DNA of 38,385 nucleotides from Phaeodactylibacter sp. (lineage in GTDB: Bacteria; Bacteroidota; Bacteroidia; Chitinophagales; Saprospiraceae), in assembly GCA_020436535.1 (NCBI GenBank), contig JAGQXQ010000077.1:1-38385 (forward strand). The letters are read 5' to 3'. Position 1 is the first letter of the stretch. Each line of letters begins with the position of its first letter. Shown here piece by piece: positions 1-38,385 of this stretch. The notes beneath the pieces are model-generated. The model made no database searches. It had not been told where the DNA came from and was given only the letters and a program-made list of their open reading frames with translations. The position numbers and the translations under genes were made by a program.

Positions 1-1789
1 TGATCTTTCCGGAGCGCGTTTTGGGCAGCCCGGTGACGATCTGTATCTTGTCCGGCTTGGCAATCGGGCCGATCTCCTTCGTCACCACCTTCAGGATCTC
101 TTTGCGGAAGGCATCCTCGTCCCCGACGGGCCCGGAAGTGATCACATAGGCATAAATGCCCTGCCCTTTGATGTCATGTGGATACCCAACGACGGCCGAT
201 TCCACCACTTTAGGGTGTTCGTTGATAGCATTTTCTACTTCGGCCGTCCCCATGCGGTGGCCGGAAACGTTGATCACATCATCGACCCGGCCGATGATCC
301 GGTACATGCCGTCCTTATCGCGGCGGGCGCCGTCTCCGGTGAAGTATTTGTCCTGGAAAGCGGAGAAATAGGTTTGCCGGCAGCGCTCGTGGTCACCATA
401 AGTAGTACGGATCATTGAGGGCCAGGGAAATTTTATGCAGAGCAGGCCTTCGATGTCATTACCGCTGAGCTCATTGCCATCGGCATCCATCAGGCAAGGT
501 TGTACTCCAGGCAGGGGATAGCCGGCATGGGTCGGTTTCATGGGGCTGAGCGAACCCAGGCCGGAGATCATAATGCCGCCCGTTTCGGTCTGCCACCAGG
601 TATCAACGATAGGCGAGTTGCCTTTTCCGACCTTGTTGTAGTACCATTCCCATGCTTCTTCATTGATGGGTTCACCCACCGTTCCGAGGACTTTAATGGA
701 ACTTAAGTCATAGCCTTCGACCCATTGGTCGCCCTGCGCCATTAGTGCGCGGATGGCAGTTGGTGCGGTGTAGAACTGATTGACTTTGTGTTTGTCACAT
801 ACTGCCCAGAAGCGGCCAGCGTCCGGATAGGTCGGTACCCCCTCAAACATGACAGTGGTCGCTCCGGCCAGCAGCGGCCCGTAGACGATATAGGAATGCC
901 CGGTGATCCAGCCGATATCGGCCGTGCACCAGTAGATGTCGCCCTCCTGGTATTGAAATACATTCTGAAATGAGTAGGCGGTGTAAACCATGTAACCTCC
1001 GCAGGTGTGGACAACCCCTTTAGGCTTGCCGGTAGACCCGGAAGTATAAAGGATAAAGAGCATATCTTCAGCATCCATTTCTTCCGCTTCGCATTCGGCG
1101 CTTTGGCAGTCCACTTCGTCATGCCACCATTTATCCCGGCCGCTTACCATGGTGAGCTCGTCGCCGGTATTTTTGTGAACAAGGACGGTTTCAATACTGT
1201 CACAGTCCATGGCCAAGGCATCATCAACGACCTTTTTTACCGGGATGTGTTTGGCGCCACGGTCATTGTAGTCGGAGCAAATGACCATTTTACAGCTGGC
1301 ATCTTTGATCCGGTCGGCCAAGGCTTGTGCCGAAAAACCGGCAAAAACGACGGAGTGAATGGCTCCGATCCGGGCACATGCCAGGACGGCAATGGCCAAC
1401 TCGGGGACCATGGGCATATAGAAGCAGACGCGGTCTCCCTTTTCTATGCCGTTGGCCTTCAGTGCATTGGCTGTCTTGCAAACAGCGGCGTACAATTCTT
1501 TATAAGTATATTTTTGGACCGGGGCATCCGGCTGGTTGGGTTCAAAAAGGATCGCAACCTGATCCCCGCGATCTTTCAGATGTCGGTCCAGGCAGTTCTC
1601 GGTAATGTTGAGTTTTCCTCCTGCAAACCATTTGATGTCAGGTTCGCGGAAGTTCCACTCCAGTACCTTGTCCCACTTTTTGCGCCAGGAAAAGGTAGAG
1701 GCTTGTTGCGCCCAGAAGCCTTCGGGGTCTTCCACGCTTTGGCGGTAGACATCCTTATATTCATCGAAGGATTTGATTTGGTGAGTCAT
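1..1789 (-). CDS. acs: Acetyl-CoA synthetase, 3' end cut by window edge
   Basis: AMP-forming acetate-CoA ligase; it activates acetate with ATP and CoA to acetyl-CoA in the cytoplasm. Reading the minus strand from ATG at 1789 gives 596 uninterrupted residues. It begins MTHQIKSFDEYKDVY and carries the adenylation P-loop LYTSGSTGKPKG near residue 245, the core motifs TADIGWITGH and DTWWQTETGG, and the late motif YFTGDGARRDKDG. The last visible residues are LPKTRSGKI. The lysine at about residue 595 matches the catalytic, acetylation-regulated Lys609 of the enteric enzyme, so only about 50 residues are missing. The frame runs off the window without a stop; it is not a pseudogene as far as can be seen. 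It follows the response-regulator gene by about 150 bp, with its own promoter and a palindromic element in the gap. It is the metabolic output of the acetate module to its right. Confidence 0.97.
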   Translation of the reverse strand, partial: MTHQIKSFDEYKDVYRQSVEDPEGFWAQQASTFSWRKKWDKVLEWNFREPDIKWFAGGKLNITENCLDRHLKDRGDQVAILFEPNQPDAPVQKYTYKELYAAVCKTANALKANGIEKGDRVCFYMPMVPELAIAVLACARIGAIHSVVFAGFSAQALADRIKDASCKMVICSDYNDRGAKHIPVKKVVDDALAMDCDSIETVLVHKNTGDELTMVSGRDKWWHDEVDCQSAECEAEEMDAEDMLFILYTSGSTGKPKGVVHTCGGYMVYTAYSFQNVFQYQEGDIYWCTADIGWITGHSYIVYGPLLAGATTVMFEGVPTYPDAGRFWAVCDKHKVNQFYTAPTAIRALMAQGDQWVEGYDLSSIKVLGTVGEPINEEAWEWYYNKVGKGNSPIVDTWWQTETGGIMISGLGSLSPMKPTHAGYPLPGVQPCLMDADGNELSGNDIEGLLCIKFPWPSMIRTTYGDHERCRQTYFSAFQDKYFTGDGARRDKDGMYRIIGRVDDVINVSGHRMGTAEVENAINEHPKVVESAVVGYPHDIKGQGIYAYVITSGPVGDEDAFRKEILKVVTKEIGPIAKPDKIQIVTGLPKTRSGKI

Positions 1790-1887
1790 ATTGCTATGGT
1801 TTTATTTTAGGATCGGCCGAAAAATAGACTCCCTGCACAGCATTGGCAGGGGAATTATTTTAGGGCTCTACTTCAGATTGTTAAGGT

Positions 1888-1915
1888 ATATAGATATTTA
1901 TATGTTTATATTTGT
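1888..1915. promoter_or_regulatory. Candidate operator at the acs transcription start
   Basis: Two overlapping AT-rich elements sit at and just downstream of the predicted acs start. ATATAGATATTTATAT (1888-1903) is a near-perfect palindrome (7 of 8 pairs). It matches 14 of 16 positions of the palindrome in front of porin 1 (9460-9475). ATGTTTATATTTGT (1902-1915) recurs exactly, as its reverse complement, in the arsR promoter (11789-11802). The position would suit a repressor. The regulator is unknown; the ArsR-type protein encoded at 11473-11763 is the obvious local candidate. AT-richness makes chance similarity possible. Confidence 0.4.
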
Positions 1916-1947
1916 CAAAGTAAAAAAATTTGAATGAATTATCCAAA
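1916..1947 (-). promoter_or_regulatory. Candidate acs promoter (Bacteroidota type)
   Basis: On the minus strand there is TTTG (1947-1944), a 20-bp spacer, and TTACTTTG (1923-1916). This fits the Bacteroidota -33/-7 consensus TTTG-N19-21-TAnnTTTG with one mismatch in the -7 box. The predicted start of transcription is about 1911, giving a leader of roughly 120 nt. The -33 box lies inside the last codons of the response-regulator gene. Prediction from consensus only. Confidence 0.5.
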
Positions 1948-2322
1948 TTCTACTACTTCATTTATGGTATTTATCAGGTCGTCGTTGTCGAAAGGCTTGG
2001 TTATGTAGACTTCGCCTCCAGTGGCGTATCCTTTGAAGCGATCTTCCTGGGTTCCTTTTGCTGTGAGGAAAATGATCTGGGACTTATCGTATTGGGCCTC
2101 TGCCCGGATCTTCCGGGCTACTTCGAAGCCATCCATTCCGGGCATCATAACATCCAGGACGACAATTTCCGGCAGGTGGGCAGCCATGGCCAGCAGAGCC
2201 TGTTCCCCATTTTCGGCTTTAAAAACCTGATACCCTTCTTTCTTTACCAGGAATTCGAGTGCCACCAGTATATTGGGCTCATCATCGACCAGGAGGACCT
2301 TTGTGTTGGTTTTATCTGTCAT
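1939..2322 (-). CDS. Stand-alone response-regulator receiver protein
   Basis: CheY-like single receiver domain of 127 residues. The acidic pair is D13/D14, the phospho-acceptor is D57 in VVLDVMMPGMDG, the switch Thr is in FLTAKG, and the conserved Lys is in ITKPFD. There is no DNA-binding or enzymatic output domain: the protein ends about ten residues after the receiver. It lies downstream of the SSS-type histidine kinase (220-bp gap) and upstream of acs, so it is very likely the kinase's partner. In proteobacterial CrbS/CrbR systems the regulator carries a LuxR-type HTH. Here the output must be by protein-protein contact or through another factor. The role in acetate control is inferred from position. 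Confidence 0.9.
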   Translation of the reverse strand: MTDKTNTKVLLVDDEPNILVALEFLVKKEGYQVFKAENGEQALLAMAAHLPEIVVLDVMMPGMDGFEVARKIRAEAQYDKSQIIFLTAKGTQEDRFKGYATGGEVYITKPFDNDDLINTINEVVEFG

Positions 2323-2404
2323 ATTGAGTGGGCTCCAAAAGTTATACTATGCCGTTCAAAAGGAATAAAGCAGGGCTTCCTATCCAATGGAAACGGTATT
2401 TTAT

Positions 2405-2412
2405 CAAAGTTA
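2405..2412 (-). promoter_or_regulatory. Candidate -7 box for the receiver gene
   Basis: The minus strand reads TAACTTTG, a perfect match to TAnnTTTG, about 80 nt upstream of the receiver ATG. No well-spaced -33 TTTG was found, so support is weak. It would give the receiver gene a promoter separate from the kinase gene. Confidence 0.3.
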
Positions 2413-2542
2413 AATTTACAGTTTTTTAAGAGAAAAAAAACCTTCTCAGCAAAATTTGTATGCCGGCCGAAACCGAAATAAATTTAGCGGCAGGAAGCCG
2501 GTTTTCCGGGTTTGAGTTGCCCCGGATTGCAAAGAGCTCTGG

Positions 2543-5293
2543 TCATTCTTCATCCCCTCGATTCTCCCCCGTTCCCAATAGAGGAATTTCCACAAGAAAG
2601 GCGGTGCCTTCATCAGGCTGGCTTCGAACATAGATGACGCCGGAGTGCTGCAGAATGATCGAATGGGAGATGAAAAGCCCCAGTCCGCTGCCTTTGGGCT
2701 TTCCTCTGGTTTCGTCGTTGAGTTGAGTGAATTTCTCAAAGATCAGTTTTTGGTCTTTTTTCGGAATGCCCTTACCATTATCCCTCACCTCCAGAATGGC
2801 CATATCGCCGGCCTGCCGCAGGTTGACTTTAATGGCGCCCTCATTGGGATTACAGAATTTGATGGCGTTAGATATTAGGTTGACCACCACCTGGGTCAGC
2901 CGGTCGTTATGCCCCATAACTTCGATCGGGCGGTTTTCGATCTTCAGTTCATGGCGGATCTTTCGGTCCCGCATTAATTGTTTGAGCCCTGAGTATGCCA
3001 TTTCGGTGACCTCGGCAAAATCGATGGGCGCCAGTGTCCAGTTTTTTTGATTAGACTGTATCTTTTCCAGGTCGAGCACCTGGTTGATCAGCCGGGTCAG
3101 TCGTTCACTTTCACTAACGACAATAGTGAGAAACTCCTGTATTTGCTCTTCCGGCAAGCCCGGCGTTTCCTTCATGATCCTGGACAGGGCCTTGATCGAG
3201 GTGATCGGCGTGCGGAGTTCGTGAGTTACAGTGGTGATGAAATCAGCTTTGAGGCGGTCCAGCTCTTTCAATTGTTCGTTGGCGTCTTTGAGCTGTCTGG
3301 TGGTTCGTTCCAGTTCTGTCGATTTCTTTTCGAGGGCCTTACTGTACTGCATGATCTCTTTGGTCTGCTCCAGTACTTTGAACATTTCCTCCAGGCTAAT
3401 CGGCTCCTCTTTCGTGATAGACCCAATAATGATCTTGGCGGAAGCGGCGCCAATAGCGCCGGCGAGGTGCGTTTCCACATAGTTGACCAGGTCGGCTCCG
3501 GCTACTTGTTGCTGTGATAAATCAATGCGTTGGGTGTTTTCATAAGCGTTGAGCAGGAGGTTGCCCCGGGGCTCCCCCAGAAATCGATTGAGCAGGATGC
3601 GAATGTCCTGAACCTTGGCCTGCCGGCGCATGATATCATAATCGGAGCTCCCTTTGCGGTATTTATAAATGTCGACAAAAATGTCAGCTTGTGATATTTC
3701 CAACGGGCTCTGGGAAGTATAGAGCGAAACAAAGAAATAGATCCCGCAATTGAACAATAAGCTCCAGAAGGCTGCCTGGGTAATATGGTTGGAACCATGG
3801 AGGCCGAACAGTTCATGAGGCTTGAGCAACTCAATTCCAAAGGGCCCATGTTCCATGAAATGAATAGGAATAAGGCCGGCCTCCACCATAGTCGGAAGCG
3901 GTAAGGTGTAGGCCCAGATCCCGAATCCGGCAAGCAACCCTGAGAGCGCTCCCATTTTGGTGGCTCTCTTCCAGTAGATGCCTCCCAGGACAGATGGAAC
4001 AAATTGGGCAATGGCTGTAAACGAGATCAGGCCAACCGATACCAGGCTGTATTGCTCCCCGACGGCTTTGAAGTAACCGTATGCCAATAGCAGAACAACT
4101 ACTATACTGACCCGGCGAATGCCCAGCAGGCGACCGCTTAGGTTGCCATATTGCTCTTCCTGAAAAGCTTGAGTTCTAAGCAATAAGGGTAGAACCAGGT
4201 TGTTGCCGATCATGATACTAAGCGCGATCACCGCTACGATCACCATACTGGTGGCCGCTGAAAAACCGCCCAGCCCGACAAAAAGGGCCAGGATGTCTTT
4301 CCCGTATGCCAGGGGCAGGCTCAATACAAAACTATCTGGTTCTTGAGCCCCGGAGGGAAATTGATCCAGTCCGGCAATGGCGATGGGCAGGACAAAGATG
4401 TTGATCAACAGGAGATACAAGGGAAATAACCAGGAAGCCTTGGCTACATGATTGGGGTTGGTGTTTTCGACCACCGCTACGTGAAACTGCCGGGGTAGTA
4501 GCATCACAGCAGACATGGAAAGGAAAGAAAGCCAAAACCACTCCCAGCCATTAATTCCGGCAGCTTCCAGGGAGAACAAACGGGACAGGCCCGGATTGTC
4601 CATCGCTTTCTGGAAAAGGTCTCCAAAGCCATCGTACACCCAGAAGGTAATGAAAGCCCCAACGGTCAGAAATGCGATCAACTTCAGGATTGACTCAAAG
4701 GCGATTGCCGCCACCAGGCCCTCGTGGCGTTCGTTGGGGTCCAGGTTGCGGGTGCCGAAAAGAATGGTGAAAATGGCCAGGGCTATGGCAATGTATAAAG
4801 CGGAGTCCAGGTAAAAGGGGATTTCTGCATGCCGGTAGACCGCACTTTGTTTCGTTACCAGAAGATCGAAGCTGGTGGAGATAGCCTTGAGCTGAATGGA
4901 AATATAGGGTATAATCCCAAAAACGGCAATAAGCGTTGCAATAATTCCCAGCCAGGTGCTCTTACCGTAACGCGAAGAAATAAAGTCCGCAATGGAAGTG
5001 ATGCGCTGTGATTTACTGATGAAGATGATCTTTTTTAGGAGGATCCACCAGAGAGGGGCAATGATGGCAGGGCCGATGTAGATTGGCAGAAACCCCAAGC
5101 CGCTGGTGGCTGCCCTGCCCACACTGCCGTAGTAAGTCCAGGCGGTGCAGTAAACTGCCAGGGAAAGGGAGTAGATGACCGGATTGTTGACCAGGCTTCT
5201 TCCTGCTTTCTCCCGCTTTTCCGCCAGGTAAGCAATGAGGAAAAGGAAAGTGACATAAGCGATCGATATGAATATTATGATCCCGGCATCCAT
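2543..5293 (-). CDS. CrbS-like sensor histidine kinase with SSS transporter domain
   Basis: A 916-residue membrane sensor kinase. Residues 1 to about 500 form a sodium/solute-symporter (SSS) fold with about a dozen hydrophobic segments. It is followed by a STAC domain (about 550-650, with the typical HLAGAIGAASAKIIIGS) and a short coiled coil. Then come HisKA (VTHELRTPITS, phospho-accepting H691) and HATPase (N box NLISNAIKF, G1 DNGKGIP, G2 GSGLGLFIS). There is no PAS domain between STAC and HisKA, and no attached receiver. The family (CbrA/CrbS) couples uptake or binding of a small molecule to phosphorelay. CrbS of Vibrio controls acs. The gene is 16 bp downstream of a 70-residue membrane-protein gene, probably cotranscribed, with the receiver downstream. 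Ligand and target are inferred from the acs/symporter context. Confidence 0.93.
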   Translation of the reverse strand: MDAGIIIFISIAYVTFLFLIAYLAEKREKAGRSLVNNPVIYSLSLAVYCTAWTYYGSVGRAATSGLGFLPIYIGPAIIAPLWWILLKKIIFISKSQRITSIADFISSRYGKSTWLGIIATLIAVFGIIPYISIQLKAISTSFDLLVTKQSAVYRHAEIPFYLDSALYIAIALAIFTILFGTRNLDPNERHEGLVAAIAFESILKLIAFLTVGAFITFWVYDGFGDLFQKAMDNPGLSRLFSLEAAGINGWEWFWLSFLSMSAVMLLPRQFHVAVVENTNPNHVAKASWLFPLYLLLINIFVLPIAIAGLDQFPSGAQEPDSFVLSLPLAYGKDILALFVGLGGFSAATSMVIVAVIALSIMIGNNLVLPLLLRTQAFQEEQYGNLSGRLLGIRRVSIVVVLLLAYGYFKAVGEQYSLVSVGLISFTAIAQFVPSVLGGIYWKRATKMGALSGLLAGFGIWAYTLPLPTMVEAGLIPIHFMEHGPFGIELLKPHELFGLHGSNHITQAAFWSLLFNCGIYFFVSLYTSQSPLEISQADIFVDIYKYRKGSSDYDIMRRQAKVQDIRILLNRFLGEPRGNLLLNAYENTQRIDLSQQQVAGADLVNYVETHLAGAIGAASAKIIIGSITKEEPISLEEMFKVLEQTKEIMQYSKALEKKSTELERTTRQLKDANEQLKELDRLKADFITTVTHELRTPITSIKALSRIMKETPGLPEEQIQEFLTIVVSESERLTRLINQVLDLEKIQSNQKNWTLAPIDFAEVTEMAYSGLKQLMRDRKIRHELKIENRPIEVMGHNDRLTQVVVNLISNAIKFCNPNEGAIKVNLRQAGDMAILEVRDNGKGIPKKDQKLIFEKFTQLNDETRGKPKGSGLGLFISHSIILQHSGVIYVRSQPDEGTAFLVEIPLLGTGENRGDEE

Positions 5294-5309
5294 AATGGCA
5301 TCCCCAGCT

Positions 5310-5522
5310 TTATCTCGTCTTATTATTTTGTTCAGGCTTAGACTCTACGAGCCGGGCAGTAAATAAAATAAGGAGGCCCCAGCCTAGAAAAATATAGACG
5401 AAAAGCACCGGAATACTCCCCAGCGATCCTCCCTGGCTGAACAGGTTGAGGATGGGGAAATTGAATAGGAGTAAGGCCAGGAAAAACAGTCCCAAGAGCC
5501 GGAAAACCTTGTCATTCGCCAT
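5310..5522 (-). CDS. Small two-helix membrane protein upstream of the sensor kinase
   Basis: A 70-residue protein with two predicted transmembrane helices (about residues 9-28 and 36-56), a short glycine/serine loop, and a charged, hydrophilic C-terminal tail. It ends 16 bp before the kinase start, so it is almost certainly in the same operon and may assist or modulate the kinase. I do not recognise a named family. The start ATG (5522) is the first in frame. Its position in an acetate-sensing cluster suggests an accessory subunit; this is inference only. Confidence 0.75.
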   Translation of the reverse strand: MANDKVFRLLGLFFLALLLFNFPILNLFSQGGSLGSIPVLFVYIFLGWGLLILFTARLVESKPEQNNKTR

Positions 5523-5606
5523 GGTAAATCTGGTTTATCACTGCATTGAGCATTCAAGATAGGGCCAAAAAACGGTAATTATTGACGTATTCCAAAAGGT
5601 AGGATG

Positions 5607-5644
5607 AAAAATGCAGGCTAAGAGCACGAAAACCCCAGCCTGCA
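5607..5644 (-). terminator. Hairpin terminator after the symporter operon
   Basis: Inverted repeat TGCAGGCT (5612-5619) / AGCCTGCA (5637-5644), with a 17-nt loop. On the minus strand it is followed by a run of Ts (ATTTTTC). It lies 58 bp beyond the stop of the 80-residue membrane-protein gene and before the kinase operon. It likely ends the symporter transcript and separates the two operons. Confidence 0.5.
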
Positions 5645-5701
5645 CTCAATGCATATTCTATATTAACCAACTAAAAACCAACCGTACCTTCCTTAGTCCG
5701 T

Positions 5702-5944
5702 TCAATTGTTTCCGGCAGCGGCTTCTTCCTCTGCTTCCCCCGGCCAAAGCCCGAAGAAAGAAGGGGTGATGATCTTGCTTTTTGCCAGCGCCCAAATGAA
5801 TAACAGCGCAATGACTCCTAAACCCACTGATATCAGGAATTGGCCATTGAGCTGGGGTTCCAGATAGAATCTTAGAAAGAGGGTGCTGATAATGTAAACA
5901 GCGACGAATAAGTCCGATAATTTTCTGCCGAGTTGGAGTTTCAT
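5702..5944 (-). CDS. Small membrane protein downstream of the symporter
   Basis: An 80-residue protein with two hydrophobic segments (about 8-27 and 36-55) and an acidic, alanine-rich tail (EAEEEAAAG). It lies 110 bp downstream of the SSS symporter gene on the same strand. A long hairpin lies between them and a terminator follows, so it probably belongs to the symporter transcript. It is not the DUF4212 subunit, which is encoded separately at 7803-8066. No named family recognised; a third symporter-associated subunit is one possibility. Confidence 0.72.
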   Translation of the reverse strand: MKLQLGRKLSDLFVAVYIISTLFLRFYLEPQLNGQFLISVGLGVIALLFIWALAKSKIITPSFFGLWPGEAEEEAAAGNN

Positions 5945-5991
5945 GGATTTCTTTTTTGGTTATGGTTGTCGTTGGCTAATTAGGCGTTGAA

Positions 5992-6038
5992 GGTTGTCTG
6001 TTGAGCTTTGCCTGAATGGGGGCGGACAACAGACAACC
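5992..6038. repeat. Long intercistronic inverted repeat after the symporter gene
   Basis: Perfect 12-bp arms GGTTGTCTGTTG (5992-6003) and CAACAGACAACC (6027-6038) enclose 23 nt, starting 16 bp past the symporter stop. No T-run follows on the minus strand, so it is not a standard terminator. It could protect the 3' end of the symporter mRNA and lower expression of the next gene. Confidence 0.55.
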
Positions 6039-6053
6039 AACAACTACTGAATA

Positions 6054-7766
6054 TCAATGTGCGTGAGCAGACCCTGCGCCGCGCGGTACCCGAATGTCCT
6101 CGACGATGTCCTGTACTTCCTGAGGGGGAGCTGGTGTGAGGCGTGAAACGACAAAGGCAATGATCAGGTTGACGGTCATGGCCACGGTGCCAAAGCCTTC
6201 GGGCGATATGCCGAACCACCAACCATCCTTCAGGGCGGCGACGGCATCTTTTCCGCCGTCGAAAGTACCGAACTTGTACTTCAGCATATACCAAAGCATC
6301 AATGAGATACCAACCACCATGCCTGCGATGGCGCCTTCGCGGTTCATTCGCTTGTCAAACACCCCGAGCACAATAGCCGGGAAGAAGGAGGCAGCGGCCA
6401 AACCAAAAGCGAGCGCCACCACAGCGGCCACGAAGCCAGGTGGGTTGATCCCGAAATAACCGGCAACGATAACGGCAAATACAGCGCCGATACGCGCCCA
6501 CATCAATTCTCCCTTTTCCGAAATATTCGGGTTGATCTGCATTTTGATAAGGTCACGAGACAAGGCGGTGGAGATGACCAGCAACAAGCCGGCTGCGGTT
6601 GACAGAGCGGCGGCTAAACCACCGGCAGCCACCAGAGCGATCACCCAGTTCGGGAGATTGGCAATTTCCGGGTTGGCTAAAACCATGATGTCCCGGTCAA
6701 TGGTCAATTCGTTTTTGCCGGCATCGGCTACGTATTGAATGATGCCGTCGTTATTTTTGTCAGTAAAAGCGATCAATCCGGTTTCTTCCCATTTGGAGAA
6801 CCATACGGGCATGCTGCTGTACTGTTCGTTACTTACAGTATTGATTAGGTTGTAGCGGGCAAAAGCGGCGATCGCCGGAGCCGTGGTATACAGAATGGCA
6901 ATGAATAAAAGTGCCCAGCCGGCAGAGATTCGGGCGTCCTTCACTCTCGGTACCGTGAAAAAACGCACGATCACGTGCGGCAGTCCGGCAGTGCCGACCA
7001 TCAGCGCAAAGGTAATGGCAAAAACATCGGTCATCGTTTTGGTGCCATTCGTATATTCGGCGAAGCCAAGCTCGGTATTCAGCTGATCCAGCTTATCCAG
7101 CAGGGCCATTCCGGAGCCGTCCGATACATCGCCGATCAGGCCGAGCTGAGGAATAACATGGCCGGTCATGGCCAACGAAATGAATAAGGCCGGTACCATA
7201 TAGGCAAAAATCAGGACGCAGTACTGGGCTACCTGCGTATAGGTAATTCCCTTCATCCCACCCAGAACAGCGTAGAAGAATACGATGGCCATACCAATGT
7301 ATACTCCGGTAGTAATATCTACTTCGAGGAAACGGGAGAAGACCACTCCCACACCGCGCATCTGCCCGGCAACGTAGGTAAAGGAAACAATGATGGCGCA
7401 AATAACGGCTACGGTGCGGGCTACATTGGAGTAATACCGGTCGCCGATAAAGTCGGGAACGGTAAACTTGCCGAATTTTCGCAGATAGGGAGCCAGGAGT
7501 AAGGCCAGTAAAACGTATCCTCCCGTCCAGCCCATCAGGAACACGGCGCCGTCATACCCCATAAAGGAGATGAGGCCTGCCATTGAGATAAAAGATGCGG
7601 CAGACATCCAGTCTGCAGCGGTCGCCATACCGTTGGCAACCGGGTGAACGCCGCCGCCGGCGACGTAAAACTCGGAAGTGGAACCTGCTCTCGACCAGAT
7701 CGCAATACCAATATATAGCGCAAAGGTGAGGCCCACTATGATAAAAGTCCAGGTTTGAACACTCAT
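6054..7766 (-). CDS. actP: Sodium:solute symporter, VC_2705/ActP-like
   Basis: A 570-residue SSS-family integral membrane protein with about 13 hydrophobic helices. It begins with the family pattern ADWMSAASFISMAGL (residues 51-65) and has GLAAALSTAAGLLLVIS in the middle. Length and sequence fit the VC_2705 branch, which always pairs with a DUF4212 small subunit; that gene is directly upstream (7803-8066, 36-bp gap). Na+-driven uptake of acetate or a similar short carboxylate is inferred from homology to ActP and from the nearby acs. An insertion near residues 320-360 with the acidic stretch DKNNDGIIQYV looks like an exposed loop. The gene sits in a unit with DUF4212 and possibly porin 1 upstream. 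Confidence 0.92.
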   Translation of the reverse strand: MSVQTWTFIIVGLTFALYIGIAIWSRAGSTSEFYVAGGGVHPVANGMATAADWMSAASFISMAGLISFMGYDGAVFLMGWTGGYVLLALLLAPYLRKFGKFTVPDFIGDRYYSNVARTVAVICAIIVSFTYVAGQMRGVGVVFSRFLEVDITTGVYIGMAIVFFYAVLGGMKGITYTQVAQYCVLIFAYMVPALFISLAMTGHVIPQLGLIGDVSDGSGMALLDKLDQLNTELGFAEYTNGTKTMTDVFAITFALMVGTAGLPHVIVRFFTVPRVKDARISAGWALLFIAILYTTAPAIAAFARYNLINTVSNEQYSSMPVWFSKWEETGLIAFTDKNNDGIIQYVADAGKNELTIDRDIMVLANPEIANLPNWVIALVAAGGLAAALSTAAGLLLVISTALSRDLIKMQINPNISEKGELMWARIGAVFAVIVAGYFGINPPGFVAAVVALAFGLAAASFFPAIVLGVFDKRMNREGAIAGMVVGISLMLWYMLKYKFGTFDGGKDAVAALKDGWWFGISPEGFGTVAMTVNLIIAFVVSRLTPAPPQEVQDIVEDIRVPRGAGSAHAH

Positions 7767-7802
7767 AATTCTTTTTGTTTAGTTGGTTGTGGAACGATAA
7801 GG

Positions 7803-8066
7803 TTAGATCTCATCAAATTCGTACTTCTTGTCCAGCTTGTTCATCAGGTTCACATACACGAAGATCAGGATGACGAATACATAGATCGATCCTTGCTGGG
7901 CGAACCAAAAGCCCAGTTTGGCGCCTCCGATGTGGATGGCGTTGAGCGGCTCCACCAGGAATATCCCAAATACATAGGACACCAGGAACCAGATGGAGAG
8001 GAGGATCAGGACATACCTGATGTTCTCCTTCCAATATTGCTTTGCTCTTTTGTCTAGCGACGACAT
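7803..8066 (-). CDS. DUF4212 symporter small subunit
   Basis: An 87-residue membrane protein of the DUF4212 / solute:sodium symporter small-subunit family. It has the hallmark segments YWKENIRYVL, LNAIHIGGAKLGFWFAQQGS and a final FVYVNLMNKLDKKY. Two transmembrane helices flank the conserved GFWFAQQG loop. It is 36 bp upstream of its cognate SSS large subunit and certainly cotranscribed. It is needed in this family for a functional two-part transporter. The upstream gap to porin 1 is 55 bp and has no terminator, so readthrough from the porin is likely. Confidence 0.93.
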   Translation of the reverse strand: MSSLDKRAKQYWKENIRYVLILLSIWFLVSYVFGIFLVEPLNAIHIGGAKLGFWFAQQGSIYVFVILIFVYVNLMNKLDKKYEFDEI

Positions 8067-8121
8067 GGTCTTAAAGTTTTGATGAAAAAATAGTGATATC
8101 TAAATAGTTAAATATTGTATC

Positions 8122-9411
8122 CTATAAGAAAATGTGGGCCTGCAGGCGGATCTGGGAGACATCCTGGATGTTCCCGTTTGCATCTAAACCACCTTCCCGA
8201 ACATCATTGCTGATGGTGTGGTATTCCAGCGTTAGCTTGGCGTTGTGGCCGAGAATGAAATAGTTAAGGCCGATATCCAGAGCGCCGGGGTTGTCATTGA
8301 AGCCATCATAACTGGCGGATTGCAGGGCTACATAAGGCATGAATTTTGAATTGGGAAATTTATACCCTACCTGGCCGTAAATCACCGTACCCGTGCCCGC
8401 CCAGCGGCTGACATAATTTTCACCGTAGTTGAAACTAATGAAGGAAGCGTAAGCGTTCAGGCAGTCGTTGCCGGAAAGTGGCATATCCAGAAAGGCATCG
8501 ACTGCGAAGTGGGTGACGCTTTCGTGTTCTCCGGTAGCGTTGTTATACATGCCATTAGGATGGGCGAAGAAGCCGGCGCCAATGCCGAATACCTTCTTGG
8601 CGCCCAGGTAGCTACCCACCTGATAAGGCAGCTTGGTGGATTCCTTATCCCAGAAGTTGTAGCGGAAATAACCTTCGATGATAGTATTTCCCGTAGGATC
8701 ACCATTCTTATCCGGTTGGGAAAAACCGTCATAAGTCAGTGGGCTGCCTTTTGTGCCCCGGTCATTTTGCAGTCCATTCCTTCCCGGATTGTTGATGGCC
8801 AGGCGGTAGTCGAATTGGCCGAGTTGCCCTTTTGCGTAAATGCCTAAATGACGGGCAAACTGATCAGTGACAGCCAGAGAGTGCCATTGTACAAAGGGCC
8901 GCGACTGATCCAGTGTCATGAAATTCAGCGTACTCTGATTGGCCAACCGGGTCAGGCCTTTCCAATAATGCAGGCCGGCGCCGATATAGAGGGCGTCGTC
9001 GTTAGAGACCTTGAACTCCGTCCAGGCATCGTGCAGGAAGAGTTGAGGGGAATCCCCGTTGTTGCCGAGGGAGGTCAGGTTAACGGGAGTCAAGCCGTTC
9101 AATCCAAAGTGGGTCAGGATCAGAAAACGAGGCGAAACCTGGGCAAATGCCAGAAAACGGGAACGGCGGATGCTGGTTGTGAACTGCGTTTTGGCGCCAT
9201 CTACTGAGAGATTGTTACTCGTCAGCCACATCTGGTGCCAGACGATGAAGCGGACGTACTTCTTGCCATCTTCCGATAGCTTCAATGTCAGAGGCTTGTA
9301 GGAATGGTCGACCTCTGGTTTCTCCGCATTCTCCTGAGCTAGTGCCGCCAGGCTAAGGCTGAGGCAAAAAACCAGGAGGGGGAGCAAACGGAGTAAATGT
9401 TTCGTGTCCAT
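8122..9411 (-). CDS. Outer-membrane porin 1 of the acetate island
   Basis: A 429-residue beta-barrel protein with an N-terminal signal peptide ending near ALAQ (residue 26). It has many alternating aromatic strands and a C-terminal strand ending in LQAHIFL, typical of Bacteroidota outer-membrane channels. It is a clear paralog of the product of 9889-11175 (about 60% identical by eye, colinear, sharing SIRRSR, AQVSPRF, FAHPNGMYNN and VSRWAGTG). It lies just upstream of the two-part symporter genes. It therefore probably supplies the outer-membrane route for the same substrate; this is inferred from position. A palindromic element lies 47 bp upstream of the start and closely matches one at the acs promoter. 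No plug or SusD partner is present, so it is not a TonB receptor. Confidence 0.88.
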   Translation of the reverse strand: MDTKHLLRLLPLLVFCLSLSLAALAQENAEKPEVDHSYKPLTLKLSEDGKKYVRFIVWHQMWLTSNNLSVDGAKTQFTTSIRRSRFLAFAQVSPRFLILTHFGLNGLTPVNLTSLGNNGDSPQLFLHDAWTEFKVSNDDALYIGAGLHYWKGLTRLANQSTLNFMTLDQSRPFVQWHSLAVTDQFARHLGIYAKGQLGQFDYRLAINNPGRNGLQNDRGTKGSPLTYDGFSQPDKNGDPTGNTIIEGYFRYNFWDKESTKLPYQVGSYLGAKKVFGIGAGFFAHPNGMYNNATGEHESVTHFAVDAFLDMPLSGNDCLNAYASFISFNYGENYVSRWAGTGTVIYGQVGYKFPNSKFMPYVALQSASYDGFNDNPGALDIGLNYFILGHNAKLTLEYHTISNDVREGGLDANGNIQDVSQIRLQAHIFL

Positions 9412-9457
9412 AAACTGTGTTTTAAGATGAAAGATCAGCTCGAATGCCTGGCTAAAA

Positions 9458-9477
9458 TATATAGTTATCTATATATC
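9458..9477. promoter_or_regulatory. Perfect palindrome upstream of porin 1
   Basis: Perfect 8-bp arms ATATATAG (9458-9465) and CTATATAT (9470-9477) with a TTAT spacer, centred about 56 bp upstream of the porin 1 ATG. Its 16-bp core (9460-9475) matches the acs element at 1888-1903 at 14 of 16 positions. Candidate operator or activator site; the binding protein is unknown. Confidence 0.45.
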
Positions 9478-9888
9478 TACAAGTTTTTTAGTGAAAAACT
9501 TTTCAAGTTGCCAAAATATTATGTTTTTGATTTGGATTTGGAGGTGAATTCACTTTGGCAATTCAGGCTTTTTATAGCGCTTTATTTTGAATTTTAAAAG
9601 GAAAAAACAGGATGGGGGAGAAGTGGAGTGTTAAGTATGCAGGCTTTTATATATTTTAATAGAGGCTCATGAGGCTAAAGTCAGGCCCCGATAGGAAATT
9701 GGCGCCTGACAACACATCTTGGCCGTCAATTTATTTTATCATTCGCTACGCTCGTGTTTCATTGGCGTCAGAGTTATTTCATTCTTACGTACCTGGTAGT
9801 AATTACAAACGCCCAAAGGGATGCCGTGACATCCCTTTGGGCGTTTTACAGGTAACTTGCCCGCCTTTGAGAACTCATTTCATCGACA
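9478..9888. other. Intergenic region between the two porin genes
   Basis: About 480 bp separate the porin genes in total. Beyond the palindrome and the strong hairpin at 9807-9846, the rest is AT-rich (9478-9660), then mixed. No convincing -33/-7 pair, RNA gene or conserved small ORF was seen. The 5' part probably contains the porin 1 promoter. Confidence 0.5.
9807..9846. terminator. Strong bidirectional hairpin terminator after porin 2
   Basis: Perfect 17-bp arms (9807-9823 and 9830-9846) with a 6-nt loop CCGTGA. The stem starts AAACGCCCAAAGGG, so T-runs follow on either strand. It lies 42 bp past the porin 2 stop and insulates porin 1 from it, so porin 1 must have its own promoter. Confidence 0.85.
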
Positions 9889-11175
9889 CTACAGAAAAAC
9901 CTGGGCCTGCAGCCGGACGACTTTTACATCATTAGGGGCGCCGGTTACCGGGTCGCCGCCGCCTTCCCGGGCGTCGTTGAATACGGAGTGGAATTCGAGG
10001 GTGAGCTTGGCGTTGTGGCCGTTGATGAAATAGTTCAGGCCGAAGTCTACCGCCTGGATATCTTCGTCCAACCCTTCGTAGCTGGCGGATTGCAGGGCCA
10101 TATAGGGCATAAAGCGGGATTGGGGCAGCTTGTAGCCCACTTGCCCATAGAATGCCTGGCCGGTGCCTGCCCAGCGGCTGACGAAGTCTTTGCCGTAGTT
10201 GAAATTCATGAACGCCATATACGCATTGAGGCAGTCATCCTGAGTGAGCGGCATGTCCAGATAGATATCGAGGGCGTAGTGGAAGACGTTTTCATGCGTA
10301 CCATTACTGTTGTTATACATGCCGTTGGGATGGGCAAAAAAACCGCTGCCGACGGCCAGCACTTTTTTACCGCCCAGGTAAGTGCCTGTCGCATTAGGGA
10401 TCATGGTGGATTCTTCATCCAGTAAGTTGTAACGGAAGTAGCCTTCCAGCACGGTATTGCCGGTGGGGTTTTCGTTTTTGTCCGGATGATCGAAACCGTT
10501 GTATTCCAGGCCGGTGTCTTTTGTTCCGTAATTTTGCTGCAGGCCGTTCCTGCCAGGGTTGTTGGCGGCCAGGCGGTAATCGAACCGCTTGAACTGCCCC
10601 TTAGCATATACGCCCAGGTGCCGGTTAAACTGGTCGGTTACTCCCGAGGAGTGCCAATGGACAAAAGGCCGGGGCTGGTCCAGGGTCATGAATGTGGTAG
10701 TGCCGTGGCTGGCGAAGCGGGTCAGGCCCCTCCAGTAATGCAGGCCGCCGCCGAGGTACAGAGCGTCGTTATGGGTGATTTTATATTCTGCCCAGGCCTC
10801 GTGCAGGAAGAACTGGGGCGAATCCCCATCGTTGCCGAAAGAAGTAATGTTATTGGGCGTCAGGTTGTTCAGCCCGAAATGAGTCAGGATAAAGAAGCGG
10901 GGAGACACCTGTGCATAAGCCATGACCCTCGAACGGCGAATGCTATGAGTAAGCTGGAGCCTGGAGCCCCCGACAGCCAGGTTGTTGGTTTGCACCCAAT
11001 GCTGATGCCAGAAGAGGAACCGGGCGTATTTACCGCCATCTTCTGATAATTTTATTATTATGGGTTTGTAGGAATGGTCAACTTCGGGTTTTTTTGCCTC
11101 ATCCTGGGCAAAGGACACCGGGTTGGTTCCCAGGTAAAAAACGAAAACCCATAGCAATCGAATAAAGTGTTTCAT
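9889..11175 (-). CDS. Outer-membrane porin 2, paralog of porin 1
   Basis: A 428-residue beta-barrel protein starting MKHFIRLLWVFVFYLG, with a signal peptide ending near SFAQ. I chose the ATG at 11175; a TTG nine bases upstream is in frame but would only add MTH before a normal signal peptide. It aligns end to end with porin 1 at about 60% identity and ends in the same C-terminal strand (LQAQVFL). It has its own upstream region, without the palindrome found at porin 1, and a strong terminator of its own. The two copies may therefore be expressed under different conditions. Substrate unknown; the neighbouring acetate genes suggest small carboxylates. Confidence 0.87.
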   Translation of the reverse strand: MKHFIRLLWVFVFYLGTNPVSFAQDEAKKPEVDHSYKPIIIKLSEDGGKYARFLFWHQHWVQTNNLAVGGSRLQLTHSIRRSRVMAYAQVSPRFFILTHFGLNNLTPNNITSFGNDGDSPQFFLHEAWAEYKITHNDALYLGGGLHYWRGLTRFASHGTTTFMTLDQPRPFVHWHSSGVTDQFNRHLGVYAKGQFKRFDYRLAANNPGRNGLQQNYGTKDTGLEYNGFDHPDKNENPTGNTVLEGYFRYNLLDEESTMIPNATGTYLGGKKVLAVGSGFFAHPNGMYNNSNGTHENVFHYALDIYLDMPLTQDDCLNAYMAFMNFNYGKDFVSRWAGTGQAFYGQVGYKLPQSRFMPYMALQSASYEGLDEDIQAVDFGLNYFINGHNAKLTLEFHSVFNDAREGGGDPVTGAPNDVKVVRLQAQVFL

Positions 11176-11472
11176 GTGTGTCAATTTGTAGTTTGAATAA
11201 AAAAGCCTTCACAGACTTCAGCGGAGAAGGCATGAAGCTATATTGCATCAATAGTTTCCTGTGATGTTTATTTCAAAACCAATGTGATGGATAAACCTTG
11301 GGGGGGGCGCCAGGAAGGCGGGCGAAATGGCCTGAATCAAGCTCTTAAATAGCTATCCTTTGGTTGATGGAAGCGTAGGGTGTTTACGGGAACTGACTGT
11401 TTAGGATGCAATATTTAGGAAAAAAATGGCAATAAATTCAGGAAGGGAAGCCCGGGAAGGGAAAATGAGGTG
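11176..11472. other. Intergenic region upstream of porin 2
   Basis: About 300 bp between porin 2 and the arsR stop (both minus strand). It has a run of eight Gs (about 11300) and the loose symmetry CTATATTGCATCAATAG (11239-11255). No clear promoter consensus or gene was seen; it must hold the porin 2 promoter and possibly the arsR 3' end. Confidence 0.4.
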
Positions 11473-11763
11473 TTAGATTACCTTGATAAGGGTTTTGATG
11501 ATCTCATAATATTCCTCTTTACTCAGAGAATAAAGCGAATTTTTACCATCTCTTTCTACATTTACAACATCTTTATTTTTGAGGATACGCAGGTGGTGGG
11601 AGGCAATGGCTTGTTCGATCTTGAGCTGCTCGTATATACTTGTGACGGTCATTTCCCCATTGTTGTACAACAGGTCGATGATGGCAATTCGGATAGGATG
11701 GGCAATGGCCCTTAACGTTTCCGTGGAATCTTCTAAAAAGTTAGCGTTGAAGTGTGTTTTCAT
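11473..11763 (-). CDS. ArsR-type winged-helix repressor without metal-binding cysteines
   Basis: A 96-residue winged helix-turn-helix protein. It has IAHPIRIAIIDLLYNNG (helix 1-2), the recognition region IEQAIASHHLRILKNKDVV, and the wing NVERDGKNSLYSLS. The start MKTHFNANFL at 11763 is preferred over an in-frame ATG at 11802. It has a purine-rich AGAGAG upstream, and the longer form would translate across the promoter. There are no Cys residues in the DNA-binding helix or tail, so it is not a classical metal sensor; such members often sense redox, small molecules or nothing known. It is divergent from the CBS/DUF294 gene. A 14-bp element in its promoter recurs at acs, making it the best candidate regulator of the island. 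Confidence 0.88.
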   Translation of the reverse strand: MKTHFNANFLEDSTETLRAIAHPIRIAIIDLLYNNGEMTVTSIYEQLKIEQAIASHHLRILKNKDVVNVERDGKNSLYSLSKEEYYEIIKTLIKVI

Positions 11764-11788
11764 TTCTCTCTTACTTAAACATGCCGGA

Positions 11789-11812
11789 ACAAATATAAAC
11801 ATGTATTTTTGT
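11789..11812. promoter_or_regulatory. Divergent promoter/operator of arsR and the CBS-DUF294 gene
   Basis: An imperfect 24-bp inverted repeat with arms ACAAATATAAAC and ATGTATTTTTGT (9 of 12 positions symmetric). It contains two back-to-back perfect -7 boxes: TATATTTG on the minus strand (11797-11790, for arsR, leader about 22 nt) and TATTTTTG on the plus strand (11804-11811, for the CBS gene). A regulator bound here would control both genes. The symmetry could instead simply be the two promoter boxes. No good -33 boxes were found. Confidence 0.45.
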
Positions 11813-11952
11813 AAATATACTTAAAAGCGTGAAGTTATTGATCGGGTGTATTCCGAACTTCCGGATTTTGAGTAGCGGCTTTCAGGCGGGGATGGGGCGG
11901 AAAGCCAATAGTACGGTTCGCTTTCAAAAAGAAACTACCATAACAAATACTT

Positions 11953-13887
11953 ATGGAAAACACCATACCGCGGCGGGTATATGATTTTTTAAAAGAGTTT
12001 CCACCCTTTAATTTACTGGACCGTGATCTGCTGATGCGTATCTCAGAACGGATACTGGTTCAATACCGGCAGTCTGGCGAGATCATCTTTCGGCAGGGAG
12101 ACCCCCCCAATACCCATATCTATATTGTACGGGAAGGGGCGGTGCACCTCCTGTGGGAGAAGGATGGCGAACCAGTTCTGGTGGAGGAGTGCGACGAAGG
12201 AGATGTTTTCGGGATAAGGCCGCTGCTGGCAGAGGAGAATTATGCCCTAACCGCCAAAGTAGTCGAAGAATCGCTCATCTATGCCATTAATGTGGAAGGG
12301 TTTAAGGAAGTGCTGGAAAAAAATCCCAAAGTGGCCTTTTACCTGGCCAGTACGTTTGCTTCCGGCATAGGAGAGAATTACCGCCGGCAGGGCAAGCCCA
12401 TGCTCTTCCTGGATCAGGACAAGATGGCGGATGTTAGTTTTCCTTTGGTGGAGGTACAATCTCTGGAAAAAAGCAAAGACCCGGTCACTTGCTTACCGGA
12501 TACCTTTATCCGGGAGGCTGCTGTGATCATGAGCCAAAGGGAAGTGGGCTCGGTCATTATTGTCGATGAGGCCAGCCATCCGCTGGGCATTGTAACCGAT
12601 AAAGATCTCAGGTCGAAAGTAGCTACCGGCCAGGTTGGGTTGGAAAAGCCGGTGGCCGAGATCATGTCCAGCCCGGTCATTACGGTCGGCCCTCATATTA
12701 CCGTTGCCGACGTGCAGATCGAAATGGTTAAAAACCGGATCAACCACTTGTGCATCACGGAAGACGGGACCTCGGCGAGCCCGGTCATCGGAGTACTCTC
12801 CGAGCATGACCTCATGGTGGTCCAGGGCAACAATCCGGCCTTGCTTATCCGGGAGATTCGCCGTTGCCGAAATGGCAAAGAATTGCGCCATATTCGGGAG
12901 CGGGCGGAAGATCTGATGAAAAAATACATTTATCAGGAAGTGGCTATTGCCTTTATTTCAACAGTGATGTCTGAGGTCAATGACGAACTCATTACCCAGT
13001 CCATCAAGCTTTCTCAGGCTGAAATGGATGAAGAGGGGCGCCAGCGCCCTTCCGCCGGCTTCTGCTGGCTGGCGCTGGGTAGCGAAGGGCGGCAGGAGCA
13101 GTTGCTGCGAACCGACCAGGATAATGCCCTCATCTTTGAAGATGTCCCGGAGGTGGATTATGAGCCGACGAAAAATTATTACCTCCAACTGGCCGAAAAA
13201 GTGACTCGCCTGCTCAACGAAGTTGGCTACGATTTTTGCCCCGGAGATATGATGGCCAGCAACCCCAGTTGGTGCCTTTCCCTGGAGGAGTGGAAAGCGC
13301 AGTTCTCCACCTGGATCTTCGAGCCTAGCCCCAAAGCGGTGATGTACTGTACCATATTCTTCGATTACCGCCCCATTTATGGAATGGAAGAATTGGCGAC
13401 AGCGCTGACGGGCCACATTTTCGAAAATATCGGCGGGCAGGCCATCTTTCTCGGCTTTCTGGCCAAGGATGCCTTGCAAAATCCCCCGCCCTTGACTTTC
13501 TTCCGCAACTTTGTGGTGGAAAACGGTGGGGAACATAAGGACGAGTTCGATATCAAGGCCCGGGCCATGATGCCGCTGGCGGATGCCGCCCGGGTGCTTA
13601 TCCTGGACGCTAAAGTGGGAAAGATCAACAACACTTTCCGCCGGTTTGAAAAGTTGGCGGAACTGGAACCGATTCACAAAGAACTGTACGAACAGGCTGC
13701 CGATGCGTATGAAATCCTGATGCGGTACCGTGCGCTGCAAGGGCTTAAGAATAAGAATTCCGGGCGCTATTTTAAACCTTCGGAATTATCAAAGATGGAA
13801 AGGGTCAATTTGCGGAATTGCTTTCAACCAATTAAGGAGTTGCAGTCTCTGCTGACGCTGCGATACCAACTGGCTTATCTTCGTTAG
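11953..13887 (+). CDS. cNMP-binding/CBS/DUF294 nucleotidyltransferase-like protein
   Basis: A 644-residue soluble protein. Residues 1 to about 135 are a cyclic-nucleotide-binding (CAP-type) beta barrel (IIFRQGDPPNTHIYIVREG). About 160-300 are a pair of CBS domains (REVGSVIIVDE, PLGIVTDKDLR, RINHLCITEDG). About 330-480 are the DUF294 nucleotidyltransferase fold, with GSEGRQEQ (376-383) and the metal pair D388/D390 in RTDQDNA. The rest is the DUF294 C-terminal helical domain. The family resembles the GlnD/uridylyltransferase N-terminus, but its target is not established. It is followed 19 bp later by a DEDDh exonuclease gene; this pair commonly sits beside acs/actP clusters in other bacteria (from memory). 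Probably senses adenylates or cyclic nucleotides to tune acetate metabolism; inference. Confidence 0.9.
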   Translation: MENTIPRRVYDFLKEFPPFNLLDRDLLMRISERILVQYRQSGEIIFRQGDPPNTHIYIVREGAVHLLWEKDGEPVLVEECDEGDVFGIRPLLAEENYALTAKVVEESLIYAINVEGFKEVLEKNPKVAFYLASTFASGIGENYRRQGKPMLFLDQDKMADVSFPLVEVQSLEKSKDPVTCLPDTFIREAAVIMSQREVGSVIIVDEASHPLGIVTDKDLRSKVATGQVGLEKPVAEIMSSPVITVGPHITVADVQIEMVKNRINHLCITEDGTSASPVIGVLSEHDLMVVQGNNPALLIREIRRCRNGKELRHIRERAEDLMKKYIYQEVAIAFISTVMSEVNDELITQSIKLSQAEMDEEGRQRPSAGFCWLALGSEGRQEQLLRTDQDNALIFEDVPEVDYEPTKNYYLQLAEKVTRLLNEVGYDFCPGDMMASNPSWCLSLEEWKAQFSTWIFEPSPKAVMYCTIFFDYRPIYGMEELATALTGHIFENIGGQAIFLGFLAKDALQNPPPLTFFRNFVVENGGEHKDEFDIKARAMMPLADAARVLILDAKVGKINNTFRRFEKLAELEPIHKELYEQAADAYEILMRYRALQGLKNKNSGRYFKPSELSKMERVNLRNCFQPIKELQSLLTLRYQLAYLR

Positions 13888-13906
13888 ATACCAATAATTA
13901 ACCACC

Positions 13907-14599
13907 ATGATCTTCGATTGGGTAGCAAAATTACTGGGGCCTATTCCTGATTATCCGGAATTCTGGAGACAATATCTTGACAGTTTCGATGGAACACTGG
14001 GGAAACGCACTCCCATTGAAGAGATTAACTTCGTCGTTTTTGACACAGAAACAACTGGGCTGGATGCCAGAAAGGACCGCATACTGTCAATTGGAGCCGT
14101 CAAAGTTAAAAACTGGCAGATAGACCTGGGGCAAAGGCTGGATTGTTATGTGCAACAATCTTATACGCCAATAGGCGAAACAATCGAAGTACACGGCATC
14201 CTGCCCGGAGTCAATAATGAAAATAATATCGATGAGATTGAAGCGGTACAGCATTTCGTCGGGTACTGTCACAACAGTGTCCTGGTTGGCCATCATGTGG
14301 CTTTTGACGTTTCCATGGTCAATCAGGTACTAAAGGGAATGATCGGCCAAAGGCTGGCTAACCATCGCCTTGACACGGCCGCCCTGGCTGTCCGGGTATC
14401 CGAGAAAAAGGGGTACGAGCAGCCGGGAACCTACGGGCTGGATACCCTTTGCAGGAAGTATAAAATATCGATGAGTGACCGCCACACTGCCGCTGGAGAT
14501 GCCTTTATCACAGCGGTGCTGCTGATGAAACTCCTGGCGCGGTTGAAAAAAAGAGGGGTTAAAACGCTGGGGGGGCTGTTGCGGAGCCCTTCGTTTTAA
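13907..14599 (+). CDS. DEDDh 3'-5' exonuclease, DNA polymerase III epsilon/PolC type
   Basis: A 230-residue protein with all DEDDh motifs. Exo I is FDTETTGLD (D46, E48), Exo II is HHVAFDVS (D134), and Exo III is HTAAGDAF (H193, D198). About 40 N-terminal residues precede the nuclease core. No helicase or GIY-YIG fusion. It sits 19 bp downstream of the CBS/DUF294 gene and is cotranscribed. It is probably not the replicative proofreading subunit but the member of this family that travels with the DUF294 protein. Whether its substrate is DNA, RNA or a signalling nucleotide is unknown. Confidence 0.9.
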   Translation: MIFDWVAKLLGPIPDYPEFWRQYLDSFDGTLGKRTPIEEINFVVFDTETTGLDARKDRILSIGAVKVKNWQIDLGQRLDCYVQQSYTPIGETIEVHGILPGVNNENNIDEIEAVQHFVGYCHNSVLVGHHVAFDVSMVNQVLKGMIGQRLANHRLDTAALAVRVSEKKGYEQPGTYGLDTLCRKYKISMSDRHTAAGDAFITAVLLMKLLARLKKRGVKTLGGLLRSPSF

Positions 14600-14777
14600 A
14601 AGAATTACAATTTTGATATTCACTTTTTGACCCGGCGCATCGCGGCGTCATTACCTGGGGCAAAGAGTTAACTGAACGGCGATCAAAAAAAGGAGCTGAT
14701 AGAAATACGAAACTTCTGGTCGCTATTGCTCTTTTTTGTAATTTCGCCCGCTCCGGATGGAGACAAAACATTTCAAC

Positions 14778-15590
14778 ATGAAATATACCCAGTTATTTAC
14801 TTTCTTTTTTAGCATGATCCTGGTGTTGGGTTGCCAATCAGGTGGTAAAAGTGCTAGCACCGATTCTGAAACGAATGACGAGCCGGCCGGCCAAGCGCTG
14901 GCCTTCGAACAGCAACAGTTTCACCGTCAATCTGCAGGCTGTGATCAGGATAGCAGCCACTGTGCGGAGGTGGAAGCCAGCTATCCCCGGGCCACGGCCG
15001 GGCCTGAGCAAGCCATTCAGAAAATCAATGACACCATTCATTCCTACCTTAAGCTAAGCCTGGCTGTTTTCGCTCCTTCTACGGAGGATATCCCTGAATC
15101 CCTCGATGTAATTGCAGACACTTTTATGAGTGAGTACGAGGCTGCTATGTCGGAAGAAGACGGCTTTGAAACCTCATGGGGGGTAGACGTGCAAGGGGAG
15201 GTGCTTTTTCAATCGGAACGCTGTGTTTCCGTACAGCTGAGCACATTTTCTTATATAGGAGGAGCACATCCCAATTCATTTGTCTATCTGATCAATTTTG
15301 ACCCTCAAACCGGAGCAGTGCTGAAGCTGCCTGACCTGGTGCGCGATACTACCGGGCTTAAGGAACTGGCGGAAATCGCTTTTCGGGAAACCAGGGAACT
15401 GAGCGCCGATGAAAGTCTCGCCGACGCAGGTTTTTTCTGGGGAAGTCCGTTTACCTGGCCGGAAAATTATGCTTTGACTTCGGAGGGGCTGTATTTCGTT
15501 TACAACCCTTATGAGGTGGCAGCCTACGTGGCAGGCCCTACTGAATTTACCATCAGCAGGGAAAAATTATCCGGGCTTGTGAAGGAATAG
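14778..15590 (+). CDS. DUF3298-type lipoprotein
   Basis: About 270 residues beginning MKYTQLFTFFFSMILVLGC, a lipoprotein signal with Cys in the lipobox LVLGC. An in-frame ATG at 14757 would add seven residues before this signal, and I consider it less likely. The mature part starts with a low-complexity acidic linker. It then has the DUF4163/DUF3298 pattern, including SVQLSTFSYIGGAHPNSF, FDPQTGAVLKLPDLV and GLYFVYNPYEVAAYVAGP, as in RsiV- and PdaC-like extracellular domains. First gene of a three-gene operon with the META lipoprotein (16-bp gap) and the GT39 protein. Exact role unknown. Confidence 0.85.
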   Translation: MKYTQLFTFFFSMILVLGCQSGGKSASTDSETNDEPAGQALAFEQQQFHRQSAGCDQDSSHCAEVEASYPRATAGPEQAIQKINDTIHSYLKLSLAVFAPSTEDIPESLDVIADTFMSEYEAAMSEEDGFETSWGVDVQGEVLFQSERCVSVQLSTFSYIGGAHPNSFVYLINFDPQTGAVLKLPDLVRDTTGLKELAEIAFRETRELSADESLADAGFFWGSPFTWPENYALTSEGLYFVYNPYEVAAYVAGPTEFTISREKLSGLVKE

Positions 15591-15606
15591 TAACAACAAA
15601 TGTAAA

Positions 15607-16137
15607 ATGAGAATTATGAGATACCTATCTGTTTTGTTGGTTTTTTCTCTGATGCTGAACGTTTCCTGCAAGAACGATGCTGGAAGTGGAAAGGAGGAGG
15701 CCACCGCAGCGGCCGCCGCAGATGTAGATAGCTCCGGTATACCCCAAGAGCAGGGCGAGGTGGCCCGGCCGGCTCCACAGGAAGGGGTCCATCAATCCTA
15801 TGATATTGAAGGAAAGCAATGGACGCTCTCAAAATACACCTTCGAAGATCGGCCCGAACGCCCGGTGGAGGATAATCCCATTTTCCTCAACATTCAAGGC
15901 AGCGAACTTACCGGTAATGGAGGTTGTAATGATATCAGGGGGCAGATTGTACTGGGAGAAGATGGCGCCGTTAACATTTCTGGTATCGCCAGTACGAAAA
16001 AGCTGTGCCGCGGATTGATGACACAGGAAAAACGCATTATTCAATTGCTGGAAGGGGCCGAAACCTATAAGGTAAACCTGGTCTTCCTGGAATTGACTGG
16101 GCCGGAAGGGCAGCTCACTTTCCGAAACGACCTTTAA
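15607..16137 (+). CDS. META-domain lipoprotein (HslJ-like)
   Basis: A 176-residue lipoprotein with a signal ending in the lipobox LNVSC (Cys at about residue 21), followed by an Ala/Glu-rich linker. Residues about 70-176 form a META domain: GKQWTLSKYTFE, LTGNGGCNDIRGQI, SGIASTKKLC and a final LELTGPEGQLTFRND. HslJ/META proteins are periplasmic or surface proteins tied to envelope stress, with no known catalytic activity. Two ATGs three codons apart (15607, 15616) are possible. Stop is 8 bp before the next gene. Confidence 0.87.
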   Translation: MRIMRYLSVLLVFSLMLNVSCKNDAGSGKEEATAAAAADVDSSGIPQEQGEVARPAPQEGVHQSYDIEGKQWTLSKYTFEDRPERPVEDNPIFLNIQGSELTGNGGCNDIRGQIVLGEDGAVNISGIASTKKLCRGLMTQEKRIIQLLEGAETYKVNLVFLELTGPEGQLTFRNDL

Positions 16138-16145
16138 CCGCTTTT

Positions 16146-17831
16146 ATGGACCGGAAAGATTCAGGGGGGAAATGGTTTGGGGGCCTTCTGGCAGCCTGGG
16201 CCCTGGTCAATCTTGTTCAGGCAGGCCTTACAGAATTAGATCCGGATGAAGCCTACTACTGGATGTATTCTCTGGAATTGGACTGGGGCTACTTCGACCA
16301 TCCACCAGTGGTTGCCCTAATGATCCGGGCGGGGACCCTTGTTTTTTCAGGGGAGCTAGGCGTTCGTTTTTGGTTTGTCCTGCTCCAACCTTTATCCTTT
16401 TATTTTATCTGGCTGCTGGCCGGTAAACCTTCCCGGAAATTGGATGTCCTGACTTTCATCGGCCTGCTGGGTGCAATACCCATTCTCGAGGCTTATGGCT
16501 TTGTTGCTACTCCAGATGGGCCTTTACTTTTCTTCACAGCTCTTTTTTTATGGTTGTACCAACAGTTCCTTAAAGAGGAGGGCTGGCGGTATCCCCTATT
16601 GCTGGGCCTTTGCATGGCAGCGCTGTTATACAGTAAATACCACGGGGTGCTTCTGATCTTTTTTGTTCTTTTATCCAATCTTTCTCTGCTTCGCCGGCCT
16701 GCTTTTTATTTGGCTTCCGCCCTCGGTTTTGTCCTTTTTTTGCCCCATTTATACTGGCAATATGAACATGGTTTTCCTTCTTTTCTCTATCACCTTCAAG
16801 GCAGAGATGATATCTATCAGCTGAAATACACGACAACCTATCTGCTGAATCAGCTGGCAATATTTAATCCGTTTCTGTTTCCCATGCTGATCTGGGTACT
16901 TTGGAAGCGGCCGCCGGAAGGGCCAATGGAGCGAACCTATCGCTACCTGCTTTATGGTTTCTGGCTTTTCTTTTTTTATACCTCCTTTAAAGGGCATGTC
17001 GAGCCCCAATGGACGGCAGTACTCAGCTTCCCGGTCGCATTAATCCTTTTTAGGGAAACCCGGCAAAACCCAGGTTTTGCCCGATGGGTGCGGATTTTTT
17101 CTCTTTTCACGATTGTATTGTTGCTGGCTGCCCGGCTTGAACTGGCTTTCAACTGGACGGGGTTGAAAAGTGAATTTCACCGTCGGCAATGGGTTGATGA
17201 ATTGCAAGAACGGGCGGGTAATTATCCGGTATTGTTCCACAATACCTATCGGGATGTATCTAAATACAGTTTTTACACCGGCAAAAAAGCTTATGCTTTC
17301 TCTGATATCGAGTACCGCCCCAATCAATTTGATATTTGGGATTGGGAGAAGGAATTACATAATAAAACGGTACTACTGGCTGCGCAAAATTCCTGGAAGT
17401 GTGAAGCCTGTGAAAAGGTGAAGCTCACCCGCAAATCCTTCAAATTGCAGGTCCTGGATAGCCTGCAAGTGGCAGGCAAGGTGCAGTGCCTGCTACCGGA
17501 TGGCCTTGGGCCTGACTGGAAAATAGGCCAACAGATCGCCGTACCTCTGAGGTTTTTCAATCCCTACCCTCACGATATCGATCTTCAGAAAGGAACGTTG
17601 CCAATCACGGCTAAAGGAGTTTTTCTGAAGGATGGAGTACCACAGTCTTACCCATTGGTGAGGCTCGGTGGGGCGCCTTTAGCCTTTCCGGCAGGGGATA
17701 CCACTGCATTCGAAGCTCAGTTTTCAGTACCGGACAGCCTTTCCGGAACCTACCAGTTTGGCATCGGCTTAAGTTGGGACGGCCTGCCCCCGGACCTGAA
17801 AAGTAAGCTGGTGGACGTGAGGGTGGAGTAA
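16146..17831 (+). CDS. GT39/ArnT-like membrane glycosyltransferase
   Basis: A 561-residue GT-C type protein. The N-terminal first-loop motif ELDPDEAYYWMYS holds the acidic residues expected of the PMT/ArnT superfamily, followed by LDWGYFDHPPVVALMIRAG. About ten transmembrane segments lie in residues 10-330. A soluble C-terminal part (about 340-561) contains FHNTYRDVSKYSFYTGKKAYAF and ends in a beta-rich segment. The enzyme would transfer a sugar from a polyprenyl-phosphate carrier to an envelope acceptor (lipid, glycan or protein). Operon with two lipoprotein genes. Acceptor unknown. Confidence 0.9.
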   Translation: MDRKDSGGKWFGGLLAAWALVNLVQAGLTELDPDEAYYWMYSLELDWGYFDHPPVVALMIRAGTLVFSGELGVRFWFVLLQPLSFYFIWLLAGKPSRKLDVLTFIGLLGAIPILEAYGFVATPDGPLLFFTALFLWLYQQFLKEEGWRYPLLLGLCMAALLYSKYHGVLLIFFVLLSNLSLLRRPAFYLASALGFVLFLPHLYWQYEHGFPSFLYHLQGRDDIYQLKYTTTYLLNQLAIFNPFLFPMLIWVLWKRPPEGPMERTYRYLLYGFWLFFFYTSFKGHVEPQWTAVLSFPVALILFRETRQNPGFARWVRIFSLFTIVLLLAARLELAFNWTGLKSEFHRRQWVDELQERAGNYPVLFHNTYRDVSKYSFYTGKKAYAFSDIEYRPNQFDIWDWEKELHNKTVLLAAQNSWKCEACEKVKLTRKSFKLQVLDSLQVAGKVQCLLPDGLGPDWKIGQQIAVPLRFFNPYPHDIDLQKGTLPITAKGVFLKDGVPQSYPLVRLGGAPLAFPAGDTTAFEAQFSVPDSLSGTYQFGIGLSWDGLPPDLKSKLVDVRVE

Positions 17832-17852
17832 GGGGGGTATATTGTTGTCCCC

Positions 17853-17871
17853 CCCTTCGACAAGCTCAGGG
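17853..17871. repeat. Copy of a dispersed CCCTTCGACAAGCTCAGGG motif
   Basis: CCCTTCGACAAGCTCAGGG, an imperfect 19-bp palindrome, lies 22 bp after the glycosyltransferase stop, next to a run of Cs. From memory this motif is a dispersed intergenic repeat in many environmental genomes; only one copy is in this window. Confidence 0.55.
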
Positions 17872-18069
17872 TAAAATTGCTATATTGTTTATGTGTTGGC
17901 TTGGCTGGAGATATTTAAGGAATTGTTCGGAATTCGCATATCCCGTTCGGCCGAAGCCTCACACCGAAGCCTGAAAATCAAGAAGGTTTTTTTATAGAGA
18001 CAGAAAACTGAACCATTCCCCTATTTAGCAAAACAATTTAACCGTGTAACAATATAACCAATCCCCCCA

Positions 18070-18903
18070 TTATCCATTCAAATGAAGGACCATTAGCGGG
18101 ATGTGAGTAGCCAGCGCCATTCGTTTAGTTTGGCTGTGGTGCAGGATGCTTTGCCAGATACTGCGGTGGCGCGTCACCATGACAGCAAGATCGGCTTTTA
18201 ACTCTTCGGCATATTGGCTCAGCCCTTCCACAATATCATCATTTTCTACCTCGGCCATATCAAAGGCGAAGGCCGGTTCCCCTGTTTTAAAGAGCTCCCG
18301 GAATATTTCTTCCTTGACCTGAGTAAATCCAACTGGAATATCTTTGTGCCTCTTTACGTGAACAAAATGGACATGAGCTTTAAACGGCGAATTGAATTCC
18401 GCCAACTTATCGACCATCTCTTTGTCGGCAGATTCATAATTGCTGGCATAGATGATATGGCGGATCGTTTGGAAACGAGCATCGTGCGGAACCAGTAATA
18501 CCGGGCAATGGGCCCGCTGAGATACGCTGGAGGAAACACTGCCGAAGATCTTTTCCAAAAAGCCAGTTTGCCCGGTCGTCCCCATTACAATCATATCGTA
18601 GTCTTCAGAAACCTGGGTGAGCTCATCCCCGGGAAACCCCACCAGTACCTCATGGGTAACCGGGCAGGGGAGTTGCTCCGCTTCTTTGAGGCTTTCCTTG
18701 ACAAAGGTTTGAAGCATTTCTTTTCGGCTTTCCATCAATTGAGCTACCGGAGGGATGAAATCCGCTTCGCCCGCTGTTTCCGGCAGGAAAACATGAACGA
18801 TCTCAATCGCTTTTGCTTCCAGCTCTTTTGCGAGCTGAAGCGCATAGTGCAATGCATTCCGGGAGGTATTGGAGAAATCTGTGGGGACCAGGAATTTTTT
18901 CAT
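18070..18903 (-). CDS. Tandem universal stress protein
   Basis: A 277-residue soluble protein with two UspA domains in tandem. The first (1 to about 145) begins MKKFLVPTDFSNTSRNAL and carries the nucleotide-binding pattern VMGTTGQTGFLEKIFGSVSS. The second (about 150-277) is shorter and degenerate, ending TRHRSIWQSILHHSQ with MALATHIPLMVLH. The start at 18903 is chosen because it is the usual beginning of the first Usp strand; an in-frame ATG at 18969 would add 22 atypical residues and read through a hairpin. Not in an evident operon. Likely ATP-binding stress or starvation protein. Confidence 0.9.
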   Translation of the reverse strand: MKKFLVPTDFSNTSRNALHYALQLAKELEAKAIEIVHVFLPETAGEADFIPPVAQLMESRKEMLQTFVKESLKEAEQLPCPVTHEVLVGFPGDELTQVSEDYDMIVMGTTGQTGFLEKIFGSVSSSVSQRAHCPVLLVPHDARFQTIRHIIYASNYESADKEMVDKLAEFNSPFKAHVHFVHVKRHKDIPVGFTQVKEEIFRELFKTGEPAFAFDMAEVENDDIVEGLSQYAEELKADLAVMVTRHRSIWQSILHHSQTKRMALATHIPLMVLHLNG

Positions 18904-18933
18904 GAAAATTTCTTGTTTATCGATTCCTAATAT

Positions 18934-18973
18934 AAGGATGCTGCTGGGATTTTTCACTCCCAACAGCATCCTT
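18934..18973. terminator. Long hairpin between ruvB and the Usp gene
   Basis: Arms AAGGATGCTGCTGGG (18934-18948) and CCCAACAGCATCCTT (18959-18973) pair at 14 of 15 positions. It lies about 150 bp past the ruvB stop and 30 bp before the Usp start. T-runs are weak. Likely terminator of ruvB or a leader hairpin of the Usp mRNA. Confidence 0.45.
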
Positions 18974-19120
18974 TATCCGCTTATTTACTACAATGAAGTG
19001 CCATAGATTTATCACCCTTGATCACTAAGTATATTGCTAAATTGCAGGATTCCCGGCCAGGGCGGGTTGACATTCCTCAATACAGGGGGTGATATTTGTC
19101 AGATATTTGGTAGGTTGGTT

Positions 19121-20158
19121 TTACTCGAGATCATCAAACAACGTGCCTGCCCGTCCGGGAGGCACCACTCCAATATGTTTGTACGCTTTTTCCGTGGCTT
19201 CCCGCCCCCGCGGCGTGCGCTGAATATAGCCTTCCATAATGAGGAAAGGCTCATGGACCTCTTCGATGGTGCCGGCCTCTTCGCCCACTGCGGTAGCGAT
19301 GGTGGTAATGCCTACCGGCCCGCCTTTAAACTTATGGATGATGGTAGACAGGATCTTATTGTCCATTTCATCCAGCCCTCCTCCATCTACATTGAGGGCG
19401 GAAAGGCCGAAGTGGGCGATCTCCACATCGATGGTGCCATCGCCTTTGATCTGTGCGAAGTCTCGGATGCGCCTTAGCAGGGCATTGGCAATACGGGGTG
19501 TGCCGCGGCTTCGGCGAGCGATTTCGGCGGCCCCTTCATCGGTGATAGGTACATCAAGGATATTCGCCGAGCGCTTGATGATGCGCTCCAGAGTCCTGGC
19601 ATCGTAGTAGTCTAAGTGGCAGTTGATGCCGAAGCGCGCGCGCATCGGAGCGGTGAGCAGGCCCATGCGGGTGGTGGCCCCCACCAAAGTAAAGGGGTTG
19701 AGGGTGATCTGGATGCTGCGTGCGTTGGGGCCGCTGTCGATCATGATGTCGATGCGGTAGTCTTCCATAGCCGAGTACAGATATTCCTCCACCACGGTAT
19801 TGAGGCGGTGGATCTCATCGATAAACAGTACATCTCCCTCTTCCAGGTTGGTGAGCAGGCCCGCCAGGTCGCCTGGTTTTTCCAGTACCGGGCCGGAAGA
19901 CATCTTTAGCCCGGTTTCCAGTTCGAAGGCAATGATATGGGAAAGGGTGGTTTTGCCCAGGCCGGGAGGGCCGTGCAGCAGGACGTGGTCCAGCGCTTCC
20001 CCTCTTTGTTTGGCAGCCTGAATGAAGATGTGCAGATTTTCCACGATCTTCGGCTGCCCGCTGAAATCTCCCAGCGCTTTAGGGCGCAGTGACTTTTCCA
20101 GTTGTTGTTCTTCAGGATTCAGGCGTTCATCACCCGGGTCCAGGTTTGGATTCTGCAT
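19121..20158 (-). CDS. ruvB: Holliday junction branch-migration ATPase RuvB
   Basis: A 345-residue hexameric AAA+ motor that drives branch migration with RuvA. Motifs: Walker [10 protein letters not shown] (K69), Walker [12 protein letters not shown], sensor 1 VGATTRMG, arginine finger in MRARFGI, sensor 2 [15 protein letters not shown], and a C-terminal winged helix ending near [17 protein letters not shown]. Full length. AAGGAG lies about 9 nt before the ATG, one of few clear Shine-Dalgarno sites here. It is divergent from icd. The -7 box TAACTTTG lies at 20195-20188. Confidence 0.98.
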
Positions 20159-20187
20159 ATATTTTCTCCTTCTTCAGTTCGGTTGCT

Positions 20188-20195
20188 CAAAGTTA
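20188..20195 (-). promoter_or_regulatory. Candidate -7 box of ruvB
   Basis: The minus strand reads TAACTTTG, a perfect TAnnTTTG match 30 nt upstream of the ruvB ATG. No well-placed -33 box was found. Confidence 0.35.
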
Positions 20196-20283
20196 ACAGG
20201 ATTTCACAAGATATAATTATAAGTCAAGTCCTGAAAACCTATGAAAATTGCAGGCCTCCTTCATCTGAAAAGATATAAATTAT

Positions 20284-20291
20284 TACATTTG
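20284..20291 (+). promoter_or_regulatory. Candidate -7 box of icd
   Basis: TACATTTG matches TAnnTTTG exactly, 66 bp before the icd ATG at 20357. It argues against translation starting at the in-frame codon at 20291, which would precede the transcript. No -33 box at normal spacing. Confidence 0.35.
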
Positions 20292-20356
20292 TGCTGCTTT
20301 TTAAAACCTTCCGGGAAAGAAAAGAAAATCTACAACAAATAAAACTGAATAATACC

Positions 20357-21622
20357 ATGAGTGGAAGCAAAGTAACCATTGAAAATGGAAAGTTAATTGT
20401 GCCCGATGACCCCATCCTTCCTTTTATCGAAGGCGATGGTATCGGCCCGGACATTTGGGCGGCCTCTGAGCGCGTTTTGGATGCTGCTGTTGAAAAAGCC
20501 TACGGCGGCAAACGCAAGATTTACTGGAAAGAAGTGCTGGCCGGACAAAAGGCCTTTGACGCTACCGGTGAATGGCTGCCAGATGAAACCCTGGAGGCAA
20601 TTGAAAAATACCTGGTGGCCATCAAAGGGCCTTTGACCACGCCGGTCGGGGGTGGCATCCGCTCATTGAATGTGGCGCTGCGCCAGAAGTTGGATCTTTT
20701 TGCCTGTCTCCGCCCGGTGCGCTGGTTTACCGGTGTGCCCTCGCCGGTGAAAAGGCCGGAACAGATCGATATGGTTATTTTCCGGGAAAATACGGAAGAC
20801 ATTTACGCCGGTATCGAATATCTGGACGGCACTCCGGAACTGGAAAAACTCAAGACGTTCCTCATCGAAGAAATGGGCGTTACACAGATCCGTTTCCCCG
20901 ATACGGTATCTCTTGGCATTAAACCCGTATCAAAAGAAGGCACCGAACGCCTGGTCAAATCGGCCATCGACTATGCTTTGGATAACGGGTTGCCATCCGT
21001 CACCCTGGTTCACAAGGGCAACATCATGAAATTCACCGAAGGTAAGTTTAAAGAGTGGGGCTACCAGGTAGCAGAACGGGAATATGCAGGCAAGGTCTTC
21101 ACCTGGGCCCAATATGACCGCATTGCTGCCGACGAAGGCATGGAAGCTGCCAATAAGGCACAGAAGGAAGCCCTGGAAAATGGCGCCATCCTGATTAAGG
21201 ATTCTATCGCAGATGCTTTCCTGCAGCAGATCCTGACTCGCCCGGCAGAATACTCCGTCATTGCAACGCTCAACCTGAACGGCGATTATATCTCTGACGC
21301 CCTGGCTGCTCAGGTGGGGGGTATCGGCATCGCTCCGGGCGCCAATATCAACTACACCACCGGCCGGGCGATCTTCGAAGCTACCCATGGTACAGCCCCT
21401 AAGTACGCCGGGCTCGATAAAGTCAACCCCAGCTCGGTGATCCTCTCCGGAGAAATGATGTTCCGCTATATGGGCTGGAAAGAGGCCGCCGACCTGGTCG
21501 TCAAAGGCGTAGAAGGCGCCATTTCGAAAAAGCGTGTTACCTATGATTTCCACCGTTTGATGGATGGGGCCACTTTGCTGAAGTGCTCTGAATTCGGCAC
21601 CGAGGTCATTAGTAATATGTAA
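20357..21622 (+). CDS. icd: NADP-dependent isocitrate dehydrogenase
   Basis: A 421-residue TCA-cycle enzyme oxidising isocitrate to 2-oxoglutarate, of the E. coli-like type. It has [11 protein letters not shown] near the N-terminus, the substrate loop [13 protein letters not shown] (S103 matches the phosphorylatable Ser113 of E. coli), [25 protein letters not shown], the metal and active-site region [15 protein letters not shown], and the cofactor segment [11 protein letters not shown]. Start [10 protein letters not shown] chosen because the predicted promoter lies just upstream; a 22-residue N-terminal extension is open but atypical. A strong terminator follows. It works at the isocitrate branch point where acetate-derived carbon enters; physical linkage to the acetate island is only regional. 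Confidence 0.97.
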
Positions 21623-21643
21623 GATCGGCTACACTACCTGAAT

Positions 21644-21683
21644 AAAAAAAGCCCGCCGGGAATCCTCCCGCCGGGCTTTTTTC
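21644..21683. terminator. Bidirectional terminator between icd and the T9SS gene
   Basis: GC-rich 11-bp arms (21651-21661, 21666-21676) with one central mismatch and an ATCC loop. A7 precedes the left arm and T6 follows the right arm, so it can stop transcription from both converging genes. Confidence 0.9.
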
Positions 21684-21697
21684 ATTCAGGCGTTAAC

Positions 21698-23557
21698 CTA
21701 TTTCGCTACGATAAACTGCTTTGTCTTTGTACCCGCATCCGTACTTACCCGCATCAGGTAAGTGCCGGCCGGCAGATGGCTGACGTTGAACTGCAGTGTT
21801 TCTTTCTGCACGTTATCGTATTCCCGAATATCGAGGACCTTGCCCTGCATATCGGCCATGATCAGCATGGCGGGCGTAGCTTCCTCCAAGCCGAGTTGCA
21901 CGTTGACCACCTCGCTGCTGGGGTTGGGGAAGAGCGTCATGGCGCTGTCTTCCAGTGGCGTTTCATCGGTGGCGGTTGCCAACTCGATTGCCATGCGCAG
22001 TACGGCGGCGGTTTCCGGCCCGAAGCCCGCGAGGAACCACGTTTCCCGGAACAAGACGGTAGAGACCTTGAAAAGGTCGAAGGTGTAGTAATCAATATCA
22101 TCGTTGAAAGCGTGGTAGATCACATTGTTCTCATCTGCGTAGGATGCCATCACAAAGTAGCGGGCGCCGGGCTCTAACTCAATGGGTTCTCCATCCAAAT
22201 TGAAGACTTCAACGGTGATGAGGTCGAAACTCTCATCTGCGGCCGTGAATTCATAGGTGCCGAAGCCGGCAATATCAAGGGACTCATCGGTAGCGTCGTC
22301 AAAATTGGACCAGTTGGGTTCCACTTCATCTTTAACTCTGTAGACCAGGAAAGTGACGATGCTTCCCGCTAATGCCCCATCACCGGCATTCTTGGCGGCG
22401 GCAAAACGGAGGTCCTGTATGACAAAATTATTTCCGGATAAAGGGCTCATCTGGTAAAAATTGCCGATGGCATAGTCGCCGCCGGCAATGGGGCGAAAGG
22501 CCACGTCGAGGTCGTCCTCTTTGGCAAACAGCGCATTGGAAACGCGGAAAGGCGCCGTTTGCACATTATTGAAGCGGGTATATTCGGCGATGTCATCCTG
22601 AGAGTATAGCTCATACCTGATTTGATAGTCGCCCACTCCAAGTTCCGGAGCGAAAACTTCTTCAATTCGCAGGATAGAGTCTCTAATCTGGGGAGCAAAT
22701 GTATCAATTACCAGGCTGTCCGTATGAAGGGTAGTGGTATTGTTCCCTACGACCTGCTGTACGGTGGCTTTGAAGGTGAAGTTGGGGATCGGCTCGGTAC
22801 CCAGGTTCGAAGCTTCGATGATGAATGCAAAGGTATCGGTAGCGATTTGAGACACCGGTTGAATGAAACTGGAAGGGGTGTAAAAGAAAGAATCCAGCTC
22901 CCACTCATATTCAGGTGGGGTGATCAGTTGTACATCGTCGATGAGCCAGAAGTAATAGCGCCCTTCCCAGGTAAAGCGAACCTGCACCGTTGCCTGGCCG
23001 GCAGCTACTTCAGAAATATCGATGACCTGAAGATTGTCTTCTGCCGTTCTGCCGTTCTCGGCAACCGTCCGGTTGATAGGGAAATCCACCCAGGTTTCTC
23101 CATCATTGGAGGCCTCTACAATGGTGGATATTGAATTGGCATTGGCGCGGGCAAACTGGTAGAAGCTAAGATAGACCTGTTCCTCACCGGAGCAGTCGAC
23201 CACCGGAGAGGTAAGCGAACCCGACTGAGTTCCCGGATAGGGGCCGGCGCCAACATTGCTTCCGCCAGCGTCGTAAACGTCTGAATTGTACATGGCAACG
23301 CCATTCGCAACAGAAGGGGATTGGATGGCGGGTAAGGTTCCCCAAAAGATAGCGGGGAGCACAACGCCATCTACCAAAGCATCATCGGCTTCGCCATTAT
23401 CGGTCCATTGCCATACCGCTCCTTCCGGGTCGCCGGGGCTGATTTCCCATGTATCCGGGATGCCTCCGTCAAATTGCTCTTCAAAAATAACGGTGGATTG
23501 GGCACACAGGGCCCAAGCCAGAAAAAGGCTTGAAATAGATAGTACTGTTTTTTTCAT
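21698..23557 (-). CDS. T9SS-exported protein with N-terminal jelly-roll domain
   Basis: A 619-residue secreted protein. The signal peptide ends near LCAQ (about residue 19). Residues 22 to about 215 resemble the choice-of-anchor/MAM-like jelly roll (FEEQFDGGIPDTWE, VYLSFYQFARAN, YYFWLIDDVQLI). The middle is a beta-rich region of Ig/cleaved-adhesin type with a repeated NVQTAPFRV-like turn. The last 75 residues are a type A T9SS sorting domain (LFPNPSSEVVNVQLG, LPAGTYLMRVSTDAG, KQFIVAK). It should be exported through T9SS and attached to or released from the cell surface. Ligand unknown. Convergent with icd. Confidence 0.88.
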   Translation of the reverse strand: MKKTVLSISSLFLAWALCAQSTVIFEEQFDGGIPDTWEISPGDPEGAVWQWTDNGEADDALVDGVVLPAIFWGTLPAIQSPSVANGVAMYNSDVYDAGGSNVGAGPYPGTQSGSLTSPVVDCSGEEQVYLSFYQFARANANSISTIVEASNDGETWVDFPINRTVAENGRTAEDNLQVIDISEVAAGQATVQVRFTWEGRYYFWLIDDVQLITPPEYEWELDSFFYTPSSFIQPVSQIATDTFAFIIEASNLGTEPIPNFTFKATVQQVVGNNTTTLHTDSLVIDTFAPQIRDSILRIEEVFAPELGVGDYQIRYELYSQDDIAEYTRFNNVQTAPFRVSNALFAKEDDLDVAFRPIAGGDYAIGNFYQMSPLSGNNFVIQDLRFAAAKNAGDGALAGSIVTFLVYRVKDEVEPNWSNFDDATDESLDIAGFGTYEFTAADESFDLITVEVFNLDGEPIELEPGARYFVMASYADENNVIYHAFNDDIDYYTFDLFKVSTVLFRETWFLAGFGPETAAVLRMAIELATATDETPLEDSAMTLFPNPSSEVVNVQLGLEEATPAMLIMADMQGKVLDIREYDNVQKETLQFNVSHLPAGTYLMRVSTDAGTKTKQFIVAK

Positions 23558-23622
23558 GTTTGTATTTAAATTTTAAAATATGCCGGGTAATTGAACGAAG
23601 GCTATTCTTCAGCTTCTCATTT

Positions 23623-23630
23623 CAAAAATA
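23623..23630 (-). promoter_or_regulatory. Candidate -7 box of the T9SS gene at 21698-23557
   Basis: The minus strand reads TATTTTTG, a TAnnTTTG match about 66 bp before the ATG. No -33 partner was seen. Confidence 0.25.
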
Positions 23631-23775
23631 CCCTTGATTTTAATAATGGTTGCTCATTGCCTAATACTAAGTCGGGATTTGTCAGTTGGATGATAATATG
23701 GGTAGGTTCGATGTAAGAAGCATTGAGAGCGGTATGGAAAATGTCAACCTGCCGGAAGGCTTAGGGTAAATGTAA

Positions 23776-23809
23776 CACAGTCAGCTGTTTATTGAAACAA
23801 CTGACTGTG
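23776..23809. terminator. Hairpin downstream of the IscA-type gene
   Basis: Arms CACAGTCAGCTGTTT (23776-23790) and AAACAACTGACTGTG (23795-23809) pair at 14 of 15 positions around an ATTG loop, 26 bp past the stop of the minus-strand IscA-type gene. No strong T-run; probable terminator or mRNA end. Confidence 0.55.
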
Positions 23810-23834
23810 CAATCATAAGGTAGAGTGGGGGGGG

Positions 23835-24191
23835 TCAAGCGGAAAAGGAAGTGCCACATCCACAGGTATCGGTAGCGTTGGGGTTGTTGAAGGAAAACCC
23901 ACGGTTGTTGAGGCCCTCCTCCCAGTCTATTTCCATACCAAGCAAATAGATGGCATGCGATTTTTCCATGAGTACTTTTATACCGTTTACATTATATACC
24001 TGGTCATTCTCTTTCTCGAGGTCAAACCCCAGAACGTAAGAAAAACCGGAGCATCCACCTCCTTTGACACCCACCCGCAGGCCGTGTGTGTCGGATATTG
24101 ATTGGTCAGTTTTTATTTTTTCCAGTGCCTTTATGGCCCCTTCGGTCAGAGAGATAGGGGCCTCGGTTACTGCTTTTTGAATCTCACTCAT
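23835..24191 (-). CDS. HesB/IscA/SufA-type Fe-S carrier
   Basis: About 118 residues of the A-type carrier family that transfers Fe-S clusters to target proteins. The three conserved cysteines are visible: one in VKGGGCSGFSY and two in the C-terminal CGCGTSF. I chose the ATG at 24191 (MSEIQKAVTEAP). The strong promoter just upstream would leave only about 8 nt of leader before the alternative ATG at 24203. Stand-alone gene, no isc/suf operon nearby. Confidence 0.94.
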   Translation of the reverse strand: MSEIQKAVTEAPISLTEGAIKALEKIKTDQSISDTHGLRVGVKGGGCSGFSYVLGFDLEKENDQVYNVNGIKVLMEKSHAIYLLGMEIDWEEGLNNRGFSFNNPNATDTCGCGTSFSA

Positions 24192-24215
24192 TTCGTTCTT
24201 CATTTTCTAATACTA

Positions 24216-24246
24216 CAAATATACTCGGACCAAAGTGCTTTGCAAA
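24216..24246 (-). promoter_or_regulatory. Bacteroidota promoter of the IscA-type gene
   Basis: The minus strand has TTTG (24246-24243), a 19-bp spacer and TATATTTG (24223-24216). This is a full match to TTTG-N19-TAnnTTTG. Predicted transcription start about 24211, giving a 20-nt leader to the ATG at 24191. Best promoter in the window. Confidence 0.65.
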
Positions 24247-24483
24247 ATTTTTCCTTCTTTGATAAAGCTAATGGCTGTGCACTTTTTATAAAAAAGGGAA
24301 CATACCAGCGGTGCTTTTGGTTTGCCCGAGGTTAGATTTCTACGATTATTGATTTGTATTAAAATTTGGTAGATTTACAACTTACTAGACTTTGGAAAGT
24401 CCAGCGCTGATGTTGGCAGCCGATTTCAAGCCTCGCACTTCCGGCCTTATTCTAAAGTCCATTGAACCATTGAATCCAGCCCT

Positions 24484-25017
24484 ATGCCTATTTGGTTGTC
24501 CTTTATTTTAGAAGTCCTGAAGCTGACTGTGCCAGCTCTGATCGTCTTTCTGACGGCTTATTATATACTAAAAACCTATCTTGAAAGCCAATATCGCCTG
24601 CAGATGGCGGAGATCAGAAAGGGGCAAATTGCAACGACTCTGCCGCTCAAACTGCAGGCCTATGAGCGCCTTTCCATGTTTTGTGAACGGATTGCAATTC
24701 CCAATTTGCTCCTGCGCATTCGCAAAGATGGCATGACGGCGGGGGAGCTGCAGGTAAGCCTGCTGCTGTCCATTCAGCAAGAATACGAGCACAACATTAC
24801 CCAACAGGTTTATGTCTCTGACCAACTGTGGGAGATTATCAAAATGGCGCGCGACGAAGCAGTCAATCTGGTAGCATTGGTGGCCGATAAAGTCGGGCCG
24901 AAAGCCGACGGAAAAGAGCTGGCGCAGGCTTTATTCAATATCGTCAACCAAAGGGAAGTGATGGCGGTGGAAAAAGCCTTGCTTGCCATCAAGAAAGAAG
25001 CCGCGATTGTTTTGTGA
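24484..25017 (+). CDS. Membrane-anchored conserved Bacteroidota protein
   Basis: A 177-residue protein with one N-terminal transmembrane helix (about residues 5-28, LTVPALIVFLTAYYILKTYL), then a helical cytoplasmic part. The helical part includes KLQAYERLSMFCERIAIPNL and QQEYEHNITQQVYVSDQLW, which resemble an uncharacterised family common in Bacteroidota; I cannot name it with certainty. It precedes the class V aminotransferase by 30 bp and is probably cotranscribed, though a functional link is unproven. Confidence 0.8.
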   Translation: MPIWLSFILEVLKLTVPALIVFLTAYYILKTYLESQYRLQMAEIRKGQIATTLPLKLQAYERLSMFCERIAIPNLLLRIRKDGMTAGELQVSLLLSIQQEYEHNITQQVYVSDQLWEIIKMARDEAVNLVALVADKVGPKADGKELAQALFNIVNQREVMAVEKALLAIKKEAAIVL

Positions 25018-25047
25018 ACCGCTCCATTTTGACAAATATGTGAGACG

Positions 25048-26340
25048 ATGAGTACCGACAGACGGAAATTCCTGCGCACCCTTGCAGGAACTATTGGCCT
25101 GGCAGGGGCCACTCCTTTCTTTGCTTCCGCCAGAGGCAAAGGGTTCATCAATGCGATAGAACATTACCAGCACCTTTCCGCCCATCAGCTGGCAGGGGAT
25201 GAAACCTTCTGGCGGCAGGTGAAGATGGCTTATTCAGTGTCCCCAACCATAATCAACCTCAACAATGGAGGCGTATCGCCACAACCTTTGGTGGTCCAGG
25301 AAGCTGTGGAACGATACAACCGGATGAGCAATGAATTGCCTACCTATTATATGTGGAGGATATTGGATAGAGGCAGAGAGCCCCTCCGCATCAACCTGGC
25401 GGGCCTGGCCGGCTGCTCACCTGAAGAGATAGCCATCAACCGGAATGCTTCCGAAGCTTTGGAAACGGTGATCTTTGGCCTTCGCCTTGAGGCAGGGGAT
25501 GAGGTGGTCCTCACTCGCCAGGATTACCCGAATATGATCCAGGCCTGGAAACAGCGGGCACATCGAGATGGCATTGTGCTGAAGTGGTTGTCTTTTGATT
25601 TCCCGGTAGAAGATGATGGCCAGATTACGGAGGCTTTTGTTTCCGCATTCACTCCCCGCACAAAGGTGGTCCATATTACGCATATTATCAACTGGAACGG
25701 GCAGGTGCTGCCAGCCCGGAAAATCGCCCGGGAAGCCCATAATCGTGGCATAGAGGTATTGGTCGATGGCGCTCATTCTTTCTGCCAGCTGGAATTTGAT
25801 GTGCCGGCCCTGGAGTGTGATTATTTTGGGACTAGCCTTCACAAGTGGCTGTCCGCACCATTTGGGAGTGGCATGCTTTACGTTAAGCAGGAAAAAATTG
25901 CTTCCCTCTATCCGCTCTTCGGAGCACCTGAACCGGAAAGCAGCGACATCCGCAAATTTGAAAGCCTCGGTACTCGCTCTTTTGCCATTGAACAAGCTAT
26001 TTCACAAGCAATTGGCTTCCACCAAATGATAGGGGGGCAAAGAAAACAGGAACGTTTGCTGTACCTCAAACACTATTGGGTAGAGCAGGCTAAAGAGATC
26101 CCCGGATTTCAGTTGCATTCTCCCGCCGGCCCTGGTTGCGGGATCGCCCTGTTTAGCCTTGAAGGTGTCGAAAACAATCGGCTAAGTGACTGGTTGTTCC
26201 GAAATCATCAAATCCATACCGTCTCTATCAATTGGGAAAATATTAGTGGGATCCGGATTACGCCCAATGTCTATACTCTGACTCAGGACCTTGACCGCTT
26301 TGTCAAAGCGCTCAGGATCTATGCTGAAACAGAACGTTAA
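25048..26340 (+). CDS. Tat-signal class V aminotransferase (isopenicillin N epimerase-like)
   Basis: A 430-residue PLP enzyme of fold type I. The N-terminus has the twin-arginine motif DRRKFLRTL (R5, R6) and a hydrophobic stretch ending near ASARG, a Tat signal. Catalytic PLP lysine K266 is in GTSLHKWLSAPFGSG. Other family marks: INLNNGGVSPQP, EIAINRNASEALETVIFG and VDGAHSFCQLEFD. Related proteins include isopenicillin N epimerases and cysteine desulfurase-like enzymes; the substrate cannot be read here. Export of a folded PLP protein to the periplasm is plausible but unusual. It follows a membrane protein gene by 30 bp. Confidence 0.88.
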   Translation: MSTDRRKFLRTLAGTIGLAGATPFFASARGKGFINAIEHYQHLSAHQLAGDETFWRQVKMAYSVSPTIINLNNGGVSPQPLVVQEAVERYNRMSNELPTYYMWRILDRGREPLRINLAGLAGCSPEEIAINRNASEALETVIFGLRLEAGDEVVLTRQDYPNMIQAWKQRAHRDGIVLKWLSFDFPVEDDGQITEAFVSAFTPRTKVVHITHIINWNGQVLPARKIAREAHNRGIEVLVDGAHSFCQLEFDVPALECDYFGTSLHKWLSAPFGSGMLYVKQEKIASLYPLFGAPEPESSDIRKFESLGTRSFAIEQAISQAIGFHQMIGGQRKQERLLYLKHYWVEQAKEIPGFQLHSPAGPGCGIALFSLEGVENNRLSDWLFRNHQIHTVSINWENISGIRITPNVYTLTQDLDRFVKALRIYAETER

Positions 26341-26639
26341 CCCCCATTTTTCTGAGGGCCTCCTAAAAAATATAACTACGGAAATAATTCTGCTTTCGAC
26401 TTTACATATTGGCTAAACCTGCGTATATTAAAGCTGTGTAACTGATAATTAAAGTATTGCTGAATTCCGGATGAAGGTTTTTGCATTTAACAAATACTGA
26501 ATTGTACAGCCTGGTCATTCAAACTTCTGCCAGGCCGGCCCCATTCAAGCGCTTTTCCGGGAGTATTGTACCGCCTCTATATGCCTAAGCAAAGAATCGC
26601 GTCCTTTTTTATCTCAATGCAGGTATTAAAGTTCTGTTT
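26341..26639. other. Intergenic region before the small ORF and nuclease
   Basis: 299 bp, AT-rich in the first half. No clear TAnnTTTG/TTTG pair, RNA structure or conserved small ORF was recognised; it probably holds the promoter for the nuclease operon. Confidence 0.4.
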
Positions 26640-26900
26640 ATGAAATCGAGCCATCAAAAAGAGCTATTGTTGTGCGCCCTGAAGCATTTTGAAATTGAGA
26701 TCGTAGATGTAGCCGGGCATAAAGTAAAGCTGGAAGAAAATATTTTTATTTCCATGGCCGATGGCCCGCAGTTTCAATTGTGGAAGTCAGGCCAGCGGGA
26801 AGCTACCTTTACCGATGTAGTCAAACTTTGTACTCACATCAAAACGCAACAGGAATGGAATGAGAAAAGTGGAGTTGAAAATAGTGGCGCTAGCGAATAG
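26640..26900 (+). CDS. Small protein overlapping the bifunctional nuclease gene
   Basis: An 86-residue soluble ORF, mixed charge, with central KVKLEENIFISMADGPQFQLW. Its 3' end overlaps the nuclease start by 41 bp in another frame, a pattern of translational coupling. No family recognised and no Shine-Dalgarno sequence; it could be real or a chance ORF. Composition is balanced and not low-complexity. Confidence 0.55.
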   Translation: MKSSHQKELLLCALKHFEIEIVDVAGHKVKLEENIFISMADGPQFQLWKSGQREATFTDVVKLCTHIKTQQEWNEKSGVENSGASE

Positions 26901-27429
26901 CGAGGCCCAGCCGAACAGTTTTGTTGTGGTATTGAAGGAAGAGTCGGGTGACCGCCGGTTACCGGTTGTTATTGGTGCATTTGAAGCACAGGCTATTGCA
27001 TTGGCCCTGGAAAAAATTCCTACCAACCGTCCTATGACTCATGACCTGATCAAGAACACGCTCCTAACCATGGGCATCAGCCTGAAAGAAATCGTCATTT
27101 CTAACCTCCGATTTGGTGTTTTTTACGCTACTTTGATCTGCCAGAAAAAAGATGGCGCCACCTTTGGCCTGGATTCCCGTACTTCTGATGCGATAGCCTT
27201 GGCTGTTCGCTTCGAATGCCCCATTTATGCTAAGGAATTTATAATGGATGAGGCGGGAGTCACGATCGATAAATCCGTTACTGCAGAACCCTCTCCTCCC
27301 GAAAGGAAGAAGGAGCTGAGTACCTATTCAGATCCGGAATTGGGGCAGTTACTAGAGGAGGCCCTTGCGCAGGAAGACTACGAACGAGCTGCCAGGATAA
27401 GGGATGAAATCCAGCGTCGGGAAGGATGA
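26860..27429 (+). CDS. Bifunctional nuclease (DUF151) with C-terminal UVR motif
   Basis: A 189-residue protein. Residues 1 to about 135 are the DUF151/BFN domain (RRLPVVIGAFEAQAIALALE, RPMTHDLIKNTLLTMG, LDSRTSDAIALAVRF), a family reported to cut both DNA and RNA. After a Pro/Glu-rich linker, residues about 155-189 form a UvrB/UvrC-type motif (LEEALAQEDYERAARIRDEI). That arrangement is common in Bacteroidota members. It stops only 5 bp from the convergent Clp-like ATPase gene. Role in DNA or RNA turnover inferred. Confidence 0.9.
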   Translation: MRKVELKIVALANSEAQPNSFVVVLKEESGDRRLPVVIGAFEAQAIALALEKIPTNRPMTHDLIKNTLLTMGISLKEIVISNLRFGVFYATLICQKKDGATFGLDSRTSDAIALAVRFECPIYAKEFIMDEAGVTIDKSVTAEPSPPERKKELSTYSDPELGQLLEEALAQEDYERAARIRDEIQRREG

Positions 27430-27434
27430 TCTTC

Positions 27435-30400
27435 TTAGAATGGATTGATCAGGCCGCGCAGTTCTTTATCAATACCCGCATACACCAATAACTTAAACTC
27501 ACTCCCCGCAATATTCACCGCGTTGGAGAAACCGGTCCGAAGATCAGTTAGCGTATCCCTTCCATCATAAATACGTACAACCCGGTAGGCGTTTTCCTCG
27601 ATGCCCGCTTCTCCCAGTGAAACATGGATAGGTATTGGGCTGCTTTGGCCCAGGTAGAACAAATGGATACCTGCTTCCCCGCTAAAAAGCTCGAATAGGG
27701 AAAAAGTCTCAATATCGATAAGGCCACGGCTCTTATGCACCTTGTGTGGGATGTCCATCAGTTGCAGCAATTCGGCGTATTTGTCCAGCAAAAAACTGGA
27801 TTCCCAGTGGCCCAAGCCGGTAATGTAAGATTCTATTTTCAGGGTCCCTTTCTGAGGCCGTCCTTTCAATACATTCCGAAGTTGTAATTGCAGGAAAGCC
27901 ACATCCAAATAATTGCCGATGAATTCTGTTTTGATGCTATCGAATGGAGTCATTCCAAAGTGGTACGCCTGGCTGATCTCCCGAATACCTTCCTGCTGGA
28001 ATAAACGATCCTTAATGTTTTCGCGGATTCCCTTGGCTGACCAGTCCTTCCGGGGAAACAGGTTGACCGGTTTGAGGCGGAGCGGAATGGCCGGCCCGTA
28101 CTTGTAGTTGCGGTCTCTGAACCCCAGGCTGATGTTGTTGATGGCTTCCCGGGTTTCTTCGACCCGATCCTTAAAATGATAGTATTCCCAGCCCAGTCCG
28201 CTGGAGGGTTTCCCGTCGGCATAGATCAAAGGGCCGGCGTGGGCCTCCATTTTCTCTTCATAAGCCTGTAATTGGCCCCGAATATTTTCCAGGGCGTAAA
28301 GCAATTGGTTGTAAAAGCGTTTTCCCCGGGCCTCATCGGGCAGGTTGGGAAGCCATTCGTCTTCCACGGGCTGCACAAACTGCAGCGGCCGAATTTGGGG
28401 GGTGAGTTGCCCGTTTTGCAGCAACACGTCAAACAAGATGGGGGTGTCGATCTGGGTAGAGATCAATTGCTCGGCCGACAAGGCCGTGAGGTCCCGCTCT
28501 ATCTGCCGTTTCAGGGCCCGGCCGCCCATGCGGGCGTCGAAACCCCGTTTGGCCACCCATGTCAGGGCTTCTCTAGAAATATTCAGGATGGTAGTCCGCC
28601 GGACAAAGCCGTCGCGTTGAAGCAATTCCTTGATCTGCAGGCGCGCTATGCCCAGAATATGGCTGAGTTCCAGGGGGTTGAAAATGATGATCTGGTCAAT
28701 CCTGTTGACGAATTCAGGGCGGAATTCATTTTCTACGGCACGGCGATAGAGGGCGCCCTCGTCATCTGTATCAGATTGGAAACCCAGCCGCGTATTGACC
28801 TGCCGGGCGCCCACGTTGGAGGTCATAATAATGATGGTGTTGGTAAAGTCTACCGTTCTCCCCAGGCTATCGGTCAGGCGGCCGTCATCCAACACTTGCA
28901 GCAGTAAGTCGTGAACTCCGGGATGGGCTTTTTCGATCTCATCCAGCAGAATGATGCCAAAGGGGCGATAACGGACTGTACCGGTAAGTTGCCCTTCCGG
29001 GTTGAAATCATCACCAATGAGGCGTTGGACAGCGCTGCTGTCAATGTATTCATTCATGTCAAAACGCATCAGGTGCTTTTCGTCACCCATCAGATACTTA
29101 CAGATGACTTTGGCGGCCTGCGTTTTACCGACTCCCGTTGGGCCGATAAACAGGAAAGAAGACAGGGGCTTGCTCTTATCCGCCAGCTTTGCCTTGATGA
29201 GATGGATGACGTTCGTAAGGGCTTCGACAGCTTTAGGCTGCCCGACCAGCTCCTGGGCGATATGTCCGCGTACTTCGCCTTCCTGAAATTGCCGGCTGGA
29301 GTCAAAAATGCGTTCTTCCAATCCGCTAAAGGCCTTAAATTCCTCCCGCACTTCAGGAGCATTGGCCGAGCGGTAGCGGTACTTAACCGCCAACTGCCGC
29401 ATTAACTTCATGACACTGCCGGGTAGCGGTTTGTTTTTGAGGTAATTGCGCTGTATTGACAACAATTGCCGGACGGCCTGTATGGTGATCGACGTATCGT
29501 TCTCCCGCTCTAAAGCCCTCCGGTTCTTAAGAACAATGCGAATGGCGGTTTCCAGTTCGGGCTCATTGAGCCGGAAAGCCTGGAATAGGCTGGCAAAACG
29601 CCGCCCCTTTTCCTGAACAATTTTCCATTCTTCCGGAGTGGCCAGAATGGTGGCCTGTAGCTGCCGTTTTTCCAGGTAAGGCCGCAGCACATCACTGAGG
29701 GTCATGCTATTCTGAGCGGATTTGCCAATCCGCAATAGCGCTACTGGATTATCGATCAGGATCTTGTCGCTGGTTTTGGCGTTCTCCGCTGGATTTCTAA
29801 CAAAGGAAATGATGGATTCAAAACGCTTTTGCCACATCCCGACAATACTCATCCCTGAAATGATACGAGTAGGGTCGATCAGCCAGACACGTTGCCCCCG
29901 CCCTTTTTTGGCTTCATAAAATTCACTTTCATAGCGCCAGATAACCTCATGAATGATGGTGTGCTTGCCTACTCCTTCCGGCCCGATGATGGCCAGCGGC
30001 GTGTTGCCGCGGTGGAAAATGGCTTTGTACAACTGGCCAACCAGCTGTTCCTGATAGTAGGCCCGCCGTAGTTCTGCCGGGTAAAGGCTGTTCAGGTCCT
30101 GGCCGACGCGTTCGATCTCTGTCGCTCCGTCAAAATCGGTATCCCCCAGCAGGCTCGTCAAAAACCAGTTATCGGCCGGTGTGTCAAAGCTGAAACCCGC
30201 CTGGCCAATATTGACCGTTACTTCTATGTTGGCCATGAACTCCCGCCGGCTGGCAAAAAAAGCCTCCGGGTCAAATTCGCTTTCGTTCTCTTTTTTGATC
30301 TTGCGCAGTAAGGCTTGAATGGCCTTTTTTGCTCCTCCCTCCAGGTCCGGTTTGCCGCCCTTTTTTTCCGGGAGCATAAACATGTAGTTATAAAAGGAGG

Positions 30401-30737
30401 GCAAGACCAAAAAGGATTTGCCTTCGAGGTTGAAACTAGCCAGCCCGAAAAGGCCGCTAATAAATTGTCTCCCCAGGTTGAACTCCAGTTGAAATTGGTG
30501 ATACTGAACCTCCGGCTTGAACAAGAACCACAAGAGGCGGTCGGCACTTTGCCGGCTCAATGAAAACCCTTTGAAGGCCTGGCGGACTTCTTTCTGGAAA
30601 AGGGCCACCGCGTTGTCGTACCGGCGATGGGTAGCTACCGGGAAACCGGTAAATAGCGGACGAAGGTGGTAATGCACCTTGTCTTCTATATTGGTATCCG
30701 TAACGAGTGTGGGAATTTGAAGTTTTACGATTGCCAT
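27435..30737 (-). CDS. Large Clp/Hsp100-like AAA+ ATPase with degenerate first site
   Basis: A 1100-residue protein starting MAIVKLQIPTLV; an in-frame ATG at 30815 would add 26 residues and is less likely. Residues 1 to about 230 are a novel N-terminal domain without Clp_N repeats. D1 has a Walker A GPEGVGKHT (K258), but its Walker B reads ILIDNP (Glu replaced by Asn) near 327, so hydrolysis there is doubtful. D2 is canonical: GPTGVGKTQ (K538), IILLDEIEKAH (E600), sensor IIMTSNVG and the Clp D2-small region GRALKRQIERDL. About 300 further residues form an unrecognised C-terminal extension. No ClpP-binding loop was identified. Not near T6SS or eCIS genes. Likely a disaggregase or remodelling motor of an undescribed type. 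Confidence 0.9.
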   Translation of the reverse strand: MAIVKLQIPTLVTDTNIEDKVHYHLRPLFTGFPVATHRRYDNAVALFQKEVRQAFKGFSLSRQSADRLLWFLFKPEVQYHQFQLEFNLGRQFISGLFGLASFNLEGKSFLVLPSFYNYMFMLPEKKGGKPDLEGGAKKAIQALLRKIKKENESEFDPEAFFASRREFMANIEVTVNIGQAGFSFDTPADNWFLTSLLGDTDFDGATEIERVGQDLNSLYPAELRRAYYQEQLVGQLYKAIFHRGNTPLAIIGPEGVGKHTIIHEVIWRYESEFYEAKKGRGQRVWLIDPTRIISGMSIVGMWQKRFESIISFVRNPAENAKTSDKILIDNPVALLRIGKSAQNSMTLSDVLRPYLEKRQLQATILATPEEWKIVQEKGRRFASLFQAFRLNEPELETAIRIVLKNRRALERENDTSITIQAVRQLLSIQRNYLKNKPLPGSVMKLMRQLAVKYRYRSANAPEVREEFKAFSGLEERIFDSSRQFQEGEVRGHIAQELVGQPKAVEALTNVIHLIKAKLADKSKPLSSFLFIGPTGVGKTQAAKVICKYLMGDEKHLMRFDMNEYIDSSAVQRLIGDDFNPEGQLTGTVRYRPFGIILLDEIEKAHPGVHDLLLQVLDDGRLTDSLGRTVDFTNTIIIMTSNVGARQVNTRLGFQSDTDDEGALYRRAVENEFRPEFVNRIDQIIIFNPLELSHILGIARLQIKELLQRDGFVRRTTILNISREALTWVAKRGFDARMGGRALKRQIERDLTALSAEQLISTQIDTPILFDVLLQNGQLTPQIRPLQFVQPVEDEWLPNLPDEARGKRFYNQLLYALENIRGQLQAYEEKMEAHAGPLIYADGKPSSGLGWEYYHFKDRVEETREAINNISLGFRDRNYKYGPAIPLRLKPVNLFPRKDWSAKGIRENIKDRLFQQEGIREISQAYHFGMTPFDSIKTEFIGNYLDVAFLQLQLRNVLKGRPQKGTLKIESYITGLGHWESSFLLDKYAELLQLMDIPHKVHKSRGLIDIETFSLFELFSGEAGIHLFYLGQSSPIPIHVSLGEAGIEENAYRVVRIYDGRDTLTDLRTGFSNAVNIAGSEFKLLVYAGIDKELRGLINPF

Positions 30738-30980
30738 CGCCGATTGCTTAAGAGCGAAAGATAACAAACTTCTGACATTACCCCAATTCTTGCTTTGTTT
30801 TGGGCTTCCGTCCATTTTTGACTAACAGTTTACAAAACGATGATTTTTGGTGAAAAACAGGCGATTTGACAACCATTAGGCTAAACCGGATTTTGAAAAC
30901 ACCCTGCTCAAACATAATAAATAACATGCTGTTAGACCTCTGTGAAAAATAATTAATCTCCTTACCCTAAAGCTAAGATT

Positions 30981-33920
30981 ATGAATAAGTTGTACCTGGC
31001 TACGCTAGCCATACTTATGTCTTTCAGCGCCTTTTCCCAGAATGCGCGCGTACAGATTATCCACAACTCTCCGACGCCGGGCACGGACAGTGGCCCGGTT
31101 GTTGACATCTACGTCAACGGCGCGCTCCTGCCTGCTCTGACGGCAGTGCCCTTCCGGGCGGCTACTCCCTTCCTGGACGTGCCGGCAGAAGCCGATATCG
31201 AAGTGGCGGTAGCGGTGAACCCCAGCAATTCTGTCAATGACGCTATCGCTACCTTTCCGCTCGGGCAATTGGCAGACGGCGAAGGGTACACTGTAATTGC
31301 CAACGGCATCGTAGGCGATACCGACACGCCCTTCGGGCTCGCTGTTTTCGCAGGCGCCCTGGAATCTAACCCCGTATCCGGCCGGTCTGACTTTATCGCC
31401 TTCCATGGTTCACCCGGCGCTCCGGCAGTTGACATTGACGCTCGTACAGTGGGCAACCTGATCGAGGGGCTGGAGTACGGTTCCTTTGCGGAGAACTACA
31501 TTTCTGTACCACCCGATGCCTACTTCCTGGATGTCCGGCCCGCCGGCGACCCCGATATCGTCGCCACCTTTGAAGCTGACCTTTCCGGCCTACCTGGGTT
31601 AGCCGGTGGGGTGGCTACGGTTTTTGCTTCGGGTATACTGGGTGGCACGCCGGCCTTCGGCTTGTACGCTGCCCTGATCGACGGTTCTGTTGTCGAATTT
31701 CAGGCTGTTAATGTTGCCCGCTTGCAGGTGATCCATAATTCTCCTTCGCCGACGGTTGACATTTATTTCAACGGAGACCTGGCTTTGGATAATTTTGAAT
31801 TTCGCACTGCCACACCTTTTGATTTCGTTCCGGCGGGCGTTACCATCAACGTAGGCGTGGCACTGGATAACAGTACCTCGGTGGAGGATACCCTGGTGAA
31901 CTTCCCGGTGGTATTCGAAAACGGTAAAGCCTATGTCGTCGTCGCCAATGGCATCGTTGGTGATGCCGATACGCCGTTTACCCTCGAAGCTTTTGCCTCG
32001 GCTCAGGAGCAAGGGCTCAGCCAGGATGCCGTTTCAGTGCTCACCTTCCATGGCGCTCCCGGCGCTCCGGCGGTTGCCGTCAATGATTTTCTGCAAGACC
32101 CGCTCTTCGACGGACTGGAATACGGTGATTTTCTTGGTTATGCAGAGTTGCCGCTGGAAAACTACTTCCTGGAAGTGCGCCCCTCCGGCAGCGACGACCT
32201 GGTGGGGACTTTCAACATTAACCTGGAAAATGCCGGAGGTTTGTCGGTGGTGCTTTTTGCATCCGGGATAGTTGGCGATGAACCGAATTTCGGCTTGTTT
32301 GCCGCCCTGCCCGATGGAGATATTATAGAGCTTACACCGGTAGCCCTCACTCAGATCATCCACAACTCGCCGGCGGCCGGTGCTGAAGTGATCGACCTGT
32401 GGGCTAATAATGTTGTGAAAGTAGTAGAAGATTTAGCTTTCCAGTCCGCAACGGGCCTCGTGTACTATCCGACGCGCGTTCCGCTCACATTCGGAGTTGC
32501 GCCGGCAGATAGCGATGACCCATCCGACATTCTATTCAACCTGCCCGACCCTGTCACCTTTCAGGATGGAAAGTACCACGTTGTCATCGCCAATGGTATC
32601 CCCGGAGATGCCGATACTCCCTTCGAATTGGCCATCAATTCAGAGGCAATTTTATTGGCGCCCAACGCGCAGAGTACAGTCGTTTCGGTATTTCACGGTT
32701 CTCCCAATGCCCCGGCGGTAGACGTCACTGCCCGGGATCTTATGCTGCCCCTCGTGGATGGCCTTGCCTATGGAGAATTTGAATCCCTGGGGGCGCTTCC
32801 GATAAATACGTATTACCTCGAAGTATATCCCGATGGCAGCGAAAGCCTGGTGGCCACCTTTGAATCTCCGATTCCACCTTCATCCGCCGGCATCAGCCTG
32901 GTGGGCGTAGTTTCCGGTTTGCTGAGTGAGGAGCCTCCTTTAGACCTGCTGTTTTTCACCCCCAACGGAGGGGTTATAAAGGCTACACCCGTCTCCCAAG
33001 TACAGGTTATCCATAACTCCCCGGCGCCGACTGTGGATGTTTACGCCAACGAAAATCTGCTCCTGAATGATTTTGAGTTCCGCACCGCCACTCCCTTTGT
33101 CGACCTGCCTACCCGCACGGCATTCGATATCGCAGTGGCGCCGGATAACAGCAGTTCTGTAGCAGACAGTCTCCGTTCGTTCAAAAACATCGTATTTGAA
33201 GATGGCAAGAAATACATTGTCATGGCAACCGGAGTGGTGGGCGATATGGATGCTCCGTTTGGCCTGGCGGTCAATGACATGGGCCGCACCCGCGCCGAAA
33301 GCGGCGAAGGAGTCGACCTGCTCTTGTACCACGGCGCTACGGATGCGCCGGTAGTAGATGTAGTTGCCGCAGGCGTAGGGGTTCTGTTTGATGATGTCGC
33401 ATACGGCGAGTACCAGGGCTATATCAACGTCCCGGCATCTACCTACACGCTGAATGTTACTCCGGGTAATGACAACAGCAATGTCGTTCGCGCCTACGAC
33501 GCCGATATTTCCGGGCTGAATGGTGGCGCCGCCACTGTATTTGCTTCCGGGTTCCTCGGCAGTGAAGAGCCGGAAGATGAGTTTGAGGTATGGGTGGCTT
33601 TGGCTGATGGACAAACGTTTCCGCTCACTGAAATTGTGAGCACTCAGGAGGTGGCGGATAGAATACCCGCTTTCCAAATGGCGCCCAACCCGGTACGCAC
33701 CACTGCCCAGGTGCAGTACACCCTTAGTGAAGACACTGACATCACTATTGCCGTTCAGAATGCCGGCGGGCAAACCATCCGTTCCATTTACCTCGGGCGG
33801 CAGCCGGCAGGGGAGCACAGCCGCACCCTTGAAGCGGGCGGACTGCCGCAGGGAATGTACACCTACAGCCTGATTACTCCGGTTGGAATACTTGCTCAGC
33901 GATTTGTGGTTGTAAAATAG
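30981..33920 (+). CDS. DUF4397-repeat surface protein with T9SS sorting domain
   Basis: A 979-residue secreted protein. The signal peptide is MNKLYLATLAILMSFSAFSQ. Four long tandem units of about 215 residues each start ARVQIIHNSP, ARLQVIHNSPSP, LTQIIHNSP and QVQVIHNSPAP. Each unit splits into two related halves: half A with VDVYxN, FRTATPF and ANGIVGDxDTPF, and half B with FHGxPxAPAVDV and FASGxxxxPxFGL. The protein thus has eight DUF4397-like modules. The last 85 residues are a type A sorting domain (FQMAPNPVRTTAQVQYTL to AQRFVVVK). It would be a secreted or surface-bound rod or adhesin; binding partner unknown. No promoter consensus found upstream. Confidence 0.92.
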   Translation: MNKLYLATLAILMSFSAFSQNARVQIIHNSPTPGTDSGPVVDIYVNGALLPALTAVPFRAATPFLDVPAEADIEVAVAVNPSNSVNDAIATFPLGQLADGEGYTVIANGIVGDTDTPFGLAVFAGALESNPVSGRSDFIAFHGSPGAPAVDIDARTVGNLIEGLEYGSFAENYISVPPDAYFLDVRPAGDPDIVATFEADLSGLPGLAGGVATVFASGILGGTPAFGLYAALIDGSVVEFQAVNVARLQVIHNSPSPTVDIYFNGDLALDNFEFRTATPFDFVPAGVTINVGVALDNSTSVEDTLVNFPVVFENGKAYVVVANGIVGDADTPFTLEAFASAQEQGLSQDAVSVLTFHGAPGAPAVAVNDFLQDPLFDGLEYGDFLGYAELPLENYFLEVRPSGSDDLVGTFNINLENAGGLSVVLFASGIVGDEPNFGLFAALPDGDIIELTPVALTQIIHNSPAAGAEVIDLWANNVVKVVEDLAFQSATGLVYYPTRVPLTFGVAPADSDDPSDILFNLPDPVTFQDGKYHVVIANGIPGDADTPFELAINSEAILLAPNAQSTVVSVFHGSPNAPAVDVTARDLMLPLVDGLAYGEFESLGALPINTYYLEVYPDGSESLVATFESPIPPSSAGISLVGVVSGLLSEEPPLDLLFFTPNGGVIKATPVSQVQVIHNSPAPTVDVYANENLLLNDFEFRTATPFVDLPTRTAFDIAVAPDNSSSVADSLRSFKNIVFEDGKKYIVMATGVVGDMDAPFGLAVNDMGRTRAESGEGVDLLLYHGATDAPVVDVVAAGVGVLFDDVAYGEYQGYINVPASTYTLNVTPGNDNSNVVRAYDADISGLNGGAATVFASGFLGSEEPEDEFEVWVALADGQTFPLTEIVSTQEVADRIPAFQMAPNPVRTTAQVQYTLSEDTDITIAVQNAGGQTIRSIYLGRQPAGEHSRTLEAGGLPQGMYTYSLITPVGILAQRFVVVK
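31041..33640 (+). repeat. Four in-frame DUF4397 repeat units
   Basis: Four direct repeat units of about 650 bp in the coding sequence, starting near 31041, 31711, 32341 and 32991. They are protein-level repeats, clearly diverged at DNA level, so the array is not a recent duplication. Each unit carries two half-modules. Confidence 0.8.
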
Positions 33921-33956
33921 CATAGGAACTTTTTTCGTTTGTTATTATTGGTGGTT

Positions 33957-34000
33957 TAAAAAAGAAGTGCATCGGTTTCAGCCGGTGCACTTTCTTTTTT
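33957..34000. terminator. Hairpin terminator after the DUF4397 gene
   Basis: Stem GTGCATCGG (33967-33975) / CCGGTGCAC (33982-33990, one G-T pair) flanked by A-rich and T-rich runs (CTTTCTTTTTT follows). It ends the DUF4397 transcript before the AAA+ gene. Confidence 0.8.
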
Positions 34001-34191
34001 AAAAAATTACTGAAAAAATTTAACCCTCAGCTACTGGATTGCGTATCTTTAAAAGTTACCTTCTTTGACAAATTCCACGGGCAGGCGTAAAACCTGGATG
34101 ACAGCGGGGAGGTATAAACTATGTGGGAGCCCTGGTTTCCAGTTTTCTAGGGGCCTCAATTCCTCGAAATTTGTCGAGAACCAAAAGTTAA

Positions 34192-36852
34192 ATGAAAAAA
34201 GGATCAGACGGAATGGCCGAAGAATACCTCCACCCGGAATATAAAAAATTCAAGTTCCGAGAACTGAAGGTCTACGCATCTACGGAATGGCTGGCGGACA
34301 ACAAGAAGAAGTATCGCCAGGTATTCGATCGTTATGAAACGACCTATGTCTACGCCGAACTCTCCTTTTACAACAAGCTTTTTGATGTAGAAGACTGGGA
34401 AGTGGAGGTGGAACTGAAGTGTTATTTGCTGAAGAAATCTCAGAAGCTGCTCTGCTCGTTGCCCTTTCGGCGCAAAGTGAGTAAGTACGATCACATCATG
34501 TACATTCGCGAAGGCTGGGGCAACAAAAATGAGGGTGCTTTCTGGAAAAAAGGGACATACTACTGGGAAGCCTGGGTGGAAGGAGAGAAGGTGGCCACCA
34601 AGTATTTCTACGTAGAAGACGCCGGCCAGGAAATGCTGCCGGGAGAAAACCCCTATTTGGAAGTGCAGGCACTGAAGCTGTACGAAGGGCCCTACGATGA
34701 TGTCATTGAAGATGAACGCATCTACTACAAAGCATTCAGCAGCGAAGAAACCCGATACATTTACGTAGAGATCTCCATGCGCAACCAGCATACGGACAAG
34801 GCCTGGCATTGCGAGCTGTTTACCAAATTTTACAATGATGCCCGGGAGCTGAAAGGGCAGGTTGTCCGCCTGCAACGCATCGATAAAAGAGATGAGGTCA
34901 TCCGGGTTACGGCCGGCTGGGGCTCCAATGTGAAGGGTTCCTGGCGGAAGGACCGGTATACGGCAGAGGTCGTTTTTATGGATAAGCTGTTGGCAGTGGT
35001 GCCTTTTGAGGTGACTGAGGAATTTGAGCAAGGGGTGGCCGGGGTTTTACTGCCCAGCCGGCATTCGCCGGTAATCCTTTCTCCTGATGAGAGTTTCAAC
35101 CAGACCTTCGATGAGGTGATGATTCGCCTCGATGCCCTGATCGGGCTGGACGCCATCAAAACGCAGGTACTCGACCACGCCAAGTACATACAATTCCTTC
35201 AGCTCCGAAAGGATAAAGGCTTTCGCGAAAAAGAAGAGATCAACGTCCACTCTGTTTTCATCGGCAATCCGGGAACGGGCAAGACGACCGTGGCCAAAAT
35301 GATGGGGCTATTATATAAAAAAATGGGGCTGCTCACCAAAGGCCATGTGCACGAGGTGGACCGCGTAGACCTGGTGGGGGAATACATCGGCCAAACGGCG
35401 CCAAAAGTCAAAGAGGCCATCGAAAAGGCCAGAGGCGGGGTGTTGTTTATCGATGAGGCCTACGCGCTGGCGCGTTCCAATGACGACAGTAAAGATTTTG
35501 GACGCGAGGTGATCGAGATATTGGTCAAGGAAATGTCGAATGGCCCGGGCGACCTGGCGGTGATTGTCGCCGGCTATCCCAAGGAAATGAAACATTTCCT
35601 GGATTCCAACCCGGGCTTGAAGTCCCGCTTCAAATTATATTTTGAATTTTCCGATTACCTGCCGCAGGAATTGTCGCAGATCGCCGGCTATGCCTGCCGG
35701 GAAAAGGGCGTGGTGCTGACCGAAAAGGCCAAGGAAAAGATAGACGAGATCATCATTACTGCCTTCCGTAAACGCGACCGTTCCTTTGGCAACGCCCGTT
35801 TTGTCTATGACCTCATTGAGAAATCAAAGGTCAACCTGGGATTGCGTATTATGTCTGAAGAAGACCCCAAAGGGGTGGACAAGGAAAAGCTTTCCCTGGT
35901 CCGCCTGGGAGATGTGGAAAAGATCGACGTCGAAGCCAAGCCGGAACTGCCCAATATTCCGGTGGACGAACCGTTGCTGAAGGAATCCCTCGACCAGTTG
36001 TACAGGCTGATAGGTATGGAAAATATCAAGGCGCAGATCAGCGAGCTGGTCCGCCTGGTCCGCTTTTACCGGGAGACCAACCGCGATGTATTAAACAGCT
36101 TTTTCCTCCATACGGTCTTTATCGGCAACCCCGGCACAGGAAAAACCACGGTGGCCCGCATCCTCACTCAGATTTACAAATCTCTGGGAGTTTTGGAGCG
36201 AGGGCACATGGTGGAAACGGACCGGCAGGGGCTGGTCGCCGGCCATGTCGGCCAAACCGCGATCAAAACCGCCGAGCGCATCGATGAATCGATGGGCGGC
36301 GTCCTGTTCATAGATGAGGCCTACTCTCTGACCATGCGTTCCAGCGCCGGCGGGGATTTTGGGGACGAGTCCATTCAGACCCTCCTCAAACGAATGGAAG
36401 ACCACCGCGGAAAATTCTTCGTCTTTGTCGCCGGCTATCCCGATAATATGGAAGCCTTTCTCAAAGCCAACCCGGGCTTGAATTCCCGCTTTGATAAAAT
36501 CCTCAAGTTCGAAGATTATTCTCCCAAAGAACTCAACCGAATTGCCCTGCAGATGCTGTCAAAAGAGGGAGTCGTGCCGACACCCGAGGCCGAAGAACAC
36601 ATCGTGGAGTATCTGGCCTTCCTCTATGAGTACCGCGATAAATATTTCGGTAACGCCCGCACCGTTCGCAACATCGTCAATGAGGCCATCAAAAACCACA
36701 ACCTGCGCCTGGCAGCCCTCTCTTTGGAAGAGCGGGCCAACACACCGGCCAACGTGCTGACCCTGGAAGACGTAGAGTCCTTTAAGACGGACAAGAGTAC
36801 CTTCGTCTTCAGCAAAAAGTCCATTGGTTTCCGCCGCCGGGCGACGGAGTAA
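34192..36852 (+). CDS. Double CbbX-type AAA+ ATPase with duplicated beta-rich N-terminus
   Basis: An 886-residue soluble protein. Residues about 15-145 and 155-275 are two related beta-rich modules (both with WG-N and WRK/WKKG turns and a final conserved FYV or PFEV strand), of no family I recognise. Two CbbX/CfxQ AAA+ domains follow. AAA1 has Walker A GNPGTGKTT (K364) and Walker B GVLFIDEAYAL. AAA2 has GNPGTGKTT (K651) and GVLFIDEAYSL. Each has the family pore/sensor segments (RSFGNARFVYDLIE or KYFGNARTVRNIV near the end of its domain). Both sites look intact. CbbX remodels Rubisco in autotrophs; no Rubisco gene is here, so the client is different. The start codon is the first in frame (34192); a second ATG is seven codons later. 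Confidence 0.92.
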   Translation: MKKGSDGMAEEYLHPEYKKFKFRELKVYASTEWLADNKKKYRQVFDRYETTYVYAELSFYNKLFDVEDWEVEVELKCYLLKKSQKLLCSLPFRRKVSKYDHIMYIREGWGNKNEGAFWKKGTYYWEAWVEGEKVATKYFYVEDAGQEMLPGENPYLEVQALKLYEGPYDDVIEDERIYYKAFSSEETRYIYVEISMRNQHTDKAWHCELFTKFYNDARELKGQVVRLQRIDKRDEVIRVTAGWGSNVKGSWRKDRYTAEVVFMDKLLAVVPFEVTEEFEQGVAGVLLPSRHSPVILSPDESFNQTFDEVMIRLDALIGLDAIKTQVLDHAKYIQFLQLRKDKGFREKEEINVHSVFIGNPGTGKTTVAKMMGLLYKKMGLLTKGHVHEVDRVDLVGEYIGQTAPKVKEAIEKARGGVLFIDEAYALARSNDDSKDFGREVIEILVKEMSNGPGDLAVIVAGYPKEMKHFLDSNPGLKSRFKLYFEFSDYLPQELSQIAGYACREKGVVLTEKAKEKIDEIIITAFRKRDRSFGNARFVYDLIEKSKVNLGLRIMSEEDPKGVDKEKLSLVRLGDVEKIDVEAKPELPNIPVDEPLLKESLDQLYRLIGMENIKAQISELVRLVRFYRETNRDVLNSFFLHTVFIGNPGTGKTTVARILTQIYKSLGVLERGHMVETDRQGLVAGHVGQTAIKTAERIDESMGGVLFIDEAYSLTMRSSAGGDFGDESIQTLLKRMEDHRGKFFVFVAGYPDNMEAFLKANPGLNSRFDKILKFEDYSPKELNRIALQMLSKEGVVPTPEAEEHIVEYLAFLYEYRDKYFGNARTVRNIVNEAIKNHNLRLAALSLEERANTPANVLTLEDVESFKTDKSTFVFSKKSIGFRRRATE

Positions 36853-36869
36853 CCTAACAGCGTGCCAGG

Positions 36870-36898
36870 ACCTTTGAGGTTTCTGAAACCTCAAAGGT
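36870..36898. repeat. Perfect 14-bp-arm palindrome after the AAA+ gene
   Basis: ACCTTTGAGGTTTC and its exact complement flank a single T. It lies 18 bp past the AAA+ stop, without a T-run. It may be a terminator for the two convergent genes, but the same AGGTTTC-type palindrome recurs between genes of Bacteroidota (from memory), suggesting a dispersed element. Confidence 0.6.
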
Positions 36899-36949
36899 AT
36901 AGACGAGGCCAAAAGAGCCGGGCGTGATTCCGAAAACTCCCTTCAGGAA

Positions 36950-37786
36950 TCACCTGAAAAAGCCCATCCGCCAAGGCTTCTTCGATGCCCCAATAACCGT
37001 AAAATACTCCTTTTCCCGCTGCTCCTCCCGGAAGAACAACAGGCCGAGGTGAAAGAGGTCTACGGAGAGGCCCACCCGGGGATGACGGCGCATTTCCCGC
37101 CAGGCATCCTCCATCTCTCCGGACCAGTGGATGTCGGCGATCACAAAAACGCTGCCGGCGTGGGCGTAGGGCAGGCATTGTTCAAAATACTCCAGGCTGG
37201 CGCCATGGCGGTGGTCGCCATCGAGGTAGAGGTAATCCAGCTTTTGCAGCTTTTGCAGCGCTTCGGGCAGCTTCTCCCGGAACGGCCCGGTGAGCAGGCG
37301 TACGTTGGGCAGGTTCAGCTGTTGAAAATGCTGCTGCGCCAGGGCTGCCGTTTCCGGGCAGCCTTCGATGGTGATCATAGTAGAACGCAGGGCCGCCGCT
37401 GCCTGGTAGGCGGTGGAAATGCCGAGCGAAGTGCCCATTTCCAGCAGGGTAGAGGGCTTTAGGAAATTTACCAGCCGGAACAACAGGCGCCCGGTGGCCG
37501 GGCTGACGGCCGAATGTCGGGCCAGGCTGCACACGGTACGGCTGGAAGCACTTTCTACTTTTGACCCGGCGCCGTAGTCGGTGATGTTGACCAGCGTGTC
37601 ATCCCTTAGTAATAATCTCCGCAGGCTTTCAATGATAGGAAAGGCGTAAAAGTCCCGGCTATCCTCCACCGTTTTTTCCATCAGCTCATACACGAAGGGA
37701 GAGTGAAGGCTGTAGCGGGTCTTTGCCCGCCAATAATATTGGAGATATTTCCAAACCAGCCTCAGGTGTATAAAGATCCAATTCAT
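36950..37786 (-). CDS. Class I SAM-dependent methyltransferase
   Basis: A 278-residue protein. The Rossmann core begins with motif I LLEMGTSLGISTAYQ (about residue 115). The acidic loop TIEGCPE follows, then DYLYLDGDHRH and VFVIADIHWSGEM, of Methyltransf_24/O-methyltransferase type. The N-terminal part is basic and includes SLHSPFVYELMEKTVE, common in Bacteroidota homologues. Substrate unknown. Convergent with the AAA+ gene, with the palindrome in the 97-bp gap. Confidence 0.9.
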   Translation of the reverse strand: MNWIFIHLRLVWKYLQYYWRAKTRYSLHSPFVYELMEKTVEDSRDFYAFPIIESLRRLLLRDDTLVNITDYGAGSKVESASSRTVCSLARHSAVSPATGRLLFRLVNFLKPSTLLEMGTSLGISTAYQAAAALRSTMITIEGCPETAALAQQHFQQLNLPNVRLLTGPFREKLPEALQKLQKLDYLYLDGDHRHGASLEYFEQCLPYAHAGSVFVIADIHWSGEMEDAWREMRRHPRVGLSVDLFHLGLLFFREEQREKEYFTVIGASKKPWRMGFFR

Positions 37787-38170
37787 AATGGCGCTTTCCG
37801 TTCGGATTTCGCTGTTTTTACCCGGCTGAACAGACGGGCGCTGTTCGCAGCGAATTGCGGGCAGGAAAATAGAAATATTTGGGGAAATAAGGTAGCAATC
37901 TGGTGTTTCGCTGGCAGGATTTCGCTGTTTGCTATTCGTAGTGAACGGCGAATTGCGGGCTGCGAACAGCAGCTCGTTACAACGGAAGAAAAAAAAACGG
38001 CCGATATATGCAACTATGCTAAAGGGCCTTACGTTAAATTAGTCGCCTATGACCCTCCTAGTTAATTCACTTTTCAAAAATATTGGCAATTTTATGCCCC
38101 TTGATAGGGGCCTACCGAGTTATTATTGCATCTTAATTACAAAATTATCCTAAAGCAAAATTTGCAATTG
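37787..38170. other. Repeat-bearing intergenic region
   Basis: 384 bp upstream of both the methyltransferase and the S8 protease genes. It holds paired direct repeats GGATTTCGCTGTTT (37804-37817, 37917-37930) and GCGAATTGCGGGC (37850-37862, 37948-37960). It also has a 12-bp inverted repeat GCTGTTCGCAGC (37840-37851) / GCTGCGAACAGC (37959-37970). The remainder (37971-38170) is AT-rich with no clear gene or promoter. Confidence 0.6.
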
Positions 38171-38385
38171 ATGAATTTGAAAAAGATAATGGCAGCTTGT
38201 AGCTTGCTACTAGCCTGTACTCTGGGCTTTTCCCAAACTAGCGCGCCGAACAATTGGTTTAACCTGGATCTAGCACAGGATAATGTTCCAGGGGTTAGCA
38301 CCGAACGAGCCTACGAACAATTGCTGAAAGGCAGAAAAAGCAACACCGTGGTTGTTGCGGTGCTGGATTCCGGCGTAGATTACGA
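38171..38385 (+). CDS. Secreted subtilisin-like (S8) protease, 5' part only
   Basis: The first 71 codons from ATG at 38171, running off the window. The N-terminus is a signal peptide (MNLKKIMAACSLLLACTLGFSQ). After a short pro-like segment (NNWFNLDLAQDNVPGVS) comes the catalytic aspartate block VVVAVLDSGVDY (D66), the S8 family Asp motif. His and Ser motifs must lie beyond the edge. Many Bacteroidota members are T9SS-exported; that cannot be seen here. Confidence 0.88.
   Translation, partial: MNLKKIMAACSLLLACTLGFSQTSAPNNWFNLDLAQDNVPGVSTERAYEQLLKGRKSNTVVVAVLDSGVDY

Follow-up and report, generated by a model that had tools for sequence, protein, structure and literature searches.

The window analysed here, a stretch of 38,385 nucleotides from Phaeodactylibacter sp. 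(contig JAGQXQ010000077.1), encodes on its minus strand a large Hsp100-like protein that we call subunit B, one of three paralogues named A (about 1085 amino acids), B (1126) and C (about 760). The B reading frame is uninterrupted (Table 1). An earlier note on this DNA had let the gene begin at position 30737, which is not the end of the open reading frame but an internal ATG at residue 27; most orthologues begin there, and it is probably the true start. Orthologues of B are 29-85% identical to the window's protein over nearly the full length, and 41 of the 60 B references available from GTDB loci were aligned with it. In a comparison with a close orthologue, synonymous sites are nearly saturated and dN lies at 0.06-0.13 in each module; the gene is therefore under constraint.

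Two tandem AAA+ modules form the core of the protein: Pfam recognises AAA_2 at residues 549-709 and ClpB_D2-small at 715-790, and the preceding D1 can be aligned to that of ClpB. When the whole AF2 model was searched with Foldseek, Clp chains filled all 50 best rows and the D1-D2 fold was that of ClpC and ClpB structures, a result that says nothing about the N-terminal domain because all of these rows are Clp chains. The two-AAA architecture and the motif losses described below thus bear out the earlier view of an Hsp100-like motor whose D1 is degenerate. No described Clp subfamily fits B, since its NCBIfam scores stay far below the curated cut-offs for ClpA (302 against 993 bits), ClpB (321 against 1232), ClpV (TssH; 235 against 885), ClpK (240 against 1900) and ClpG (237 against 1900).

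The N-terminal part of B, some 220 residues, had been said to match no known Clp accessory domain, and Pfam and NCBIfam agree, with no match to Clp_N. The AF2 model of this region is alpha/beta (pLDDT mostly 80-90), and neither Pfam nor this model shows a ClpN-type helical N domain. Searches against Pfam and PDB sequences returned no useful match and gave no support to a HicB-like domain, a resemblance first seen by eye. Compared among the paralogues by hhalign, the N-terminal domains of A and C match with 84% probability, those of A and B with 23% and those of B and C with 5%.

Table 1. Features of the subunit B gene in the window.
Feature	Position	Strand	Basis
Whole subunit B ORF, 1126 aa	27435..30815	-	Intact ORF; translation probably begins at ATG 30737 (residue 27)
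N-terminal domain (residues ~27-245) of alpha/beta type and no known family; A and C have positional equivalents	30081..30737	-	AF2
D1 Walker A GPEGVGKH, His replacing Thr/Ser	29961..29984	-	Motif tally
D1 pore-loop position, GMSIVGMW instead of GAKYQGEF	29832..29855	-	Alignment, motif tally
D1 Walker B ILIDNP, Asn at catalytic Glu position	29745..29762	-	Alignment, motif tally
D1 Arg-finger position RRFASLFQ vs KALERRFQ, arginines gone	29580..29603	-	Alignment
D2 Walker A GPTGVGKT, intact	29121..29144	-	Pfam, motif tally
D2 pore-loop region RLIGDDFNPEGQLT, without GYVG and shorter than ClpB by 5 residues	28983..29024	-	Alignment, motif tally
D2 Walker B LLDEIEKAH, intact	28923..28949	-	Alignment, motif tally
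xGF tripeptide RLGFQ	28776..28790	-	xG[FYL] pattern tally
D2 Arg finger PEFVNRID, intact	28695..28718	-	Alignment, motif tally
Class-I release-factor-like module, domains 1, 2, 4; GGQ domain 3 missing	27438..28451	-	AF2, VIA, Foldseek
RF-core signature EAGIHLF (RF: E-x-GVHR)	27657..27677	-	Tail alignment
RF domain-4 signature VVRIYDGRDTLTDLRTG (RF of same genus: IRSYVLDDRRVKDHRT)	27531..27581	-	Tail alignment

Motifs of the two ATPase rings

The asparagine that the earlier note had seen at the catalytic glutamate position of the D1 Walker B motif is nearly invariant, being present in the window's B (ILIDN) and in 73 of 74 B proteins altogether. Its statement that D1 keeps Walker A stands for the lysine position (K in 63 and R in 11 of these 74 proteins) but not for the following Thr/Ser, which is His in 49 of 74, the window's B included. 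The arginines of the D1 Arg finger are missing from B as well (SLFQ compared with ERRFQ of ClpB). As judged from these motifs, a D1 devoid of catalytic residues is common to A, B and C; the tallies omit 3 A, 1 B and 9 C proteins missed by the spacer patterns. The D1 loop of subunit C often retains KYLGEW, and some polypeptide threading is possible for this reason.

D2 had been called canonical, which holds for Walker A, Walker B, sensor 1 and the Arg finger but not for the pore loop, where the segment that bears the GYVG tyrosine in ClpB and ClpC has been deleted. Neither G[Y/W]VG nor GYIG was found in D2 of any of 77 B, 26 A and 23 C proteins, while ordinary ClpB and ClpC proteins of related genomes retain the GYVG loop. 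By their sequence motifs, A, B and C alike thus have an intact D2 ATPase without the loop that grips substrates.

The C-terminal tail and class-I release factors

The last 300 residues had been taken for a new domain, which did not hold up: in the modelled structure (pLDDT 85.6, pTM 0.85), the tail of B is a class-I release-factor-like module from which the GGQ domain is missing. Aligned by VIA to E. coli RF2 (1gqe), the model reached Z 12.4 over 233 residues at 4.4 A and 14% identity, and this alignment (tail model 40-331, RF2 4-365) takes in the coiled-coil domain 1. The best 41 rows were all RF1, RF2 or mitochondrial release factors with Z of at least 9.5, followed by a first unrelated row at 7.3; PrfH scored 7.0. 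Foldseek likewise placed release factors on all of ranks 1-13.

Profile comparison is far less clear-cut. The score against release factors was 39.1 for the B tail and 40.8 for the A tail, compared with at most 21.5 for column-permuted tails (40 per tail), and 35 unrelated families scored at most 22.2 against the B tail, 26.2 against the A tail and 33.0 against the release-factor profile. Because the reversed B tail reached 28.8 and one unrelated family reached the 33.0 against the release-factor profile, this comparison is unconvincing on its own, and it is the structure that persuades. With part of the sets (69 B and 13 A), hhalign gave release factors a probability of 10-11%; with fuller sets, for which the alignments were rebuilt separately, it gave 48% for B and 58% for A. 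No release factor was matched when the B and A tails were searched against PDB sequences with hmmsearch. Pfam PCRF did not match the tail of the window's B and matched 2 of 38 B tails weakly (best E 0.011) and 1 of 24 A tails (E 0.083), the latter set comprising 24 of the 26 A proteins. Briefly, the tail alignment was built from 40 references and the cut tail of the window's B, of which 3 were lost to the motif pattern to leave 38 rows; a further set has 30 rows. The same genome also carries two ordinary release-factor genes with a PCRF domain.

Residue spacing locates the missing part. The distance from E-x-G to R is 129 residues in 8 release factors measured and 32-41 in six B tails, so that a stretch of some 95 residues, matching the GGQ domain in size, is absent at the position of domain 3. 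The GGQ motif was found in none of 77 B tails, and its letters occur in 2 of 26 A tails but at the E-x-G site; the tripeptide that reads stop codons was scanned for as SPF, a form absent from all 77 B and 26 A tails. C has no release-factor-like tail. A, like B, probably ends in one, as suggested by the profile comparison and its pattern of invariant residues.

With the SPF loop gone, the release-factor fold may have acquired a new use. The tails could now be no more than a scaffold, or an arm that binds partners, in a chaperone-like remodeller that has nothing to do with ribosomes. The loss of the GGQ domain, a shortened loop after E-x-GxH, the low identity to RF2 and the scarcity of PCRF matches would all suit such a role. 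However, the most invariant positions of the B tails are the release-factor signatures E-x-G and R..D-x-R, A tails retain the E..G..R..D pattern, and the similarity to RF2 extends into domain 1; we therefore regard this exaptation as rather unlikely.

Inheritance and neighbours of the three genes

The A, B and C genes are inherited as a set. B is present in 36 of 100 genomes of the same family (Saprospiraceae) and accompanied by A and C in all 36, with A seen only as contig-edge fragments in two of them (G000 and G008); one further family genome has a divergent A and C and no B. The absence of A from B-negative genomes was read from two match lists obtained with queries other than A, one cut at about E 5e-64 and one with a limit of 1e-80. 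Outside the family, all 5 B-positive genomes found carry the three genes, in 3 cases in tandem as A-B-C. In a tree of 58 rows that samples each of the paralogues, each has a clade to itself, and the inner order of the three clades is similar. Before the sets were built, length limits removed 5 B and 3 A proteins (contig-edge or split genes); A and B of one locus with scores below the limit were assigned by hand, and A and C of one GC-rich locus were taken from separate searches. This co-inherited trio was not visible to the author of the earlier note, who had a single sequence.

In genomes of the window's family, A, B and C are not adjacent but dispersed among housekeeping genes, and their neighbourhood therefore lends no support to a role in translation. 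A functional link was considered for the SpoVK-like two-AAA protein encoded nearby (window 34192-36852), which is found near B at 29 of the 79 non-redundant loci of B, a set with many short members, and rejected: the protein is present in 93 of 100 family genomes, most of them without B, and its adjacency is thus chromosomal synteny. Other recurring neighbours, named by eye, look like a HAD phosphatase, a prenyltransferase, Maf, a ferredoxin, shikimate kinase, a subtilase and similar proteins, which share no common theme, and neither do the neighbours scanned outside the family.

A defence system, anti-phage or abortive-infection, that senses or stalls ribosomes might be suspected from the patchy distribution of the trio across phyla and from some Hsp100-like proteins in PADLOC candidate systems, which match D2 only. 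Within the family, though, the genes occupy recurrent chromosomal sites beside housekeeping genes and not islands, and a viral-contig scan with the B tail found no relative, which makes a defence role quite improbable to us. Among matching records, none of 152 from phages and none of 2282 from plasmids covered 80% of B. Jumbo-phage ClpA-like proteins (phrog_4871, 503 bits) were discarded as relatives after the three sampled scored higher against ClpB than against A, B or C and grouped with Clp in the tree.

As the earlier note had observed, there is no secretion or phage-tail gene near B, with none among ten neighbours scanned. A ClpV-like ATPase recycling a contractile-injection or secretion system could nevertheless explain why the sheath family PF04984 (phage/eCIS) is found more often in B-positive genomes (18 of 36) than in other family genomes (8 of 64). 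With the comparison restricted to genomes of 5 Mb or more, the figures are 16 of 32 and 4 of 14 (p 0.21), so that genome size may explain the excess, and we rejected a secretion or eCIS link as the main explanation on this ground. Given also that half of the B-positive genomes have no sheath match, that no sheath or tail genes are among the identified neighbours and that the TssH score is so low, we consider a ClpV-like function very improbable.

In D2, the RLGFQ site of B lies at what we take to be the position of the ClpP-docking loop in ClpA and ClpC, and most of the proteins retain a tripeptide of the xG[FYL] type (hydrophobic-G-aromatic/hydrophobic): 65 of 77 for B, 19 of 25 for A and 19 of 23 for C. 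The trio could accordingly be imagined as an unfoldase that docks ClpP through this tripeptide and recruits specialised substrates with its release-factor-like arms. In favour of this, 8 of the 36 B-positive family genomes and 0 of the 64 others encode an additional ClpP that falls into a score class of its own, a count confounded by larger genome size. Most trio genomes, however, have one ordinary ClpP, two B-positive ones (G005 and G022) have none at the threshold used, and the D2 GYVG loop is missing from all 126 proteins; such a partnership seems improbable.

A candidate ribosome-docking ring compared with known systems

The reading that we tentatively favour, at a little less than an even chance, is a heteromeric Hsp100-derived ATPase of A, B and C with a dead D1, an active D2 and release-factor-like arms that dock on the ribosome. 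We infer the assembly of the trio and its binding to ribosomes, the former from co-inheritance: A, B and C would form a mixed hexamer whose D1 ring serves assembly while ATP is hydrolysed by D2, the arrangement of Pex1/Pex6. The arms, on the face of D2, might bring this hexamer to the ribosome, with the probable docking place at or next to the A site or the factor-binding region; they would be unable to release the peptide and probably unable to read stop codons. ATP-driven motion could then displace or remodel some target there, be it a complex that has stalled, a factor bound to the ribosome or its subunits, presumably with no threading of polypeptides in the usual Clp manner. The full picture of a previously undescribed ribosome-acting AAA+ ring that uses GGQ-less release factors as docking arms and spends ATP on clearing or remodelling ribosomes, releasing no peptide and threading none in the usual way, is possible, though we would give it well below an even chance.

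Hsp100 motors and release factors have each been thoroughly studied, but neither a fusion of the two nor the trio is described in the literature searched, which included passages of PMC7159879 and PMC9265785 and covered subscription journals thinly. If the arms do bind ribosomes, a release-factor fold would bring an AAA+ machine to the bacterial translation apparatus, and the question would arise why these bacteria with their large genomes need it. The trio also amounts to nature's own test of how an Hsp100 ring can work when D1 is dead and D2 lacks the pore-loop tyrosine.

Like ClpA, ClpB and ClpC (Hsp100 class I), B has two tandem AAA+ modules, with AAA_2 in D2 and ClpB D2-small; unlike them, it lacks the D1 Walker B glutamate, the D1 Arg finger, the D2 GYVG loop and ClpN, has a release-factor-like tail and is one of three co-occurring paralogues. 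ClpV/TssH shares the two-AAA Hsp100 architecture, but B falls far short of its NCBIfam cut-off and has no identified secretion-system neighbours. With RF1/RF2 and PrfH, the tail shares the fold of domains 1, 2 and 4 and the E-x-G and R..D-x-R signatures, whereas it has neither GGQ domain nor SPF loop and is joined to an AAA+ motor; an unusual class-I release factor is the subject of PMC1586002. In yeast Pex1, the D1 Walker B reads LIVLDN, and D1 is inactive and D2 catalytic in Pex1/Pex6 (PMC9265785). Pex D2 retains aromatic pore loops that the D2 of the trio lacks, and the trio differs further in its release-factor-like module and in having three subunits, presumably in a heteromer, instead of two; yet like Pex1/Pex6, B combines by its motifs an inactive D1 with an active D2 and belongs to a set of distinct paralogous subunits.

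Motor rings of protein B

The gene under study, B (see table), lies in a fragmented genome of 6.75 Mb in 702 contigs, and its nearest public loci belong to Phaeodactylibacter MAGs with 82-85% protein identity. An earlier note had started the protein at 30737, which is residue 27 and the position where most orthologues start, though the open reading frame itself extends further. B is a constrained gene, since dN against one orthologue is 0.06-0.13 per module with synonymous sites near saturation. Pfam gives good matches to the D2 ATPase only (AAA_2, ClpB_D2-small), and every NCBIfam Clp equivalogue cut-off is far above the scores of B.

Features referred to in the text, with coordinates
Feature	Location	Strand	Length	Remarks
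B open reading frame	window 27435-30815	minus	1126 aa	
Secreted-looking protein	window 30981-33920	+	979 aa	eight DUF4397 matches, weak Por secretion tail
Two-AAA SpoVK/CbbX-like protein	window 34192-36852	+	886 aa	AAA plus AAA_lid_6
Divergent A of genome G096	L224:5354-8539			
Second ClpP of the window's genome (G000)	C106:89-622			

Motifs of the first and second AAA+ modules (D1 and D2) were read by aligning B to the ClpB and ClpC proteins that related genomes encode. In D1, 73 of 74 B proteins carry Asn where the Walker B glutamate would be, the Arg-finger arginines are gone, and the T/S position of Walker A is His in 49 of the 74; the D1 loop reads GMSIVGMW without the aromatic KYxG, while that of C is often still KYLGEW. 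In D2, Walker A, Walker B, sensor 1 and the Arg finger are all present, but the stretch that would carry the pore-loop tyrosine of GYVG lacks five residues relative to ClpB/ClpC, and no G[Y/W]VG motif was found in 77 B, 26 A and 23 C proteins, whereas ordinary Clp proteins of related genomes retain this loop. The previous description of D2 as canonical is therefore only half right, holding for catalysis and failing for substrate grip.

Release-factor fold of the B tail and its probable counterpart in A

The AlphaFold2 model of the B tail alone (pLDDT 85.6, pTM 0.85) settles its predicted fold as that of class-I peptide-chain release factors (RFs). With this model, Foldseek ranks 1-13 were RF chains, and VIA-align aligned 233 residues to E. 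coli RF2 (Z 12.4, 4.4 Å, 14% identity); its rows 1-41 contained nothing but RF1, RF2 and mitochondrial RFs, and unrelated proteins began at Z 7.3. Pfam PCRF matched 2 of 38 B tails weakly (best E 0.011). The alignment of these 38 tails has invariant positions in E-x-G and R..D-x-R, which we take to be RF signatures and which a motif pattern detected together in 34. They are 129 residues apart in eight RFs measured and 32-41 apart in six B tails; the roughly 95 absent residues are the GGQ domain. GGQ occurs in none of the B tails (the same letters in two A tails are located at the E-x-G site), and SPF in no A or B tail. Lacking both, the RF-like module is unable to release peptides and in all probability also to read stop codons. 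The window's genome also holds two ordinary RF genes with strong PCRF matches, so the trio is no replacement for them.

Profile comparison with RFs scored 40.8 for the A tail and 39.1 for the B tail; 35 unrelated families reached at most 26.2 and 22.2 against these tails, respectively, and their maximum against the RF profile was 33.0; tails with permuted columns reached at most 21.5. The A tail has an invariant E..R..D pattern in agreement with this assignment and, judged by its sequence profile, is probably RF-like.

Distribution and genomic setting of the trio

Families A, B and C were defined by three tandem Hsp100 genes of Candidatus Uabimicrobium amorphum (locus L097) and an unclassified bacterium (L101); median lengths are 1085, 1098 and 758 aa, and C has no tail. 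B occurs in 36 of 100 Saprospiraceae genomes; C occurs in these 36 and in G096, as does A among the matches listed (contig-edge fragments in G000 and G008). Searches with the B-tail profile were positive in 1/198 genomes sampled from the window's phylum, namely its own, 4/246 from the phylum of L097 and 1/149 from that of L101. All five positive genomes outside the family encode A, B and C, three as tandem genes in the order A-B-C (G298, G299, G380), and constitute separate evidence, while the 36 family genomes are mutually non-independent. A tree built from 58 motor domains places each of the three families in one clade of its own (A 98/90, B 100/100, C 100/100). Within all three, L101 groups with G380, and L097 pairs with G406 adjoining Saprospiraceae; G370 joins L101/G380 in the B and C clades and is basal in A. 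This similar inner grouping indicates that the trio was inherited or transferred largely together.

Genome G096 encodes a very divergent A (branch 2.18) adjoining a SpoVK-like gene, a frequent site of B, as well as a divergent C (loci L224, L139); B was not found there, and this is possibly a decaying or rewired system. Locus L217 (contig C100 of G380) holds an 1136-aa frame of Hsp100-like type that lacks GYVG and falls outside all three families in the tree, a possible fourth family.

In same-family genomes, A, B and C are dispersed and have housekeeping genes around them. The SpoVK/CbbX-like gene is present in 93 of the 100, divergently placed near B in many, and its near-universality makes this recurrence synteny. 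Neighbours of B grouped with the DUF4397 protein range from 553 to 1778 aa. Carriers of B have larger genomes (median 6.4 Mb vs 3.95 Mb), which confounds associations of B with features such as a second ClpP or contractile sheaths. On contigs C142, C212, C457, C221 and C211, the genome of the window has six matches resembling phage/eCIS sheaths, suggesting several contractile injection systems. A second, lower-scoring ClpP paralogue, found in 8/36 B-positive vs 0/64 other genomes, could be a trio partner or merely large-genome baggage. ClpP had no match at E 1e-30 in B-positive G005 and G022 (reported 96% and 92% complete), which may reflect assembly gaps. Readings of the trio as a ClpP partner, in secretion or in defence all rank below both the ribosome-directed mechanism and the exaptation of its arms considered next.

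A putative ribosome-directed machine

B belongs to a three-gene set and joins a noncatalytic D1 and a catalytically complete D2 without GYVG to an RF-like tail devoid of GGQ. By analogy with Pex1/Pex6, A, B and C may assemble into a mixed hexamer whose RF arms, on the D2 face, would anchor the ring at the ribosome, where ATP hydrolysis would remodel or clear a ribosomal complex. Taken jointly, these steps form a tentative proposal that falls somewhat short of probable; that the RF-like arms were instead exapted seems rather unlikely. If the ribosome step is true, the trio would be a new machine. Its parts are each already known, and their combination was not found in the literature searched, which covered few subscription papers. 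In Pex1/Pex6, D1 is inactive as in B, and the Walker B of yeast Pex1 D1 ends in DN (PMC9265785), an ending shared with D1 of B.
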